Assembly (NCBI GenBank): GCA_001899305.1
Contig: MKWL01000001.1
Coordinates: forward strand, 310,001-374,000
Origin: Thiobacillus sp. 0-1251
Lineage (GTDB): Bacteria; Pseudomonadota; Gammaproteobacteria; Burkholderiales; Thiobacillaceae
Direction: 5' to 3'
Length of the DNA: 64,000 nucleotides
Part shown: positions 1 to 64,000 of the stretch, piece after piece
How the letters are laid out: every line of letters starts with the position of its first letter
Position numbering within the stretch: position 1 is the stretch's first letter
Made by a program: the position numbers and the translations under genes
The notes under the pieces: model-generated
What the model was told of the DNA's origin: nothing
The model's database searches: none
The model's input: only the letters and a program-made list of their open reading frames with translations

Positions 1-518
1 AGGCCGACGCTCTCCGCCCGTTTGTACAGGTGGATCAACAGCATGGCGATGCGTTCCGCCGCCGACCGCCGGCCTACCGACAGCAGGTTCTCGTCGACGA
101 TCAATTCCTCGTGCGCGCACAGCCAGGTGATGTCGAATCCCAGTCCAGGGTGGCTGCGGTAAATGTCCCAGAGGCGCTCATTCGGAAAGGCGCACAGGGA
201 GACGTCGGTCAAGGCCTCGACGCCGTGCGGCGAGGCCTGCCCCAGCTGATGCTGCAGGCCGATGAAGTCGCCCGGCAGAAGAAAATTGAAAATCTGGCGC
301 CGACCGTCGCTCAACGTGCGATAACGGAAGGCCCAGCCCGACAGCAGCGTATAGAGCGTGCTGCTGGCATCGCCTTCGCGCACGATTCCTTGGCCGGCCT
401 GTACCGGTATCTGGCGTTGCTTGATCGCCTGGATAAACTCGATCTCCGCTTCGCTATTGGCGGAAAAGGCGCCGGTTTTGCGCAAAGGACAGGCACTGCA
501 AGGGGTGAGCTGATTCAT
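1..518 (-). CDS. Crp/Fnr-family transcription regulator, 3' part missing (window edge)
   Basis: Reading leftward from the ATG at 516-518, the frame stays open to base 1 and gives 172+ residues. The visible part is the sensor beta-roll of the Crp/Fnr family (PGDFIGL near residues 82-88) and the start of the dimer helix; the helix-turn-helix would lie beyond the edge. Cysteines 7, 10 and 109 match E. coli FNR Cys20, Cys23 and Cys122 in spacing (3 and 102 residues), but the position of Cys29 is Gly16. An oxygen- or redox-sensing Fe-S cluster with a substituted fourth ligand is possible but unproven. It diverges from the BLUF gene across a 58-base gap, so the two may share control. Confidence 0.85.
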   Translation of the reverse strand, partial: MNQLTPCSACPLRKTGAFSANSEAEIEFIQAIKQRQIPVQAGQGIVREGDASSTLYTLLSGWAFRYRTLSDGRRQIFNFLLPGDFIGLQHQLGQASPHGVEALTDVSLCAFPNERLWDIYRSHPGLGFDITWLCAHEELIVDENLLSVGRRSAAERIAMLLIHLYKRAESVG

Positions 519-576
519 CAATCGATACCGGTAAACAGGCCGCAGGAATCGTAAGGGATTTCGCGTAACGACAAGT

Positions 577-1056
577 ATGTCTTTTCACATTGTTGCCACC
601 CCGGCCATCGATTATGTTGCACTTCCGCTACCGGAAACCCATCGCATGCCGAATGCCTATCAGTTGATCTATCTGAGTCGCCTGGCCGAGGCAGCCTCGC
701 CTGCTTGCGTGGCCGAAATCGTACGGGTGGCGCGCCAGCGCAATCTGGCTTTCCACATCAACAGCCTGCTTGTATTCGATGGCTGGCGATTTTGCCAAAC
801 GCTCGAGGGCGAGTACGCAGTGGTATGCGACCTGGCCGATCGCATTCGCCGGGATGAACGGCATACCGGCTTCCGGGTGCTGCATCAGGCGGAATCGTCG
901 GCAGAGAATCTGTTTGGCCGGAGCAGTCTCGACTATGCCTTGAGCTATGACGATAGCTTGGGCGGTCTCGAGGCTGTACGTGGCCCGGAAACGCTTGTCC
1001 TGCTCTCCGGACTGTTGCCCAGGCTGGATCGGGAGCCGGCCCGTCCCGATCTGTGA
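577..1056 (+). CDS. BLUF-domain blue-light sensor protein
   Basis: A 159-residue protein that is essentially one BLUF (FAD-binding, blue-light) domain spanning about residues 27-120. The flavin-contacting residues are present with the spacing of AppA Tyr21/Asn45/Gln63: Tyr32, Asn56 and Gln74 (in FCQTLEG). There is no fused output domain, so it belongs to the short BLUF class that signals through a protein partner. The ATG at 577 is used; the ATG at 646 (MPNAYQLIYLS) starts just before the domain and is equally plausible, since neither has a strong ribosome site. Divergent from the Crp/Fnr-type regulator, its most obvious candidate partner by position. Confidence 0.88.
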   Translation: MSFHIVATPAIDYVALPLPETHRMPNAYQLIYLSRLAEAASPACVAEIVRVARQRNLAFHINSLLVFDGWRFCQTLEGEYAVVCDLADRIRRDERHTGFRVLHQAESSAENLFGRSSLDYALSYDDSLGGLEAVRGPETLVLLSGLLPRLDREPARPDL

Positions 1057-1243
1057 ATTGCTGCCGTTACTTTTTCGGCTGATTCCTACGCGGGCCTGCA
1101 ACCGCTTCCGACTGTAGCCTCCCCGCCGCTCATCCACACTGCCCCTACAGGCTCGGATCCACTCCCTTCCGCTTCAGGTGCGCGAGCCAGGGTCTGTCAT
1201 GCCGGGCATCCGCCGGGCATGTATTTCGAACAGGAGAAATGTC

Positions 1244-1555
1244 ATGAAACCCAATACGAGCAAATCCGGAATTCAGGGCGAGGGCAATTACGACTCCGCC
1301 AAGAAATACGACGAAGAAACGCGTGCCTTTGCCGAGTCCGGCAAGGTCGAGCAGGCGGCGAGAGCTGCCGCCCCGCGCAATGCACAGGAGCAGGAGGACA
1401 TGCAGCGGGCCGAGCGCGAAGGACGATCGCATGCCAAGGGCGACCCGAAAGGTGAGCGAGGCGAGGAGCCCGGCCGTCCCAAGCCGACAAAAGAAGCGCC
1501 GGGCAAGCATCCCGATGGCCGCAACCCCATTCCGGAAAAAGTGCCCGGACGCTGA
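1244..1555 (+). CDS. Small hydrophilic protein of unknown function
   Basis: 103 residues, rich in Glu, Lys, Arg, Gly and Pro, with no signal peptide or membrane segment, beginning MKPNTSKSGIQGEGNYDSAKKY. The N-terminal GEGNYDSAKKYDEE pattern followed by an Ala/Arg-rich helix and a disordered Pro/Gly/Lys tail resembles small stress-associated proteins of Proteobacteria, but no enzymatic motif is visible. Start chosen at the ATG behind AGGAG (1232-1236). It opens a row of small stress-type genes on the same strand; the function is not known to me. Confidence 0.7.
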   Translation: MKPNTSKSGIQGEGNYDSAKKYDEETRAFAESGKVEQAARAAAPRNAQEQEDMQRAEREGRSHAKGDPKGERGEEPGRPKPTKEAPGKHPDGRNPIPEKVPGR

Positions 1556-1604
1556 GTCCGCCCACCTGTCACGCCAATTCAACCAATCGAATCAGGAGAT
1601 ACCC

Positions 1605-1967
1605 ATGAATATGTTTGCATCAAGCCCCATCCTCTCATCCAGCACCATTTCGGGCGACAAGGTCGTCAACCGCCAAGGCGAAGATCTGGGCGACATCAAG
1701 GATCTGATGATCGATGTCGAGAACGGTCGCGTCGCGTATGCGGTTCTGGAATTCGGCGGTTTCCTCGGTTTGGGCAGCAAGTTGTTTGCCGTTCCCCTTT
1801 CCGCGATGGAACTCGACCCGGGAAACCATCGCTTCATCTTCGATCAGAGCAAGGAAACGCTGAAAAACGCGCCCGGGTTCGACAAGGACGACTGGCCGAA
1901 TTTTTCCGATCGCGATTGGGGTACGAATGTCCATGCGCATTATGGCGTCCGCCCCTATTGGGAGTAA
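1605..1967 (+). CDS. PRC-barrel domain protein
   Basis: 120 residues. Residues about 12-85 form a PRC-barrel (the fold of RimM and photosynthetic reaction-centre H subunit): strand pattern DKVVNRQGEDLGDIKDLMID, then AYAVLEFGGFLGLGSKLFAVP. The tail (DWPNFSDRDWG) is typical of stand-alone PRC proteins that sit in stress-gene clusters. No signal peptide, so cytoplasmic or peripheral. Start is the ATG behind AGGAG at 1593-1597. The family is thought to act as a protein or ligand adapter; no specific partner can be read from the sequence. Confidence 0.88.
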   Translation: MNMFASSPILSSSTISGDKVVNRQGEDLGDIKDLMIDVENGRVAYAVLEFGGFLGLGSKLFAVPLSAMELDPGNHRFIFDQSKETLKNAPGFDKDDWPNFSDRDWGTNVHAHYGVRPYWE

Positions 1968-2064
1968 TGGGCTTCCGTCCTCGCCTGTATGGAGCGGGAC
2001 GGCGTCTTTACTATCCACCCGGCGGGATTGCCCGCAGGATTTTCGGCTTATTCAAGGAGTTCCC

Positions 2065-2292
2065 GTGAACAGTTCAACACACTGGGGCGTCTGCATGTCC
2101 TGCAAATGGTGGCAGATCGAACCGAGCGCCCATGTGGAGAATGCAACCCATGGCCTATGTATCGACGCAACACTCCAGCCTTATACGTTGCGCGTATCGG
2201 GCCGCAGCGGATGCACCCGATATGCGCAGGGCGAGCCGGCACGAGCCCAAGGATCCGGTGCGTGTCCGCCCACCGCCGAGCCGGTTCGTTGA
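2065..2292 (+). CDS. Small cysteine-containing protein, probable metal-binding, GTG start
   Basis: 75 residues from a GTG with a good AAGGAG at 2054-2059; no ATG is as well placed. The segment CMSCKWWQIEP gives a C-x2-C knuckle, with further Cys in GLCID and SGCTRY, so C-x2-C...C...C could hold zinc or a cluster. The body looks like a compact folded domain ending in a Pro/Ala tail. I do not recognise a named family. Lies between the PRC-barrel gene and the next small gene on the same strand. Confidence 0.6.
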   Translation: MNSSTHWGVCMSCKWWQIEPSAHVENATHGLCIDATLQPYTLRVSGRSGCTRYAQGEPARAQGSGACPPTAEPVR

Positions 2293-2372
2293 CGTACGCG
2301 CGGGCCATCGTCCCTTCCGGTCACCCGGAGAGGGGGACGTTAAAGCGTGATCACGCTGAGGAAGGAAACCTC

Positions 2373-2693
2373 ATGCCAAGAGGAAGCAAATCGAAGTACA
2401 CCGACAAGCAGAAACGCCAAGCTGAGCACATCGAAGACAGCTATCGCGAACGCGGTGTCCCGCAGGACGAAGCCGAAGCGCGTGCCTGGGCCACCGTCAA
2501 CAAAATGACGGGAGGGGGCAAGAAAAGCGGTTCGGGGCGAGGCAAGGAGGTCGATCCGTCGCCGGCCAGAACGGGCGGCAAAAAGGGCGGCGCCGCCACG
2601 GCCGGGCGCAGCGCGGCGGAACGCAGCGCATCGGCGAAGAAGGCTGCAGAAACACGCACCCGCCATGCCGCCGCCCGCAAGACAGCGACCTGA
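2373..2693 (+). CDS. Small basic protein of the so-called plasmid-stabilisation type
   Basis: 106 residues starting MPRGSKSKYTDKQKRQAEHI, behind GGAAGGAA. The N-terminal half (KYTDKQKRQAEHIEDSYRERGVP and following) is the conserved core of small proteins often auto-labelled plasmid stabilisation protein; these are chromosomal in many Proteobacteria and the name says little about function. The second half is low-complexity Gly/Lys/Ala/Arg, probably disordered and possibly nucleic-acid binding. No toxin-antitoxin partner is adjacent, so the annotation as a stability factor is not supported here. Confidence 0.75.
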   Translation: MPRGSKSKYTDKQKRQAEHIEDSYRERGVPQDEAEARAWATVNKMTGGGKKSGSGRGKEVDPSPARTGGKKGGAATAGRSAAERSASAKKAAETRTRHAAARKTAT

Positions 2694-2962
2694 AGCTGGT
2701 TGAAGGGGCGGCGTGACGCTGCCCTCGCTTACAACGCCTCCACCCGTTGGAAAAAGGCATTCAGTCCCGGTCAGTGCGGACCTACTTCGTCGCGCAAGGG
2801 CGCTTACAGTTTTCTCGGCCGTGTCGGATACCGCCTTCCCCGCGCAGCGCCTAACGTTGACATACCGAATCGTGCGTGACGCCGACGGCGCAAGTTTGTG
2901 CCCGGGGTGTGCACGTTCGATTGGGTCATGTTCAAGCCCATTTATTATTGAAGGAGATTTCC

Positions 2963-3520
2963 ATGAAGCTCAGTCCCGCAATTTTCCTGGCGCTCGGTTT
3001 TGCCGTTTCTGGGGCCGCCCCTTTGTACGCCGCCGATTCGAGCGGCCACTCACAGAGTCCGTCCAGCACCTCCCCCGGCATGACCGACGGGGCACAAAAA
3101 AACTACCAGGATGCCCTGGATAACTGCAACAAAAAGACCGGTGCGTCCAAGTCCAACTGCATGAAAAAGGCAGCGGAGGAAAAATGCAAGGACATGACCG
3201 GCAAGGCCAAGTCGACGTGCATGAAGAATGCGACGAGCTCACATCCCGGGTCGTCTGGCAATGCCTCAGGCATGAAACGCCATCAGGACGGCCGTGCGAC
3301 CGACATGCCGGGCGGTGCGCCCATGGAAGGCCCCGCCGGTGGTTCATCCGGACAGCCTGGCTCGCAAATGAGTACGCCTGGTGGTTCGCCATACGGTTCT
3401 CCCACCGGTTCGCCGAGTGGTTCCTCCAGTGGTTCCCCGAGTGGTTCCACCAGTGGTTCCACCAGTGGTTCCACCAGTGGTTCCACCAGTGGTTCCACCA
3501 GTGGTTCCGGTTCGTATTAA
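2963..3520 (+). CDS. Secreted protein with two C-x10-C motifs and a Gly/Ser/Thr repeat tail
   Basis: 185 residues. Signal peptide about residues 1-24 (cleavage near YAA-DSS). Residues about 50-90 hold two copies of a C-x3-[ST]-G-x-[AS]-K-x2-C unit (NCNKKTGASKSNC and KCKDMTGKAKSTC). The C-terminal 60 residues are low-complexity Gly/Ser/Thr/Pro, encoded by a 12-bp tandem repeat. Start is the ATG behind AAGGAG. Probably periplasmic or surface-exposed and partly disordered. The next gene carries the same Cys unit, so the pair are likely related. No known function recognised. Confidence 0.78.
   Translation: MKLSPAIFLALGFAVSGAAPLYAADSSGHSQSPSSTSPGMTDGAQKNYQDALDNCNKKTGASKSNCMKKAAEEKCKDMTGKAKSTCMKNATSSHPGSSGNASGMKRHQDGRATDMPGGAPMEGPAGGSSGQPGSQMSTPGGSPYGSPTGSPSGSSSGSPSGSTSGSTSGSTSGSTSGSTSGSGSY
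3407..3502 (+). repeat. 12-bp tandem repeat (GGTTCCACCAGT) inside the secreted-protein gene
   Basis: Eight consecutive 12-bp units: three slightly varied copies (3407-3442), then five perfect GGTTCCACCAGT copies (3443-3502). Each unit encodes Gly-Ser-Thr-Ser, so copy-number change keeps the frame and only alters the length of the tail. Confidence 0.95.
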
Positions 3521-3797
3521 CGATAAAACTAGTTAGCCAGCGTACGCAGGTCGTGGCGCCGTATATCGCATGCGCCACGGCCTTGCCCTGCCTGTGCCCA
3601 CCTCTGCAGGGCGTGGGCAAGGGCGTCAGTATCGGCCTACATCGTCGAGAACGAAAACTGACAATTTTCTCGGCGAATGCGGATGGTGAGCATTCAGCGT
3701 GAACCCTAGAGTGCTGCTTATGCCGAGCCAGCCGACAGGCTGTCTGCCACCGAATGGCCCGGCCTGTTCACCAACCGATCCAATGAAGGAGTCTGAA

Positions 3798-4190
3798 ATG
3801 AAATTACGTAACGCGATGTTCATTGCCCTGGGGCTCTCCATCATGGCCCCGCTGTATGCCGCCGACATGAAGGATGTCATGGAGGATCGAGCCGAGGCCC
3901 GTCACGATGCCGCCAAGGATCAGGCCGAAAGGAATTACGACGTGGCCAAGGACAATTGCAAAAAAATGTCCGGCAATGCGAAGGACGTCTGCATGAAGGA
4001 TGCGAAGGCCGCCTACGTCGGCGCGAAGGCCCAGGCCAAGGCGAATGAGAAAGCGACCAAGAGTCAGGCCGAGGCCAACGAAGACAAGATGAAAGCCGAT
4101 TACAAGGCTGCCAAGGAGCGTTGCGACAGCCTGTCGGGCAGCGCCAAGGATGCCTGCGTCAGCGAGGCGAAAATGAAATACATGCAGTAG
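3798..4190 (+). CDS. Secreted helical Ala/Lys-rich protein with two C-x10-C motifs
   Basis: 130 residues with a signal peptide (about 1-22, cleavage YAA-DMK). The mature part is strongly charged and alpha-helical (Ala, Lys, Glu, Asp), with heptad-like spacing. Two copies of the cysteine unit of the preceding gene occur: NCKKMSGNAKDVC and RCDSLSGSAKDAC, each C-x10-C and about 50 residues apart. Likely periplasmic, with disulfide-closed loops. Start ATG at 3798 behind AAGGA. Paralogous in design to the neighbour at 2963-3520 but without its Gly/Ser tail; function unknown. Confidence 0.8.
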   Translation: MKLRNAMFIALGLSIMAPLYAADMKDVMEDRAEARHDAAKDQAERNYDVAKDNCKKMSGNAKDVCMKDAKAAYVGAKAQAKANEKATKSQAEANEDKMKADYKAAKERCDSLSGSAKDACVSEAKMKYMQ

Positions 4191-4323
4191 CAGGTGGACT
4201 CCCGATGCACCGTTCCGGCGGTGCACGCCAATGGGTTGGGCGCCGTACCCCTGCCAAACGGCTTCCCGATCCCCGCCCGCTGTCTCGTGCGGACGAATCC
4301 AGATTGCCTAGAGGAGAGAGTCC

Positions 4324-6435
4324 ATGGCCAAGCCGAAGCATACGTCCCAAACACCTGCGAAAAGTAGCATCTCCAGCCGTTCCTTTGAGCACGCGGGCAA
4401 CGGGGGTGAACTGCATCAGATGACCGACCAGCGCGATCATACGCTCACGACCAACCAGGGCGTGGCAATTGCGGACGATCAGAATTCGCTTACTGCCGGC
4501 GAACGTGGGCCTACGCTGCTCGAGGATTTTGTCCTTCGCGAGAAGATCACGCACTTCGACCATGAGCGCATCCCCGAGCGGATCGTGCATGCGCGCGGCT
4601 CGGGCGCGCACGGCTATTTCCAGGCCTATCGCGATCTCGGCGATCTCACCTGCGCGGCATTTCTGTGCGACCCGGATGTGCAGACCCCTGTGTTTGCCCG
4701 TTTCTCCACAGTTGCCGGCGGGGCGGGGTCGGTCGACCTGCCGCGCGACGTGCGTGGGTTTGCCGTCAAGTTCTACACGCAGGAAGGCAATTTCGATCTG
4801 GTGGGCAACAACATCCCGGTGTTCTTCATCCAGGATGCGATGAAATTTCCCGATCTGATTCACGCCGCCAAAATGGAACCGGACCGGGGCTATCCCCAGG
4901 CCGCGACTGCCCACGACACCTTCTGGGACTTCGTTTCGCTCATGCCCGAGAGCATGCACATGATTCTATGGGCCATGTCCGATCGGGCGATCCCGCGTTC
5001 GCTGCGCATGATGGAGGGGTTCGGGATCCATACCTTTCGCTTTGTCAACGCGAAGGGGAAGTCGACTTTCGTCAAGTTCCACTGGCGTCCCCGCATCGGT
5101 TCGGCTTCCGTCCTGTGGGACGAAGCCGTGAAAATTTGCGGCGCGGACCCGGATTTTCACCGGCGTGACCTGTACGAGGCGATCGAGCGTGGCGATTTCC
5201 CGGAATGGGAGCTGTCCGTACAGGCATTCGACGAGGCCACCGCCGAGTCCTTGCCCTTCGACGTGCTGGATCCGACCAAGCTGATACCGGAAGAAAGCAT
5301 TCCGCTGCAGCCGATCGGAAAGATGGTTCTGAACCGCAACCCCGACAATTTTTTCGCCGAGACCGAGCAGGTCGCCTTCCATCCGGGGCATATTGTTCCG
5401 GGTATCGATTTCAGCGACGACCCCCTGCTGCAGGGCCGGCTGTTTTCCTATCTCGACACCCAGCTGTCGCGGCTTGGCGGTCCCAATTTCCATCAGCTGC
5501 CGATCAATCGGCCGCGCTGTCCGATGCACAATTTCCAGCGCGATGCCGTCATGCAGACGGATGTTCCCCACGGACGGGTGAACTACGAGCCGAACAGCCT
5601 GGCGCCCGAATCGCCGAAAGAAAATCCGGCGGCCGGATTCGACACGCATCCTGCCACGCAAAGCGGCGACAAGCTGCGTGTGCGTCCGGAGACCTTCAAG
5701 GACCATTACAGCCAGGCGCGCCTGTTCTATCGGTCGATGACAGCGCCGGAACAGGACCATATCGTCTGCGCCTTCACCTTCGAACTCGGTAAGGTGGAAA
5801 CCGTCGCAGTACGGTGCCGGATACTCGGCCATCTCCGCCATGTCGATCCGGAACTGTGCGACAGGGTGGCGCGTGCGCTGGGCATGGAAGGCCAGGCCGA
5901 CACGATTGCTCCGGCTGCAACCCCCATCGATCTGAGTCTTTCCCCGACGCTCAGCCTGTTGGCGAAGGCCAAGCCCACGCTGGAGGGCCGGAAGATCGGC
6001 GTTCTGGTCAGCGAGGGCTACGACCCCACCATTCTGGATGCCCTGCTGACCGCGGCCGAGACCGAAGGTGCGGTGCTGGAAGTGATCGGCCTGCATGTGG
6101 GTCCAATCCCATCCAGCACCGGCGAGACGCTCACCCCGCACCATGCCGTGGCAGCCGCTCCCTCGGTCCTGTTCGACACGGTCGTGCTGGCGATTTCAGG
6201 GACGGCCGTCGATGCCATGAAGCAGAAGGCGGCAGTGATGAATTTCATCCTCGATGCCTATGCGCATCTGAAAATCATCGGGTACACACCCGATGCGATG
6301 CCGCTTCTGGATCGGGCAGAGGTCGCGATCGACGACGGCGTCGTGAAGATGGATGCGCGCGAAGGCGTGGCTTCCTATATCGACGCCGCCAAATACGGGC
6401 GCGTCTGGTCGCGCGCCGTGCTTATCCAGGCATAA
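4324..6435 (+). CDS. katE: Catalase HPII, large-subunit monofunctional catalase
   Basis: 703 residues, the length class of HPII. It removes hydrogen peroxide using haem in the cytoplasm. Catalytic His89, Asn162 and haem-ligand Tyr376 have exactly the spacing of E. coli HPII His128/Asn201/Tyr415, and His353 matches HPII His392, which forms the His-Tyr crosslink there. The C-terminal part (from about residue 555) is the class I glutamine-amidotransferase-like domain typical of large catalases. The N-terminal extension is shorter than in HPII. Start ATG follows GAGGAGAG. Followed after 45 bases by Fe-SOD, giving an oxidative-defence pair. Confidence 0.96.
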   Translation: MAKPKHTSQTPAKSSISSRSFEHAGNGGELHQMTDQRDHTLTTNQGVAIADDQNSLTAGERGPTLLEDFVLREKITHFDHERIPERIVHARGSGAHGYFQAYRDLGDLTCAAFLCDPDVQTPVFARFSTVAGGAGSVDLPRDVRGFAVKFYTQEGNFDLVGNNIPVFFIQDAMKFPDLIHAAKMEPDRGYPQAATAHDTFWDFVSLMPESMHMILWAMSDRAIPRSLRMMEGFGIHTFRFVNAKGKSTFVKFHWRPRIGSASVLWDEAVKICGADPDFHRRDLYEAIERGDFPEWELSVQAFDEATAESLPFDVLDPTKLIPEESIPLQPIGKMVLNRNPDNFFAETEQVAFHPGHIVPGIDFSDDPLLQGRLFSYLDTQLSRLGGPNFHQLPINRPRCPMHNFQRDAVMQTDVPHGRVNYEPNSLAPESPKENPAAGFDTHPATQSGDKLRVRPETFKDHYSQARLFYRSMTAPEQDHIVCAFTFELGKVETVAVRCRILGHLRHVDPELCDRVARALGMEGQADTIAPAATPIDLSLSPTLSLLAKAKPTLEGRKIGVLVSEGYDPTILDALLTAAETEGAVLEVIGLHVGPIPSSTGETLTPHHAVAAAPSVLFDTVVLAISGTAVDAMKQKAAVMNFILDAYAHLKIIGYTPDAMPLLDRAEVAIDDGVVKMDAREGVASYIDAAKYGRVWSRAVLIQA

Positions 6436-6480
6436 CGCCGGAACGGCCCATTTAACTCAATCCTTGAACGGAGCCCTTGT

Positions 6481-7155
6481 ATGAATCTACCGCAACACGA
6501 CTTTTCTTCCGTGGCCTCGGTGACAGCCGGCGGCATCAGTACGGCCATGCTCGAGAACATGAGTTTCCCCTACGAACTTCCAGCCTTGCCTTATGCCATG
6601 GATGCGTTGAGCCCGGTCATTTCCGAAAATACGCTCCGGTTCCACCATGGCAAGCATCATCAAACCTATATCGATGCCCTCAACAAGGCGATCGACGACA
6701 CCGAGTTTCAGGCCATGCCGATCAAGGCCATGATTCGGGCTGCCGGCGCGGGCGGGAAAACGGAGATTTTCAATAATGCGGCCCAGGCATGGAACCACGC
6801 GTTCTACTGGGACAGCCTCTGTGAAAAAGGAGGGGGCGATCCGCCGCCCATCCTCAAGCAGAGGATCGACGCGTCCTTCGGTTCGGTCGAGGCGTGCCGG
6901 CGGGAACTCGTGCATGCCGCCGTGACCCAGTTCGGAACCGGGTGGGCTTGGCTGGTGCTGGACGGTAAGAAAATCAGCGTGATGAAGACCGAGGATGCGG
7001 ACACGCCGCTGATGTCCGGCATGAAGCCTCTGCTCGCCATCGACGTATGGGAGCACGCGTATTACCTCGACTACCAGAACCGGCGCAAGGACCATGTGGC
7101 CGGGGTCGTCGACAAACTCATCAACTGGAAGTTCGCCGCCGACAATCTGGCCTGA
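6481..7155 (+). CDS. sodB: Superoxide dismutase, Fe type
   Basis: 224 residues; converts superoxide to peroxide and oxygen, feeding the catalase encoded just upstream. Metal ligands are His55 (FHHGKHH), His106 (AWNHAFYW), Asp188 and His192 (DVWEHAYYLDY). Gln102 in AAQAWNH is the iron-type active-site glutamine. There is a loop insertion near residues 80-95 (IKAMIRAAGAGGK). About 25 residues precede the usual start of the family (SFPYELPALPY), so translation may really begin at the ATG at 6547 or 6559; the first ATG has a GGAG about ten bases upstream. Confidence 0.94.
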   Translation: MNLPQHDFSSVASVTAGGISTAMLENMSFPYELPALPYAMDALSPVISENTLRFHHGKHHQTYIDALNKAIDDTEFQAMPIKAMIRAAGAGGKTEIFNNAAQAWNHAFYWDSLCEKGGGDPPPILKQRIDASFGSVEACRRELVHAAVTQFGTGWAWLVLDGKKISVMKTEDADTPLMSGMKPLLAIDVWEHAYYLDYQNRRKDHVAGVVDKLINWKFAADNLA

Positions 7156-7187
7156 AACGCGAACCCATTACACAAGGAAGGAATCCC

Positions 7188-7571
7188 ATGAACAACAGCG
7201 AAAGCATCACCCACGACGGAGAAATCCCGATCTACGATGCCGTCAGACACCTCACGCGGGATGAGGTCGAGAAAACCGTCCGGAAAAATGCCGCCACCCG
7301 CCAGTTCGACGTTACCGACGAACACTTGGACGTGATTAATTCCCTGATCGAACACTACAAACAGGATTGCAGATCGCGCGACTGTCTCGCCGCGCACGAA
7401 CACATGCGTTTTCTTGAAGAAGCATACGAATTCAAGGGAGGTGGCAAATATCTGTACCAGCTGTTCGATGCCGTACCGGACACGCGCGGTGTCCTCATGC
7501 CGATTCATGAGCTCGCAGGGTTGCCGACTCTTAGGCTGGAACAAGACAAGGGATTCGGAACGGCGTTCTGA
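7188..7571 (+). CDS. DsrC/TusE-superfamily protein lacking the C-terminal cysteines
   Basis: 127 residues. The core from about residue 42 (DVTDEHLDVINSLIEHY, then GGGKYLYQLF and ELAGLP) follows the DsrC/TusE pattern. In DsrC the tail carries two redox cysteines and in TusE one; here the tail (RLEQDKGFGTAF) has none, and the only Cys are internal (near residues 62 and 67). That matches the cysteine-less regulatory-type members (RspA) described in the family, so sulfur relay by the standard mechanism is unlikely. ATG at 7188 behind AAGGAAGGA. Placed directly after katE-sodB rather than with dsr genes. Confidence 0.75.
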   Translation: MNNSESITHDGEIPIYDAVRHLTRDEVEKTVRKNAATRQFDVTDEHLDVINSLIEHYKQDCRSRDCLAAHEHMRFLEEAYEFKGGGKYLYQLFDAVPDTRGVLMPIHELAGLPTLRLEQDKGFGTAF

Positions 7572-7627
7572 ACGGATACGCACCCATTGCCAGGTGCGCC
7601 GCTCAATGGAGCCGATCCGCTTGTCCG

Positions 7628-9538
7628 ATGACGCCGCGCACGAAGATGGCGGTCGCCCTGCCGCTCGTGACCCTGGCAATCCTGCTCGTGGTGGTGGCGA
7701 ATGTGACAAACTGGAACGCGCTGCGCGAGCCGATTGCCCATGCGGTTCATGCCAAGACCCACCGCACCTTGCGAATCGGAGGCGATCTCGACATCGGATT
7801 GCGATGGCCGTACGTGCGGGTCCACGCGTCCGATGTGACGTTTTCCAATCCATCCTGGGCCAGTCGGCCGAACATGATCGACGTGCGCCATGCGACGGTC
7901 GATATCGCCATTCTTCCACTCTTTCGCGGCCAGATCGTGTTTCCGCAGGTGCAGCTCGATCAGGCCGCGCTCGCTTTCGAAAAGAGCCGGGACGGGCGCA
8001 GGAATTGGCTGCTCGATCGCCGTCAGCGTGACAGCCAGGCGCGCGTCGCCATTCGGCATCTTGCGGTCGGCGACGGGCGCGTCGAGTATGACGATCCTGC
8101 GCAGGGTACGCGCCTGAGCGCGCGGATCACGACATCGCATGGGTCGGACAAGACATCCGCGCCATTGAGGTTCACCGTGCAGGGGCGCTACAAGGGCGAG
8201 CCTCTTGTCGCCCAGGGCGCCGGTGACACCATACTGGCGTTGCGTGACGAAACGCGGCCGTACCATCTGAATGTGTCCGGGAAGATCGGCCAGACTGCGG
8301 TCAGCGCAGACGGCCGCATCACCAACCTGCTCAAACTGTCCGCGGTCGATCTCCAGATCGTGCTCAGGGGTGCCAGTCTTGCGCAACTCTATCCCTTGGT
8401 CGGCGTGGTATTCCCGGATACGCCGCCTTATCGGACGCGCGGTCGCCTGGTGCATGGTCCCCGCCAGTGGCGTTACGAAAAATTCACCGGCGAGATGGGC
8501 AGGAGCGACATCGCCGGCAGTCTCAGCATCGATACGGGAGGCCGGCGCCCCCTGCTGGTTGCCCGTCTCGATTCGACGCGCCTCGACATTTCCAATCTGG
8601 GACCCCTCGTCGGAGCGGGTCACGCAGGCGAGAAGCCTGCGGTGGCCAAGTCTGTGCCAACCGGTATCCTGCCGGACAAGGCATTTCGCACCGAGCGTTG
8701 GAACCGTATGGACGCGGATGTGACCCTCGATGCCGGCTCGATCGATCGTCCCGCAGCCTTGCCGCTCCATCGATTGTCGACGCGTTTGCGGTTGCAGGAC
8801 GGGCGCCTGAGGCTGGACCCCTTGCGGTTTGACGTGGCAGGCGGAACGCTGGCGGGCGTCGTGACGCTGGATGGACGTGCATCGCCCATACAGGCTGCGG
8901 CGAAACTCCAGGCGCGCGCACTCCAGTTGGCCCAATTGTTTCCTACCCTCGATCGTTCGATGGCGAGCATCGGCGAGTTCAATGGAAACATCGATCTGAA
9001 AGGACAGGGCGATACCGTCGCATCGATGCTCGGCAGCGCGAACGGACAGGCGTCGTTGGTGATTGACGGCGGTGAAGTCAGCAAGCTCCTGATGGAAACG
9101 ATGAGCCTTCATCTGCTGGAAATGCTGAAACTGAAAGTCACCGGCGACGAGCCCGTCCGGATCCGGTGCGGAATCGCCGATTTCGCGGTGAAACAGGGCG
9201 TCATGCAGCCCGACATCCTGGTCCTCGATACGGACGTCAGCCGCATCGACGGAAGCGGTCGGATCGATCTCGGACAGGAACGCCTCGACCTGACCGTGGT
9301 GCCGAAAAGCCGAAAACCCAGTCTGGTCGCATTGCGTACGCCCATCCACGTGCAAGGCAGCTTTGCCCATCCGCAGGCCAGCCTGGACAAGGGCAAGCTG
9401 GCCATGCGCGGCCTCGGAGCGCTTGCGCTGGGAGCGGTCAACCCCGCGCTGGCGCTCCTCCCTCTGATCGATGCCGGACGCAACGCCGACAGCGAGTGCC
9501 GACGCCTGATCGGGGAAGTACGGACGGCCGGTCGCTAA
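7628..9538 (+). CDS. AsmA-family outer-membrane-biogenesis protein
   Basis: 636 residues with an N-terminal membrane anchor (about 8-28) and a long periplasmic part built of beta-strand repeats, as in AsmA/YhdP bridge-like proteins linked to phospholipid transport and envelope homeostasis. Typical AsmA features are the LRIGGDLDIGLRWPYVRVHASDV-type N-terminal motif (here split about residues 47-70) and the C-terminal block near residues 545-610 (VDGSGRIDLG-like, then LDLTVVPKSRKPS). Start ATG at 7628 has only a weak ribosome site. Stands alone between the DsrC-like gene and the AI-2E exporter. Confidence 0.88.
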   Translation: MTPRTKMAVALPLVTLAILLVVVANVTNWNALREPIAHAVHAKTHRTLRIGGDLDIGLRWPYVRVHASDVTFSNPSWASRPNMIDVRHATVDIAILPLFRGQIVFPQVQLDQAALAFEKSRDGRRNWLLDRRQRDSQARVAIRHLAVGDGRVEYDDPAQGTRLSARITTSHGSDKTSAPLRFTVQGRYKGEPLVAQGAGDTILALRDETRPYHLNVSGKIGQTAVSADGRITNLLKLSAVDLQIVLRGASLAQLYPLVGVVFPDTPPYRTRGRLVHGPRQWRYEKFTGEMGRSDIAGSLSIDTGGRRPLLVARLDSTRLDISNLGPLVGAGHAGEKPAVAKSVPTGILPDKAFRTERWNRMDADVTLDAGSIDRPAALPLHRLSTRLRLQDGRLRLDPLRFDVAGGTLAGVVTLDGRASPIQAAAKLQARALQLAQLFPTLDRSMASIGEFNGNIDLKGQGDTVASMLGSANGQASLVIDGGEVSKLLMETMSLHLLEMLKLKVTGDEPVRIRCGIADFAVKQGVMQPDILVLDTDVSRIDGSGRIDLGQERLDLTVVPKSRKPSLVALRTPIHVQGSFAHPQASLDKGKLAMRGLGALALGAVNPALALLPLIDAGRNADSECRRLIGEVRTAGR

Positions 9539-9599
9539 GTGTCCCCGTATCCGCCGTAACGCCGTATAAATTCATTCATCGATTCCTGTCGGAGGCATG

Positions 9600-10775
9600 A
9601 TGGACAATGCGCATGAAACACCCGTCGATGTTGCACGAGGTTCGGGAGAAAACAGTTCCGTCGAAACGCCGGGGCCCGCCCGGATTTCAGCCGACATCCA
9701 CAGCCTTCCGCTCATCCTGCTGACCGTATTCGCGAGTGTGTTCATTCTCGACTGGGCCCAGGATTTCTTCATTCCGCTGGTCCTGGGCATCATCCTCAGC
9801 TATGCGCTTTCCCCCCTGGTCAACCGGTTGCAGGCATGGCATGTGCCGCGCGCGGTCGGGGCCGCGGTGTTGCTGCTGATGATCATGGGCGGCAGCGGTT
9901 TCATAGCGTATTCGCTGCAGGATGAAACGGCGAGCATGATCGAAACCCTGCCCGAGGCGGCGCAGAAATTTCGCCATACCCTGAATCGGGAATGGCGCGG
10001 CTCCAAGGGGGCGATTGAAAATGTACAAAAAGCGGCGGATCAGATCGAACACGCCGCGAGCGAGACGGCTGTGGCGGTGTCGCCGGCGCCGCGCGGCGTG
10101 ACCCGCGTCCAGATCGAGCAGCCCAAGTTCAATATTCGGGACTATCTATGGAATGGCACCCGCGGCGTGCTGTCATTCCTGAGCCTCGCCGTGATGGTGT
10201 TGTTCCTGGCCTACTTCCTGATGCTGTCGGGCGATACGTTCCGGCGCAAGCTCGTCAAGCTCTCGGGCCCGACCCTCAGCAGGAAGAAGATCACCGTCCA
10301 GATGCTGGACGAGATCAGCGCCCAAATTCAGCGTTACCTGCTGGTCCAGGTCTTCACCAGTGTTCTTGTCGGGATCACGAGCTGGCTCGCCTTTCTCTGG
10401 ATCGGCCTGGAGCATGCCGCCGTGTGGGGTATTGCAGCGGCCATTCTCAACCTCGTTCCCTACCTGGGCGCGATCGTCATCATCGGCGGGACGGCGCTGG
10501 TGGGGTTTCTGCAATTCGAGAGCCTGGGCATGGCGCTGGCCATCGCTGCGATCTCGCTCACCATCCACGGCCTGGAAGGCAATTTGCTGACACCCTGGCT
10601 CACCGGCCGGGCCAGCCGCATGAATGCGGTGGTGGTCTTCGTCGGTGTGTTGTTCTGGGGATGGTTGTGGGGCGCATGGGGGCTTCTGCTCGGCATGCCG
10701 ATCATGATGGTCATCAAGTCGGTGTGCGATCGCGTCGAGGAATTCAAATCCGTCGGCGAATTCATGGCGAGCTAA
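9600..10775 (+). CDS. AI-2E/PerM-family membrane transporter
   Basis: 391 residues with the layout of the AI-2E exporter (PerM/TqsA/YdiK) family: two N-terminal membrane helices (about 28-80), a periplasmic coiled segment (100-175), then five or six helices (about 180-385). Conserved family residues are seen in NLVPYLGAIV and the final helices. Two ATGs lie side by side (9597 and 9600); the second is better spaced from GGAGG at 9591. Members export small metabolites or support Na+/H+ exchange; the substrate here is unknown. Confidence 0.88.
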   Translation: MDNAHETPVDVARGSGENSSVETPGPARISADIHSLPLILLTVFASVFILDWAQDFFIPLVLGIILSYALSPLVNRLQAWHVPRAVGAAVLLLMIMGGSGFIAYSLQDETASMIETLPEAAQKFRHTLNREWRGSKGAIENVQKAADQIEHAASETAVAVSPAPRGVTRVQIEQPKFNIRDYLWNGTRGVLSFLSLAVMVLFLAYFLMLSGDTFRRKLVKLSGPTLSRKKITVQMLDEISAQIQRYLLVQVFTSVLVGITSWLAFLWIGLEHAAVWGIAAAILNLVPYLGAIVIIGGTALVGFLQFESLGMALAIAAISLTIHGLEGNLLTPWLTGRASRMNAVVVFVGVLFWGWLWGAWGLLLGMPIMMVIKSVCDRVEEFKSVGEFMAS

Positions 10776-11145
10776 GGCGCTCGTCCGCTCGGCATACCTT
10801 CTTTCCTGCACCGTGATCCACAAGCGATCCAGGTCATCCGACACGCGCTTCCTTCATTCCTACATGCGGAAGCGTTTCCTTCTTATACCTGTAGCCACGG
10901 ACTCTGCCTAGAGTGGACGTGTAGCTATCTGCTGTCGTCAACCGCATCTCCGGGTCGGTCTTGGCGAAAGGATCCTGCCATCCAGTACGGGTCTCCACGG
11001 CCGTGGCGAGGATTTCCCTGAGCGGACAGATAGCTACACCACGGCGGAGGGCATACACGGCCATCCGGATTTTTCTTGAACTTGAAAGCGCAAGAGGGAA
11101 GTGGTCTTCCTATTTCGATTCCATGGCAACCGGGAGGAGCAACAC
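10776..11145. other. 370-bp non-coding gap upstream of the PEP-CTERM gene
   Basis: No convincing gene. It holds a perfect 13-bp inverted repeat, GTGTAGCTATCTG at 10919-10931 and its complement at 11027-11039, with a 95-base spacer that itself contains the 12-bp palindrome CCACGGCCGTGG (10995-11006). A regulatory or remnant mobile structure is possible. Confidence 0.6.
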
Positions 11146-11838
11146 ATGAAGCGAGTGAATCATATGGCGGCAGGGGGCTTTTTGCTGGCCCAGGCATTCT
11201 CCGGAGTGGCTTTCGCCGCGTCGGTCACCCTCAGTGGCGATAGCGTTGATTTCACGTTCGACGATACGCTGATGGGGCTCTTTGGCCAACCCGTTCTGAG
11301 CGGCGACACCCTGTCTTTCACGCCGGTGGATTTCCAGGCTTCGTCGACCAACGGTGCGGGCTATACGCTTGCCGCCAACACCGCCAACATCCAGATGACG
11401 GCCCACAACGGTTATTCGTTCTCCAGCATCGATCTTGCCGAACGGGGCGATTACATGCTGCTTGGCGGCGGCAGTACGGCTGACGTCGCAGGCCAGGTAC
11501 GGGTCTACGACGTGCTCGACCCTGCGAAGGACACGATGACCAGCATTGCGCCCGATGCGGCCTTGGATCAGACGGGGGGCAACACGCACCCGTGGACCGC
11601 TACCGCATCCACAGATCTGTCCGGATGGACCGGTACCCGGACGGTGAATGTATCGTTCCAGAATCTCCTCGTTGCATCGACGAGCGGGTCGTCGTCGCTG
11701 GCCTACGTGGACAAGAAATATGGCGGCTTGACGGCGACCACGGCCGCGGTGACGCCCGTTCCCGAGGCGCAGGTCAGCGCCATGATGCTGGCCGGACTGG
11801 GTTTGATCGGATGGAAGATCAGGCGGCGCCGCGTTTGA
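11146..11838 (+). CDS. PEP-CTERM sorted secreted protein
   Basis: 230 residues. Signal peptide about 1-26 (cleavage FAA-SVT). Ser/Thr/Gly-rich beta-strand body. The C-terminus is a sorting signal: VPEA at about residue 205, a hydrophobic helix (AMMLAGLGLIGWKI) and a basic RRRR end, so it should be cut and surface-anchored by an exosortase encoded elsewhere in the genome. VPEA is a known variant of the canonical PEP. Usually linked to exopolysaccharide or biofilm matrix. Start ATG follows GGGAGGAG. No exosortase or matrix genes are in this window. Confidence 0.86.
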   Translation: MKRVNHMAAGGFLLAQAFSGVAFAASVTLSGDSVDFTFDDTLMGLFGQPVLSGDTLSFTPVDFQASSTNGAGYTLAANTANIQMTAHNGYSFSSIDLAERGDYMLLGGGSTADVAGQVRVYDVLDPAKDTMTSIAPDAALDQTGGNTHPWTATASTDLSGWTGTRTVNVSFQNLLVASTSGSSSLAYVDKKYGGLTATTAAVTPVPEAQVSAMMLAGLGLIGWKIRRRRV

Positions 11839-11945
11839 AAACACGCGATGCAAGGCAGGAAGACGGTTGATTGACCGAGGGTCGGCCAAAAAGGCGGTCG
11901 ACCCGATCGGCCCTGCATCCATTAACCAGCAAAAAGGAAACCATC

Positions 11946-12257
11946 ATGAATGCCAGCAAATTATTTGCAGCCATGCTCGCCGTCAGCACCCTGACGATGG
12001 GTGGGTGCGCGGTGACGCGTGAGCAGTCGACCGTCGGACAGTATGTGGACGATTCGACGATCACGACCCAAGTCAAGGCCAGGTTTGCGGAAAGCCCCGT
12101 GGTCAGCGCCATGGCGATCAAGGTTGAAACGCTGAACGGGACCGTCCAGCTCTCCGGCTTTGCCAAGAATGCGACGGAACGGGATACGGCCGAATCGATT
12201 GCGCGCAAGGTGCCGAATGTGAAGGCGGTCAAGAACGACATCGTCGTCAAACCGTAA
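11946..12257 (+). CDS. BON-domain lipoprotein (OsmY-like)
   Basis: 103 residues. Lipoprotein signal with lipobox MGGC (Cys about residue 21). Residues about 33-100 form one BON domain (STITTQVKARF, then GTVQLSGF and KNDIVV), a fold that binds phospholipid membranes. Expected to be a lipid-anchored periplasmic protein induced by osmotic or envelope stress. It has one BON copy, whereas OsmY has two. ATG at 11946 follows AAAAGGA. Next to CsbD, another common stress gene. Confidence 0.88.
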   Translation: MNASKLFAAMLAVSTLTMGGCAVTREQSTVGQYVDDSTITTQVKARFAESPVVSAMAIKVETLNGTVQLSGFAKNATERDTAESIARKVPNVKAVKNDIVVKP

Positions 12258-12322
12258 GCAGTGGGTGCGCGCCAGATCCCCTGGCGCGTGATTGTGTAGT
12301 GCGTGTTGAAAAGGAGAGAACC

Positions 12323-12538
12323 ATGAATTGGGACATTATCGAAGGCAACTGGAAGCAGGTGAAAGGCAAGTTCAAGGAACAGTGGGGCAAGCTCACCGAC
12401 GACGATTTCGATGCCATCGAGGGACGCCGCGAGCAGCTGACCGGAAAGATCCAGGAACGCTATGGCGTGACCCGCGATGACGCCGAGAAGCAGGTCAAGG
12501 AATGGCAAAACCAGGCCAAGGACGACTGGTTCCATTGA
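12323..12538 (+). CDS. CsbD-family general stress protein
   Basis: 71 residues matching the CsbD/YjbJ family from end to end: MNWDIIEGNWKQVKGKFKEQWG, central GRREQLTGKIQERYG, end DWFH. Small, soluble, highly charged and abundant under stress in many bacteria; molecular function unknown. ATG at 12323 follows AAGGAG. Probably co-expressed with the BON lipoprotein 65 bases upstream. Confidence 0.93.
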   Translation: MNWDIIEGNWKQVKGKFKEQWGKLTDDDFDAIEGRREQLTGKIQERYGVTRDDAEKQVKEWQNQAKDDWFH

Positions 12539-12630
12539 TCGTCCATCGGCGGTTTCGCTAGCAACGGCAGGCAGACGGGATCGACTCGATGCCGGCGTCC
12601 TCCCGTTGCGCTGCCGCACCATGACGCCCC

Positions 12631-13701
12631 ATGATCACGATCCGCACAGGCCAGGCGCCAGCGATGCTGGATCGTCAGACCTTCGGCCAGCGATTCCGTA
12701 TGGCCTATGCCGATCCCTTGTACGAGACAGTTGCCGACGCACTCGAACGCCTCGAGGAAATCGCCTGGCAGGCGTATGTCACCGGCAGGAAATCGCCCCG
12801 CACCGAGCGTGCCGGTGCGGATTTCGAGAACCCCGATTTCGAACTGTCGAGCGAATGGCTGGCTACCCGGCGCCGCGTGCTGCAGGCACAGGAGAAATGG
12901 AGTTGCCCGGAGACGCCCACACGCGTCCTGCTGGTTTGCGGTGCGGCCCGGAACGACGGGACCTGTCCCGGCGAGATGTCGAAGACGTTTCGCCTGCTCA
13001 GCCGCATTCGGGAAACCGTCATGCAGGACGGGGTGGAGACCGACGTGCTCGACCTCAGCCTCCTGGCGTCCGAATATGGCCGCCACATCCACCCGTGCAA
13101 AGGCTGCGTGTCGACCGCCATGCCCTTGTGCCACTGGCCCTGTTCCTGCTATCCGAACCACGGACTGAACCAGACGAACGACTGGATGGCCGAGATCTAC
13201 GAGCGCTGGACGGCTGCCCATGCCGTCGTCATCGTCACCCCGGTTTACTGGTACCAGAGTCCAAGCCCGCTCAAATTGATGATCGACCGACTGGTGTGCG
13301 CGGACGGGGGAAATCCCGATCCCACACGCACGGCCGGCAAGGATCCGGCCCTGGCCAAGGACCTGGAAATGGCCGGATGGGACTATCCCAAGCATCTGGC
13401 GGGACGGGTTTATGGACTGCTGGTGCATGGCGACGTGGCCGGGATTGAAAGCTCGCGCCGCGCGCTGTCTGACTGGCTCGACTGGATGGGGCTGATCGAT
13501 GCCGGTCCCCAGGCGCGCCTCGATCGCTATATCGGCTATTACGAACCCTATGCCGACAGCCATGACACGCTGGACCGGGACGCAGCCGTGCAGGAAGAAG
13601 CCGGCAACGTCGGCCGCGCGGTCGTGCATGCGGTGACCGCATTGCGTGCAGGGCAATGGGCGTCGCACCGGCCGGTCGGGCGCAACCCTCGCCCCAAATA
13701 G
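12631..13701 (+). CDS. NAD(P)H-dependent flavoprotein oxidoreductase
   Basis: 356 residues. The central part (about 97-300) is a flavodoxin-like fold of the NADPH-dependent FMN reductase family: RVLLVCGAARNDGTC is the phosphate-binding loop and VIVTPVYWYQSPSPLKLMIDRL the conserved flavin-contact motif. A Cys cluster (HPCKGCVSTAMPLC, then CSCY) resembles iron-sulfur flavoproteins such as Isf, so an Fe-S site is possible. The first 90 residues are an extra helical domain. The start is uncertain: the ATG at 12631 has no clear ribosome site and the ATG at 12664 is an alternative. Substrate unknown. Confidence 0.8.
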   Translation: MITIRTGQAPAMLDRQTFGQRFRMAYADPLYETVADALERLEEIAWQAYVTGRKSPRTERAGADFENPDFELSSEWLATRRRVLQAQEKWSCPETPTRVLLVCGAARNDGTCPGEMSKTFRLLSRIRETVMQDGVETDVLDLSLLASEYGRHIHPCKGCVSTAMPLCHWPCSCYPNHGLNQTNDWMAEIYERWTAAHAVVIVTPVYWYQSPSPLKLMIDRLVCADGGNPDPTRTAGKDPALAKDLEMAGWDYPKHLAGRVYGLLVHGDVAGIESSRRALSDWLDWMGLIDAGPQARLDRYIGYYEPYADSHDTLDRDAAVQEEAGNVGRAVVHAVTALRAGQWASHRPVGRNPRPK

Positions 13702-13782
13702 GGGCAGCGGATTTCTGTATCGGCGAGTGCAGCCTCGCAGGTTTCGCCGCACCGTCGGATCGGTATCCGGGAAAGGAGCGAT

Positions 13783-14334
13783 ATGAAAATCAAGCGTGTG
13801 ATATTCGGCGAACGATCGCTGACCAAGGTGGCTGGCCTCTTCATGAACCGGAGCGGAGCGGAGGATGCCGCACAGCAGGTGAAACACACGGCGGGTCTCG
13901 ACGATGCCCAGGTGAACCTGGTGGGGCCGCCCGATGGAACTACCCTCAACAGCCCGGCATTTTCCAGCAAGCTGGAACCCGAACAGGCGGGCATCTGGCG
14001 TACGCTCGTGAGAGCGCACCTGGTGTCGGGCGCCGCGGGCGTGGCAGCCGGCATCCTGCTTTATCTGGGTTTCATCGTGGCCGGCAATGCCGCCGTCGTG
14101 AGTACGGCCGGCATGAGCTTCGCGGTCTTTGTTTTCTTCGGTGGGGTGTTGGGGCTTCTGGTGGGCGGCTTATTGACGGCGCGCCCCGATCATATCCTCG
14201 TGATCACGTCCGTGCGGCGGGCCATTCGTAAGGGCCGCTGGGCCGTCGTCATCCATCCCGTGACGCAAGCCCAGATCGACCGGGCCGTGAGCGAACTCCG
14301 CGGACGCAGCTATCGGGTCGTGCGCAGCCTGTAA
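13783..14334 (+). CDS. Membrane protein with glycine-rich hairpin, unknown function
   Basis: 183 residues. A soluble N-terminal part with an ACT/BON-like beta-alpha pattern (about 20-50), then two closely spaced membrane helices (about 85-110 and 115-140) rich in Gly and Ala, and a C-terminal soluble segment ending in a ferredoxin-like strand-helix-strand. The layout resembles the glycine-zipper stress protein at 19352-19897, although the sequences are not obviously alike. Start ATG follows AAAGGAG. No named family recognised with confidence. Confidence 0.7.
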   Translation: MKIKRVIFGERSLTKVAGLFMNRSGAEDAAQQVKHTAGLDDAQVNLVGPPDGTTLNSPAFSSKLEPEQAGIWRTLVRAHLVSGAAGVAAGILLYLGFIVAGNAAVVSTAGMSFAVFVFFGGVLGLLVGGLLTARPDHILVITSVRRAIRKGRWAVVIHPVTQAQIDRAVSELRGRSYRVVRSL

Positions 14335-14399
14335 AGGCAGTCCACACGGCCCCACGTTCGTGTCAGCCACGGTCATGGAGAATGTGGGGAAACAAAGGC

Positions 14400-14888
14400 A
14401 TGGACTGGCGTTCGGTTTTCGTTCCCACGGTTCCGCTCCTGGAGATCATCCTTCGCGGCACAGTGATTTATCTTTTTCTCTTTTTCATGCTGCGGATTTC
14501 GCGGCGCGAAACGGGGGGAATGGGGATTTCCGATCTTCTGGTCGTGGTGCTTGTCGCCGATGCTTCACAAAACGCCATGGCCAGCGAGTACAAGTCGATC
14601 ACCGAGGGACTGGTACTGGTGGCGACGATCGCGTTCTGGGATTTCTTTCTGGACTGGCTCGGTTACCGGTTTGCCTCCGTCGAGCGCTTGCTTCGTCCTG
14701 CTCCGCTGCTCTTGATCAAGAACGGCCGTCTGCTCAGGCAAAACATGAAACGCGAACTGATTCGGGAAGAAGAACTGATGGCGAAGCTGCGTGAGCACGG
14801 TATCCGCGAACGGGAGCTGCCTGATGTCAGTCAATGCTATCTGGAAGGTGATGGACGAATCAGCGTCATCAAGCGTGCGTCTAACTGA
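14400..14888 (+). CDS. DUF421 (YetF/YcaP-like) membrane protein
   Basis: 162 residues. Three N-terminal membrane helices (about 10-90) with the DUF421 signature RISRRETGGMGISDLLVVVL, then the cytoplasmic YetF-like domain (about 100-160) with RPAPLLLIKNG and the SQCYLEGDGRISVI end. Short compared with the 220-residue members. The ATG at 14400 is preferred over 14382 because GGGGA is correctly spaced for it. Family members in Bacillus have been tied to spore membranes; the role in Proteobacteria is unclear, but the gene is often found among stress genes, as here. Confidence 0.87.
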   Translation: MDWRSVFVPTVPLLEIILRGTVIYLFLFFMLRISRRETGGMGISDLLVVVLVADASQNAMASEYKSITEGLVLVATIAFWDFFLDWLGYRFASVERLLRPAPLLLIKNGRLLRQNMKRELIREEELMAKLREHGIRERELPDVSQCYLEGDGRISVIKRASN

Positions 14889-14899
14889 GCAGAGACGGC

Positions 14900-15322
14900 C
14901 TACGTCTCCTCGGGGTGGGAATCGGGATAGGGCTTGCTGCGCAATTCATGCCGGGCCTGCTTCGCCAGGTCCGTGTAACGGGCCCGAATGCGTTCCAGAT
15001 CCTCCGGCTCGAGCTCTTCCAGATCAAGCAGAGAATTTTGTGCTTCGTGTGCCGCGCGAATCAGCTCGTCGAGCTTGATCTGCATCGCTTCGGCATCACG
15101 ATTTTGCGTGTTCTGGATGAGGAACACCATCAGGAACGTGATGATGGTGGTGCCGGTATTGATGACAAGTTGCCAAGTGTCGTTGAAGTCGAAGAGAGGC
15201 CCGCTCAGGCCCCAGACAACGACAACGCAAAGGGCAAGCATGAAAGCACGGGGCCCCCCCATGATGCGGGCTGCCGTCTGGGCGAACCGCGAGAACCGGC
15301 TGCCGTTGTTGAGCGCGCTCAT
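14900..15322 (-). CDS. Low-affinity iron permease-family membrane protein
   Basis: 140 residues. Two membrane helices (about 22-45 and 50-75) with the family motif VWGLSGPLFDFNDTWQLVINT and ITFLMVFLIQNTQNRD, followed by a charged cytoplasmic tail with QIKLDELIRA. This matches the bacterial proteins grouped with yeast Fet4 (low-affinity iron permease family); iron transport has not been shown for the short bacterial forms. The ATG at 15322 (MSALNNGSRFSRFAQ) has GGAAAG upstream. Convergent with DUF421, only 11 bases apart. Confidence 0.86.
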   Translation of the reverse strand: MSALNNGSRFSRFAQTAARIMGGPRAFMLALCVVVVWGLSGPLFDFNDTWQLVINTGTTIITFLMVFLIQNTQNRDAEAMQIKLDELIRAAHEAQNSLLDLEELEPEDLERIRARYTDLAKQARHELRSKPYPDSHPEET

Positions 15323-15612
15323 TCGGCTTTCCGCAGCAGGCGCACACCGTTCGCGGGGCCAACGGCTTCCTTGTTGCAATGTGGCTTGGCTGGCTTACGC
15401 CCGGGGCTGTGTCTCATGACCGTCCTTTTGCGCGGATTCGCACACCGTGCCGGTATGTTAGGGAAAAACCTGCGCCCTCATCACCAGCCGCCGCCGAGCC
15501 CATTGTAGGAGGCTTCTCATGTACTTGTGGGCGCATCCTGATAAAGCCTGGCTGCAGCTGCATGTACGTTCGCGGGATGAAAACTCACATAGCGCTTCAC
15601 TAAAATCAAGGC

Positions 15613-16539
15613 ATGGAAAATGGACGTCTACGCATGGCCGGAAAAAACACTCGGAGTCGTCGGTGGCGGATCCGTTATCTACTGGTTCCCATCCGCGCCG
15701 GCCGTAGTTGGGTGGCTCACCATCTGACGACACATGGCGCAGCCCTGGCCTATTACGCCGTCTTCGCGCTGTCGCCGATCCTCGTCATCGCCGTGTCGAT
15801 CTCAGGCCTGTTTTTTGGCCGTGACGCTGTTGCGGGACGGATCGTCGCCCAGATGGATGGCTTACTGGGCCACGCCGGCGCCAGTCTGGTGCAGAGATTG
15901 CTGGAAGCGAGCTATCTGTCCGGCCAGGGAGGTATCGCTGTCCTGCTGGGTCTCGCCGGCATGCTGATGGGCGCCACGGGGCTGTTCGTTGAAATGAGCG
16001 CCGCCTTCGAACGGATCTTCGACGCGAAACGACAGTACCGTCACGTGATGGCGGTACTGCTGATGGATCGCCTGCGCGGACTGGCCATCATTATCGGCGT
16101 CGGCTTTCTACTTATCGTCTCGCTGCTGGCGAGTACCGCGACCATTGCATTGGGTAGTTACCTGACGCGGGGCTTCGGCACCTGGCTAAAGCTTGCCGGC
16201 GTGTTCCAGGTCATGGTGTCGCTGGCCGCCATGACCGCCCTGGTACTGTTGCTCTACCGCCTGCTCATACCGGTTCGGTTGCCGCGCCGCATTCTGCTGA
16301 CGGGCGCCGCGATATCCGCGGCGCTGTTCGAGGTGGGAAAATGGGGAATCGGACTGTACCTGGGGCGTGGAGCGATCATGAGCACGTTCGGGGCGGCCGG
16401 TTCGCTGGCGGTGATCCTGCTGTGGGTCTATTACGTGTCGCTGATCATGCTTTACGGGGCGGAGATCACCCACCAGTTGTATCGCCTGCATCGGATCCGC
16501 CAGCGAGCGGCAGGATGTGTGGTTCGCGTCAGTCGTTGA
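15613..16539 (+). CDS. YihY/BrkB-family inner-membrane protein
   Basis: 308 residues with six predicted membrane helices. Family marks: AALAYYAVFALSPILVI in helix 1, GATGLFVEMSAAFERIFDAK in the first loop, and the late FGAAGSLAVILLWVYYVSLIMLYGAEIT. The old label ribonuclease BN is wrong for this family; it is an envelope protein of uncertain role, in some bacteria linked to serum resistance. ATG at 15613; the gap upstream (15380-15612) shows no gene. Confidence 0.9.
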   Translation: MENGRLRMAGKNTRSRRWRIRYLLVPIRAGRSWVAHHLTTHGAALAYYAVFALSPILVIAVSISGLFFGRDAVAGRIVAQMDGLLGHAGASLVQRLLEASYLSGQGGIAVLLGLAGMLMGATGLFVEMSAAFERIFDAKRQYRHVMAVLLMDRLRGLAIIIGVGFLLIVSLLASTATIALGSYLTRGFGTWLKLAGVFQVMVSLAAMTALVLLLYRLLIPVRLPRRILLTGAAISAALFEVGKWGIGLYLGRGAIMSTFGAAGSLAVILLWVYYVSLIMLYGAEITHQLYRLHRIRQRAAGCVVRVSR

Positions 16540-16665
16540 AGCAGCGCCCGTAAGGAAAGCCATGGCGAAAATCGGCTCAGCGACGCGCCGGATGAGGCGC
16601 CTTTCAGGCCGCCCCCGGATGGCTTTCGCGATGATCCGGTTTTCGCTGAGCAGGCCCGACCGGCC

Positions 16666-17148
16666 TCAGCCCGCCAGCGCCTCCGCATCCGCCATCAATT
16701 CTTCCTTGCGGGCTTGCAGGGCGTCACGCATTTTCACCAGGTCGACTTTCGACGCACGTGCTTTCGGAAACATTTCATTGCGCTCTTCCTTGACGTGGTG
16801 GTCGATGTACTCGCCCAGTACCGTCACTTTGGCGTCATAGAGCGTGTCGCCCGGTGTCATTGCCTGAATCTGGGCAATCAGTTCCTTGGCGCTGGCGTGC
16901 TCGACGCCGGCTTCGTCCATCATGAGATCTTCCTTGATCGCCTTGCGCACAGCGGGGTAGAAAATTTCGTCCTCCAGCTGGGTGTGCACGGTCAGTTCCC
17001 GGCAGATTTTTTCCGCCAGCTGACGTTTCTTTTCCCTGGAACTGCCACGCGCTTCGGCCAGTTCCTCGTATTCCGTAAACATCTTCTTGACGGCCTTGTG
17101 GTCGGCGTCAAGGAAATCGCACGCGTCTTTCTGCTTGGTGGTAGCCAT
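16666..17148 (-). CDS. Hemerythrin HHE-domain protein
   Basis: 160 residues forming a four-helix hemerythrin fold that binds a di-iron centre. Candidate ligands are His17 (DADHKAV), His55 and Glu59 (HTQLEDE), His84 (GVEHASA), His117/118 and Glu122 (YIDHHVKEERNEMFP). Roles in the family include oxygen or nitric-oxide sensing and iron-sulfur repair. ATG at 17148 follows GGAGGAAA. Transcribed towards the BrkB gene. Confidence 0.92.
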   Translation of the reverse strand: MATTKQKDACDFLDADHKAVKKMFTEYEELAEARGSSREKKRQLAEKICRELTVHTQLEDEIFYPAVRKAIKEDLMMDEAGVEHASAKELIAQIQAMTPGDTLYDAKVTVLGEYIDHHVKEERNEMFPKARASKVDLVKMRDALQARKEELMADAEALAG

Positions 17149-17490
17149 ATTTTCCTCCGGAAAAGAGATGAACAAACGAACCTCCAGACGGTTGTCCGAC
17201 AAGGTACTTTGCATTAAACGAGGTGCTCCGCCTGTACACAATCGCCTTCCCCCCAACTTCGTGTCAGACAATCCCGAATAAGAAACGGTACGGTGAAAAA
17301 GAAACACGCGGGAGCGCGAGTGACGGGCTTTAAGCCCCGGGGGATTCATGATTTATTCCCAGCGTAGGGCGGTATCCGGGGGGCTTGCCGAATCCCGATC
17401 GGTCACGCCGCAACAGGTCTGAAGTGGCAGGCGGATGTATACGTTTAGGCGCGCTGTTTAGGCAAAGCTGGGCAGACGATCCCTTATGCT
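17149..17490. other. 342-bp gap between hemerythrin and tsdA
   Basis: No gene seen. The left end should hold the hemerythrin promoter. A GGGCTT-T-AAGCCC hairpin at 17325-17337 lies downstream of tsdA; it has no run of T after it on the minus strand, so it is at best a weak terminator. Confidence 0.5.
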
Positions 17491-18468
17491 CTAGAAGGAT
17501 TTGCCTTTTCTCGGGTCAGGCGGGCGCGGCTTGCTATCCAGGTATTGGGCCACATCCCAGGCTTCCTGCTCGCTCAGCGAGTTGCCTTTTCCCAGCGGCA
17601 TGTTCGCGTGGACGAATGCGGCGGCATTCTTGACCTTGGACATACCGGCGCCGCCGTTGAATGAATTCTTCCCCCACAGCGGCGGGAATACGGTGCGGCC
17701 GCTCATTTCCGTTCCCTGTCCGTCGGCGCCATGACAGAGGGCACAGTTGGCCTCGAACACCTGCTTCCCGCGTGCCGCATCCGGCTTCTGCTGCGGTTTT
17801 GGAAGCTGGGGATAGCCGCGTCCCTTGAGTTCGACCCCGAGCGGCGCGCCCTTGGCCAGCCAGTAGCTGTAGCTGACCAGTGCCACCATTTCCTTGCTGT
17901 CGGGGGCCGGCGCTTTTCCGTTCATGCTGAAGCGGAAGCATCCGGCGAGACGCTCTTCATAGGTGTTGACGTGCTTGTTCTTGTCGCGATAGGCCGGAAA
18001 CATGCCATACGCGGCCCACAAGGGCGCCGAATCCGCCTTTCGGCCGGCGCCCAGATGACAGTTCACGCAATTGAGCTTGTTGTCGACATATTGGCGCGCA
18101 TAGGTCTGGGTGTCGGTGAAGATGGCCTTGCCCAAACGAACGGCTTGGCCGAATTCGCCGGTGGGCATGGTCTCGTCGGGCGGAGGCGAAAAATCGACCT
18201 GGATGGTCTTGGCGTTGCGCAGTCTGGCAGGGTCGGGCGTTTGCTCGATCACTTTGGGCATGTCCGTGCCGGGCACCTTGCCATGGTCCGAGGTACCTGC
18301 TGGTGGCGCGGCCGCCGCAGGCGGCGGAGCGGTCTCGGCAACGAGGGTAGCCGGGATCGTGATGATGCCAGCCACCACGAGCACTCCGCTGACGGCCATC
18401 ACGATCCAGCCGGGATGGAATTTTCGCGTCTGCTTCTGGCTTTCGTACCAGGTTCTGAATGACATCAT
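17491..18468 (-). CDS. tsdA: Thiosulfate dehydrogenase, catalytic diheme cytochrome c
   Basis: 325 residues. Joins two thiosulfates into tetrathionate in the periplasm. An N-terminal membrane anchor (about 20-44) is followed by an Ala/Pro linker. The first haem site is Cys134-x2-Cys137-His138 (CVNCH) in a TsdA context (GRKADSAPLWAAYGMFPAYR); Cys177 in RLAGCFRFSMNG corresponds to the unusual cysteine ligand of the active-site haem. The second haem site is CALCH at 242-246. C-terminal NMPLG and QEAWDVAQYL are family features. Its start overlaps the end of tsdB by four bases, so the two are translationally coupled. Confidence 0.93.
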   Translation of the reverse strand: MMSFRTWYESQKQTRKFHPGWIVMAVSGVLVVAGIITIPATLVAETAPPPAAAAPPAGTSDHGKVPGTDMPKVIEQTPDPARLRNAKTIQVDFSPPPDETMPTGEFGQAVRLGKAIFTDTQTYARQYVDNKLNCVNCHLGAGRKADSAPLWAAYGMFPAYRDKNKHVNTYEERLAGCFRFSMNGKAPAPDSKEMVALVSYSYWLAKGAPLGVELKGRGYPQLPKPQQKPDAARGKQVFEANCALCHGADGQGTEMSGRTVFPPLWGKNSFNGGAGMSKVKNAAAFVHANMPLGKGNSLSEQEAWDVAQYLDSKPRPPDPRKGKSF

Positions 18469-19202
18469 TTCTCCTTCCCTGGGCGCGACGGGTTCTCGAG
18501 ATACCGGCTGACGGCGGCGATTTCCGCGTCGCTCATTTTCTCGGCGACGGCCTGCATCAGGCCCAGCGGATCATTGGTTCGCTGGGCCGCTCTCCAGGCG
18601 TTCAGCTGGGTCTGGGTGTAGGCCATGGGCTGGCCGGCGAGGGCGGGGAAATGCGGTGGAACGCCTTCGCCCGCGATACCGTGGCAGGCGAAACAGGCGG
18701 GCATTTCCTTGGTCCAGTCGCCTTCCGTGGCGATTTTCAGCCCCTGCGCGTATTGAGCCGATGGGGTGTGCGGCGCGCCCGCCTGCTTCCAGCCGGGGAG
18801 GCCGGCATAGTAGTCGGCGGCATCGCGCATCTGCGCGGCGCTGAGCGAACGGGCGATCGGCGCCATGACAGGATTTTTACGCTCGCCGCCGGCAAACGCC
18901 TGGAGCTGCTTCAGCAGATAGGCCTGGCTCTGTCCTGCGAGCCGCGGAAACCCGGCCGCTGCCTGGCCTTCTCCCTGGGCACCATGGCAGGTCATGCAGG
19001 CGGGGGTGCCGCCGTTACCTTTCTGCGCGAGCGTGGCGCCGGCAAGACCATCGGCGTGCGCCAGCGACGCGCCTGTCACGACCCACGTAATCGACGCGAC
19101 GCCTGCGAGCAGGGACGTGATGCGGGCGGGAGGGCGGGCAAGGCGAGGCAGAACGCGAATCCTTGATCCCGGTATCCAGGCAACGATGAACGACAGTGGC
19201 AT
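18465..19202 (-). CDS. tsdB: Diheme cytochrome c, TsdB-type electron acceptor of TsdA
   Basis: 245 residues. An N-terminal export signal ends near residue 50 (SLAHA-DGL). Two c4-like halves each carry one haem motif: CMTCH at 69-73 and CFACH at 170-174, each followed by FPxLAGQ, the hallmark of cytochrome c4. Placed immediately upstream of and overlapping tsdA, it is the expected partner that takes electrons from thiosulfate oxidation to terminal oxidases. The long basic N-terminus before the hydrophobic stretch suggests that the real start may be internal; the ATG at 19202 is the first available. Confidence 0.85.
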   Translation of the reverse strand: MPLSFIVAWIPGSRIRVLPRLARPPARITSLLAGVASITWVVTGASLAHADGLAGATLAQKGNGGTPACMTCHGAQGEGQAAAGFPRLAGQSQAYLLKQLQAFAGGERKNPVMAPIARSLSAAQMRDAADYYAGLPGWKQAGAPHTPSAQYAQGLKIATEGDWTKEMPACFACHGIAGEGVPPHFPALAGQPMAYTQTQLNAWRAAQRTNDPLGLMQAVAEKMSDAEIAAVSRYLENPSRPGKEK

Positions 19203-19351
19203 GGAGGGGCTCCCATTGGTTGGCCGAGTAGACAGAATAGAGGAACCCCGAGTGGCCTGCAGTCAGTCTAGCGTCAGGCACGCGGTAGGACATGTCTGAC
19301 AGCAGCGCATCCGTGCGATGCCGGAATACGGTTGCGTGAGCGTTGCGGGCC

Positions 19352-19897
19352 TTACCCGATGGTTTTGCCCGGTTGGAGCGGGTCGAAATCCACCCAGTCG
19401 CCGTCGCGCAAGGTGCCCTCGATTTCTTCTACCTCGTCTGCATATTCGCTCAGGATCTCGATCGCGCTGTCCCGCCGGGCTGGGGCATCGGCCGCAACCG
19501 CCAGCAGCATGCCAGGTTCGCGGGGCGGCGGACTGTCCGGCTCCTGCGTCTCGTTTTCGTCCATGCTTTTCAGCGCGCCCACCAGGGCGCCGGCATAGGC
19601 GCCGACTGCGGCCCCGAGCAAGGGCCCAACGGGTCCGAGCGTGGGGAGCGTCGCCACGCCGACCAGCGTACCGGCCCCCAGCCCGCCGGCGGCCCCCGTC
19701 ATCGCGCCGGAACCGGCCTCGTGCGTACCCGGCGATTCGTCCAGATCGCCGCCCACCGGGTGGATGGCGTGCTGGCCGTGCGGATTGACGTACACCAGAC
19801 ACATCTCGGGCTTGCGGAATCCGACCCGCCCCAAGTCGCGTACCGCGGAATCTGCGCTCGATAGCTGCTGGAAACGGCCGACGATCAATGTACTCAT
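19352..19897 (-). CDS. Glycine-zipper stress membrane protein
   Basis: 181 residues starting MSTLIVGRFQQLSSADSAVRDL. The N-terminal alpha/beta part resembles the general-stress (DUF1269/YflT-like) domain. The centre (about 65-110) is a Gly/Ala-rich membrane hairpin (GAMTGAAGGLGAGTLVG, then LLGAAVGAYAGALVGAL). The C-terminal soluble part follows a Pro-rich linker and ends DFDPLQPGKTIG. The ATG at 19897 is well spaced from AAAGGAGC. Similar proteins occur in stress clusters of Betaproteobacteria; function unknown. Confidence 0.75.
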   Translation of the reverse strand: MSTLIVGRFQQLSSADSAVRDLGRVGFRKPEMCLVYVNPHGQHAIHPVGGDLDESPGTHEAGSGAMTGAAGGLGAGTLVGVATLPTLGPVGPLLGAAVGAYAGALVGALKSMDENETQEPDSPPPREPGMLLAVAADAPARRDSAIEILSEYADEVEEIEGTLRDGDWVDFDPLQPGKTIG

Positions 19898-19943
19898 CAC
19901 AAGCTCCTTTCTAGGGTGGCGGAAATGGACTGGCGGAAGCGGG

Positions 19944-21386
19944 CTACAGCCAGTATTCGAACCGCCGAGCGACCCATTCCTCCATATGCTGCAGGGGAGA
20001 ACGGCGTTGCCAGCGGGCAGGTTCGATCAGGGTGGAAGCCGCCCGATCCCGGTCGAACATGGCTTCCATCTGCCGTGAGAAATGGGTGCCCAGAATCACG
20101 GCATTGATTTCGTCGTTGTGCAAATAGCTTCGCCAGTCGAGATTGGTCGAACCGATCGTCGCCCATACACCGTCGATCGACGCCGTCTTGGCATGCAGGA
20201 CGGTATCGCGGCGCTCGTAGATCCGGACGCCGGCGCGCAGCAGTTCGGTGTAATGCGACCGTCCGGCCTGGAAGACCAGCCAGGAATCGCTTTTTCCGGG
20301 CAGGATGAGTTGCACGTCCACTCCGCGGCGTGCCGCGCCGATCAAGGCGCGAACCAGATGGGGATCCGGCACGAAATAGGCATTGGTCAGATGGACGAAA
20401 CGCTCTGCGTGGTCGATGGCGGACAGCAGAGTGAGATAGATCGGACTGGCAGGTTCGTCCGATTCGCTGGCGATGGCCCGTACGATTTCATCGCCCTCGG
20501 TGACGAGTTTCGGGAAATAGTGTTTCTCGGGCAGCGGCGGGCCTTTTTGCCGTGCCCAGGTGTCCATGAAATCTTTCTGGAGCTCGGCGACGACCGGACC
20601 TTCGATCTGCAGTTGCGTGTCGCGCCACCCGACCTGGGATTTGCCATGCTTCTTCTTGGGCGATCGGGAGAACGAGCCGCTCGAATACGATTCGCTGATA
20701 TTGATCCCGCCCAGAAAGGCGACCCGGCCATCCACCACGAGCAGCTTGCGGTGGTCGCGGTTGTTGAGCCGCCATTTCCGCTTGTGGGCGTTCGCCGGGT
20801 TGATCGGGTTGAACTCGAGAATCCGGATGCCGCCCTCGCGCAGACGATCGAAGAATTCCGCAGGGGTGTCCAGGCAGCCGACGCTGTCGTAGATCACGTT
20901 GACCTGAACACCCGACGCCTGTTTGGCCAGCAGCAGGTCGGCAAATTCGGTGCCGATCCTGCCGTCGTCGAAGATATAGGTTTCCAGGTTGATGACGTGC
21001 CTGGCGGCGCGGATGGCCGCAAACATGGCGGCATAGGTGGCAGGTCCGTCCTGCAGCAGGCTGAGCTTGTTGCCCAGCACCAGCGGACTGTCCTGGTTCA
21101 GCGCCTCCTCGACAGCAAGATGCCTTTTCAGGATGGCGTCATCGCCTGAGGCGGCTTTCAGGGTATCGATGATCTGCCTGCTTGTTTGCGCCGAAACCTG
21201 GCCGTGGGCGTTTTCAAACGCCACGGGCCCCGACTCGGGTATCGGGTGCATCGTCTCAGGCAGCGTCGGGTGCAGCGTGGCACAGGCTGCAAGCGAGGCG
21301 ATGGCGAGCAGGGCCAGCCATTGGAACAGGCCCGGAAAGAGCAGGGTTCGGGAATGGCCGACAGCGGGTGAAGTCAATCTCCGCAT
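19944..21386 (-). CDS. Phospholipase D-family lipoprotein, cardiolipin-synthase-like
   Basis: 480 residues. Signal sequence with lipobox LAAC near residue 35. Two HKD phosphodiesterase motifs: HRKLLVVD (in NNRDHRKLLVVDGRVAFLGG) and HAKTASIDG followed by GSTNLDWRS, which together form one active site. The pattern fits cardiolipin synthases of the ClsC/YmdC type, which join phosphatidyl groups. A lipid-anchored, periplasm-facing form is unusual for ClsA but seen in related PLD proteins. Three genes upstream on the same strand form an envelope-stress run. Confidence 0.88.
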   Translation of the reverse strand: MRRLTSPAVGHSRTLLFPGLFQWLALLAIASLAACATLHPTLPETMHPIPESGPVAFENAHGQVSAQTSRQIIDTLKAASGDDAILKRHLAVEEALNQDSPLVLGNKLSLLQDGPATYAAMFAAIRAARHVINLETYIFDDGRIGTEFADLLLAKQASGVQVNVIYDSVGCLDTPAEFFDRLREGGIRILEFNPINPANAHKRKWRLNNRDHRKLLVVDGRVAFLGGINISESYSSGSFSRSPKKKHGKSQVGWRDTQLQIEGPVVAELQKDFMDTWARQKGPPLPEKHYFPKLVTEGDEIVRAIASESDEPASPIYLTLLSAIDHAERFVHLTNAYFVPDPHLVRALIGAARRGVDVQLILPGKSDSWLVFQAGRSHYTELLRAGVRIYERRDTVLHAKTASIDGVWATIGSTNLDWRSYLHNDEINAVILGTHFSRQMEAMFDRDRAASTLIEPARWQRRSPLQHMEEWVARRFEYWL

Positions 21387-21389
21387 GTT

Positions 21390-21803
21390 TCATTTTCCGG
21401 ATCCGCTCGCGCGAGCGGGATGGATCGGTTTACGCCCGGCGCGAGCTGCTGCCATCAACCAGTCGAGAGCGTGAGCGCCGGGCGATGGCACGAGGGCAAG
21501 CACCTGCCGCGCAAGCAGGCCGACCAGCACCGATCCGCTCAAACTGCGCCAGGGTTTCCAGTACATCAGTATCATGCCTGCCAGCATGCCCCCGCCGAGA
21601 CTGGCATACGGGTTGTCTGCCACAACCCGGCGTGCAACCGGGAGAGCGCTCCGGGCTAGTTGGTCGAGCACTCCCAGTGCGCCGGGTGCGTGATGATCCC
21701 GCAGGCGGGCGAGCCGTTGTCGCAGGATGGCGCGGTTGAGCGCCAGCCGATCCTCGGGGTCGGTGGGATGATCCGTTTGGATTCCGGGTACAGGCGTCGT
21801 CAT
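21390..21803 (-). CDS. Small membrane protein accompanying DUF883/holin-like genes
   Basis: 137 residues. A cytoplasmic N-terminal helix (RLALNRAILRQRLARLRDHH) precedes a membrane stretch (about 72-107: GGGMLAGMILMY, then LSGSVLVGLLARQVLAL) and a short basic tail. Overlaps the next upstream gene by four bases (ATGA), so it belongs to the operon 22515-21390. The position matches the YqjK-type third gene of yqjD-yqjE-yqjK clusters, but I cannot confirm family membership from sequence. Confidence 0.7.
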   Translation of the reverse strand: MTTPVPGIQTDHPTDPEDRLALNRAILRQRLARLRDHHAPGALGVLDQLARSALPVARRVVADNPYASLGGGMLAGMILMYWKPWRSLSGSVLVGLLARQVLALVPSPGAHALDWLMAAARAGRKPIHPARASGSGK

Positions 21804-22174
21804 TGCGGTTTCTTCCAGCCAGCCAATTGCATGTCGTCCGCGACTTGGGCGCGCACGCGCCTAAACGCCGGGTATCCCGGCGTGTCGCTCTTCAGGCGCC
21901 AGGCTCCGAACGCGGCAACGGCCAGGGGTATGAGGGGCACTGTCCACAGCAGCCAGTACCAGCCTTCGTCAGCCGCATGCAGCATCAGGGCGATGCCTGC
22001 AAACATTACAGCGAGCAGGACGCCCGCACCCAGCAATAACAAATAACCCAGGCGCCGGAGCAGGCGCGCCTGCAAGTGCATCGCCTCCTGCCGAATGAGC
22101 GCGGAATAGGCGGCTGCATGCTCGGCCAGGAGGGCTGGCTCGTCCAGCAATATCCTGAGCAGAGGCGGCCACAT
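21800..22174 (-). CDS. YqjE/phage-holin-like (DUF1469-type) membrane protein
   Basis: 124 residues. A soluble N-terminal helix (ALLAEHAAAYSALIRQEAMHLQ) is followed by two membrane helices (about 43-67 and 73-93), then a polar tail. This is the layout of the Actinobacteriophage-holin/YqjE superfamily that accompanies DUF883 proteins. It is not a lysis gene here: there is no endolysin and the neighbours are stress genes. Four-base overlap with the following gene. Confidence 0.75.
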   Translation of the reverse strand: MWPPLLRILLDEPALLAEHAAAYSALIRQEAMHLQARLLRRLGYLLLLGAGVLLAVMFAGIALMLHAADEGWYWLLWTVPLIPLAVAAFGAWRLKSDTPGYPAFRRVRAQVADDMQLAGWKKPQ

Positions 22175-22206
22175 CCTTCAGCGCCCCTTCCCATGGCGCA
22201 GGCCCA

Positions 22207-22515
22207 TCACGAATGCCCGTGACGTTTGCCGACCGTCCCTGCGAGCATGGCGATCGCTGCGCCCGCCGCGGCCGCCATCAACAGGGACTTCAAGGGCTGG
22301 GCCTGCACATATTGGGCGGCCTGGTCGGTCGTGTGGCTGAGGGCTTCGCGGACTTGCGCAGCGCTGTTGCGGAAAATTTCCTTGCCTTGGGCGGCAGCTT
22401 CGGCTGCACCCGCCTTTGCCTCCTCCAGCGAGCGGTTAACGTGCTCTTTGGCTGCATTGCTGCCGGTGTCGTTCTGCGAATTCGGGGTCTTGGGATTGAG
22501 AGTTGTCGGTTCCAT
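22207..22515 (-). CDS. DUF883 (ElaB/YqjD)-family membrane-anchored protein
   Basis: 102 residues. A long amphipathic helix (about 20-75, with AKEHVNRSLEEAKAGAAEAA and RNSAAQVREALSHTTDQAA) is followed by a C-terminal anchor (about 78-95) with GxxxA spacing. E. coli YqjD and ElaB are stationary-phase proteins that tether ribosomes to the inner membrane; the same is plausible here. First gene of a three-gene operon. Confidence 0.88.
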   Translation of the reverse strand: MEPTTLNPKTPNSQNDTGSNAAKEHVNRSLEEAKAGAAEAAAQGKEIFRNSAAQVREALSHTTDQAAQYVQAQPLKSLLMAAAAGAAIAMLAGTVGKRHGHS

Positions 22516-23010
22516 GGAAGCGTTCCTTTAATTAATAAACGTGAAAAGAAAAAGGCGAGCCAGCATCTGATTGCAGGCCTGGAGTGATCGTAAGCCTGGA
22601 CCGGAGCGATTCGAATGGGTGTATGCCGCGACCCCTTGTCCGTCAATGCTTTGATCGTGTGTAGGCGACATCCGACGGAATGCCTGAGGCTGGATGGGGT
22701 CGGACGAGGCTTACAGGGGGAGGAACCGTTTGCCGGGATGCGTCGTGGTGTTCTCCGACAGACGCTTTCTATTCCCCGATTCAGGATGAAGCCATTGCCG
22801 TAACGACATCATCTGGAAAACGCATGTCGATGCTGCCGAGCTTCACTCTGTCGCGATCACGCTCCCTCTCCGCCCCCGTGGAGCGGGGATATGGCGGATC
22901 GGTGCGGAATCACTGTTCTTGCGCTTTCCCCGTTCCCTGCGGAAGGCGCTTGTCGTGCGCTGGTGCTGTGCCTGCGCTTTTACCGCAATACCCTGTGAGG
23001 AGAGATCATC
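22516..23010. other. 495-bp divergent intergenic region
   Basis: No supported gene. It separates the leftward DUF883 operon from the rightward DUF1328 genes and should contain both promoters. I saw no clear -35/-10 pair, riboswitch or repeat; an AT-rich stretch at 22528-22552 lies just upstream of the DUF883 gene. Confidence 0.5.
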
Positions 23011-23184
23011 ATGCTTAAATGGGCGCTGTTATTTTTCATCGTGTCGCTGATTGCCGGCCTGTTCGGGTTCACTGGCATTGCCGCGGGTGCTGCCGCTGCG
23101 GCCAAGATCCTGTTCTATATCGCGGTCGTTCTTTTCGTCGTGTTTCTGCTACTGGGGGTGTTCGCGGCACGGGCAATCAAGTAA
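23011..23184 (+). CDS. DUF1328 (YtjA) small membrane peptide, copy 1
   Basis: 57 residues with two membrane helices separated by a Gly/Ala turn ([16 protein letters not shown]), the signature of DUF1328/YtjA peptides common in Proteobacterial stress clusters. Start ATG follows TGAGGAGAG. The function is unknown; expression is typically high in stress or stationary phase. A paralogue lies 167 bases downstream. Confidence 0.88.
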
Positions 23185-23351
23185 GCATGCCTGTCGGTTA
23201 CGCCGGTGTGTCAGCGTTATCTGACAGGCCTTTCAGTGGGGGCCGATGGTGCGGGCTGGCGCCCGCCTTAAGCTGGTAAGTAACCACTACAGGGAATCTT
23301 GTCCTGTTACGCCCCTTCCATTTCCCGTGCAGAAAATTCAGGAGAACGCTC

Positions 23352-23516
23352 ATGTTGTATTACGCACTGGTATTTTTTATTATCGCCATCATCGCCGCCG
23401 TGTTCGGATTTTCAGGGCTGGCGGCCGGTGCGGCCGGCATCGCCAAGATTCTGTTTATCGTGTTTCTGGTGATGGCGCTCGCCACCTTCGTGGTCAATCT
23501 CATGCGGGGTCGTTGA
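23352..23516 (+). CDS. DUF1328 (YtjA) small membrane peptide, copy 2
   Basis: 54 residues: [20 protein letters not shown], then [15 protein letters not shown] and a second helix ending NLMRGR. Clearly paralogous to copy 1 (shared FGF-[TS]-G-[IL]-AAGAA and AKILF) but diverged in the second helix, so not a recent duplication. ATG follows GGAGAACGCTC. Ends 48 bases before the response-regulator gene. Confidence 0.88.
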
Positions 23517-23564
23517 CATGGCTGGGCCCAGATCGGCGGAAGTCCTGCAGAACGGGAGCATGGC

Positions 23565-24200
23565 ATGATCCAGGTCGCCATCGTGGACGATCACCAAATT
23601 GTTCGAACCGGATTTCGCGAACTGCTGAATGAAGATTCCGCGATCAGCATCAGTTTCGAGGCGGCGAACGGCGACGATGCGCTTGCTCACTTGCGCACCA
23701 CGCCATGCGACGTGCTGCTGCTTGATATTTCATTGCCAGGCAAGAGCGGGGTGGATGTGTTGCGTACCGTACGACAGCGCCACCCCGACCTCAAGGTGCT
23801 GATTCTGAGCGGCTTCCCGGAGGAAAGCTATGCGTTGGCCATGATCAAGAATGGCGCCAACGGTTATTTGTGCAAGGACTGCGAACAGGCCGAATTGTTG
23901 AAGGCGATTCGTACGGTATCGCTTGGGCGCCGCTATGTGTCGCCGCGCACTGCGGAATTGCTTGCAGATGAAATGAGCGGCGGGCGCAGCGGTGAACCGC
24001 ATGAAATTCTCTCGGATCGCGAGCTTCAGGTTTTTTTGCGGCTGGTGCGCGGCGAATCCGTGTCCGAGATTGCCGAACAGCTGCATCTCAGCGTCAAGAC
24101 CATCAGTACCTATCGTTCGCGGCTGACCGAGAAGCTCAATGTCACCAGCAACGCGGAACTGGCAACCTATGCAATACGACACGGACTCATTACGCAATAA
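23565..24200 (+). CDS. NarL/FixJ-type response regulator
   Basis: 211 residues. Receiver domain (about 1-120) with acidic pocket VAIVDDH, phosphate acceptor Asp in LLLDISLPG and Lys near LCKDCE; LuxR-type helix-turn-helix (about 145-205) with LSDRELQVFLRLVRGESVSEIAEQL split over that region and HLSVKTISTYRSRL as recognition helix. It is the probable partner of the NarX-type kinase at 24660-26039, with a receiver-only protein between them. Confidence 0.92.
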   Translation: MIQVAIVDDHQIVRTGFRELLNEDSAISISFEAANGDDALAHLRTTPCDVLLLDISLPGKSGVDVLRTVRQRHPDLKVLILSGFPEESYALAMIKNGANGYLCKDCEQAELLKAIRTVSLGRRYVSPRTAELLADEMSGGRSGEPHEILSDRELQVFLRLVRGESVSEIAEQLHLSVKTISTYRSRLTEKLNVTSNAELATYAIRHGLITQ

Positions 24201-24231
24201 CGCGGCGTCTTATCGGGTGAGTGCCCATCAC

Positions 24232-24639
24232 ATGCTTTCCGATACTTCCATGTTGAAAGTTTTTCTGATCGAGGATTCGCTTTTATTGCAGGAGCTGCTC
24301 GGCGGCATACTGGGTGAACTCGACGGAGTCGAATTCTGCGGTTGCGCGGAGGGTGAAACCGAGGCACTGGGCCGCCTGGCCGAGACGCCGGTCGATCTGG
24401 TGATTATCGATATCGAACTCAAACAGGGCAGCGGTATCGGCGTGCTGGATGCGCTGCAGACGGATTCCGGCTTGTACGGATCTCCGGACAAGGTGGTGCT
24501 GACCAACTACGCGCACGCCACCATGCGCCAGCGCTGCGACCGTTTCGGGATGGATGCCTTCTTCGACAAGTCCATGCAGATCAACCAGTTGATCGATTAC
24601 GTCAACGAAGCCGCAGCACGGAAGCAATCCTTGCCCTGA
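24232..24639 (+). CDS. Single-domain response regulator (receiver only)
   Basis: 135 residues, a CheY-like receiver with no output domain. Acceptor Asp in LVIIDIELKQGSG, acidic pair in LIEDS, switch Thr in LTNYAHA and Lys in FFDKSMQ. The ATG at 24232 is used; the ATG at 24250 (MLKVFLIED) is also possible. Lies between a NarL-type regulator and a convergent histidine kinase; it may act as a phosphate sink or bind a partner protein. Confidence 0.85.
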   Translation: MLSDTSMLKVFLIEDSLLLQELLGGILGELDGVEFCGCAEGETEALGRLAETPVDLVIIDIELKQGSGIGVLDALQTDSGLYGSPDKVVLTNYAHATMRQRCDRFGMDAFFDKSMQINQLIDYVNEAAARKQSLP

Positions 24640-24659
24640 ACCGGACCGGCGCCTGCGCC

Positions 24660-26039
24660 TCAGGCTGGAAGTGTCACCCGGATCGTGACGCCTGCATCCG
24701 GAGCGGAGCGGATGTCGAGTTGCCCTCCATGCGTGAAAACGCGGTGCTTGATGCCAGCCAGTCCATGCCGGGCGAGCTTGGGCGAAGCGGGGTCGAACCC
24801 GACGCCGTCGTCCTCGACTTCCAGTTCGATGGTTTCCGCTGTCACGTGCAGCGACACCCTGACATGGCGGGCCTGGGCATATTTTCGGATATTGGTGAAC
24901 GCCTCCTGGACGATGCGGAACAGGCTCAGCGAGACGTCCTCGGAGAGTTCGGGCTCGGACTCCGGCAATGCCACGACGACGTCGATCTTCTCCTCGCCCT
25001 GCCGAAATTCCTCGATAAGCGCCTTCAGCGCCTCGATGAGTCCAAGGTCGTATAGCAGGGCGGGCCGCAGATTGTTGGTGATGCGGCGCTTGAGCGTGAT
25101 CCCGCTGGACAGGCTCTGGCGGAGACGCACCAGACGTTGTGCAACCAGCGCCTGCGCGTCGGAGGGAAGTTTGCGCTCGATCCAGTCTGCGTCGAGCTTG
25201 GCTGCAGTCAGCAGCGCGCCGAGCTCGTCGTGCATCTCGCGCGCCAGATCCAGTTTTTCCGTCTCCCGTACCGTGGTCAGGTAGGTGGCAAGATTGGTCA
25301 GTTCTTCGGTACGGCTACGCACTTCGTATTCAAGCCGCTCGTTTTCCTGTGCCAACATGCGATGGATTTTTTCCCGTAGATCCTGTTTCTTCTGCTGCTG
25401 CGAGACGACCAGCATCAGCAACAGGAGCGAAGCGCCGGCAAGGACTATCGCGCTGAGGCGGGCATTTTCGAAGCCGTTGGTGGATTGTTTGACGTTCTGC
25501 AGATTTCTCGTGAGCAATGCGACTTTCATCGTGGCTTGTTGTTGCCGGTAGGCATCCATCGCCAGCGAATCCTGGGCAAACCAGTTGGTGTCCAGCGCTA
25601 TCCCGCCTTCCACATGACGGGCGGTGAGTTCCATGCGAGCCGCCAGGTTTTCCGCCCGTTTGACGAGTTGTTCGACGGTGCCTGCCTGCGCACCGCCCTG
25701 CTCGTCCCGCTTGATGATTTCCAACGTGTCGTGGATTTTTGGACGGACGCTCTTGTAGGCGTTGAAATAGGCCGGTTCGCGCGTGAGCGCATAGCCGCGA
25801 ACCGAGGATTGCGCCTCGACCAGAAGCTGGCTCAAACGGTCCAGATGGTCGGCTCGCTGATTCATCAAGCCGAACTCTTTCAGGGCGTCGAGGCCTGCCG
25901 AGGCTTGCATGTAGCTCGCCACCAACAGGCCGATCAGAAGCGCCATGCCGACTGCGAGATAGAGGTGGGTGCTGCGCCGCAATCCATCGTCGGATCGCGG
26001 CCTTTCATTCAATTGTGCGGGGAGAGGCGTATTCGACAT
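24660..26039 (-). CDS. Sensor histidine kinase with CHASE3 sensor, NarX/DegS type
   Basis: 459 residues. Membrane helix 1 (about 27-46), a periplasmic CHASE3-like helical sensor (about 50-195; ALTREPAYFNAYKSVRP is typical), membrane helix 2 (about 196-213), a coiled segment, then the HisKA_3 dimer domain with phospho-acceptor His in EKLDLAREMHDELGALL and a HATPase domain with VQEAFTNIRKYAQA and DDGVGFDP. This kinase class phosphorylates NarL-type regulators, and one is encoded just upstream on the other strand. Confidence 0.93.
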   Translation of the reverse strand: MSNTPLPAQLNERPRSDDGLRRSTHLYLAVGMALLIGLLVASYMQASAGLDALKEFGLMNQRADHLDRLSQLLVEAQSSVRGYALTREPAYFNAYKSVRPKIHDTLEIIKRDEQGGAQAGTVEQLVKRAENLAARMELTARHVEGGIALDTNWFAQDSLAMDAYRQQQATMKVALLTRNLQNVKQSTNGFENARLSAIVLAGASLLLLMLVVSQQQKKQDLREKIHRMLAQENERLEYEVRSRTEELTNLATYLTTVRETEKLDLAREMHDELGALLTAAKLDADWIERKLPSDAQALVAQRLVRLRQSLSSGITLKRRITNNLRPALLYDLGLIEALKALIEEFRQGEEKIDVVVALPESEPELSEDVSLSLFRIVQEAFTNIRKYAQARHVRVSLHVTAETIELEVEDDGVGFDPASPKLARHGLAGIKHRVFTHGGQLDIRSAPDAGVTIRVTLPA

Positions 26040-26226
26040 GATTGGGCTTCGCTCGCGGTCTGGATGAGCGTTTGTTTATTGCAGGAATCATCCGACAGGT
26101 CAATCCGTTCCATCCGACAGAATCGCCCCGTCGCCGGGGCATATGATGTTTTCACAATCCGGTGAAAAGACAGACTGGCACGGATTGCAAGGGCTACAGC
26201 CTATTTCTTGACTTCGGGAGAACATC

Positions 26227-26370
26227 ATGAAAACACTTTTTGCATTCTTAATGTCTTCGGTATTTGTCGTCCTGGCAGGCTGCAATACCGTGGCGGGCGC
26301 CGGCAAGGATATGGAACGGGGCGGCGAAAAAGTCCAGGATACGGCGAAGGACGTTCAAAACAAGATGTAA
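26227..26370 (+). CDS. Entericidin A/B-family lipoprotein
   Basis: 47 residues: lipoprotein signal with lipobox LAGC (Cys19), then NTVAGAGKDMERGGEKVQD, the entericidin pattern of a short amphipathic helix with Gly. EcnA/EcnB of E. coli are small stress lipoproteins proposed as antidote and toxin; a single copy here is more likely a general envelope-stress lipoprotein. ATG follows GGGAG. Precedes the ferritin-like gene by 40 bases. Confidence 0.9.
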   Translation: MKTLFAFLMSSVFVVLAGCNTVAGAGKDMERGGEKVQDTAKDVQNKM

Positions 26371-26410
26371 GGGTCGACGGCTCTTATCGCTTTCCCACAG
26401 GAGTTCATCC

Positions 26411-26989
26411 ATGCGCAGTGCATCCACTCAGACGGGCCGGCAGAACCGCTCCGGCGAAACGTCCGATCCGGCAGGTTTCCTGTCGGATGTAAAAACACTC
26501 AGGGCCCGAGCCCGCAAGCATATCGAGGAAGGCGCCGTGACCGACGACTACGGCATGAACGCGAAGGCCGCGGTCAAAATACTGAATGATGCGCTGGCCA
26601 CCGAGCTCGTTTGCACCCTGCGGTACCGCCAGCATTCCTTCGTTGCGAAGGGGATCAATTCCGAGCCGATTGCACAGGAATTCCTGGTGCACTCAAACGA
26701 GGAATTGGCCCATGCCGACCTGATCGCCAAGCGAATCGTGCAACTGGGCGGTACGCCGGAATTCAACCCAGACAGGCTTGCGACGCTATCGCATGCCGAA
26801 TACAAGACTTGCGATACGCTTGAAGCGATGATCCGCGAGAATCTCGTGGCTGAAAGAATTGCGATCGAGAGCTATCGGGAGATGGTGCGGTATTTTGCCC
26901 AGCATGATCCGACGACGCGCACCATGCTGGAAGGCATCTTGGCGATTGAAGAGACGCATGCCGATGAGTTGTCGGATTTGTTGCACTAA
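26411..26989 (+). CDS. Bacterioferritin-like di-iron ferritin protein
   Basis: 192 residues. An N-terminal extension of about 45 polar residues precedes a ferritin-like four-helix bundle. Metal-binding pattern: Glu in LATELVCTLRYRQHSF, E-E-x2-H in NEELAHADLIAKRI, Glu in NLVAERIAIESYREM, and E-E-x-H in AIEETHADEL, as in bacterioferritins. The KRIVQLGGTPEF segment is also bacterioferritin-like. It probably oxidises and stores iron, limiting Fenton chemistry alongside katE/sodB. ATG at 26411 follows AGGAG. Confidence 0.88.
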   Translation: MRSASTQTGRQNRSGETSDPAGFLSDVKTLRARARKHIEEGAVTDDYGMNAKAAVKILNDALATELVCTLRYRQHSFVAKGINSEPIAQEFLVHSNEELAHADLIAKRIVQLGGTPEFNPDRLATLSHAEYKTCDTLEAMIRENLVAERIAIESYREMVRYFAQHDPTTRTMLEGILAIEETHADELSDLLH

Positions 26990-27023
26990 AGTCGCTCGGC
27001 GGAGTGCTTCAGGGGGTTCGGCG

Positions 27024-28256
27024 CTACCGCGGGACGATGCCGGATAAGGCCTTGGGCAGCAGCACCCACATGCGGCCGCGCTGTTTCATGCGGCCGGCGA
27101 GTTCGCCGGCTTCGTCGCCGAAGCCCCAGAAGAAATCGGCACGCACGCCGCCCTTGATCGCGCCGCCGCTGTCCTGTGCCATCACCAGCCGGTTCATCGG
27201 CTGTGTCGAATTGGGCCGGGTGGTGGCCAGGAAGACCGGCGCGCCGAGCGGAATGAACTTCGGGTCGACGGCGATCGAGCGGCCGCCGGTCAAGGGAACG
27301 CCGAGCGAACCGAGCGGCCCGGGCAGGCCGTCGGGCAGTTCGCGGAAAAAGACGAAGCTCGGGTTGCTGGCAAGCAGTTCGGGCAGCTTGTCCGGATGTT
27401 TCGCGCCCCAGTCCTTGATGCCTTGCATCGAAGCCTGTTCGAGCTTGAGTTCGCCGCGTTCGACCAGCAGTTTGCCGATCGACAGATAGGGATAGCCGTT
27501 CTGGTCCGCATAGCCGACCCGCATGTGTGAACCATCGGGAAGCTCGATGCGGCCCGATCCCTGGATCTGCAGGAAGAACAGGTCGACCGGATCCTCGGCC
27601 CAGGCGATGGGCTTGCCCTTGAAGCCGTCGCCGCTGCCGTTGGCAGAAGATTGCTCGATTTCCTTTCGGGTGAGGTAGGGCACGATCTTGTTGCCGACCA
27701 GGCGGCCGCGCAGGCGCAGGCTTTTCAGTTCGGGATAGATGCTCGCCAGATCGACCGTGATGAGATCGTCCGGCGCGGCATAGAGCGGATAACGCGCACG
27801 TTCGGTGCGCACGCGGTCGCCTTTCAGCAGAGGCTCGTAGTAGCCGGTGATCATGCCGTCGGTGCTGCCGTCTTCCTGCGTGGCCTGGTAAGGCTGGAAC
27901 CGCTGCTCGAAAAAGGCGCGCGCAGCCTTGTCATCGGGCGGAGGCATGGACATCGCTTCGCTGCATACCGCCTGCCAGCCGCTTTGTTTGACGAGCGTGG
28001 CGCAACTGCGCAGGAAGGCGACCCAGGCTTCGCTGATCTGCTCGTCCTTTCCCAGACCGACCGACGACCAGTTCACCGGCTTGAGTGTGGGATAGGTGAC
28101 GGCCGGCGTGGGGATGGGCGCTGCAGGCGGCACCGGCGCCGGCTCCGGTGCCGGACGGGGAATGGGGCTGGGCACCGGCGGCGCCGTGGGAGGGGATACC
28201 GCACAGGCTGACAGCAACAAAACGAACAGCCACGGGCTTGCGCGTAACGGCATCAC
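27024..28256 (-). CDS. mltA: Membrane-bound lytic murein transglycosylase A
   Basis: 410 residues. Lipoprotein signal with lipobox LSAC (about residue 18), then a long Pro/Ala/Glu linker. The MltA domain (GMITGYYEPLLKG) and the C-terminal 3D domain (MAQDSGGAIKGGVRADFFWG, with the catalytic Asp) are complete. It cleaves peptidoglycan glycan strands to 1,6-anhydro products at the outer membrane. Two adjacent ATGs (28256 and 28253) are possible. The Pro-rich linker is longer than in E. coli. Confidence 0.95.
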   Translation of the reverse strand: MMPLRASPWLFVLLLSACAVSPPTAPPVPSPIPRPAPEPAPVPPAAPIPTPAVTYPTLKPVNWSSVGLGKDEQISEAWVAFLRSCATLVKQSGWQAVCSEAMSMPPPDDKAARAFFEQRFQPYQATQEDGSTDGMITGYYEPLLKGDRVRTERARYPLYAAPDDLITVDLASIYPELKSLRLRGRLVGNKIVPYLTRKEIEQSSANGSGDGFKGKPIAWAEDPVDLFFLQIQGSGRIELPDGSHMRVGYADQNGYPYLSIGKLLVERGELKLEQASMQGIKDWGAKHPDKLPELLASNPSFVFFRELPDGLPGPLGSLGVPLTGGRSIAVDPKFIPLGAPVFLATTRPNSTQPMNRLVMAQDSGGAIKGGVRADFFWGFGDEAGELAGRMKQRGRMWVLLPKALSGIVPR

Positions 28257-28316
28257 GGGTGAAGATGGCTCACATCGAAAACACCTGTCGAGTATATCAA
28301 GGGAGCATCGCGCTTA

Positions 28317-28409
28317 ATGGAAACCCAAGGACTGGGCTGGTTGATACTGGAAGCTGCCATTGCGGCGGGATTGCTGGCATTCATCGTGTGGTGGACGATG
28401 AAGAAGTGA
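28317..28409 (+). CDS. Putative 30-residue single-helix membrane peptide
   Basis: METQGLGWLILEAAIAAGLL followed by AFIVWWTMKK: one hydrophobic helix with an aromatic and basic end, as in many real bacterial micro-proteins. GGGAG lies about 12 bases upstream of the ATG, slightly far. Divergent from mltA and convergent to apaG. The clean amphipathic ends suggest a real peptide, but length alone makes this uncertain. Confidence 0.45.
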   Translation: METQGLGWLILEAAIAAGLLAFIVWWTMKK

Positions 28410-28412
28410 ATG

Positions 28413-28461
28413 GTGAGTGGTAAGCGGGTAGACCGCTTGCCGCTCCCCGCTCACCGCTCAC
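28413..28461. repeat. Inverted repeat between micro-ORF and apaG, possible diverged GTGAGG-family member
   Basis: Left arm GTGAGTGGTAAGCGG (28413-28427) faces right-arm segments CCGCTTGCC and CCGCTCACCGCTCAC (28433-28461). The inner AAGCGG/CCGCTT pair forms a hairpin. It sits between two convergent genes, so it could also serve as a two-way terminator, although T runs are missing. Confidence 0.55.
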
Positions 28462-28462
28462 T

Positions 28463-28846
28463 CTAATGCAATACCCGTGGCATCGACAGGGTGAACGGGG
28501 GGATTTCCGCTTCGAACTTGTTGCCGTCTTCCGCCACCATCTGATAGGTGCCGCGCATCGTGCCGACCGGCGTCGCCATCGCGGTGCCGCTGGTGTACTC
28601 GAAACTCTCGCCCGGTCGCAGCAGCGGTTGTTCGCCCACCACGCCAAGTCCCTTCACTTCCTGGGTGACGTTTTCCGCGTCGGTGATGATCCAGTGGCGC
28701 GAGATCAGTTGCGCCGCTACCGTCCCGCTGTTGGCGATGGTGATGGTATAGGCGAACACATAGCGATCCGCCGACGGGTCGCTCTGGTCGGCCAGATAGG
28801 TTGTGTTGACGTTGATGCTGATCTGGTATTTCTTGCCTTCTGCCAC
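28463..28846 (-). CDS. apaG: Co2+/Mg2+ efflux-associated protein ApaG, GTG start
   Basis: 127 residues from a GTG at 28846 (VAEGKKYQISINVNTTYL), matching the usual ApaG length; the frame is open further upstream, but that would run antisense through rpe. A single ApaG (DUF525) immunoglobulin-like domain: SRHWIITDAENVTQEVKG and GVVGEQPLLRPGESFEYTSG are the conserved blocks. In Salmonella mutants it links to Co2+ resistance and Mg2+ efflux. Divergent from rpe, a common betaproteobacterial arrangement. Confidence 0.93.
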   Translation of the reverse strand: MAEGKKYQISINVNTTYLADQSDPSADRYVFAYTITIANSGTVAAQLISRHWIITDAENVTQEVKGLGVVGEQPLLRPGESFEYTSGTAMATPVGTMRGTYQMVAEDGNKFEAEIPPFTLSMPRVLH

Positions 28847-28954
28847 GGGATTGCTCGACGGAATGGAATGTACCGAGTGTAACGCAATGACGTGACGGGC
28901 TGGTAAAATGGCCGGGTTTCCCGAAAATCCGCAGAAATCCCAGGAGCCCTTCCC

Positions 28955-29638
28955 ATGACGTATCGCATCGCCCCGTCCATTCTGTCCGCCAATTTTGCCA
29001 AGCTGGGCGAGGAGGTCGACAACGTACTTGCCTCCGGCGCCGACATCGTCCATTTCGACGTGATGGACAACCACTATGTCCCCAATCTCACCATCGGGCC
29101 GCTGGTGTGCGAGGCCCTGCGCAAGCATGGCGTCACCGCCCCGATCGACGTCCATCTGATGGTGAAGCCGGTCGACCGCATCATTCCCGATTTCGCCAAG
29201 GCCGGCGCCACCTACATCACCTTCCACCCGGAAGCCTCCGAGCACATCGACCGTACCATCGGCCTGATCAAGGAAAACGGCTGCAAGGCCGGCCTGGTGT
29301 TCAACCCGGCCACCCCGCTCGACGTGCTGGAATACACCCTGGACAAGCTCGACATGGTGCTGCTGATGTCGGTCAACCCCGGCTTCGGCGGCCAGAAGTT
29401 CATCCCCTACGTGCTCGACAAGGCGCGCGCCGTGCGCAAGATGATCGACGACCGCGGCCTCAAGGTGAACATCGAGATCGACGGCGGCGTCGGTCCCGCC
29501 AACATCGCCGAAGTCGCACGCGCGGGCGTCGATACCTTCGTCGCCGGCTCGGCCGTGTTCGGCGCCGCCAAGGACAGTGACCCGCAGCGCTACAACAGCA
29601 TCATCGCCGCGATGCGCGCGGAACTGGCCAAGGTCTGA
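28955..29638 (+). CDS. rpe: Ribulose-phosphate 3-epimerase
   Basis: 227 residues, a complete TIM barrel. Interconverts ribulose-5-phosphate and xylulose-5-phosphate in the Calvin and pentose phosphate cycles. Catalytic Asp/His motifs: [46 protein letters not shown] and EIDGGVG. The strong GC-rich codon bias and AGGAG site suggest high expression. First gene of the rpe-gph-trpE run; for an autotroph the next gene (phosphoglycolate phosphatase) serves the same cycle. Confidence 0.97.
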
Positions 29639-29646
29639 TTAAGAAG

Positions 29647-29715
29647 TAAGGCGTGAGGAGTCAGGCGTGAGGCGTAAAAGCCCGCAGCCAATCGTTCCTT
29701 ACGCCTCACCCCTCA
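29647..29715. repeat. GTGAGGCG-family inverted repeat between rpe and gph
   Basis: Left arm at 29647-29677 repeats GGCGTGAGG-type units; right arm at 29697-29715 is CCTTACGCCTCACCCCTCA. GTGAGGCGTAA (29667-29677) and TTACGCCTCAC (29699-29709) are a perfect 11-bp inverted pair with a 21-base loop. It ends eight bases before the gph ATG, leaving no ordinary ribosome site. Confidence 0.85.
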
Positions 29716-29722
29716 TGCAAAT

Positions 29723-30406
29723 ATGAAAAGCTTCCCTCTTCCCATCAAAGCCGTCGTCATCGATCTCGACGGCACCCTTCTCGATACCGCGCCCGATCTG
29801 GCCTACGCAGCCGAACTGATGATGGCCGAACTCGGCCTGCCGTGCCCGTCGCAGGACACGATCGTCACCTACATCGGCAACGGCGTGTCGCGGCTGGTCA
29901 AGCGCGTGCTGACCGGCGACATGGACGCCGAGCCGGATACGGCGTTGTTCGAGAAAGCCATCGCTTCGTACAACAAGCATTACAGCGCCCACGTGTCCCT
30001 GCACACGCGCCCCTTCCCCGGTGTGGTCGAAGGCCTGCAGGCGCTCAAGGCGATGGGGCTGCGCGTGGCCTGTATCACCAACAAGGCCGAAGCGTTCACC
30101 CATCCGCTGCTGAAGGACACCGGCCTGTTCGATTATTTCGAACTGATCCTGTCCGGCGACTCGCTGCCGAAGCGCAAGCCTGACCCGCTGCCCTTGCTGC
30201 ATGCCTGCGAGGTGTTCAAGATCAAACCGACCGATCTGCTGCTGATCGGCGACTCGCTCAACGACACCCAGGCCGCGCGTGCTGCCGGCAGCGCAGTGTT
30301 CTGCGTACCCTACGGCTACAACCGCGGCCGTCCGGTGACCGAACTCGACCTGGATGCCGTGGTGCCGAGTCTGGCCGAGGCAGCCAAAATGGTGGTCAAG
30401 GGTTGA
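29723..30406 (+). CDS. gph: Phosphoglycolate phosphatase
   Basis: 227 residues of the HAD superfamily. Motif I DLDGTLLDTAPDL, motif II Thr in CITNKAEAF, motif III Lys in PKRKPDPLPL, motif IV GDSLNDTQAARAAG. It hydrolyses 2-phosphoglycolate made by Rubisco oxygenation and DNA repair. No Shine-Dalgarno is visible because a repeat element abuts the ATG. Second gene of the rpe-gph-trpE run. Confidence 0.95.
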   Translation: MKSFPLPIKAVVIDLDGTLLDTAPDLAYAAELMMAELGLPCPSQDTIVTYIGNGVSRLVKRVLTGDMDAEPDTALFEKAIASYNKHYSAHVSLHTRPFPGVVEGLQALKAMGLRVACITNKAEAFTHPLLKDTGLFDYFELILSGDSLPKRKPDPLPLLHACEVFKIKPTDLLLIGDSLNDTQAARAAGSAVFCVPYGYNRGRPVTELDLDAVVPSLAEAAKMVVKG

Positions 30407-30410
30407 ATCG

Positions 30411-30513
30411 GTGAGGCGTGAGGCGATAGGCGTGAGGTGCAGTGCCGGCGCGAGTGCGCGATGGCGGCGTCGTGTTGTACTCCATTCCTCACCCCTTACC
30501 CTTTACGCCTCAC
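30411..30513. repeat. GTGAGGCG-family inverted repeat between gph and trpE
   Basis: Left arm GTGAGGCGTGAGGCG and following (30411-30437) consists of tandem GGCGTGAGG-like units; right arm (30487-30513) begins CCTCACCCCTTACC and ends ACGCCTCAC. The outer 9 bases (30411-30419 and 30505-30513) pair perfectly. The 49-base centre is unrelated to the other copies. It fills nearly the whole gap and ends six bases before the trpE ATG. Confidence 0.85.
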
Positions 30514-30519
30514 TGACAA

Positions 30520-31998
30520 ATGACTGAACAAGACTTTTTCGACCTCGTCCGCCAGGGCTACAACCGCATTCCGCTGGTGCGCGAACTGCCCGGCGACCTG
30601 GAAACGCCGCTGTCGGTGTATCTCAAGCTGGCCAACGCGCCCTACACCTACCTGCTCGAATCGGTGGTGGGCGGCGAGCGCTTCGGGCGCTATTCCTTCA
30701 TCGGCCTGCCGGCGCGCACCGTGATCCGCGTGCGTGCCCATCTGCTGACGGTGGAAACCGACGGCAAGGTGACCGAGGAATACAACCTGCCCGATCCGCT
30801 GGCTTTCGTGGCCGAGTTCCAGGCGCGCTTCAAGGCCGCGCCGGTGGCGGGACTGCCGCGCTTTACCGGCGGACTGGCCGGCTATTTCGGCTACGACACC
30901 ATCCGCTACATCGAGAAACGCCTAGCTGAGACACGCAAGGACGATGTGCTGCACACGCCGGACATTCTCCTGATGCTGACCGAGGAACTGGCGGTGTTCG
31001 ACAACCTCGCCGGCAAACTCTATCTCGTCACGCATGCCGACCCGATGCAGCCGGATGCGTATGCGCAGGGGCATCTGCGCCTGGCCGAGCTGACCGACAA
31101 ACTGAGCGCACCGGTGACGCTACCGGCCGAACCTGCTACGGATACGGCAGAGCCGAGTTCGGAATTCGGCGAGGCCGAATTCAAGGCCGCGGTGCAGAAG
31201 GCCAAGGACTACATCGCCGCGGGCGACGTCATGCAGGTGGTGCTCTCGCAGCGCATGGCGCGTCCGTTCGCCGCGTCGCCGCTTTCGTTGTACCGCGCGT
31301 TACGCAGCCTGAATCCCTCGCCCTACATGTTCTTCTACGATCTCGGCGGGTTCCACGTCGTCGGTTCGTCGCCGGAAATCCTGGTGCGGCTCGAGAGCGA
31401 CCTCGTGACGTTGCGCCCCATCGCCGGCACCCGGCCGCGCGGCCTGACGCGCGAGGACGACCAGCGCCTGTCCGAAGAACTGCTGGCCGACCCCAAGGAA
31501 TGCGCCGAGCATCTGCAGCTGCTCGACCTCGGTCGCAACGATACCGGGCGCGTCGCCGTCACCGGCAGCGTCAAGGTGACCGAGAACATGCAGATCGAGC
31601 GCTACTCGCACGTCATGCACATCGTCTCCAACGTCGAGGGCAGGCTGAAGCCCGGCCTGACCGCGCTCGACGTGCTGCGCGCCAGCTTCCCGGCAGGAAC
31701 CGTCTCCGGCGCGCCCAAGGTGCGGGCGATGGAAATCATCGACGAACTCGAACCGAGCAAGCGCGGCATCTACGCCGGGGCGGTGGGCTACCTCGGCTTC
31801 AACGGCGACATGGACCTGGCCATCGCCATCCGCACCGCAGTGGTCAAGGACGGCATGCTGTACGCGCAGGCCGGCGCCGGCATCGTCGCCGACTCGGTGC
31901 CCGCCAGCGAATGGATGGAAACCCTCAACAAGGCCCGTGCCGTCGTGCGTGCGGCCGAACTGGCCCAGGCGCGCTTCGGCGGCGAAGCGGTCGAGTAG
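30520..31998 (+). CDS. trpE: Anthranilate synthase component I
   Basis: 492 residues. N-terminal tryptophan-sensing domain (LLES motif at [19 protein letters not shown]), then the chorismate-binding domain with [45 protein letters not shown] and [25 protein letters not shown]. With TrpG it makes anthranilate from chorismate and glutamine. Its partner genes trpG-trpD-trpC lie 11.5 kb downstream, beyond an accessory block. Confidence 0.97.
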
Positions 31999-32035
31999 CG
32001 CAACGGCCTGGCCGGGCACGTGCCGTGGCGACGCG

Positions 32036-32575
32036 ATGAAAACGTATATCGCTCTCTTTCGTGGCATCAACGTGGGCGGAAACAACACACTGCCGATGAA
32101 AGAACTGGCGGCAGTGCTGGAAGGGCTCGGCCTGCAAGGTGTCGCGACCTACATTCAGAGCGGCAACGTGGTGTTCCAGGGCAAGGCGGTCGATCCCGCG
32201 CTGCTGTCGAAAAAGATCGCCGTCGCCATCGGCAAAAGCCACGGCTTCGAACCCTGGGTGCGGCTGCTCGAGATGCCGATGCTGGAAGCGGTGATCAACG
32301 GCAATCCCTATCCCGAAGCGGAGGCCGTGCCTACCACCCTGTACGTGAATTTCCTCGCTAGCGTTCCGCCCCGGCCCGATCTCGACGGCCTGGAAAAACT
32401 CCGAGCCGAGAGCGAACGTTTTCAGCTGGCGGGCGATGTGCTCTACCTGCATGCGCCGGACGGCATCGGCCGGTCCAAGCTCGCTGCTGCCCTGGAACGT
32501 CTGCTGGGCGTACCGATGACCAGCCGCAACTGGAACACCGTGCGCAAACTTGGCGAGATGGCGCGCGCTGCCTAG
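32036..32575 (+). CDS. DUF1697-family protein
   Basis: 179 residues matching DUF1697 from the start: TYIALFRGINVGGNNTLPMK, ATYIQSGNVVF, PTTLYVNFLA, YLHAPDGIGRSKL and the closing TSRNWNTVRKL. Small cytoplasmic alpha/beta protein of unknown function. ATG at 32036, 37 bases after trpE. A 7-bp ACCGGGT/ACCCGGT inverted pair lies downstream at 32599-32632. Confidence 0.9.
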   Translation: MKTYIALFRGINVGGNNTLPMKELAAVLEGLGLQGVATYIQSGNVVFQGKAVDPALLSKKIAVAIGKSHGFEPWVRLLEMPMLEAVINGNPYPEAEAVPTTLYVNFLASVPPRPDLDGLEKLRAESERFQLAGDVLYLHAPDGIGRSKLAAALERLLGVPMTSRNWNTVRKLGEMARAA

Positions 32576-32637
32576 CGTCGGCCAGGGCCGTCAGTCGTAC
32601 CGGGTTTTTTCCGGGATGAACGAAGACCCGGTGGGCG

Positions 32638-33870
32638 TCATTTGACTGGAATCGTGGCCGACGGCATGCGAGTCGCCCGCACGGCACCGGCCTGACTGCG
32701 CAGATCCGGCAGGAACACCGCCAGCAGGCCGATCAGCGGCAGGAACGAACACAGTACGTAGACCGTTTCGATGCCCCAGTGGTCGGCCAGCCCGCCCAGC
32801 ACGGCGGCGCCGATGCCGGCCAGGCCGAAGGCCAATCCGAAGAAGAGCCCGGACACGGTGCCGACCTTGCCCGGCATCAGTTCCTGCGCGTAGACCACCA
32901 TGGCCGGAAAGGCCGAGGCCAGCATGAAGCCGATGATCAGCGTCAGTCCCGCCGACGCGGCCAGACCCACGTAGGGCAGGGCCAGCGTGAACGGCGCCAC
33001 GCCCAGGATGGACAGCCAGATCACGCGCTTGCGGCCGATGCGGTCGCCGATCGGCCCGCCCAGCAGCGTGCCCGCCGCCACCGCGAACAGGAAGTAGAAC
33101 AGGTGGTACTGCGCTTCCTGCGCGCCGATGTCGTAGTGCTGCATCAGATAGAAAATGAGATAGCTGCTGATGCTGGCCAGGTAGAAGAACTTGGAGAACA
33201 TCAGTGCCATCAGCACCGCCAGGGTGCGCAGCACGCGGCCGCGCGGCAGGTCGTGACCGCCGGCGGATGCGGCCTTTTTCGGCTTGCGGTGCTGGTCGCG
33301 GTACCAGATGCCGACCCCCGCCAGCACGATCATGGCCAGCAACGCGAACAGCGAGAACACGGCCAGGCTTTTCTGGCCGTGCGGCAGCACGACCCAGGCT
33401 GCAAGCAGCGGGCCGAACGCCGCGCCCGCGTTGCCGCCGACCTGGAAGATCGACTGCGCCAGGCCGTGCCGCCCGCCCGAGGCCATGCGCGCGACCCGCG
33501 ACGCTTCCGGGTGGAAGATCGACGAGCCGCTGCCGACCAGCGCGGCGGCGGCCAGCAGCAGCGGGAACGTGGTCGCCTGCGACAGCAACAGCAATCCGGC
33601 CAGGGTGAAGCCCATGCCCAGCGACAGCGAGAACGGCTTCGGATGACGGTCGGTATACGCGCCCACCAGCGGCTGCAGCAGCGAGGCGGTGAACTGGAAG
33701 GCCAGCGTGATCAGGCCGATCTGCGCGAAGCTGAGATGGAGACTGCTCTTGAACAGCGGGTAGCTCGCGATCAGCAGCGACTGCATGGTGTCGTTGAGAA
33801 AATGCGAGAAGCTGATCGCGCCCAGTACCTTGAAGGTGGTGCGGTCGGCGGCGGAATGCGCGGTCGTCAT
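32638..33870 (-). CDS. fsr: MFS efflux pump, fosmidomycin-resistance (Fsr) type
   Basis: 410 residues with 12 membrane helices. The opening FSHFLNDTMQSLLIASYPLFK and the loop GAYTDRHPKP are the Fsr pattern; SSIFHPEASRVARMASGGRHGLAQSIFQVGGNAGAAFGP spans helices 4-5 and is highly characteristic when viewed in segments. It exports small toxic compounds using the proton gradient; the natural substrate is unclear. Divergent from an AraC-family regulator 87 bases away, which probably controls it. Confidence 0.9.
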   Translation of the reverse strand: MTTAHSAADRTTFKVLGAISFSHFLNDTMQSLLIASYPLFKSSLHLSFAQIGLITLAFQFTASLLQPLVGAYTDRHPKPFSLSLGMGFTLAGLLLLSQATTFPLLLAAAALVGSGSSIFHPEASRVARMASGGRHGLAQSIFQVGGNAGAAFGPLLAAWVVLPHGQKSLAVFSLFALLAMIVLAGVGIWYRDQHRKPKKAASAGGHDLPRGRVLRTLAVLMALMFSKFFYLASISSYLIFYLMQHYDIGAQEAQYHLFYFLFAVAAGTLLGGPIGDRIGRKRVIWLSILGVAPFTLALPYVGLAASAGLTLIIGFMLASAFPAMVVYAQELMPGKVGTVSGLFFGLAFGLAGIGAAVLGGLADHWGIETVYVLCSFLPLIGLLAVFLPDLRSQAGAVRATRMPSATIPVK

Positions 33871-33957
33871 GGCGGCGGGCTCGAAAGAATACGAGGCACC
33901 AATTTAGGGCTAAGATGCTTGTCCGTCTCGCTGAATTAAGGCATCGACCTTTTTGAA

Positions 33958-34728
33958 ATGGACATTTCCCCGCACGGCGGCCTGAATCTGGACCAGGGCT
34001 ACATGCCCGTGACCGGCAAGGCCATCGACTATCCCACCGGCCACGTGGTGCCCAGCCACAGCCACCCCACCGCCCAGCTCATCCATGCCGTCCAGGGCGT
34101 CATGGTGGTTGCCGCCCGGGGCGACCAATGGGTGGTGCCGCCCACGCGCGGCCTCTGGGTGCCGGCCCGCGAGCCGCACGGCATCCGCATGGTCGGCGAT
34201 GTGAAAATCCGTACCGTCTACATCCGCCCCGACGCCAGCCCGAATCTGCCGGCTGACTGCCAGGTGGTCGGCATCTCGCCGCTGCTGCGCGAACTGATCC
34301 TGGCGGCCATCGAGGTGGCGCAGCCCTACGATCCGGCTGCGCGCGACGGCCGCCTGATGCAGTTGCTGCTCGATGAGGTGGCGGTGCTGCCCAGTCTGCC
34401 ACTGCATCTGCCGCAGCCCAGCGATCCGGACTTGCTGGCCATCTGCCGCGTCCTGACCGACGCGCCCGACGATGCCTCCACGCTGGGCGACTGGGCAGGC
34501 CGCCTGGGCGTCGACGCCAGGACCATCCAGCGCCGCTTCGCCCGCCAGACCGGCATGACCTTCGGCCAATGGCGCCAGCAGGCGCGCCTGATCACCGCAC
34601 TGGAGCAACTGGCCGCGGGCATGAAGGTCGTCGACGTCGCGCTCAACCTGGGCTACAACAGCCCGAGCGCCTTCGCCACCATGTTCAAGCGCCAGTTCGG
34701 CGCGTCGCCCAGCGGCTACTTTCGCTGA
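33958..34728 (+). CDS. AraC-family regulator with cupin sensor
   Basis: 256 residues. N-terminal cupin (about 15-90: GHVVPSHSHPTAQLIHAVQG), then two helix-turn-helix motifs (about 155-255) with WAGRLGVDARTIQRRFARQTG and the AraC signature AGMKVVDVALNLGYNSPSAFATMFKRQFGASP, read here in part. It resembles NimR-type regulators that control adjacent MFS genes. Its 3' end overlaps that of tag by 13 bases. Confidence 0.92.
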   Translation: MDISPHGGLNLDQGYMPVTGKAIDYPTGHVVPSHSHPTAQLIHAVQGVMVVAARGDQWVVPPTRGLWVPAREPHGIRMVGDVKIRTVYIRPDASPNLPADCQVVGISPLLRELILAAIEVAQPYDPAARDGRLMQLLLDEVAVLPSLPLHLPQPSDPDLLAICRVLTDAPDDASTLGDWAGRLGVDARTIQRRFARQTGMTFGQWRQQARLITALEQLAAGMKVVDVALNLGYNSPSAFATMFKRQFGASPSGYFR

Positions 34729-35306
34729 GCCGGACCGGCCACCTCGCGATGGCGGAAGCAATCCACCGTATGGTCGTTGACCATGCCTGTGGCCTGCATG
34801 TACGCGTACACGATGGTCGAGCCGACGAATTTGAAGCCGCGTTTTTTCAGGTCCTTGCTGATCGCATCCGACAGCGGCGTGCTGGCCGGCACCTGACCGA
34901 TGTTTTTCCTCGCGTTGTCGATGGGGCGGCCGTCCACGAAATTCCAGAAGTAGGCGTCCAGCCCGCCCAGCGTTTCGCGCAGCGCCAGCGTCGCACGCGC
35001 GTTGGTAATCGTCGATTCGATCTTCTGCCGGTTGCGCACGATGCCCACGTCGGCCATCAGCCGTGCCACGTCCGCTTCGCCGTAGCGCGCGATGCGCTCG
35101 GCGTCGAAATGGTCGAACGCGCGCCGGTAGCCCTCGCGCTTCTTCAGGATGGTGAGCCACGACAGCCCCGCCTGCGCGCCTTCCAGAATCAGGAATTCGA
35201 ACAGCGCGCGCTCGTCGTGCAGCGGCACGCCCCATTCCTCGTCATGGTAGGCGCAGTAGAGCGGATCGGTGCCGCACCAGGTGCAGCGGGAGCGAGGATC
35301 GGTCAT
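34716..35306 (-). CDS. tag: DNA-3-methyladenine glycosylase I
   Basis: 196 residues. Zinc ligands: Cys in RCTWCGTDPLYCAYHDEEWG near the N-terminus and His/Cys at NDHTVDCFRH. Helix-hairpin-helix-like glycosylase core with FEFLILEGAQAGLSWLTILKKR (read in parts), which holds the active-site Glu. It removes 3-methyladenine from alkylated DNA. The ATG at 35306 (MTDPRSRCTWCG) is the family start; an upstream in-frame ATG adds unrelated residues. Confidence 0.95.
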   Translation of the reverse strand: MTDPRSRCTWCGTDPLYCAYHDEEWGVPLHDERALFEFLILEGAQAGLSWLTILKKREGYRRAFDHFDAERIARYGEADVARLMADVGIVRNRQKIESTITNARATLALRETLGGLDAYFWNFVDGRPIDNARKNIGQVPASTPLSDAISKDLKKRGFKFVGSTIVYAYMQATGMVNDHTVDCFRHREVAGPAQRK

Positions 35307-35581
35307 GGGGATGTCTTGTGGGGCGTTGGGCGATAGTTTGGCACAACAGGCACGTGACAAAGTCTTATTGGCTTGTTTCGGTTATAGGTGTCGACTTGCA
35401 GTACGACCGGTTCTCGGCCTAAGCCGCCGCCTGCTCACTAAAGCCCATGCGGCTGCTTTGCGCCAGGTAGCAGAATCTCAAATCTGCCCACGAGAACCTG
35501 GGCGATTCAAACCTGAAACCATCCTCCATTTGCGTGCGAAGAGGGCATTCAATCACCATCTGACGCTTGCCTCTCTTCCCG

Positions 35582-36160
35582 TTAGACGCCTAGCGTTGCG
35601 CCAGCACCGAGCAGGGTTGCCACGCCCAACACCGCAAAAACGCCGGCAGCGATCGTGTGGACCAACTTCATGGGAATCTTATTAGCCAATTTGTCGCCGA
35701 CAAACACAGCAGGAACATCGGCTATGAGCATGCCAAGCGTAGTGCCAATCACAACCATCAACGGTGCGGCGTAGTGTGCCGCCATGGCCACGGTGGCAAT
35801 CTGGGTCTTGTCTCCCATCTCGGCCAGAAAGAAGGTAATCAGCGTTGCGCCAAAAACACCGAAGCGCTTGGCAATCCTGGTTTCCTCTTCCTCGATTTCA
35901 TCCGGGATCACTGTCCAGATCGCCATGCCGATGAATGATAGGCCGAGTACCCAGCGCAAGATTTCAGGGGTGATACTGGTGGTGATCCAAGCACCCACAG
36001 CACCAGCAAGGCCATGATTTACTATGGTCGCAGCCAGAATGCCAAGGATGATCGGGACGGGTTTCTTGAAGCGCGCGGCGAGAATGAACGCGAGAAGCTG
36101 GGTCTTGTCGCCAATTTCAGCGAGGGCGACGACTCCGGCCGAGACGAGGAGGGATTCCAT
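35582..36160 (-). CDS. UPF0016/GDT1-family Mn2+ exporter
   Basis: 192 residues, six membrane helices in two homologous halves, each with the family motif E-x-G-D-K-[ST]: AEIGDKTQLLAF and AEMGDKTQIATV. Members (MneA in Vibrio, Gdt1, TMEM165) move Mn2+ or Ca2+ out of the cytoplasm. The ATG at 36160 is preceded by a yybP-ykoY Mn2+ riboswitch in the leader, which strongly supports manganese as substrate. Confidence 0.93.
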   Translation of the reverse strand: MESLLVSAGVVALAEIGDKTQLLAFILAARFKKPVPIILGILAATIVNHGLAGAVGAWITTSITPEILRWVLGLSFIGMAIWTVIPDEIEEEETRIAKRFGVFGATLITFFLAEMGDKTQIATVAMAAHYAAPLMVVIGTTLGMLIADVPAVFVGDKLANKIPMKLVHTIAAGVFAVLGVATLLGAGATLGV

Positions 36161-36225
36161 AACAGTTCCACGGCCGGACAACAGACGAATGACCACAACA
36201 CATCCCCGGCCAATACAGAGGCGTT

Positions 36226-36328
36226 GTGGTCAAAGGTCTTGCCAGGTTCGGAACTGCTTACACCATGACCTGCGGGTCAAGTGTGTTGACGTAAGCCTCT
36301 TCCAACTGAAGAGCGGCTACTCCCCAAT
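36226..36328 (-). ncRNA. yybP-ykoY manganese riboswitch
   Basis: Read on the minus strand, the leader of the UPF0016 gene starts with TTGGGGAGTAGCCG (near 36327-36314), followed by a short stem, TACGTCAACACACTTGACC, a second arm, and ends CCTGGCAAGACCTTTGACC (near 36245-36228). These are the conserved blocks of yybP-ykoY RNAs, which bind Mn2+ and turn on Mn exporters. About 65 bases separate it from the ATG and would hold the expression platform. Confidence 0.9.
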
Positions 36329-36441
36329 GACTGGCGCATTTTAACAGGTTGTTATATGAGTGGCCATTAACTGGCCATCTGTCGTCAGTTTAGCCGGCTA
36401 ATTGACCGAGTCTGAAGTCGCTTTGGCATGCGGTCATTCGA

Positions 36442-37386
36442 CTAGACCAAGCAATGATGGATTTCGATTGTTGAATGAACTATCTCCTCGTGCTGGGAGA
36501 GTAATTCTCGTACGTGGACTGCCGTCAAGTTTGCATCGTGAGTGACAACACTGAGGGCACAAGAGTATTTGCCCTTGCCTATACGCCAGACGTGTAGGTC
36601 AGCAATCTTCGTATCACCACCCTCCGGTCCTGTTTCGATTACTTCACGGATTTCGTCAACGACCGGGTGATCCATTTCACGATCAAGTAGCACTTTGCCC
36701 GTTTCTGCGATGAGGTTCTTGGCCCATATAGCCACCAAAGCCGCACCCACAATACCCATCAAGGGGTCGAGCCAAGACCATCCGTATAGCCATCCTCCTG
36801 CCAGGGCAAGAACGGCGAGGACGGATGTTGCTGCATCAGCAACCACGTGAACGTAGGCGGACTTCAAGTTGAGGTCATGATGATGGCCGTGGCCATCATC
36901 ATGCGCGTGGTGGTGGCCGTGGTCATGATCGTGTGCTTGACCCAGGATCACAGCGCAGACGATGTTAACGATAAGGCCGATCGCCGCAATGATGATGGCT
37001 TCCTGGTAGTGGATAGGTTGGGGAGAAAAGATTCGTTCTACTGAGCCCACAACCATCATGACGGCAACGCCGAGCAGAAAGATCGCGCTGGCGAATCCCC
37101 CCAGCACCTCTATCTTCCAGGTGCCAAAGGCAAAGCGCGGGTCTTTGGCATAGCGACGAGCCGCGCCATAGGCAAAGGCACTCAGGCCAATGGCCACGGC
37201 ATGAGAACTCATGTGCCAGCCGTCAGCCAACAGTGCCATGGAGTTGTACCACCAGCCCGAAATGATTTCGATGACCATCATCACAGCGGTAATCCACATC
37301 ACTGCGCGCGTGCCCCGCTCGGCGGCGTGACTGCCTGCATCAAATACGTGGTGGTGCGACCATTGAGAGAGATTATGGGTATGCAT
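36442..37386 (-). CDS. dmeF: Cation diffusion facilitator, Ni/Co exporter DmeF type
   Basis: 314 residues. Six membrane helices with zinc-type transport sites ALLADGWHMSSH (helix 2) and HVVADAATSVLAV (helix 5), a His-rich cytoplasmic loop between helices 4 and 5 (HDHDHGHHHAHDDGHGHHH), and a C-terminal cytoplasmic domain. The N-terminus starts MHTHNLSQWSHHHVF, typical of DmeF. It exports Co2+ and Ni2+. Divergent from a DmeR/RcnR-type repressor with a shared operator. Codon use looks less GC-rich than in the core genes. Confidence 0.93.
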   Translation of the reverse strand: MHTHNLSQWSHHHVFDAGSHAAERGTRAVMWITAVMMVIEIISGWWYNSMALLADGWHMSSHAVAIGLSAFAYGAARRYAKDPRFAFGTWKIEVLGGFASAIFLLGVAVMMVVGSVERIFSPQPIHYQEAIIIAAIGLIVNIVCAVILGQAHDHDHGHHHAHDDGHGHHHDLNLKSAYVHVVADAATSVLAVLALAGGWLYGWSWLDPLMGIVGAALVAIWAKNLIAETGKVLLDREMDHPVVDEIREVIETGPEGGDTKIADLHVWRIGKGKYSCALSVVTHDANLTAVHVRELLSQHEEIVHSTIEIHHCLV

Positions 37387-37454
37387 GGTTTCCTGAGTTG
37401 CTTGTGTCCAGGAAGCGTGTAGGCGCTTCTTTGCATGGGGATGTTGTTAAACAC

Positions 37455-37475
37455 GTATACTCCACCCCAGTATAC
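37455..37475. promoter_or_regulatory. DmeR operator (GTATAC-N9-GTATAC dyad)
   Basis: Two GTATAC half-sites flank the C-rich spacer TCCACCCCA. RcnR/DmeR repressors bind TACT/AGTA dyads around a G/C tract, which this matches. It lies between the dmeF start (37386) and the dmeR ATG (37501), so it can control both. Confidence 0.8.
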
Positions 37476-37500
37476 AGAAAAAGATCTTGTTGGAGATAAA

Positions 37501-37776
37501 ATGGCACACACGGTTAAGGGCAAGAAAGCCCTAATGACTAGAGTTCGACGCATCAAGGGTCAGACTGAGGCTTTGGAAAGGGCACTCGATCAGGAAGTCG
37601 AATGCAATGCCGTATTGCAACAGATCACTGCAATTCGTGGCGCCATCAATGGATTAATGGTCGAGGTCCTGGAAGGTCACATGCGCGACCACCTAGGCCC
37701 AGGTGTTATAGATGCCAAGCAACGTGAGGAGGACCTTGAGCAGGTCCTTCGGGTAATGCGCTCGTATATGAAGTAG
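37501..37776 (+). CDS. dmeR: Ni/Co-responsive repressor, CsoR/RcnR family
   Basis: 91 residues, all-helical CsoR/RcnR fold. The RcnR metal ligands His3, Cys35, His60 and His64 are all present at exactly those positions, which points to Ni2+/Co2+ rather than Cu+ or formaldehyde sensing. It binds DNA without metal and releases when Ni/Co rises, inducing dmeF. ATG follows TGGAGATAAA; an in-frame upstream ATG at 37435 would run through the operator and is rejected. Confidence 0.93.
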   Translation: MAHTVKGKKALMTRVRRIKGQTEALERALDQEVECNAVLQQITAIRGAINGLMVEVLEGHMRDHLGPGVIDAKQREEDLEQVLRVMRSYMK

Positions 37777-38152
37777 CCCGTTATCTAAATAGGAGCTACC
37801 CTATTTCCGGTGAGGCGCTCCGGATGACTGCCTTGGCCGAACCCCGGCCGTCCATAACTTCCTCGCCGACCGGCCGCTCAGGGTCGGGAGTACGCATTCA
37901 CCGAACTTGAAAGCGGCCATTCAGCGTCATTTCTAGCCAATGGCCGGTGTACAGTGCATAGCAGACCTCGGTGGCGTATTACGCCACCGGCCGCTACGGC
38001 CGAGTAGCAGCCATGCAGGGTGGAGGCTTGGTGGCTTTCCTCGCTACAGTCGTCATCCACCTTCTATACACCTCGTCGCGCCAGATCGCCAATTCCAACG
38101 TTGCTCCGATCGCTGCTTTTGCACCGTTTCTTGAAGAAAGCCGGTAACGGGT
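37777..38152. other. 376-bp gap without a recognised gene
   Basis: No supported coding sequence. It contains a perfect hairpin, GGTGGCGT-ATT-ACGCCACC (37970-37988), without a following T run. Several CGGCC-rich short repeats give it the look of decayed mobile DNA, but no transposase fragment is recognisable. Confidence 0.5.
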
Positions 38153-39451
38153 TCAGCTCTTCCCCAGGCCGTGCTGCTTGAGCTTACGGTATAGCGTGCG
38201 CTCGGTGACGCCGAGTGCAGCGGCGACGCGCGCACGATGGCCCTGGTGCGCGTCGAGCAGGGATTGCAGGTGCGCGCGTTCCATGTCGCGCAGCGAGGCG
38301 CTGGCGGCGTCGGGGCGTACGTGCGCGACGCGCGGCGGCAGCCGCAGGTCGGCTGCGCGGATGGTGCCGTCGCGGCAGCTGAGCACGGCATGCTGCAGGA
38401 GGTTGCGCAGCTCGCGCACGTTGCCAGGGAAGTCGTAGGCCTGCAATGCTGCGACGGCGTCCGGCGCGAGACGGCAGGGGCTTTGTCCTCCGGTCAGCCG
38501 TTTCAGCAGGAAATTGGCCAGGTCGGGCAGGTCGGCGGCGCGTTCGCGCAGTGGCGGCAAGGTGACGTCGATACCGGCCAGGCGGTAATACAGGTCGAGC
38601 CGGAAGCGCTTGGCATCGACTTCGTCGAGCAGCCTGCGGTTGGTGGCCGATACCACGCGCACGTCGGCAGTCAGCGTCTGCGTGCCGCCGACGCGGCGGA
38701 ATTCGCCGGTTTCCAGTACGCGCAGCAGCTTGGCCTGCATGGCCAGCGGGATCTCGCCCACTTCGTCGAGGAAGAGGGTGCCGCTGTCGGCGAGTTCGAA
38801 CAGGCCTTTCTTCAGGCCGCTGCTGCCGGAAAACGCGCCGCGCTCGTGGCCGAAGAGTTCACTCTCGAACAGGCTTTCCGGCACGGCCGCGCAATTGATG
38901 ACGATGAATGCCGCGCCTGCGCGGTTGGAGCGCGCATGGATGAAGCGTGCGGCGAGTTCCTTGCCGACGCCGCTCTCGCCGTATAGCAGGATCGAGGCCT
39001 CGCTTTCGGCCACGCGTGCCAGGTTGTCGACACAGGAGAGAAAGGCGGGCGACTGTCCGATCATCTGCATGGCGTCGCATTCGCTGCCTGCCTCGGCCTC
39101 CAGCGGGAACAGCTGCTCGCCCAGATAGAGTTCGCCATCCGCGCCGCGCAGGCGGTGTCCCCGGATGCGGGTGCGTTCGGGCTGGTTGTCGGCGTGGTAA
39201 TGGGTGTGCAGGACTTCGACCGTCTCGCCTTGCGTGAACAGTGCCTGATGCGGGCAATGCTCGCCGTTTTCGTGGCAGGGTCGCTGCGAGTGGTGGGAGA
39301 CTGCGTGGCACTGCTGGCCGACGATCGCGGCGGGCGTCATCCCATAGGCATCGCAATAACGCTGGTTGGCGGCGACGATGCGGTAGCTGCGGTCGATCAC
39401 CACGAACGGCTGTTCGTGCGTGTCGATCAGGCTTTGAAGTTCGATGTCCAT
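38153..39451 (-). CDS. fisR: FisR-type sigma-54 activator sensing sulfane sulfur
   Basis: 432 residues: PAS-like sensor (about 8-125), AAA+ sigma-54 activation domain (GESGVGKELAARFIH Walker A; TLFLDEVGEIP Walker B) and Fis-type helix-turn-helix (VAAALGVTERTLYRKLKQHG). Sensor cysteines 48, 59 and 66 have exactly the 11- and 7-residue spacing of Cupriavidus FisR Cys53/64/71, which react with sulfane sulfur. The sigma-54 contact loop reads GAFSGS instead of GAFTGA. Start chosen at the ATG at 39451; the longer form from 39490 would code through a palindromic site. Divergent from sqr, its likely target. Confidence 0.9.
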   Translation of the reverse strand: MDIELQSLIDTHEQPFVVIDRSYRIVAANQRYCDAYGMTPAAIVGQQCHAVSHHSQRPCHENGEHCPHQALFTQGETVEVLHTHYHADNQPERTRIRGHRLRGADGELYLGEQLFPLEAEAGSECDAMQMIGQSPAFLSCVDNLARVAESEASILLYGESGVGKELAARFIHARSNRAGAAFIVINCAAVPESLFESELFGHERGAFSGSSGLKKGLFELADSGTLFLDEVGEIPLAMQAKLLRVLETGEFRRVGGTQTLTADVRVVSATNRRLLDEVDAKRFRLDLYYRLAGIDVTLPPLRERAADLPDLANFLLKRLTGGQSPCRLAPDAVAALQAYDFPGNVRELRNLLQHAVLSCRDGTIRAADLRLPPRVAHVRPDAASASLRDMERAHLQSLLDAHQGHRARVAAALGVTERTLYRKLKQHGLGKS

Positions 39452-39457
39452 ATCTGA

Positions 39458-39479
39458 CACTCTCGTCATGACGAGAGTG
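39458..39479. promoter_or_regulatory. Perfect 22-bp palindrome, probable FisR upstream activator site
   Basis: CACTCTCGTCA followed directly by its complement. It lies about 75 bases upstream of the -24 element of the sqr promoter and just ahead of the fisR start, the expected place for an enhancer site. A second, weaker TGACA/TGTCA dyad follows at about 39490-39507. Confidence 0.75.
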
Positions 39480-39554
39480 GAAAATGGCATGACACAATGG
39501 CCATGTCAAATCCATTTCTCCTTGGCAACCCGCATGCAGGACACTTTTTCTGGG

Positions 39555-39570
39555 TGGCATGCCTGTTGCA
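39555..39570 (+). promoter_or_regulatory. Sigma-54 promoter of sqr
   Basis: TGGCATGCCTGTTGCA: the invariant GG (39556-39557) and GC (39568-39569) are separated by the required 10 bases, and the rest fits TGGCAC-N5-TTGC except one base. Transcription would start near 39581, about 36 bases before the sqr ATG. Confidence 0.88.
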
Positions 39571-39616
39571 ATGGTGTTGGCCGCAACATTGGCCAACATC
39601 AAACAAGGAGGACTGC

Positions 39617-40885
39617 ATGGCACACATCGTTATTCTGGGCGCAGGCGTGGGGGGCATGACCATGGCCTATGAAATGCGCGAATCGGCGCGTACGGAAGAC
39701 AAGATCACGGTGATTTCGAATCTCCCGTATTTCCAGTTCACGCCGTCCAACCCCTGGGTGGCGGTGAACTGGCGCAAGCGCGACGACGTCACGATTCCCG
39801 CCGCGCCCTACCTGAACAAGAAGAACATCGATTTCATCGGGATCGGCGCGGCGCGCGTACACCCCGAGAAAAATCAGCTCGAGCTCACCGACGGCCAGAT
39901 CGTCGACTACGACTTCCTCGTCATCGCGACCGGCCCCAAGCTGGCTTTCGATGAAGTGCCCGGACTGGGGCCGGAAGGCCACACCCAGTCGATCTGCCAG
40001 GTCGAGCACGCCGTGGCGGCAGGCAAGGTGTGGGACGATTTCGTGCAGGCTCCGGGGCCCGTGGTGGTCGGTGCGGTGCAGGGCGCCTCGTGCTACGGTC
40101 CGGCGTACGAGTTCGCGATGATCATGGACACCGATCTGCGCAAGCGCAAGATCCGCGACAAGGTGCCGATGACTTACGTCACCGCCGAGCCCTACATCGG
40201 CCACCTGGGCCTGGGCGGCGTCGGCGACTCCAAGGGCATGATGGAGTCCGTGATGCGCGACCGCCACATCAAGTGGATCTGCAATGCCAAGGTCACCAAG
40301 GTCGAAGCCGGCAAGATGTTCGTCTCCGAGCACAACGAAAAAGGCGAGGTGATCAAGGAGCATGAATTGCCGTTCGCCTATTCCATGATGCTGCCGGCGT
40401 TCAAGGGCATCGACGCCGTGTTCGGCATCGAGGGACTCACCAACCCGCGCGGTTTCATCGTCATCGACCCCTACCAGCGCAATCCCAAGTTCCCGAACAT
40501 CTATTCGGTCGGCGTGTGCGTCGCCATTCCGCCGGTCGAGCCCACGCCGGTGCCGACCGGCACGCCCAAGACCGGCTACATGATCGAGTCCATGGTCACG
40601 GCCACGGCACACAACATCCGTGCGGTGCTCGATGGCCGCGAGCCCACCGAGAAAGCCTCCTGGAACGCCATCTGCCTGGCCGATTTCGGCGACACCGGCG
40701 CGGCCTTCGTCGCGCTGCCGCAGATTCCGCCGCGCAACGTCAACTGGTTCAAGGAAGGCAAGTGGGTGCATCTGGCCAAGGTGGCGTTCGAGAAATACTT
40801 TATGCGCAAAATGAAAAAAGGCTCGACCGAACCGCTGTATGAAAAGTATGTGCTGGGCCTGATGGGGATCAAGAAGCTCAAATAA
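39617..40885 (+). CDS. sqr: Sulfide:quinone oxidoreductase, type I
   Basis: 422 residues. FAD-binding dinucleotide fold at the start (IVILGAGVGGMTMAYEM). Redox cysteines 127 (SICQVEHA), 159 (GASCYGPAYEF) and 353 (NAICLADFGD) match Acidithiobacillus ferrooxidans Sqr Cys128/160/356. PYIGHLG and PPVEPTPVPTGTPKTGYMIESM (in parts) are also shared. The C-terminal amphipathic helices would dock it on the membrane, where it oxidises sulfide to sulfane sulfur and reduces quinone. ATG follows AAGGAGG. Expected to be controlled by FisR from the sigma-54 promoter upstream. Confidence 0.95.
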   Translation: MAHIVILGAGVGGMTMAYEMRESARTEDKITVISNLPYFQFTPSNPWVAVNWRKRDDVTIPAAPYLNKKNIDFIGIGAARVHPEKNQLELTDGQIVDYDFLVIATGPKLAFDEVPGLGPEGHTQSICQVEHAVAAGKVWDDFVQAPGPVVVGAVQGASCYGPAYEFAMIMDTDLRKRKIRDKVPMTYVTAEPYIGHLGLGGVGDSKGMMESVMRDRHIKWICNAKVTKVEAGKMFVSEHNEKGEVIKEHELPFAYSMMLPAFKGIDAVFGIEGLTNPRGFIVIDPYQRNPKFPNIYSVGVCVAIPPVEPTPVPTGTPKTGYMIESMVTATAHNIRAVLDGREPTEKASWNAICLADFGDTGAAFVALPQIPPRNVNWFKEGKWVHLAKVAFEKYFMRKMKKGSTEPLYEKYVLGLMGIKKLK

Positions 40886-40905
40886 TCCTCTCGACGCCTG
40901 ACGTC

Positions 40906-40929
40906 AAAGCGCCTTCGGGCGCTTTTTTT
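40906..40929 (+). terminator. Rho-independent terminator after sqr
   Basis: AAAGCGCC-TTCG-GGCGCTTT hairpin with a stable UUCG tetraloop followed by a run of T, 20 bases past the sqr stop. It implies that the cytochrome-porin downstream has its own promoter. Confidence 0.93.
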
Positions 40930-41170
40930 ATGGGTGTGCGCCATGCATGGCGCGCGTGGCGACGGGAGGGCTGTTTAATTTTAGGGAAGGTCCTTGAACA
41001 ACAGACAACCATGTCCTATTAATTAAACTGTTCCTTAATGCAACACATTTTGTTTTTTATTTTTGCATATCGCAACGGTGATGTTTTTTGCAACAGAATA
41101 GGCGCCGCCTCATTGCTGGAATAAGCAAGCTGTTTTCAATGTCATGTCGATTTTTTTGGGGAGAACGCAC

Positions 41171-42544
41171 TTGATTACCAAATCAGTTTGGCGCCATGTT
41201 TTGAAGATACAGGACGTTCTCCCGACCTTGCTTGCCCTTGTCTTGTTGGGAATGTGGTCCTTCCCCAGTTATGCGCTTCCGGCTTTTGCCCGGCAGACAG
41301 GGCAAAACTGTCTGGCCTGTCATGCCGGCGGCCAGTTTCCGGAACTGACCCCATACGGGCGGCTGTTCAAGCTCACCGGTTATACGATGGGCGCCCGTTC
41401 CATGCCCCTTTCGGTGATGGCGGTCCTCGACTACACCCGGGTCCGCAACCCCAAGGACTCCACCGGGGTGAAGGACACCGTGGACTTTCACAAGCAGGGC
41501 ACGGCGATATTCGATGTCGGCAGCGTTTTCCTGGCGGGCAAGATTACCGACAACCTCGGCTTGTTTGCGCAGGCGACCTACGCGAACTATGACCACCAGC
41601 AGGACAACGGCGACTGGGTAGGCCACCTGAGTCCGGACAACACGGAGTTTCGCTATGCCGACCGTTTCATCTCGCCGGGCAGCGACCTCATTGTCGGCGC
41701 TTTCGCCAACAACAACCCGAGCATGCAGGATGTGTGGAACAGTGCGCCGGCCTGGAGCTATCCCTATGTCGGGCCGACGTTCGCGCTCGGTGCACCCGCA
41801 TCGCCCCTGCTCGACGGCGGACTTGGGCAAGACTCGGTCGGTGCCGGTGTCTATGCCTACTGGAACAGGAGCCTCTATGGCGAACTCGCGCTCTACAAGA
41901 CGGCCAACGGCCCGTTCGGATTCCTGCATCCGGGGGACAACTCCGGCATCGCGAGGATCAAGGATGGCGCGCCCTACTGGCGACTTGCCTACACCAAGGC
42001 GTTCGGGCCGCATGACCTGATGATCGGCACCTCGGGCCTGGTCGCAGAGATCCACGAGAACAACGACGTCAACCAGCCGACCGACCGGTACCGGGATTAC
42101 GGGCTGGATGCGCAATATCAATACATCCTTGACCCGCACACGGTCACGGCCCACATCAGCTACATCCACGAAAACGTGAAGTGGGGCGACCCGCTGGCAC
42201 TGGGCTACGACAATGCGAGCGATACCCTGAAGGAACTCAAGATCAAGGGGGCGTACGTTTACAACGCCACGTATGGCGCCAGTCTGGCCTACCAGCAGAC
42301 CACCGGCTCGACCGATGCCGGATTTTTTGGCGGGCCGGCAGACATCACGGGTAATTTAAGCGGGAGCCCGGATACGACCGCCTGGATTCCCGAGGTGTTC
42401 TGGACGCCCGTCCAGTACCTGCGCATCGGCGCGCAATACTGGCATTACACGAAATTCAGTGGCAACAGCAGCAACTACGACGGCTTTGGCCGCAGCGCCA
42501 GCGACAACGACACGCTGTTCGTTTATGTCTGGGGCGCCTACTGA
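41171..42544 (+). CDS. Fused monohaem cytochrome c-porin, Cyc2-like outer-membrane protein
   Basis: 457 residues. Signal peptide ends at SYA (about residue 35). The mature start PAFARQTGQNCLACH holds one haem site (Cys47, Cys50, His51), followed by FPELTPYGRLFKLTGY, the compact cytochrome pattern of Cyc2 proteins. The rest (about 70-457) alternates aromatic and polar strands and ends in aromatic FVYVWGAY, as expected for a porin barrel. Cyc2 passes electrons across the outer membrane from Fe(II); whether this homologue does is unknown. The TTG at 41171 has GGGGAG upstream; the in-frame ATG at 41144 has none. Confidence 0.75.
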   Translation: MITKSVWRHVLKIQDVLPTLLALVLLGMWSFPSYALPAFARQTGQNCLACHAGGQFPELTPYGRLFKLTGYTMGARSMPLSVMAVLDYTRVRNPKDSTGVKDTVDFHKQGTAIFDVGSVFLAGKITDNLGLFAQATYANYDHQQDNGDWVGHLSPDNTEFRYADRFISPGSDLIVGAFANNNPSMQDVWNSAPAWSYPYVGPTFALGAPASPLLDGGLGQDSVGAGVYAYWNRSLYGELALYKTANGPFGFLHPGDNSGIARIKDGAPYWRLAYTKAFGPHDLMIGTSGLVAEIHENNDVNQPTDRYRDYGLDAQYQYILDPHTVTAHISYIHENVKWGDPLALGYDNASDTLKELKIKGAYVYNATYGASLAYQQTTGSTDAGFFGGPADITGNLSGSPDTTAWIPEVFWTPVQYLRIGAQYWHYTKFSGNSSNYDGFGRSASDNDTLFVYVWGAY

Positions 42545-42593
42545 CGTCAAGCAGATCTGGCAACGCACTTTACTGACCTGAAGGGATTCCAAT

Positions 42594-43238
42594 ATGAAGA
42601 CAGCCGTGTACACGATGTTGGCGCTGGCTATCGCGAGCCTGGGAAGCGGATGCGTCAATCTGGAACGCTCGCGCGATATCGGCAACCCGAATGTGTCGGG
42701 CCGGACGCTTGCGTTGCAGGTCTGCTCGAGTTGCCACGGTGTGGACGGCAACTCGACTTCGCCCGCTTTTCCCAAATTGGCCGGGCAACAGGAGGCGTAT
42801 TTGATCGCCCAGCTCAAATTCTTCCGTGGGCACAATCGTATCGATCCTGCGGGTTCGGAATATATGTGGGGCATTACCCGGAAATTGACCGACGAGCAGA
42901 TCGAGGGACTGGCCCGCTATTTCTCGCAGCAGAAAGATGCACCCAATGTCGCGGGCGATCCCGCAACGGTTGCGGCCGGAAAGGCGATTTTCGAGAACGG
43001 CATCCCTGACAAGGGGGTGGCCGCCTGCGCGGGCTGCCATGGTGCGATGGGCATGGGCAAGGACACCTTCCCGCGCCTGGCGGGTCAGCATGCCAACTAC
43101 ATGATGAAGCAGCTGCATATCCTGTCGGAGACCAACCAGCGTCCCGCGGGCGCGATGATGAAGCCCCTCGTCCATGGCCTGACGTCCGCGGATTTGGTGG
43201 CGGTGACGACCTACCTGCAGGGTGTCTCGCCCAACTAG
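42594..43238 (+). CDS. Diheme c4-type cytochrome lipoprotein
   Basis: 214 residues. Lipobox LGSGC at Cys20, so probably lipid-anchored. Two haem sites, CSSCH (44-48) and CAGCH (145-149), each followed by FPKLAGQ or FPRLAGQ, the cytochrome c4 repeat. It lies 49 bases after the cytochrome-porin, so a joint transcript is likely, and it is placed to carry electrons between the outer-membrane cytochrome and inner-membrane oxidases. ATG follows GAAGGGATT. Confidence 0.9.
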   Translation: MKTAVYTMLALAIASLGSGCVNLERSRDIGNPNVSGRTLALQVCSSCHGVDGNSTSPAFPKLAGQQEAYLIAQLKFFRGHNRIDPAGSEYMWGITRKLTDEQIEGLARYFSQQKDAPNVAGDPATVAAGKAIFENGIPDKGVAACAGCHGAMGMGKDTFPRLAGQHANYMMKQLHILSETNQRPAGAMMKPLVHGLTSADLVAVTTYLQGVSPN

Positions 43239-43561
43239 CGGTCGCCGATGCCAGTCTGGGCGTGTGCGTTGCACGCTTCCAGTGTGATGAAATGGCGCCA
43301 TGAAAAAGGCCAACCGCACCGGTTGGCCTTTTTCATGGCGGCCAGCGATGGGATGGCATGGGGGATGGCCACGAGGAAATCAGGGCGCCCGGCAAGTCAG
43401 GACACCCGTCCTGAACTTGTCGCGGTATACGCCGGCAGGGGATAATGCATCCTTTCAATGATGCCCTTCCCCGGCAGCGACAGAATAACCGGACGATCGG
43501 CCGGGTATCCCTCTCCAGACGAAGCAGCAGGGGCTATGCAAATCAATAGGATGGCCGCGAC
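43239..43561. other. 323-bp gap before trpG
   Basis: Contains the strong hairpin at 43297-43339 and then about 220 bases without a gene. Because trpG is cut off from trpE here, a promoter for trpGDC should lie in this stretch; I see no leader peptide with Trp codons. Confidence 0.5.
43297..43339. terminator. Strong bidirectional terminator hairpin
   Basis: A perfect 19-bp stem begins GCCATGAAAAAGGCC and closes on a GCACC loop; the complementary arm carries the T5 run on both strands. It ends the cytochrome transcript and insulates trpG. Confidence 0.9.
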
Positions 43562-44131
43562 ATGCTGCTGATGATCGACAACTACGACAGCTTCACCTAC
43601 AACCTCGTGCAGTATTTCGGCGAACTGGGCGAAGACGTCAAGGTGATTCGCAACGACGAAATCGACCTCGCCGGCATCGCGGCGCTGAAACCCGACCATA
43701 TCGTCGTCTCGCCCGGCCCCTGCACGCCCAACGAGGCGGGCGTATCGGTGCCGCTGATCAAGGAGTTCGCCGGCAAGGTGCCCATCCTCGGCGTCTGCCT
43801 CGGCCACCAGAGCATCGGCCAGGCCTTCGGTGGCCGGATCGTGCGCGCCAAGGAACTGATGCACGGCAAGACCTCGATGATCCACCACCTGGATGTGGGC
43901 GTGTTCAAGGGCTTGCCCAATCCCTTCCGCGCCACCCGTTACCATTCGCTGGTGATCGAGCGCGAGTCGCTGCCGGATTGCCTGGATATCACCGCCTGGA
44001 CCGATGACGGCGAGATCATGGGCGTGCTCCACAAGACGCTGGCGGTCGAGGGGGTGCAGTTCCATCCCGAGTCCATCCTCACCGAACACGGTCACACCAT
44101 GCTGGCCAACTTCCTGAAAGGCACGCGATGA
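43562..44131 (+). CDS. trpG: Anthranilate synthase component II (glutamine amidotransferase)
   Basis: 189 residues. Class I amidotransferase: [19 protein letters not shown] opening, oxyanion motif [11 protein letters not shown], nucleophile Cys in [15 protein letters not shown], and His/Glu in [16 protein letters not shown]. It delivers ammonia from glutamine to TrpE and may also serve as PabA. The stop overlaps the trpD start (ATGA). Confidence 0.96.
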
Positions 44132-45159
44132 TCACGCCGCAGCAGGCACTCGCCCGGCTGGTCGAGCAGCGCGAAATCTTCCACGACGAGATGCTGTCGC
44201 TGATGCGCCAGATCATGCGCGGCGAACTCACCCCAGTGCAGATCGCCGGCATCATCATGGGCCTCAGGGTGAAGAAGGAAACCGTCGGCGAGATCGCCGC
44301 CGCGGCGCAGGTGATGCGCGAATTCGCTGCCCAGGTGCCGGCGCAGAACAGCGCGCATCTGGTCGACACCTGTGGCACCGGGGGCGACGCTGCGCACACC
44401 TTCAACATTTCCACCACCGCCGCCTTCGTCGCCGCCGCGGCCGGGGCGCGCGTCGCCAAGCATGGTGGTCGCTCGGTGTCGTCCACCAGCGGCAGTGCAG
44501 ACGTGCTCGAGGCGCTGGGTGTCAACCTTAATCTCACGCCCGAGTTGGTGGCCGAGAGCATCGATGCGATCGGTATCGGCTTCATGTTCGCGCCGAATTT
44601 CCATGGCGCCATGAAGCACGCCGCGCCGGTGCGGCGCGAACTGGGTGTGCGCACGCTGTTCAACATCCTCGGCCCGCTCACCAACCCGGCCGGCGCGCCG
44701 CATCAGTTGCTGGGCGTGTTCCATCCCGACCTGGTCGGTATCCTGGTGCGCGTGCTGCAGCGCTTGGGCAGTCGCCATGTCATGGTCGTGCACGGTTCCG
44801 ACGGCATGGACGAGATCACCCTGAGTGGCGAGACCTTGATCGGCGAACTGAAGGACGGAGAAGTCAGCGAATACACGATCCGCCCGGGCGAGTTCGGGCT
44901 GGAGACCAGTAGCAGCGAGGTGCTGAAAGTGTGGGACGCGACACAGGCAAAGGATATGCTGCTGTCCGTGCTCGACGGGCTGCCGGGGCCGGCGTGCGAC
45001 ATCGTGCTGCTCAATGCCGGTGCCGCCATCTATGTGGCCGACCGTGCCGCCACGCTGGGCGAAGGCATCGAAGTGGCGCGCGAGGTCATCCGCAGCGGCG
45101 CCGCGCGCGAAAAACTGCGGCAGTTGGTGGCGTTCTCCAATCGCGCCACGGGGATCTAG
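44128..45159 (+). CDS. trpD: Anthranilate phosphoribosyltransferase
   Basis: 343 residues. Phosphoribosyl-pyrophosphate site motifs [18 protein letters not shown] and [21 protein letters not shown] (in parts), plus [21 protein letters not shown]. Second step of tryptophan synthesis. Overlaps trpG by four bases and is followed after five bases by trpC. Confidence 0.97.
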
Positions 45160-45164
45160 ACGCA

Positions 45165-45953
45165 ATGTCCGACATCCTCGAAAAGATCCTCGCCACCAAG
45201 CGTACCGAAATTGCCGCCGGACTTGCCGGTGTGCCGCTTACCGAGATGCGGGCACGTGCCGAGGCCGCCGCGCCGCCGCGCGATTTCGTCGGCGCCCTGC
45301 GCGCGAAGCTCGTCGCCGGACAGCCGGCAGTGATCGCCGAAATCAAGAAAGCCAGTCCGTCCAAGGGCGTGATCCGGCCCGATTTCCATCCCGCCGAGAT
45401 TGCGGCCAGTTACGAGAAAGGGGGAGCCGCGTGTCTGTCGGTGCTGACCGACCGCGACTATTTCCAGGGAAGCCCAGAGTATCTGATGGCCGCGCGCGCC
45501 GCGTGCCAGCTGCCGGTGCTGCGCAAGGATTTCATCGTCGACCCCTACCAGGTCTACGAGGCGCGGGCGATGGGGGCCGACTGCATCCTGCTGATCGTCG
45601 CCGCGCTGGCGTTGCCGGCGATGCAGGCGCTGGAAGCGCTGGCGTTCGAGCTGGGGATGGCGGTGCTGGTGGAGTCACACAATGCCGATGAACTCGACGC
45701 CGCGCTGCAATTGAAAACGCCGCTGCAGGGCATCAACAACCGCAACCTGCGTACCTTCGAGGTCAGCCTCGACACTACGCTGGGTTTGCTGCCGAAGATC
45801 GGCAGCGACCGCATCGTCATCACCGAATCGGGCATCCTCGCGCCGGCTGATGTCGCGCGGATGCGCAGCCGTCAGGTCAACGGGTTTCTGGTGGGCGAAG
45901 CCTTCATGCGTGCGGCCGATCCGGGCGCCGAACTGGCCCGTCTCTTTGCCTGA
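45165..45953 (+). CDS. trpC: Indole-3-glycerol phosphate synthase
   Basis: 262 residues, a TIM barrel. Catalytic motifs [52 protein letters not shown] (in parts), [15 protein letters not shown] and ITESGI. ATG at 45165. Last of trpGDC; convergent with the HerA-like gene 10 bases away. Confidence 0.97.
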
Positions 45954-45963
45954 TTAAAACCGG

Positions 45964-47454
45964 TCAGCGCTTGCTGCCGAACAGGCTGCCGAGCACGCCG
46001 CGTATGAGGCTGCGGCCGACCTGGCTGCCGATGGCGCGTGCGGCCGATTTGGCGAGCGCTTCGGCCGCACCTTGGCGGCGACCGTTTCCGGTCAGGATCT
46101 CACCCAGTACCCCGCCGAGCCCGCCTCCCGTTGCGGGTTGCGCCGCGGTCTTGGCCTGTGCGGCCGCCTGGGCCGATTGTTCCGCGCGCGCCTTCAGCGT
46201 TTCGTAGGCGGATTCGCGGTCGATGGTCTTGTCGTAGACGCCGGCGACCAGCGAGGACTGGATCAGCTGTGCGCGTTGGGCGTCGGTGATCGGGCCGATC
46301 TGGCCCTGCGGCGGCACGATGTAGGCGCGTTCGACCACGCCGGGACGGCCCTTCACGTCGAGCAGCGACACCAGCGCCTCGCCTACGCCAAGCTCGGTGA
46401 TGACGGTGGCTTCGTCCAGCGCCGGGTTGTCGCGCATGGTTTCGGCCGCCGCCTTGACCGCCTTCTGGTCGCGCGGCGAGAAGGCGCGCAAGGCGTGCTG
46501 CACGCGGTTGCCGAGCTGCGACAGCACCTTGTCGGGCACGTCCGCCGGGTTCTGGGTGACGAAGTACACGCCGACGCCCTTGGAGCGGATCAGACGCACC
46601 ACCTGCTCGATTTTTTCCACCAGTGCCTCGGGCGCGTCGTTGAACAACAGGTGGGCTTCGTCGAAGAAGAACACCAGCTTCGGTTTGTCGAGGTCGCCAG
46701 CCTCGGGCAACTGCTCGAACAGTTCGGACAACAGCCACAGCAGCAGCGTGGCATACAGCTTGGGAGACTGCATCAGCTTGTCTGCCGCCAGGATGTTGAT
46801 GACGCCGCGCCCGCGGTCGGTCTGGATCAGATCGGCGATGTTGAGCATCGGCTCGCCGAAAATCTGCTCGCCACCCTGCGATTCCAGCGTCAGCAATCCG
46901 CGCTGGATGGCGCCGATCGAGGCGGAGGAGACGTTGCCGTATTCGGTGGTGAATTGCTTGGCGTTCTCGCCGACGAAGGCGAGCATCGCGCGCAAGTCCT
47001 TGAGGTCGAGCAGCAGCAGGCCGTTGTCGTCGGCGACCTTGAACACCAGGTTGAGCACCCCGTTCTGGGTTTCGTTGAGGTCCAGCATGCGCCCCAGCAG
47101 CAGCGGGCCCATGTCCGATACGGTGGCGCGCACCGGATGGCCGGCCTCGCCGAACGGATCCCACAAGGTGACCGGATAGCCCTGATAGGCGAAGCCTTCG
47201 AGCTTGAGCGATTCGACCCGCTCGGCCACCTTGGCGTTGCCGCCGCCGGCCTGTGACACGCCGGACAGGTCGCCTTTCACGTCGGACATGAAGCACGGCA
47301 CGCCTATGCTGGAGAAGTGCTCGGCCAGCGTCTGCAGCGTGACGGTCTTGCCGGTGCCGGTGGCGCCAGTGATGAGGCCGTGGCGGTTGGCCATCTGCGG
47401 CAGCAGGACGAGGTCGGTGGTGGCGTTGCGGGCGACGAGCAGCGGTTCGGTCAT
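45964..47454 (-). CDS. HerA-like ATPase, DUF853 (YjgR) family
   Basis: 496 residues. Walker [19 protein letters not shown], Walker [17 protein letters not shown], arginine-finger region [30 protein letters not shown] (in parts). The C-terminus is Ala/Gln-rich and ends in a glycine-rich membrane-like or aggregation-prone helix ([13 protein letters not shown]). YjgR homologues are cytoplasmic hexameric ATPases of unclear role, not proven helicases. Confidence 0.92.
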
Positions 47455-47582
47455 GGTGCATCCTGGGGTGTCGATATGCGGATTCTATCGAGTTCGGCGG
47501 CAACGCGTACCCGACAAAGAATAGAAGCAAATGCTAATACTCCGGGTATCATCTCGCTAATACGAAAACAGGAGGGAAATTT

Positions 47583-48905
47583 GTGGCAATGGAACAGCAG
47601 GTGCATGAAATCGTCATTGTCGGCGGCGGAGCAGGAGGACTGGAACTGGCGACCCGCCTGGGCGACAAGCTGGGAAACAAGAAGCGCGCGAATATCACGC
47701 TGATCGACGCCTCGCCGTCGCATCTGTGGAAGCCTCTGCTGTACGAAGTCGCGGCGGGCAGCCTCGATTCCTACGCCGAGCGCCTCGAATACCTGGCGCA
47801 GGGGCACTGGCACGGCTTCACCTTCCGCCTCGGCCGCATGGACGGCCTCGACCGCACACGCCAGGAGGTCAGCGTCGCGCCGACCTTCGACGAAAACGGC
47901 GTGGAGATCATTCCACGTCGGGCGTTTCGCTACGACACGCTGATCATCGCAGTCGGTTCGGTCGGCAACGATTTCGGCGTGCCCGGAGTGAAAGAGCACT
48001 GCATCATGCTCGACACCCCCGAGCAGGCACGCGAATTCCACCGCCGTCACATCAACGCCTGCCTGCGTGCCAACACGCAGAACGAGGCCGTCGCGCCCGG
48101 CCAGCTCACCGTCGGCATCGTCGGCGCGGGCGCCACCGGCGTCGAGCTCGCCGCCGAACTGCACGACACCACACGCGAACTGTCGTCCTACGGCATGGAC
48201 AACATCGAGCCCGACAAGAGCCTGAAGCTGCTGATCGTCGAAGCGTCCGACCGCATCCTGCCGGGTCTGCCGCCGCGCCTGTCCGCCGCCGCCGCCGATC
48301 GCCTCGCCGAGCTGGGCGTCGAGATGCATGTGCGCGAGCGCATCGTCGAGGTACGCGCCGACGGCATGCTCACCGCCGACGGCAAGTTCATTCCGGCGAG
48401 CATGATGGTGTGGTCGGCCGGCATCAAGGCGCCCGATTTCCTCAAGGACATCGATGGCCTCGAGACCAACCGCATCAACCAGCTGGTGGTGCGGCCCACG
48501 CTGCAGACCACGCGCGACGACAACATCTTCGCGTTCGGCGACTGCGCCGCCTGCGCCATGCCGGACGGCAAGGGCTTCGTGCCGCCGCGCGCGCAGGCTG
48601 CGCACCAGCAGGCCTCAATGCTGGTGAAGTCGATCTGCCGCCGCTTCCGCGGCAAATCGCTGCCTGAGTATGTCTACCGCGACTACGGTTCGCTGGTCGC
48701 GCTCGGCCGCTTCTCCACCGTCGGCAACCTGATGGGCGGCCTCACCGGCGGCAGCATCATGATCGAGGGCGTGATGGCGCGGCTGGTGTACTGGTCGCTG
48801 CACAAGATGCACGAGATCGCGCTGCACGGCTGGTTCAAGGTTTCGCTCACCACCTACGCGCACTTCATCAGCACGCCGACGCGGGCGCGCATCAAGCTGC
48901 ACTAG
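47583..48905 (+). CDS. Type II NADH dehydrogenase (NAD(P)/FAD oxidoreductase)
   Basis: 440 residues. FAD site [22 protein letters not shown] site [19 protein letters not shown], second flavin motif [16 protein letters not shown], and a C-terminal membrane-docking region ([25 protein letters not shown]). It passes electrons from NADH to quinone without pumping protons. GTG at 47583 is well spaced from AGGAGG; the ATG at 47589 is an alternative. Convergent with the ROK kinase, five bases apart. Confidence 0.93.
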
Positions 48906-48909
48906 CCGT

Positions 48910-49920
48910 TCAGTCGTTCCACAGCCACGCTGCCCCGCGCACGCCGCTGGAGTCGCCGTACTTCGGCGGCACCAGCTGGGTGTCGACGCGGTCGGAAAAT
49001 ACGTAGCGCGGCCACAGCCGCGGCACGGTGTCGTACAGGCGTTCGATGTTGGAAAGTCCGCCGCCGAGCACGATCACATCGGGATCGATCAGGTTGATCA
49101 CGCCGGCCAGCGCGCGCGCCAGCCGTTCTTCGTAGCGCGCCAGCGTCGCGCTGCAGGGGCCGTAGCCGGCATTCGCCAGCTGCACGATTTCATGTGCGGG
49201 CAGCTCCTCGCCACCATAGCGCACGTGGTCGGCGGCGAAGGCCGGCCCCGACAGCCAGGTCTCGATGCAGCCCTTCTTGCCGCAGTAGCAGGCCGGCGCA
49301 GCGTCAAGTTCGCGCGGGCTTGGCCACGGATGCAGGATGGGCTCGCCGGTGGCGGGATGCTGGCCGGTGCCGTTGCGGTCGGCCTGCGCGTGGGCGAACT
49401 GGAAGTAGGGCAGGGGCGAGTGCCCCCATTCGCCGGCGATCGCGTTCGCGCCCTTGAGCAGGTGTCCGCGCACCACCACGCCGCCGCCGACGCCGGTGCC
49501 GAGGATCACGCCGAACACGCTGTCGGCACCCGCAGCGGAACCGTCGGTCGCTTCCGACAGCGCGAAGCAGTCGGCGTCGTTGGCGATTCTTATTGCCCGG
49601 TTCAGCGCACGCTCGAGGTCTTCCTGCAGCGGCTGGCCGTTGAGGCAGGTCGAGTTGCAGTTCTTCATGCGCCCGCTGGCAGGCGAAATCGCGCCGGGTG
49701 TGCCGACGCCGACGCTGCCGCTTTTCCCCAGTTCGTATTCGACCTCGTGGACCAGTGCGGCCACCGCGGCCACGGTTGCAAGGTAATCGTTCTGCGGGGT
49801 CGGCACGCGGCGGCGCAGGATTTCGCGGCCCCCGCCATCGAGCGCGACGAGTTCGATCTTGGTGCCGCCGAGGTCGATGCCGAGACGGAGCGAAGGGGCC
49901 GAAATGCTAGAATTGCGCAT
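48910..49920 (-). CDS. ROK-family sugar kinase (fructokinase/glucokinase type)
   Basis: 336 residues. ATP site [18 protein letters not shown], sugar-binding blocks [11 protein letters not shown] and [11 protein letters not shown], and the ROK zinc motif [15 protein letters not shown]. The E. coli Mak/NagK-like order of motifs fits a fructo- or glucokinase. An unusual insertion of about 30 residues precedes the zinc motif ([18 protein letters not shown]). ATG at 49920 ([19 protein letters not shown]); divergent from yebC by 21 bases. Confidence 0.92.
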
Positions 49921-49941
49921 TATTTTTGCGTTGGAATCGAC

Positions 49942-50673
49942 ATGGCAGGACATTCGAAATGGGCCAACATCCAGCACCGCAAGGGGCGCCAGGATGCCAA
50001 GCGCGGCAAGATCTTCACCAAGCTTATCAAGGAAATCACCGTAGCCGCGAAAATGGGCGGCGGCGACCCCGCGATGAACCCGCGCCTGCGGCTGGCGATC
50101 GAGAAGGGCAAGGCCGAGTCGTTGCCGAAGGACAACATCGAGAACGCGATCAAGCGCGGCACCGGCCAGCTCGAGGGCGTGAACTACGAGGAAGTACGCT
50201 ATGAAGGCTATGGCATCGGCGGCGTCGCAGTGATGGTCGACTGCCTGACCGACAACAAGACGCGCACCGTCGCCGACGTGCGCCACGCCTTCACCAAACA
50301 TGGCGGCAACATGGGCACCGACGGCTGCGTGGCGTTCCAGTTCAAGCACTGTGGCCAGATCATCCTGGAGCCGGGCGCGAGCGAAGAGGCCGTGATGGAA
50401 GCCGCGCTCGACGCCGGCGCCGACGACATCATTCCCAACGAGGATGGTTCGATCGAAGTGTTGACCTCGCCCGATCCCAAGGCCTTCGAAGCGGTGAAGG
50501 ACGCACTGGAAAAAGCCGGGTTCAAGCCGGCGGTCGCCGAGATCACCATGCGTCCGGAAGCCGAAACCGAACTGGCCGGCGATGACGCGGTGAAGATGCA
50601 GAAGATCCTGGACGCGCTCGAGAGCCTCGACGACGTGCAGGAGGTCTACACCAACGCGGTGCTTCCCGAGTGA
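49942..50673 (+). CDS. yebC: YebC/TACO1-family translation-associated protein
   Basis: 243 residues: [33 protein letters not shown], and [19 protein letters not shown] are the family blocks. It relieves ribosome stalling at proline-rich stretches and was formerly called a transcription factor. First gene before ruvC in the usual proteobacterial order; here a four-helix-bundle gene has come between. Its stop codon TGA is already part of a repeat arm (TGAGGCGTGA). Confidence 0.96.
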
Positions 50674-50700
50674 GGCGTGAAGGGTAAGGCGTGAGGCGCG
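50671..50700. repeat. GTGAGGCG-family repeat, left arm beside the four-helix gene
   Basis: TGAGGCGTGAAGGGTAAGGC followed by GTGAGGCGCG. The 13-mer GTAAGGCGTGAGG (50684-50696) pairs with CCTCACACCTTAC at 51086-51098 with one mismatch. This arm includes the yebC stop codon and the GTG start of the next gene. Confidence 0.85.
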
Positions 50701-51053
50701 TTCACCATGATTTGGTGGCTTGGCAGCAGGCCATGCTGCTGGTGAAACAAGTGTATGAACTGACGTCACAGTTTCCCGCGGATGAGCGATTTGGCTTGGT
50801 GGCGCAGATGCGGCGCGCAGCGGTATCCATTCCCAGCAATATCGCTGAAGGTGCGGCGCGCCAGTCCAATCGTGAGTTCGCACAGTTTCTGATCGTGGCT
50901 CGCGGCTCTCTCAGCGAACTGGATACGCAATTCAGAATCGCTCAGGATTTGGATTTTTGTCCTCCACGAGCTGAAATGGAAATGCAGATAGACCGTCTAT
51001 TCAGCTTATTGGGTGGCCTGCTGAAAACCCAGCGAGAACCCGAAAAAACATGA
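50691..51053 (+). CDS. Four-helix-bundle protein, 23S rRNA intervening-sequence (S23/IVP) type
   Basis: 120 residues. Full family pattern: [78 protein letters not shown]. These pentameric four-helix proteins are encoded in 23S rRNA intervening sequences and at other scattered sites; the bAvd subunit of diversity-generating retroelements shares the fold. It is inserted between yebC and ruvC. The GTG start lies inside a GTGAGGCG repeat and the stop overlaps the ruvC ATG (ATGA). Its base composition is visibly more AT-rich than yebC and ruvC. Confidence 0.9.
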
Positions 51054-51610
51054 CGGCCTCCAAACCCGCCCCCTCACCCCTCACCCCTCACACCTTACGC
51101 ATTCTGGGCATTGATCCCGGCCTACGCCTCACCGGCTTCGGCGTGATCGAGCAGACCGGCCAGAAGCTGGCCTACGTGGCCAGCGGCGTGATCAAGAGCG
51201 GCGAGGGCAGCCTGCCGCAGCGGTTGGGGGTGCTGTTTGCGGGCTTGAACGAGGTGATTGCCACCTACCAGCCCGATACCTGCGCGGTCGAAATCGTCTT
51301 CGTCAACGTCAACCCGCAATCGACGCTTCTGCTCGGGCAGGCGCGCGGTACCGCCATCTGCGCGGCCGTATCGCGCGATCTGAGCGTGGCGGAATACACG
51401 GCATTGCAGATCAAACAGGCGGTGGTCGGCCACGGCAAGGCCGCCAAGGAACAGGTGCAGGAGATGGTGAAACGCCTGCTGAGCCTGCCTGCCGCGCCGA
51501 CGGCCGACGCTGCCGACGCACTGGCCTGTGCCATCACCCATGCGCACGGCAGCCGATTGGGTACACACTCCACCGCAGGCTACCGCGTCAAGGGCGGGCG
51601 ACTGATATGA
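51050..51610 (+). CDS. ruvC: Holliday junction endonuclease RuvC with repeat-derived N-terminus
   Basis: 186 residues. Catalytic Asp22 in [18 protein letters not shown], Glu in [20 protein letters not shown], and late acidic residues in [15 protein letters not shown]. The usual protein begins at the residues here numbered 16-17; codon 16 is TTA where the original ATG would be expected, and the preceding residues ([12 protein letters not shown]) are translated from a CCTCACCCC repeat arm. Translation must now begin at the ATG overlapping the four-helix gene stop. It resolves Holliday junctions with RuvAB. Confidence 0.95.
51069..51100. repeat. GTGAGGCG-family repeat, right arm, inside the ruvC 5' end
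   Basis: CCCCTCACCCCTCACCCCTC followed by ACACCTTACGC, the inverted form of the left arm at 50671-50700. It encodes RuvC residues 7-17. Confidence 0.85.
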
Positions 51611-51623
51611 GCAAGGACTCCAC

Positions 51624-52199
51624 ATGATAGGCAGAATTACCGGCACCCTCGCCGCCAAACAGCCGCCGCAGGTGCTGGTGGATGTCAATGGCGTGGGCTA
51701 CGAAATCGATGTGCCGATGAGCACCTTCTACAACCTGCCGGCGATCGGCGAAAAGATCAGCCTGCTCACCCATCTGGCCATTCGCGAGGACGCGCACCTG
51801 CTGTATGGCTTCGGCAGCGAAGTCGAGCGCGCGGCGTTTCGCGAACTGTTGAAGGTCTCGGGGATCGGTGCCAAGACGGCGCTGTCGGTGTTGTCGGGCC
51901 TGTCGGTCAACGACCTGTCGGCGGCGATCGCGGCGCAGGAAATCGGCCGCATCGTCAAAGTCCCGGGCATCGGCAAGAAAACCGCCGAGCGCCTGCTGCT
52001 CGAACTCAAGGGCAAGCCGGTATTCGCGGGCGCGATCGCCAGCCCGGAAACGCCCGGCGTATCGGACGATGTGCGCCAGGCTCTGCTGGCGCTGGGCTAC
52101 AACGAACGCGAGACCACCGAGGCCGTGCGCCAATTGCCGCCCGACCTGCCAGTGGGCGAGGCGATCCGACAGGCGCTGCGGGCCTTATCCAAGACCTGA
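51624..52199 (+). CDS. ruvA: Holliday junction DNA helicase subunit RuvA
   Basis: 191 residues. OB-fold domain ([20 protein letters not shown]), two helix-hairpin-helix motifs ([19 protein letters not shown] and [19 protein letters not shown]) and the C-terminal RuvB-binding three-helix domain ([20 protein letters not shown]). It binds the junction and loads RuvB. The stop is nine bases before a diguanylate cyclase gene, which separates it from ruvB. Confidence 0.97.
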
Positions 52200-52207
52200 C
52201 TTCCTTC

Positions 52208-53713
52208 ATGACGCAGCCCGCTCCACGACATCGGCCGTCGGCATCGCTGCAACACCAGCTGGTATGGCTGCTGCTGAGCGTGGTGGGCATGTTTGGCGCG
52301 GGGATCGGCCTCAGTCTGTGGTTCAGCCTGGAATCCAGCCGGGAAGACCAGCAGCGCTTCATCCAGCATGAGGCCGAACAGACGCGAACCGGCGTAATGC
52401 GGCAACTGGAGTACTACCGCAAGCTGCTCGACAACTCGGCGCGCGACCCTGGCCTGGTCGACCTGATGCGCAACGGCACGATCGAGCCGAAGCAACAGTG
52501 GGCACGTTCGCGCCAGCTGCTGCTGCCCGAGATATTGGGCGTGGCATTGGTCGATTCACACGGCAATGTACTGGGCGACGCGGGGGCCTTGCGCATCGGC
52601 CCCGCGTGCCGTCAGGACATGAAGCGTGCGGACGCGTTGACGGATGGCCGCCCGCGGGTCCATCGCGAGATCATCGGCGCCGAGCATGTCGACCTGCTCG
52701 CACCCGTGCGCGACGCCCGGGGCGACCTGCTGGGCGGCGTGTTCTTGAGCGTGCGCCTGACACAATTCCAGCGCGTGCTCGATGATTCGATCCAGCCGGG
52801 CCATGCCGCCGTGCTCGTCGATGCACACGAGAAAACGATCGTCGGCCGTGGCGAAATCAGCGGGCATGTGCGTGAAATCCATCTGCCTGTGGCAGACACG
52901 GACTGGACGCTGATCGTACAGACTCCGGTGCAATGGCTGACGCGCAGTGGCTGGCGCCAAGTGATGGCGGGCTTGCTGACCCTGGGTGCCGTGTTGGGCG
53001 TGCTGATCGTCGCCATGGTCCGGCTACGCCACACCATGTTGCGCGATATCGTGTCCACGGTCGACGCCCTGACGGCCCTGGCGCATGACGAGCCGGTCCC
53101 CACGATCGTGCCGCACTACGTCGAGTTCGAGGCCGTGGCGGCCGATATCAATATGATCGCCCTGCACTTGCAGGAACAGCGTGCGCGGCTGGCGCATCTG
53201 AGCCTGACCGATCCGCTTACGGGGCTGCCCAACCGGCGCGCATTCGAGACCCATTTCCCACTGGCACAAGGGCTCGCTGAGCGGCAACACGCCGTCGCCC
53301 TGGTCATGCTCGACATCGATCATTTCAAAGGGGTCAACGATCGCTATGGGCATGGGGTGGGCGACCAGGTCCTGCTGGCCCTGGCGCAGTCGCTGAAAGC
53401 CTTGACCCGACGCGCCGACCTGGCCGCGCGTCTGGCCGGCGACGAGTTTGCGGTGCTCCTGTCGGGGCTCGATGCTGCCGGTGTGACCGCGTGGTACCAG
53501 CGCCTGAGCGACCATTTCAGAAGCGAGTTGAATGCCTTTGGCCTCGAGCTGGATACAGGTCTCAGCGCGGGGCAGACCTGGCTGGGCAGTGCCGCCAGCG
53601 ACACGCTCAACGCCGCGCTTGCGCGCGCCGACCGTGCGCTTTATCGCGCGAAAGCGCGCGGGCGGGGCCAATTGGCGCAGGACACTGCGCCGGGGGAAGA
53701 CGTCACGGAGTAG
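52208..53713 (+). CDS. Membrane diguanylate cyclase (GGDEF) between ruvA and ruvB
   Basis: 501 residues. Membrane helix 1 (about 17-38), a periplasmic double-Cache-like sensor (about 40-250), membrane helix 2 (about 255-280), a HAMP-like linker, then the GGDEF domain (about 335-490): LTDPLTGLPNRRAFE, MLDIDHFKGVNDRYGHGVGD, active-site loop RLAGDEFAVLL. The signature reads AGDEF instead of GGDEF; AGDEF cyclases are known to be active. No EAL domain. It makes c-di-GMP in response to a periplasmic signal. Same strand and tight spacing suggest co-transcription with the ruv genes. Confidence 0.92.
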   Translation: MTQPAPRHRPSASLQHQLVWLLLSVVGMFGAGIGLSLWFSLESSREDQQRFIQHEAEQTRTGVMRQLEYYRKLLDNSARDPGLVDLMRNGTIEPKQQWARSRQLLLPEILGVALVDSHGNVLGDAGALRIGPACRQDMKRADALTDGRPRVHREIIGAEHVDLLAPVRDARGDLLGGVFLSVRLTQFQRVLDDSIQPGHAAVLVDAHEKTIVGRGEISGHVREIHLPVADTDWTLIVQTPVQWLTRSGWRQVMAGLLTLGAVLGVLIVAMVRLRHTMLRDIVSTVDALTALAHDEPVPTIVPHYVEFEAVAADINMIALHLQEQRARLAHLSLTDPLTGLPNRRAFETHFPLAQGLAERQHAVALVMLDIDHFKGVNDRYGHGVGDQVLLALAQSLKALTRRADLAARLAGDEFAVLLSGLDAAGVTAWYQRLSDHFRSELNAFGLELDTGLSAGQTWLGSAASDTLNAALARADRALYRAKARGRGQLAQDTAPGEDVTE

Positions 53714-53749
53714 AATCCGGCTGTATCCCGTCACGCCGCCTCCGGCTCC

Positions 53750-54778
53750 ATGATCGAAACCGACCGTCTCATCGCCCCCGCCACCGTCAGCCCGCAGGAA
53801 GAGCAGATCGAGCGCGCGCTGCGGCCGCGCACGCTGGCCGAATACGTGGGCCAGGCGAAGGCGCGCGAACAGCTCGAGATCTTCATTCACGCCGCGCGGA
53901 AGCGCAGCGAGGCACTCGACCACGTGCTGCTGTTCGGCCCGCCCGGGCTGGGCAAGACCACGCTGGCGCACATCATCGCGCGCGAGATGGGCGTCAACCT
54001 GCGGCAGACCTCGGGCCCGGTGCTCGAGCGCGCAGGCGACCTGGCGGCGCTGCTGACCAATCTGGAGCCGCACGACGTGCTCTTCATCGATGAAATCCAC
54101 CGTCTTTCGCCGGTGGTCGAGGAAGTACTGTATCCGGCGCTGGAGGATTTCCAGATCGACATCATGATCGGCGAAGGGCCGGCGGCGCGCTCGGTCAAGC
54201 TCGATCTGCCGCCGTTCACCCTGGTCGGCGCCACCACCCGGGCCGGCATGTTGACCAACCCGCTGCGCGACCGTTTCGGTATCGTCGCGCGGCTGGAATT
54301 CTATTCGGCGGAAGAGCTGGGCTTCATCGTCCATCGCTCGGCAGGCCTGCTGCAGATGAATCTGGACGAGGCCGGCGCGCTGGAAATCGCCCGCCGTTCG
54401 CGCGGCACCCCGCGCATCGCCAACCGCCTGCTGCGGCGGGTGCGCGATTATGCCGACGTCAAGGCGGAAGGGCAGGCCACGGGGGCGGTGGCCGATGCGG
54501 CGCTGGTCATGCTGGATGTCGATCGCGCCGGACTCGACGTGATGGACAGGAAACTGCTGTCGGCCGTGGTCGAGAAATTCATGGGCGGCCCGGTCGGGCT
54601 GGACAACCTTGCCGCTGCCATCGGCGAGGAGCGCGACACCATCGAGGACGTGCTCGAACCCTTTCTGATCCAGCAGGGTTATTTGCAGCGTACCCCGCGC
54701 GGCCGCATCGCCACCCCGCTGGCGTATCGCCACCTCGGCTTTGCCGCCCCCACCGAACCGAGCGCGGATCTGTTCTGA
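53750..54778 (+). CDS. ruvB: Holliday junction branch-migration ATPase RuvB
   Basis: 342 residues. Walker [20 protein letters not shown], Walker [14 protein letters not shown], sensor 1 [19 protein letters not shown], sensor 2 [18 protein letters not shown] and the winged-helix end. The N-terminus [21 protein letters not shown] is typical. It drives branch migration with RuvA. Its stop and the ybgC start share one base. Confidence 0.97.
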
Positions 54779-55179
54779 TGGCGTTTGTCTGGCCGGTCCG
54801 GGTGTATTGGGAAGACACCGACGCGGGCGGCGTCGTGTATTACGCGAACTATCTCAAATTCATGGAACGCGCACGCAGCGAATGGCTGCGCGCATTCGGC
54901 TTCGAGCAGGATGTCCTGCGCGACGAGCCCGGCATCGTGTTCGTGGTGCGGCGGGTGGAAATCGATTACCTGTCGCCGGCGCGCTTCAACGAGCAGCTCG
55001 AGGTATCGGTCGCGTTGCACGAGGCCGGGCGTGCCAGCCTCAGCGTGCGCCAGGAACTTATGCGCGGCTCCGACCGTCTGGCAGAGGCCGTGGTGACACT
55101 CGCCTGCGTCGATGCGGCGCGATTCAAACCCGTTAAAATACCCGAGCCCCTCCTACAAGCATTGGCCCCCGCAACGTGA
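54778..55179 (+). CDS. ybgC: Tol-Pal-associated acyl-CoA thioesterase
   Basis: 133 residues, hot-dog fold. The 4-hydroxybenzoyl-CoA-thioesterase signature VYWEDTDAGGVVYYANYLKFMERAR contains the catalytic Asp (quoted here in two overlapping parts: YWEDTDAGGVVYY and YANYLKFMERAR). It hydrolyses short or long acyl-CoA and sits at the head of the tol operon as in most Proteobacteria. Four-base overlap with tolQ. Confidence 0.95.
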   Translation: MAFVWPVRVYWEDTDAGGVVYYANYLKFMERARSEWLRAFGFEQDVLRDEPGIVFVVRRVEIDYLSPARFNEQLEVSVALHEAGRASLSVRQELMRGSDRLAEAVVTLACVDAARFKPVKIPEPLLQALAPAT

Positions 55180-55874
55180 ACCCTGAACTCGGTCAAGACC
55201 TCTCGCTGTTCCATCTCATCCTCCACGCCTCGCTGCCGGTCCAGATCGTCATGGCGCTGCTGCTGGGCGCCTCGCTGATGTCGTGGTGGTTCATCTTCAT
55301 CAAGATGTTTGCCCTCAAGCGCGCGATACGCGTGACCGACCGTTTCGAGCGCGAATTCTGGGGCGGTGGCGACATCAACGCCATCTATCAGCGGGTGGCC
55401 GGCGAACGCGAAGGTGCGGGCGAAATGGAGCGCATCTTCGAAGCCGGCTTTCGCGAATTCTCGAAATTGCGGCACCAGGCCGGCCTGTCGCTCAACGTCA
55501 TCATCGACGGCACCCGCCGCGCGATGCGCGCGACCTACCAGCGCGAACTCGACGGCCTCGAATCGCACCTGGCCTTCCTCGCCACCGTGGGATCGGTGTC
55601 GCCCTACGTCGGCCTGTTCGGCACGGTGTGGGGCATCATGATCGCCTTCATGGGGCTGTCGAGCGTGGCGCAGGCCACGCTGGCGCAGGTCGCGCCCGGC
55701 ATCGCCGAAGCGCTGATTGCCACCGCCATGGGCCTGTTCGCTGCGATTCCCGCGGTGGTCGGCTACAACCGCTACACCCACGACATCGACCGCCTGGCCA
55801 ACCGCATGGAAAGCTTCATGGAGGAGTTCTCCAACATCCTGCAGCGGCAGCAGGTGACGGCCAAATCGGTGTAG
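55176..55874 (+). CDS. tolQ: TolQ, proton-channel subunit of Tol-Pal
   Basis: 232 residues, GTG start overlapping ybgC by four bases. Three membrane helices (about 18-40, 135-160, 170-195) of the MotA/TolQ/ExbB family; VGSVSPYVGLFGTVWGIM and ALIATAMGLFAAIPAVVGYN are the channel helices. With TolR it uses the proton gradient to energise TolA for outer-membrane constriction in division. Confidence 0.96.
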   Translation: MNPELGQDLSLFHLILHASLPVQIVMALLLGASLMSWWFIFIKMFALKRAIRVTDRFEREFWGGGDINAIYQRVAGEREGAGEMERIFEAGFREFSKLRHQAGLSLNVIIDGTRRAMRATYQRELDGLESHLAFLATVGSVSPYVGLFGTVWGIMIAFMGLSSVAQATLAQVAPGIAEALIATAMGLFAAIPAVVGYNRYTHDIDRLANRMESFMEEFSNILQRQQVTAKSV

Positions 55875-55877
55875 CCT

Positions 55878-56288
55878 GTGGCACGGACCCGCAAACAGGT
55901 CGCCCAGATCAACGTCGTGCCGATGATCGACGTGATGCTGGTGCTGCTGGTGATCTTCATGGTGACCGCACCATTCATCAACCCGGCCCAGGTCGAATTG
56001 CCGAGCGTCGGCAAGACCTCGCAGACGCCGCAGAAACCGCTCGAAATCATCATCAAGGAATCCGGCGAATATCTGCTGCGCGACCGTGCGTCTGGTGGCG
56101 GCGAACGGGTGGTGGCGAAATCGGCGCTGCCTGATGAAATTGCCGCATTTCATCGCGCCCAGCCGGACCAGCCTGTGGTGATCGCGGCGGACAAGAAAGT
56201 CCGCTATGAGGAGGTGATGCATACGATGACGCTCCTGCAACAGGCCCAGATCACGCGTATCGGCCTGCTTGCTCGCCCGGCCCCATGA
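55878..56288 (+). CDS. tolR: TolR, proton-channel subunit of Tol-Pal
   Basis: 136 residues, GTG start. One membrane helix with the proton-binding Asp (INVVPMIDVMLVLLVIFMV), then a periplasmic ExbD/TolR domain. Overlaps tolA by four bases (ATGA). Confidence 0.95.
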   Translation: MARTRKQVAQINVVPMIDVMLVLLVIFMVTAPFINPAQVELPSVGKTSQTPQKPLEIIIKESGEYLLRDRASGGGERVVAKSALPDEIAAFHRAQPDQPVVIAADKKVRYEEVMHTMTLLQQAQITRIGLLARPAP

Positions 56289-57130
56289 ATTTCACGGCAG
56301 ACGCCCCACCTGGCACGCGTCCCGTTCCCAACCTCCTTGCGGCTGCGTTGGCGCTGGGGGTGCATGTGCTGTTCGTTCTGATGCTGGTGTTCGGCGTGTC
56401 ATGGCAGACCCACCATCCCGAGGCAGTCATGGTCGATCTGTGGGAAACCCTGCCGGACACGCCGCCGCCTCCGGCCAGGCCCCGCCCGCCGCCGCCCGTG
56501 AAAGCGCCCAAACCGGCGCCTGTGGCCCCCACCCCCAAACCGGTGGAAAAGGAACCGCCCCCCCCGAAGACGCCCGACATTGCCCTGGAAAAGAAAAAGG
56601 CCGAGGCCGAACGCCTGAAAAAACTGCAGGCCACGCAGGCGGCCGAAGAAAAGGCCCGTGCCGAAGCGGCCAAGGCCTTGCGTGAGAAACAACAGGCCGA
56701 ACAGAAGCGGCAGGCGTTGCTGCGACAGATGGAAGAAGAGGACCTGAAACAGCGCGTGGCGGCCGAGGCTGCGGCGAACGAGGCCCGTCTGGCGCGACTG
56801 ACCCAGGCGCAGGCGGCAGCCAACAAGCGTCAGGCTGAAGTGGCGAGCGTTGTGGGACAGTACCGCGACCAGATCAGCGCCAAGGTGCGCGGCAATACCC
56901 GTCTGCCCGACAACCTGAAGGGCAATCCCGAAGTCCGTTGCCTGGTCAAGTTGCTGCCCACCGGCGAAGTCGTGAGCGTGCGGGTGACGAAATCCAGCGG
57001 GAATCCTGCGTATGACGACGCAGTGGTGCGCGCCATCGAGAAGTCTTCGCCATTGCCCTTGCCGACCGACCGCGATGCGCGCGCCGCCTTTGTCCCGGAA
57101 CTTTCCTTTGTCCACCGCCCCAAAGAGTAG
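56285..57130 (+). CDS. tolA: TolA, periplasm-spanning Tol-Pal protein
   Basis: 281 residues. Membrane anchor (about 15-37), a Pro-rich stretch (about 57-95), a long Ala/Lys/Glu coiled region (about 95-185) and the C-terminal TonB-like domain (about 190-281; EVRCLVKLLPTGEVVSVRVTKSSGNPAYDDAVVRAI in parts). Links the TolQR motor to Pal and TolB. Shorter coiled region than in E. coli (421 residues total there). Confidence 0.94.
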   Translation: MNFTADAPPGTRPVPNLLAAALALGVHVLFVLMLVFGVSWQTHHPEAVMVDLWETLPDTPPPPARPRPPPPVKAPKPAPVAPTPKPVEKEPPPPKTPDIALEKKKAEAERLKKLQATQAAEEKARAEAAKALREKQQAEQKRQALLRQMEEEDLKQRVAAEAAANEARLARLTQAQAAANKRQAEVASVVGQYRDQISAKVRGNTRLPDNLKGNPEVRCLVKLLPTGEVVSVRVTKSSGNPAYDDAVVRAIEKSSPLPLPTDRDARAAFVPELSFVHRPKE

Positions 57131-57221
57131 GCCCTGAACAGGCCGAAACGAGGCGGTATGTGGTCCGGACCACGTGCAGCCTATGCTAGACTGCCCAATC
57201 AAAAAAGTGTTTGTGAGCCCG

Positions 57222-58508
57222 ATGTCCGTATCCATGCTGCGTGCCGTTCTGCTGTTTCCCTTGTTTTGTCTGGCCTTGCTGAGCGCGCCGTTTTCCGCGC
57301 GCGCCGCGATGGAAATCCAGGTCATTGGCGGCGCGGCCAACAAGATTGCCGTGGCCATGGTGCCGTTTCAGGCCGCGCCCGGCCAGCCCAGCCCTGCACT
57401 GACCCAGATCGCCGGGGACGACCTCAACCGCAGCGGCCAGTTCAGACTGGTGGACGTGAGCGGGGCGCCGCAGCCTGTCATGCCCGCGCAGGTCGACTAC
57501 GGCGTCTGGCGCGGCAAGGGTGCAGACGCGCTGGTGGTTGGCCAAGTCACTGCGCAGCCGGGCGGCCGTCTCGAGATCCGCTTCTATCTGCTGGACGTTC
57601 TCAAGCAGACCCAGCTCGCGGCCTACAGCTACACCATCACGGCCGGCCAGTGGCGCGCCACGGCACACCAGATTGCAGACCTCATCTACGCGAAGCTGAC
57701 GGGCATTCCCGGCGCATTCAGCAGCCGCATCGCCTACGTACAGAAGCAGGGCCGTCGCTATGAATTGCGGGTGGCCGATGCGGATGGGCAAAACCCGCGC
57801 ACGGTGATGCGCTCCAACGAATCGGTGATTTCGCCGATGTTCTCGCCGGACGGCAACCAGATCGTGTATGTGTCATTCGAGGACAGAAAGCCTGTCATCT
57901 ATGTGCAGTCGCTCAAGGATGGCCATCGTCGCAAGATCGCGGCATTCAAGGGGTCCAACTCGGCCCCGGCATGGACGCCGGACGGCCGGCGGCTGGCTGT
58001 CGTGCTGACGCGCGACGGCGCTTCGCAGATTTATATGATCAATGCCGACGGCGGCGGATTGACGCGCCTGACGCGGGGCAGCAATATCGATACCGAACCG
58101 GTATTCTCCCCCGACGGACAAACCCTCTATTTCACGTCGGATCGGGGAGGCAGCCCGCAAATCTATCGCATGGCGGCCAGTGGCGGCGAAGCCAAACGGG
58201 TGACCTTCAATGGCAGCTATAATGTTTCCCCCGCGATCAGCCCGGATGGACGGTATCTGGCTTACATCAGCCGCGACGGCGGGCGGTTCAGCGTGACCTT
58301 GCAGGAATTGGCCTCGGGACAGACCCGTGTGCTGACTGATACCGCGCGCGACGAGTCGCCCAGCTTCGCGCCGAATGGTCAGGCCGTGTTGTATGCCACG
58401 GTGCAGGGTGCACAAGGAATACTCGGTACGGTGAGCCTGGACGGCAAAACGCACGCGCGCCTGTCGGAATCGGGTGTGGATGCGCGCGAGCCGGTCTGGG
58501 GTCCGTGA
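57222..58508 (+). CDS. tolB: TolB, periplasmic beta-propeller of Tol-Pal
   Basis: 428 residues from the ATG at 57222 (MSVSMLRAVLLFPLFCLALL); signal peptide ends near SARA-AME. The N-terminal TolB domain (about 30-160) is followed by six WD40-like propeller blades with repeated SPDGxxI/L motifs (MFSPDGNQIVYVS, AWTPDGRRLAVVL, VFSPDGQTLYFTS, AISPDGRYLAYIS). It binds Pal and TolA. An upstream in-frame ATG at 57174 would add a non-signal extension and is not preferred. Confidence 0.96.
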   Translation: MSVSMLRAVLLFPLFCLALLSAPFSARAAMEIQVIGGAANKIAVAMVPFQAAPGQPSPALTQIAGDDLNRSGQFRLVDVSGAPQPVMPAQVDYGVWRGKGADALVVGQVTAQPGGRLEIRFYLLDVLKQTQLAAYSYTITAGQWRATAHQIADLIYAKLTGIPGAFSSRIAYVQKQGRRYELRVADADGQNPRTVMRSNESVISPMFSPDGNQIVYVSFEDRKPVIYVQSLKDGHRRKIAAFKGSNSAPAWTPDGRRLAVVLTRDGASQIYMINADGGGLTRLTRGSNIDTEPVFSPDGQTLYFTSDRGGSPQIYRMAASGGEAKRVTFNGSYNVSPAISPDGRYLAYISRDGGRFSVTLQELASGQTRVLTDTARDESPSFAPNGQAVLYATVQGAQGILGTVSLDGKTHARLSESGVDAREPVWGP

Positions 58509-58607
58509 AAACGCGCATTTTTTGATGTTGGATGTCGGTTGGGCGGTTGCAGGGAGTAGACAAGAGCCGCCCATCATCAATTTGTATTCATTCATAAGGA
58601 GAGATAG

Positions 58608-59159
58608 ATGAACAAGATTTTATGGCCCATTCTGGTTGCGTTGACCTTGTCTGCATGCGGTACGACCGGCGGCACGCAAGCGACGGTCGAAGACCGCACC
58701 GGCGGCACGGCAAGTACCGGCCAAGGCACCGAAACCACGGGCGTGGGCGGCAGCGGTGTCGCAGGCAATGCGATGGGCGACCAATATGCCGGCGATCCGC
58801 GCAAGAACCCGGCCAGCCCCTTGTCCAAGCGTAGCGTCTTCTTCGATTACGACAGTTTCGTGGTGAAGGACGAGTACCGTCCGATGCTTGAAGCACACGC
58901 CGGCTACCTGATGTCGAAGCGCGATGCGCACGTGATCCTGCAGGGCAATGCCGACGAGCGCGGCAGCCGCGAATACAACCTGGCACTGGGGCAGAAGCGC
59001 GCCGAGGCTGTGCGCAAGGCACTGGCCGTGCTGGGCGTGAGCGACGCGCAGATGGAAGCGATCAGTTTTGGCGAGGAAAAGCCGCGCAACGAGGGCCATG
59101 ACGAAGCCGCGTACGCCGAAAACCGCCGTACCGACGTGGTGTATAGCGACGAGAAATGA
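58608..59159 (+). CDS. pal: Pal, peptidoglycan-associated lipoprotein
   Basis: 183 residues. Lipobox LSAC (Cys17), a Gly/Thr-rich linker, then the OmpA-like peptidoglycan-binding domain (about 75-180) with VFFDYDSFVVKDEYRPMLEAHAGYL (in parts), GNADERGSREYNLALGQKRA and the final YAENRRTDVVYSDE. Anchors the outer membrane to the wall. Excellent AAGGAG site. Overlaps cpoB by four bases. Confidence 0.96.
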   Translation: MNKILWPILVALTLSACGTTGGTQATVEDRTGGTASTGQGTETTGVGGSGVAGNAMGDQYAGDPRKNPASPLSKRSVFFDYDSFVVKDEYRPMLEAHAGYLMSKRDAHVILQGNADERGSREYNLALGQKRAEAVRKALAVLGVSDAQMEAISFGEEKPRNEGHDEAAYAENRRTDVVYSDEK

Positions 59160-59986
59160 CCTCGCTTCGACGTAATGGCCTGATCCTCGTTGCGATGCTC
59201 ATGCTGGCCCAGCCGGCGTGGGCGGCGCTGTTCGGCAATGACGAGGAAGTGACCCGTCAGATGCAGGCATTGCAGCAGCGTGTGGATGCGCTCGATGCGC
59301 GGCTGGCCAAGCTGGAGCAGTCGATTCAGCAAAACCAGCCCATGCTGGATATGCTGAAGGAAGTGGAATCGCTCAAGGCCGAGGTGGCCAGACTGCGCGG
59401 CCAGTCCGAGGTCCAGGCGAATCAGCTGGATACGCTGGGCAAACGGCAGAACGACTTGTATGCCGATCTCGATCAGCGCATTGTCGAGCTCGCCAAGGCG
59501 GCCAAGCCGGCGCCGGCCGCTGATGCGACGCAACCGGCTGCACCCGACTCGCAGGCAGCTGCCGGAACGGTGGCCAAGCCGGCGGCGGACGGGGCTGCGC
59601 AAGCCGACCCGCTGGCCGAATCGCGCAGCTACGAAGGGGCGCTCGCCCTGTTCCGCGACGCCAAGTACACCGACGCCATCGCAGGTTTCAAGAACTTTCT
59701 CAAGACCTATCCGGCGAGCACGCTGGCAGCCAACGCGCAGTACTGGATCGGCTATTCGTATTACGCGCTGAAGGATTACAAGACATCGCTGGCGCATCAG
59801 CAAAAGCTCGTGGCAACTTATCCCGACAGCCCCAAAGTGCCCGACGCGCTGCTCAATGTCGCCACCAACCAGATCGAACTGGACGACATGGCCGCGGCGC
59901 GCAAGACACTCAAGGACCTGGTGGCCAAACACCCCGGCACGCCCGCGGCCAAACTTGCCGCGCGCCGTCTGGCTGCGATCAAGTAA
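59156..59986 (+). CDS. cpoB: CpoB (YbgF), cell-division coordinator
   Basis: 276 residues. Signal peptide ends at AWA (about residue 24), N-terminal trimerising coiled coil (about 30-105), Ala/Pro linker, then TPR repeats (about 155-276) with YEGALALFRDAKYTDAIAGF and QYWIGYSYYALKDYKTSL. It couples outer-membrane constriction by Tol-Pal to septal wall synthesis by PBP1B. Last gene of the tol operon proper. Confidence 0.94.
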   Translation: MTSLRRNGLILVAMLMLAQPAWAALFGNDEEVTRQMQALQQRVDALDARLAKLEQSIQQNQPMLDMLKEVESLKAEVARLRGQSEVQANQLDTLGKRQNDLYADLDQRIVELAKAAKPAPAADATQPAAPDSQAAAGTVAKPAADGAAQADPLAESRSYEGALALFRDAKYTDAIAGFKNFLKTYPASTLAANAQYWIGYSYYALKDYKTSLAHQQKLVATYPDSPKVPDALLNVATNQIELDDMAAARKTLKDLVAKHPGTPAAKLAARRLAAIK

Positions 59987-59991
59987 ACGCC

Positions 59992-60813
59992 GTGTCCGAG
60001 TCCTTGACGCGCCAGCCGCTGGAGGGCGGCCATGACTGCCATGACGCGCAAGCGCCAACCGCCACGCTCCACCCGCAAGGAGTAGGCCGTGGTTGCCCCC
60101 GCCAGGGGGAGGCCGTGGTTGTAGAGCCGACAAGTCGGCAACAACCACGCACTAAAGATGTTGAAGCATCAACAACCACGCTCCGCTTGACCGAGATATT
60201 CCTGTCGTTGCAGGGCGAAACCAGCCGAGCCGGCCTGCCAACCGTGTTCATCCGCCTGACGGGCTGTCCGTTGCGTTGCCGCTGGTGCGACACGACCTAT
60301 AGTTTCCAGGGCGGCGAAACCGTCACGCTGACGTCGCTGTTGGCACGGGTGGCGGACTATGGCGTGTCGACGGTCTGCGTCACGGGTGGCGAGCCGCTGG
60401 CGCAAAAGAACTGCCTGCCTTTGCTGGTTGCGCTGTGCGACGCGGGCTATTCGGTGTCGCTGGAAACCAGTGGCGCGCTCGACGTCAGCAAAGTGGACCC
60501 GCGGGTGTCGCGCATCGTCGACATCAAGCCGCCGGAGTCGGGCGAGGAAGCACGCAACCGCTGGGAGAATATCGCCCACCTGACGCCGCATGACGAAATC
60601 AAGTTTGTGCTGGCCAACCGTGCCGATTACGAATGGGCGCGCGAGGTCATCCAGGCGCAGAAGCTTGCGCATGCGTGCCCCATCCTGTTTTCCCCGGTGC
60701 AGGGCGAACTGCCGCCCACCCAACTGGCGGAGTGGATTCTGGTCGACCGCCTGCCGGTACGCATGCAGGTACAGTTACACAAGATCCTATGGGGCAACAC
60801 ACCAGGCACATGA
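59992..60813 (+). CDS. queE: 7-carboxy-7-deazaguanine synthase with in-frame repeat insertion
   Basis: 273 residues from GTG at 59992. Radical-SAM enzyme of queuosine/7-deazaguanine synthesis: Fe-S motif C-x3-C-x2-C in [18 protein letters not shown] motif VTGGEPL, late [10 protein letters not shown]. The enzyme core begins at [13 protein letters not shown], about 63 residues after the GTG. Of that leader, 38 codons (114 bp) come from a palindromic element bounded by a CCACGCTCC direct repeat at 60062-60184. Removing it would give a short leader ending [10 protein letters not shown]. The stop overlaps the queC start. Confidence 0.93.
60062..60184. repeat. Palindromic, cloverleaf-like element inserted in frame in queE
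   Basis: Bounded by the 9-bp direct repeat CCACGCTCC (60062-60070 and 60176-60184), spacing 114 bp. Inside, CGTGGTT (60088-60094) pairs with AACCACG (60174-60180) around three hairpins: CCCCC-GCCA-GGGGG (60096-60109); CGTGGTTGT...ACAACCACG (60114-60149) with inner GCCGAC-AA-GTCGGC; and TTGA-AGCA-TCAA (60161-60172). Confidence 0.85.
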
Positions 60814-61478
60814 AACCCGCAGTCATCCTGCTTTCCGGCGGTCTGGATTCCGCCACTGTGCTGGCGATTGCCCGTGAAGCGGGCTATGCCTGCCATGCGC
60901 TGAGTCTGGATTACGGCCAGCGCCATACGGCCGAGCTTGCCGCCGCCGCGCGGGTGGCCAGAAGTTTGGGCGCCGTCGAACATCGGGTGATGCGCCTCGG
61001 ACTAGGCGACATCGGCGGCTCGGCACTGACCGACGCCTCCATTGCCGTACCGGAAAGCCCGACCGACGGCATTCCGGTCACCTACGTGCCCGCCCGCAAT
61101 ACCGTGATGCTGGCGCTGGCACTCGCCTGGGCCGAAGTGCTCGGTGCGCGCGACATTTTCATCGGTGTCAATGCTGTCGACTATTCCGGCTATCCTGACT
61201 GCCGCCCCGAATTCATCGAAGCCTTCGAGCGCATGGCCAACCTGGCGACCAAGTCCGGGGTCGAGGGTGCGCGATTGCGCATTCATGCGCCGCTCCAAGC
61301 CCTGTCGAAGGCCGACATCATCCGGCGTGGTGCCGCGCTCGGGGTTGATTACGCGCAGACGGTGAGCTGCTATCAGGCCGATGCCGAAGGCCTGGCCTGC
61401 GGCCGCTGCGATGCATGCCGGCTGCGGCGCGAGGGCTTCCTCGCCGCGGGCATTCCCGATCCGACGCGCTACGCATAG
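60810..61478 (+). CDS. queC: 7-cyano-7-deazaguanine synthase
   Basis: 222 residues. ATP-pyrophosphatase loop [15 protein letters not shown], substrate motif [17 protein letters not shown], and the C-terminal zinc site C-x7..C-x2-C-x2-C in [21 protein letters not shown]. It turns 7-carboxy-7-deazaguanine from QueE into preQ0, for tRNA queuosine or DNA modification. ATG overlaps the queE stop (ATGA). A small TCACGC/GCGTGA hairpin lies downstream at 61535-61551. Confidence 0.97.
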
Positions 61479-61704
61479 GAAGCCGGGTAGCTGGCGAACG
61501 GATTCTCGATGATTCTCTAATTGGGTGGAGCGCGTCACGCTTTGTGCGTGATGTGAGTCCGCTCTATTGCGAGGCAATCTTGCACCGAGCGTCTACATGG
61601 TATTTATTATCCAGCTTCGGTTTCGCTCGTACGCATTAAAATCCAGCTATTTTTCCGGGTAAGGCGGCAATCCGCACTTCCCTTTCCTGAGGAGGAATAG
61701 ACTT

Positions 61705-62967
61705 ATGACCTACGCAGATTTCGCCAGCGCGCAATCCATTTTTCTATGGTCGACCTTCGCGATCGCCCTGATCATGGGTGCCGTGGTCAACAAGACCAAC
61801 TTCTGCACCATGGGTGCCGTGTCCGACTGGGTCAACATGAGCGACACTGGCCGCATGCGTGCTTGGATACTGGCCATTGCTGTCGGCGTACTGGGCGTGA
61901 CTGCCCTGGAAGCTGCCGGCCTGGTGAACGTAACCGGTACTTTCCCTCCCTATCGACAGACCAACTTCGTCTGGCTTGAAAACGTACTGGGTGGGGCCTT
62001 GTTCGGAGTCGGCATGACGCTTGCCTCCGGCTGCGGCAACAAGACGCTGATCCGTATCGGCGGCGGCAATCTCAAGTCGGTCATGGTGTTGCTGGTCATC
62101 GCGCTGATCGCGTATTTCATGATCAATCCCTTCCCGGGCAGCGACAAGACCCTCTATTCCACCCTGTTCTACCCCTGGACCAATCCGACCGCCGTTGCGT
62201 TGACGACCAACCAGGATCTTGGCGCGATGCTCTTTGGCGACAAGGCCGCCACCGGCCGCATGGTCATGGGGGCCATCATCGGCGGCCTGCTGCTGATCTG
62301 GGCCTTCAAGTCGGCCGATTTCCGCGGCAGTTTCGACAACATCCTTGGCGGCCTCGTGGTCGGCCTCGCAGTACTGGCCGCCTGGTATATCACCAGCAAC
62401 ATCCGGGTGGATGCCAGCGGCGACATTCTCACGCTGCAATCCTTCGTCCAGGACTGGGATCTGTATGCGCCGGCCGACGCGGTCAGGCCCGCCGCAGCCG
62501 GTCCGCTCGCCGCGCAGTCCTTCACCTTCATCAACCCCATGGGGCAAACCCTCGGCTACGTGGCGAGCGGCTTCGACCGTACGCTGCTCACCTTCGGCAT
62601 CATGGCGCTGGCAGGCGTGATCGCCGGTTCCTTGCTGTGGTCGGTGATTTCCCGCAATTTCCGGATCGAGTGGTTCGCCTCCGTCCGCGATTTCTTCAAC
62701 CACCTGGTGGGCGCGATCCTGATGGGGTTTGGCGGCGTGCTGGCGATGGGCTGCACCATCGGGCAGGGCGTCACCGGCTTCTCCACCCTGGCGCTGGGTT
62801 CCATCCTCACCTTCGTCGCCATCGTGCTCGGCAGCGCCATCACGATGAAAGTGCAGTACTACAAGATGGTGTACGAGAGCGAGGCGACTTTCCTCAAGGC
62901 ATTCATCACCGCGCTGGCCGATCTCCGGCTGCTGCCTGCCGGAATGCGCAAGCTGGAAGCGGTTTAA
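61705..62967 (+). CDS. YeeE/YedE-family sulfur transporter (TsuA-like)
   Basis: 420 residues, many membrane helices in two pseudo-repeats. Conserved cysteines in NFCTMGAVSDW (Cys34), TLASGCGNKTL (Cys110) and AMGCTIGQGVTG line the substrate path in TsuA thiosulfate transporters. The periplasmic loop near residues 230-285 is longer than in minimal members. In a thiosulfate-using organism with tsdBA, import of thiosulfate or another sulfur species is likely. ATG follows TGAGGAGG; the 226-base gap upstream has no gene. Confidence 0.9.
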   Translation: MTYADFASAQSIFLWSTFAIALIMGAVVNKTNFCTMGAVSDWVNMSDTGRMRAWILAIAVGVLGVTALEAAGLVNVTGTFPPYRQTNFVWLENVLGGALFGVGMTLASGCGNKTLIRIGGGNLKSVMVLLVIALIAYFMINPFPGSDKTLYSTLFYPWTNPTAVALTTNQDLGAMLFGDKAATGRMVMGAIIGGLLLIWAFKSADFRGSFDNILGGLVVGLAVLAAWYITSNIRVDASGDILTLQSFVQDWDLYAPADAVRPAAAGPLAAQSFTFINPMGQTLGYVASGFDRTLLTFGIMALAGVIAGSLLWSVISRNFRIEWFASVRDFFNHLVGAILMGFGGVLAMGCTIGQGVTGFSTLALGSILTFVAIVLGSAITMKVQYYKMVYESEATFLKAFITALADLRLLPAGMRKLEAV

Positions 62968-62980
62968 AGCACATTTGGCT

Positions 62981-63008
62981 TTGACGCGAATTCAAAATCC
63001 AGTATAAT
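62981..63008 (+). promoter_or_regulatory. Sigma-70 promoter of tRNA-Lys
   Basis: TTGACG (62981-62986), 16 bases, TATAAT (63003-63008), followed by a GC-rich discriminator typical of stable-RNA promoters; start expected near 63015-63018. Confidence 0.85.
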
Positions 63009-63045
63009 TTTGCGCTTTGCCGGACATGGCACTTGTCAGGTAAAA

Positions 63046-63121
63046 GGGTCGGTAGCTCAGCCGGTAGAGCAGCGGACTTTTAATCCGTTGGTCGCGAGTT
63101 CGAATCTCGCCCGACCCACCA
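63046..63121 (+). tRNA. tRNA-Lys (anticodon UUU)
   Basis: 76 bases with CCA encoded. Acceptor stem GGGTCGG/CCGACCC, anticodon loop CTTTTAA between CGGA and TCCG, T-loop GTTCGAAT. The 3' end is a classic integration target, and an integrase gene ends 27 bases downstream. Confidence 0.98.
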
Positions 63122-63127
63122 ATATCT

Positions 63128-63159
63128 AAAAGGCTTAGCCGTAAAGGCTAGGCCTTTTT
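63128..63159. terminator. Hairpin terminator shared by tRNA-Lys and integrase
   Basis: AAAAGGC-T-TAGCC, loop GTAAA, GGCTA-G-GCCTTTTT: a 13-bp stem with one G-U pair and T runs on both strands. The integrase stop codon (63148-63150) lies inside it. Confidence 0.85.
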
Positions 63160-64000
63160 CAATTCCTGGCGTGGGGAAAACGTGGAAAACTGCACCACAT
63201 TCCCACCCTGGCCGTTCTCGATCCGAGACGCCGCAGCCGCTAGATGCTCGGTTGCATACTTCGCATAACGATCCACCATGCTGCGGGACTTCCATCCCCC
63301 GAGTTCCTTGAGTTCGTCGCAGCTGGTACCAGCCTGACGGTGCCAAGAAGCCCAGGTATGGCGCAGATCGTGAAAGCGTAAGTCCTCGATTCCTGCCTTT
63401 TCCAGTGAGGTATGCCAGGCGCTGTTACTTAACTCCCAGCGTATCGGGCTGCCCTGATAGGTGAAGCAGTAGCGAGAATGCTTTCCAATCTGCCCCCTGA
63501 GTACGGAGACCGAATCTGCATTCAGCGGCACGCCTCGCGGCGTTCCATTCTTGGTTTGATTGAGCCAGGCAGTTTTACGCTGCAAATCCACCCGATCCCA
63601 TTCCAAGCCGGTAATTTCCCGCGCCCGGCAACCGGTGGCGAGGGCAAAGCGGACAATCGCGGCCAAGTGTTCGGGGCAGGAACGGATTAAACGCTCCGCC
63701 TCTTCCCTGTTTAGCCAACGATCCCGCTCGACCTCTCCCGGAAGCAGGCGAATCTTCGGAAACGTGGTGATCCACTGCCATTCATCGCGCGCCATACGTA
63801 ACAGGGCGCGAATCGTGGCTAGGTAGCGGTTGATCGTCGCGGGCATGTTGCCCTTCTTCATTTCCCCCTGGATGACAGTCCAGATGGTATCGCCCGAAAT
63901 CTCATCGAGATTCAGATGACCCAAGTAGGGGTCGAGGTTGCGACAAATCCGCCGAACATCACCAATGCTTCTGAGGTTCGCTTTGAGCGCGAGGTACCGT
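63148..64000 (-). CDS. Tyrosine site-specific integrase, 5' part missing (window edge)
   Basis: At least 283 residues; the frame is open to base 64000, so the N-terminal part lies outside. The core-binding domain ([22 protein letters not shown], in parts) precedes the catalytic domain: Arg in [16 protein letters not shown], Lys in [24 protein letters not shown] (HxxR), Trp in [16 protein letters not shown] at the His/Trp position, and the Tyr nucleophile in DRYAKY. Phage/P4-like integrases of this type insert at tRNA 3' ends; this one sits next to tRNA-Lys and points at it. The element should extend to the right. Confidence 0.93.

Follow-up and report, generated by a model that had tools for sequence, protein, structure and literature searches.

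S23 genes between heptad repeat arrays: a candidate self-spreading element in the Thiobacillus yebC-ruvC junction and elsewhere

An S23 gene and its two arms between yebC and ruvC

The window, a stretch of 64,000 nucleotides from Thiobacillus sp. 0-1251, carries between yebC and ruvC a gene for a four-helix-bundle protein of the S23 family, flanked on both sides by short arrays of degenerate heptads (Table 1). The preliminary description, made from the letters alone, had placed an S23/IVP-type gene in this junction, and the profile searches agree. The open reading frame matches PF05635 (23S_rRNA_IVP) at 1.2e-34 and TIGR02436 (four helix bundle protein) at 5e-33. Its scores, 119.1 and 113.6 bits, exceed the respective cut-offs of 33.8 and 24, so that it is a member of both families. 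Matches to bAvd and DivGenRetAVD were weak, that to bAvd lying below its cut-off. The sole relative of solved structure (E up to 0.01) is Xcc0516 of Xanthomonas campestris (PDB 2GSC, 6.4e-31), described as a toroid-shaped homopentamer of four-helix bundles (PMC4990558).

Table 1. Positions of the S23 cassette and of gene-less hairpins in the window.
Feature	Position	Strand	Remarks
Gene-less hairpin of the GGTGAGC unit	about 28406-28463	.	unit flanks this genome's second S23 (L005)
Gene-less hairpin of the GTGAGG unit, upstream of the gene read as gph	29645-29717	.	RNA fold z -6.4
Gene-less hairpin of the GTGAGG unit, downstream of the gene read as gph	30411-30513	.	RNA fold z -6.3
Left arm, four degenerate GTGAGGN heptads	50670-50697	+	holds yebC stop and S23 GTG start
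S23 / 23S_rRNA_IVP four-helix-bundle gene, 120 aa, GTG start	50691-51053	+	PF05635, TIGR02436
Right arm, four CCTCACN heptads, in inverted orientation to the left arm	51070-51098	-	read in frame within the ruvC N-terminal extension

The two arms are inverted members of one repeat family, as had been proposed, and a 13-mer in each pairs with its counterpart with one mismatch (GTAAGGCGTGAGG at 50684 and GTAAGGTGTGAGG on the minus strand at 51086). With up to two mismatches, GTGAGGCGTGAGG has 16 matches in the window against 2.6 expected (overlapping matches counted). Outside the cassette it has 11 matches, 10 of them in two gene-less hairpins and one isolated (12012). Chance resemblance of the repeats was ruled out, since none of 100 shuffles of the window reached 16, and by the multi-locus controls given below.

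The yebC stop codon (50671-50673) lies inside the left array, and at the other end the ruvC frame has its first ATG at 51050, in overlap with the S23 stop (51051-51053). This overlap and the GTG start in the left arm had both been seen correctly, and the positions given in the preliminary description were right to within a few bases. In the window ruvC appears to have an N-terminal extension of 16 residues (51050-51097), which runs partly through the right array. The arms pair in the minimum-energy predicted RNA fold (446 nt; z -3.7), and 1 of 100 shuffles was equally good. Like a 23S rRNA intervening sequence (IVS), the cassette has an S23 frame between inverted termini that pair in the predicted fold, its site being the yebC-ruvC junction and not the inside of a 23S rRNA gene. 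A search for known RNA families in Rfam with positions 50400-51400 gave no match at E up to 1. A reading as a defence system was dropped, no PADLOC family being found at E up to 1.

S23 loci in the genus and across phyla

A RuvC match was found in 52 of the 56 genus genomes, and the yebC-ruvC junction was read in 30, that of the window genome included. The site states at this junction and at the gph and pdh junctions were assigned by eye, as were the S23 arm types used in the hairpin-count, gph-match and regression tests. Presence and absence at yebC-ruvC are precise: 16 of the 30 junctions are clean and repeat-free, 7 hold S23 plus arms, and 7 hold other inserts without arrays. None of the 23 S23-free junctions contains an array. 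The earlier reading, of a mobile or RNA-level element with pairing arms, is supported in part: 23 of the 30 genomes lack the cassette, and its arms pair in the predicted RNA fold. An S23 gene standing here without repeats would have spoken against it; arms are present in all 16 S23 loci clustered at yebC-ruvC.

At a clean junction the yebC stop is followed by a few bases, a TTG (once GTG) and the RuvC core RILGIDPG. In the window the triplet before the core is TTA, so that the TTG start of the clean relatives is gone and ruvC appears to start within the cassette, at ATG 51050. With this start lost and the yebC stop lying in the left array, the element has taken the place of the gap and provides both yebC's stop codon and ruvC's start codon. 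Filled and empty junctions at this one site, where the original gap was replaced, showed no target-site duplication such as a classical IS or MITE leaves. Seven other yebC-ruvC inserts (L130, L131, L133, L135, L144, L146, L152) are armless and were read from their translations as toxin-antitoxin pairs of the DUF433/DUF5615-like or PIN type.

The distribution of S23 is patchy, with genes in 32 of the 56 genus genomes and in 57 of 117 family genomes (genus included). We gathered 171 loci, 80 of them from the family, 80 from named genome contigs of many phyla (phyla taken from the record titles) and 11 from viral contigs. The named-genome loci are those of the 80 relatives, out of 588, with the best E-values to the window protein, and the sample therefore favours closer relatives. 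Removal of 8 loci (too short, N-rich, or L068) and of 35 redundant ones left 128 non-redundant loci. L068 (G037:C91:6887-7123), a weak S23 match, has an RVT_1 reverse transcriptase about 600 bp away and is probably an Avd gene of a diversity-generating retroelement.

Arms accompany S23 across phyla. In the 128 loci the mean best 21-bp self-match at a lag of 7 was 0.747 upstream and 0.741 downstream of S23, compared with 0.477 in 243 regions 600-800 bp away and 0.481 in shuffles; lags of 4-6 and 9-12 were near background and a lag of 8 was slightly raised. A lag-7 identity of 0.81 was reached by 29% of upstream and 36% of downstream flanks but by only 2.5% of the 243 distant regions, and among the 73 loci passing 0.81 the best period was 7 in 60, 8 in 11 and 9 in 2. 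For the inverted match between the arms, 103 of the 128 loci lay above the 95% point of a null made from mismatched loci, and 61 lay above the 99% point. Period-7/8 arrays, an inverted arm match or both were present in 110 of the 128 (family 46 of 49, viral 5 of 7, broad 59 of 72), and arrays were visible by eye in some of the 18 loci that failed both criteria. The enrichment of arrays at S23 genes, the other point at which the proposed link could have failed, is strong when set against the control regions, and the link survives. The notion that arrays lie near every gene was rejected on the 243 distant control regions and the 7 toxin-antitoxin-like yebC-ruvC inserts without arrays.

A search with one query found S23 matches in 32 plasmid records, 30 of which are cyanobacterial by genus name. 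Twelve of the 32 loci were read; a period-7/8 self-match of at least 0.81 occurs in at least one flank in 11 of these 12, and the inverted arm match exceeds 95% of the null in 7. Arms in direct orientation also occur, with a match above the 99% point in 17 of the 128 non-redundant loci. Four of these have no inverted match. Among the 12 plasmid loci, L284 has direct arms, and at L277 the direct match far exceeds the inverted one. Pairing of the arms is therefore probably not obligatory.

Three things escaped the preliminary description: the unit varies among S23 loci, a change in one arm of a locus goes with a change in the other, and the unit of dispersed hairpins tracks that of the resident S23. 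The three S23 genes found in the window genome are all arrayed, each with a different unit. The second (L005, at a junction read as rmlB-rmlA) has GGTGAGC arms, and at the third (L006, at a junction read as gmd-fcl) the arms are built of a CAAG-type heptad; these names, like gph, pdh and accC below, are provisional readings of the translations. At one and the same junction S23 often bears different units in different genomes, and the lineage-specific unit on the left matches that on the right. At all six main junctions the left arm matched its own right arm over the right arms of other loci (p <0.0005 to 0.006; 2000 permutations; n = 20, 16, 12, 9, 9 and 7, redundant loci kept). The two arms of a locus therefore evolve together. 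In a seventh cluster, whose 4 viral loci are near-identical, there was no signal of own-arm preference. Between different sites, S23 proteins that resemble each other tend slightly towards similar arms (Mantel r 0.16, p 0.001).

Gene-less hairpins of the same units

Hairpins built from the unit of an S23 cassette, with no gene between their arms, are dispersed in the window and in the rest of its genome. The probe CCTCACNCCTCAC occurs 41 times in the window genome, compared with 0 for the reversed control. In 20 stretches a script called 18 distinct gene-less inverted pairs, mostly with four units per arm and with spacers of 13-72 bases; three of the 20 stretches have single or direct arrays only. 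What lies between arms in this genome is either S23 or a spacer of this length. The best pairwise similarity score among the spacers of the 18 pairs was 8.5, a value reached by 81 of 100 shuffles, and the mean was 5.44 against 5.13 (0 of 100 shuffles). Non-autonomous copies formed by internal deletion, as in a MITE, would be expected to have internal sequence in common; the spacers have none that is strongly shared, and their mean similarity lies slightly above that of shuffles. The close relative G001 was compared by eye at five sites. It has no S23 at yebC-ruvC. In front of gph its hairpin is of the GGTGAGC unit, that of the window being of GTGAGGC, and a hairpin of this kind is lacking at the remaining three gene-less sites.

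The number of hits of a unit tracks the S23 with matching arms. Among the 56 genus genomes, GTGAGG hits had a median of 27 in the 11 carriers of a GTGAGG-armed S23 against 3 in the 45 others (p 5e-5), and they were unlinked to the S23 of the pdh operon, which has TCAGG arms (p 0.85). For TCAGG hits the median was 56 in the 15 carriers of a TCAGG-armed S23 against 6 in the 41 others (p 1.7e-6), with a weak lean towards carriers of the GTGAGG-armed S23 (p 0.06). The GGTGAGC unit showed a trend only (3 carriers, p 0.07). When relatedness was taken into account by phylogenetic regression on a ruvC-region tree, which covers 30 of the 56 genomes, the TCAGG effect stayed (p 0.0001) and the GTGAGG effect had p 0.017 at the best lambda of 0 or p 0.054 at lambda 0.99. 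There are exceptions. No matching S23 was found in 8 genomes with at least 15 GTGAGG hits and in 6 with at least 20 TCAGG hits, and G055, scored as S23-free, has 28 GTGAGC hits, absences that are uncertain given that many genus genomes are incomplete. Conversely, G001 has a TCAGG-armed S23 yet 3 TCAGG hits, and G049 a GTGAGG-armed S23 yet 2 GTGAGG hits.

Single gaps hold different units in different genomes. Before gph, 22 of 30 genus genomes (own included) have arrays of one of five heptad units, 5 have other inverted repeats, mostly of 8-9-bp units, and 3 have none visible by eye; the sequence of G048 ends early, so that only its right arm is visible. The unit at the gph junction is that of a resident S23 in 11 of 17 typed genomes against 5.5 expected (p 0.002). 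The remaining 6 are mismatches, and arrays are present there in S23-free genomes also. The pdh junction, read in 30 genus genomes, holds an S23 with TCAGG or CTAGG arms in 16, a gene-less hairpin of the GTGAGG type in 7, the window genome among them, and other hairpins or sequence in the last 7. A gap of one kind can therefore be taken by a cassette of one unit or by a gene-less hairpin of another. Some relatives have inverted repeats made of 8-9-bp units (CACAGAGG-like and GCGAAGGAC-like) in these gaps (gph: L260, L248, L256; pdh: L289, L293).

A possible role of S23 in the spread of the arrays

The S23 protein is conserved. Median dN/dS was 0.05-0.27 at six sites (3 to 72 pairs each) and 0.15 over 37 pairs of loci at the junction occupied by the window S23. 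Such purifying selection suggests that the protein does something; S23 has no known catalytic site. On balance we favour, by a modest measure of confidence, the view that the cassettes are IVS-like selfish elements whose S23 recognises its own repeat unit and promotes the spread of hairpins; the association itself is observed, and the action of the protein is what we infer from it. Each cassette consists of S23 and two arms, usually inverted, in which a unit of 7 bp, or in some families of 8 bp, is repeated about four times. The S23 ring could bind its own unit in DNA or RNA and, once bound, could help to copy, convert or insert arrays and promote their growth. In this way a resident S23 would seed intergenic gaps with hairpins of the unit that it recognises. 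Once transcribed, the arms would pair, and the hairpin so formed would make the insertion tolerable in operons and in rRNA; in rRNA, removal by RNase III might add to this tolerance.

The nearest parallel is the S23-bearing 23S rRNA IVS, which likewise has one S23 gene, of about 0.4 kb, and inverted termini that pair into a stem. The cassette differs in lying between protein genes, in having gene-less hairpins of the same unit dispersed around the genome, and in a unit that varies by lineage. Repetitive extragenic palindromes and their associated transposases (REP/RAYT) are dispersed intergenic inverted repeats tied to one protein gene that the same repeats flank. The S23 arrays resemble them in this respect, but the gene is S23 and not a Y1 transposase, and tandem 7-8-bp units, free to vary, take the place of a fixed palindrome. 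Tandem 7-bp units in intergenic DNA, the mark of bacterial heptamer repeats, are found here too, as in GGGAATC of Xanthomonas, GGGGA(C/T)T of Nostoc and TAACTGA of Beggiatoaceae. The cyanobacterial STRR is another named intergenic heptamer repeat. The arrays described here bracket S23, including GGGAATC at two Xanthomonas loci and heptads on cyanobacterial plasmids. The two Xanthomonas S23 genes (L183 and L191) stand with their GGGAATC arms at a junction read as accB-accC, and the L183 protein is a close match to 2GSC. GGGAATC occupies 186 and 183 places in two Xanthomonas genomes, mostly as four units, with 70 and 75 inverted pairs (PMC4692102).

The IVS of Coxiella rRNA has tandem GACAGAT heptamers upstream of S23 and a 28-bp terminal stem, and is excised by RNase III (PMC4990558), so that its build is similar to that of the cassettes. 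S23-bearing IVS are also sporadic, as the cassette is, and are thought to be horizontally acquired, and the Coxiella S23 gene is held to be decaying and probably unexpressed; the same paper describes S23 proteins as having no known function despite a solved structure (PMC4990558). Within the literature found, only this paper was seen to mention heptamers and S23 together. The terms 'S23', 'four helix' and '23S rRNA' have 0 occurrences in the main texts of PMC4692102 and PMC4679880. We found no literature joining S23 genes to genome-wide heptamer arrays, an absence that counts for little given that most subscription journals and bioRxiv lay outside the scope of the search.

The order of events could have been the reverse. 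Hairpins of 7-9-bp repeats might arise by replication slippage and template switching and be kept as mRNA hairpins or terminators, S23 merely inserting or surviving in their loops. We consider this unlikely, while recognising that the gph and aceE-aceF gaps hold inverted repeats in most genomes, S23-free and 8-9-mer ones included, that heptamer repeats are already known in genomes generally (PMC4692102, PMC4679880), and that 14 genome-unit combinations are rich in hairpins without a matching S23 having been found. Against arrays that precede S23 speak the yebC-ruvC junction, which is repeat-free in 16 of 30 genomes and arrayless in 23 of 23 S23-free ones, those with toxin-antitoxin-like inserts included, and the hairpin counts, which follow the matching S23 and not the other one. 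Control at the RNA level only is less probable still: S23 would bind the arm stem of its own mRNA and regulate or process the transcript, the hairpins being RNA targets or degraded copies and the mobility ordinary recombination. The predicted pairing of the arms in the transcript, the strong folding of the gene-less hairpins and the RNase III excision of the Coxiella IVS (PMC4990558) would all be expected. Direct arms at some loci would not, and such control by itself leaves unexplained why one gap holds different units in different genomes.

Two further possibilities would assign the movement of the arrays to another enzyme, and we rate both as very improbable. In the first, the hairpins would be REP-like elements moved by a Y1 transposase, with S23 as a passenger. 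Y1_Tnp matches occur in 40 of the 56 genus genomes, in numbers that correlate with array counts (Spearman 0.31, p 0.02 for GTGAGG; 0.39, p 0.003 for TCAGG). The 16 Y1-free genomes, however, include ones with 33, 18, 17 and 16 GTGAGG hits and ones with 39 and 31 TCAGG hits. The window genome has one partial Y1 match only, and no Y1 gene lies between arms in it. A reverse transcriptase that copies array RNA into DNA, with S23 acting like the Avd protein of diversity-generating retroelements, is suggested by the weak bAvd and DivGenRetAVD matches and by the homology of the two four-helix-bundle families (PMC10053308). Avd works with a reverse transcriptase, whereas the window genome has none: RVT_1 matches number 0 there and in the array-rich genomes G029, G028, G014 and G004, being present in 18 of 56 genomes. 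L068, the sole Avd-like gene found beside a reverse transcriptase, shows no arrays in the flanks read. S23 arrays appear to depend on neither a reverse transcriptase nor a Y1 transposase.

To return to S23 as the agent of spread, the data link this family with heptamer repeats across phyla, and the pairing of each S23 with a unit of its own can be put to the test. The pattern may point to a self-spreading element of a type so far overlooked, from which some unexplained bacterial repeats could stem; the papers on heptamer repeats that were examined name no maker of them. More tentatively, and with rather less than even confidence, S23 could have founded a class of its own among selfish elements, one with two parts. 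Each S23 would recognise a single, freely evolving 7-8-bp unit and, through growth, conversion or insertion of arrays of it, would generate heptamer hairpins (GGGAATC of Xanthomonas, the cyanobacterial ones and others) without a transposase or reverse transcriptase of its own, the rRNA IVS being a special landing site. If this were true, many bacterial intergenic hairpins would trace to one overlooked protein family, and the fragmentation of rRNA by IVS would be a by-product of S23 elements.

In three cyanobacterial plasmids S23 lies inside CRISPR-cas operons (L275, 1495-1863; L277, 1501-1860; L281, 1492-1848), placed twice as cas6-S23-cas4 and once as cas10-S23-cmr3. Co-occurrence of S23 with cas genes may therefore reflect insertion and not a shared function.
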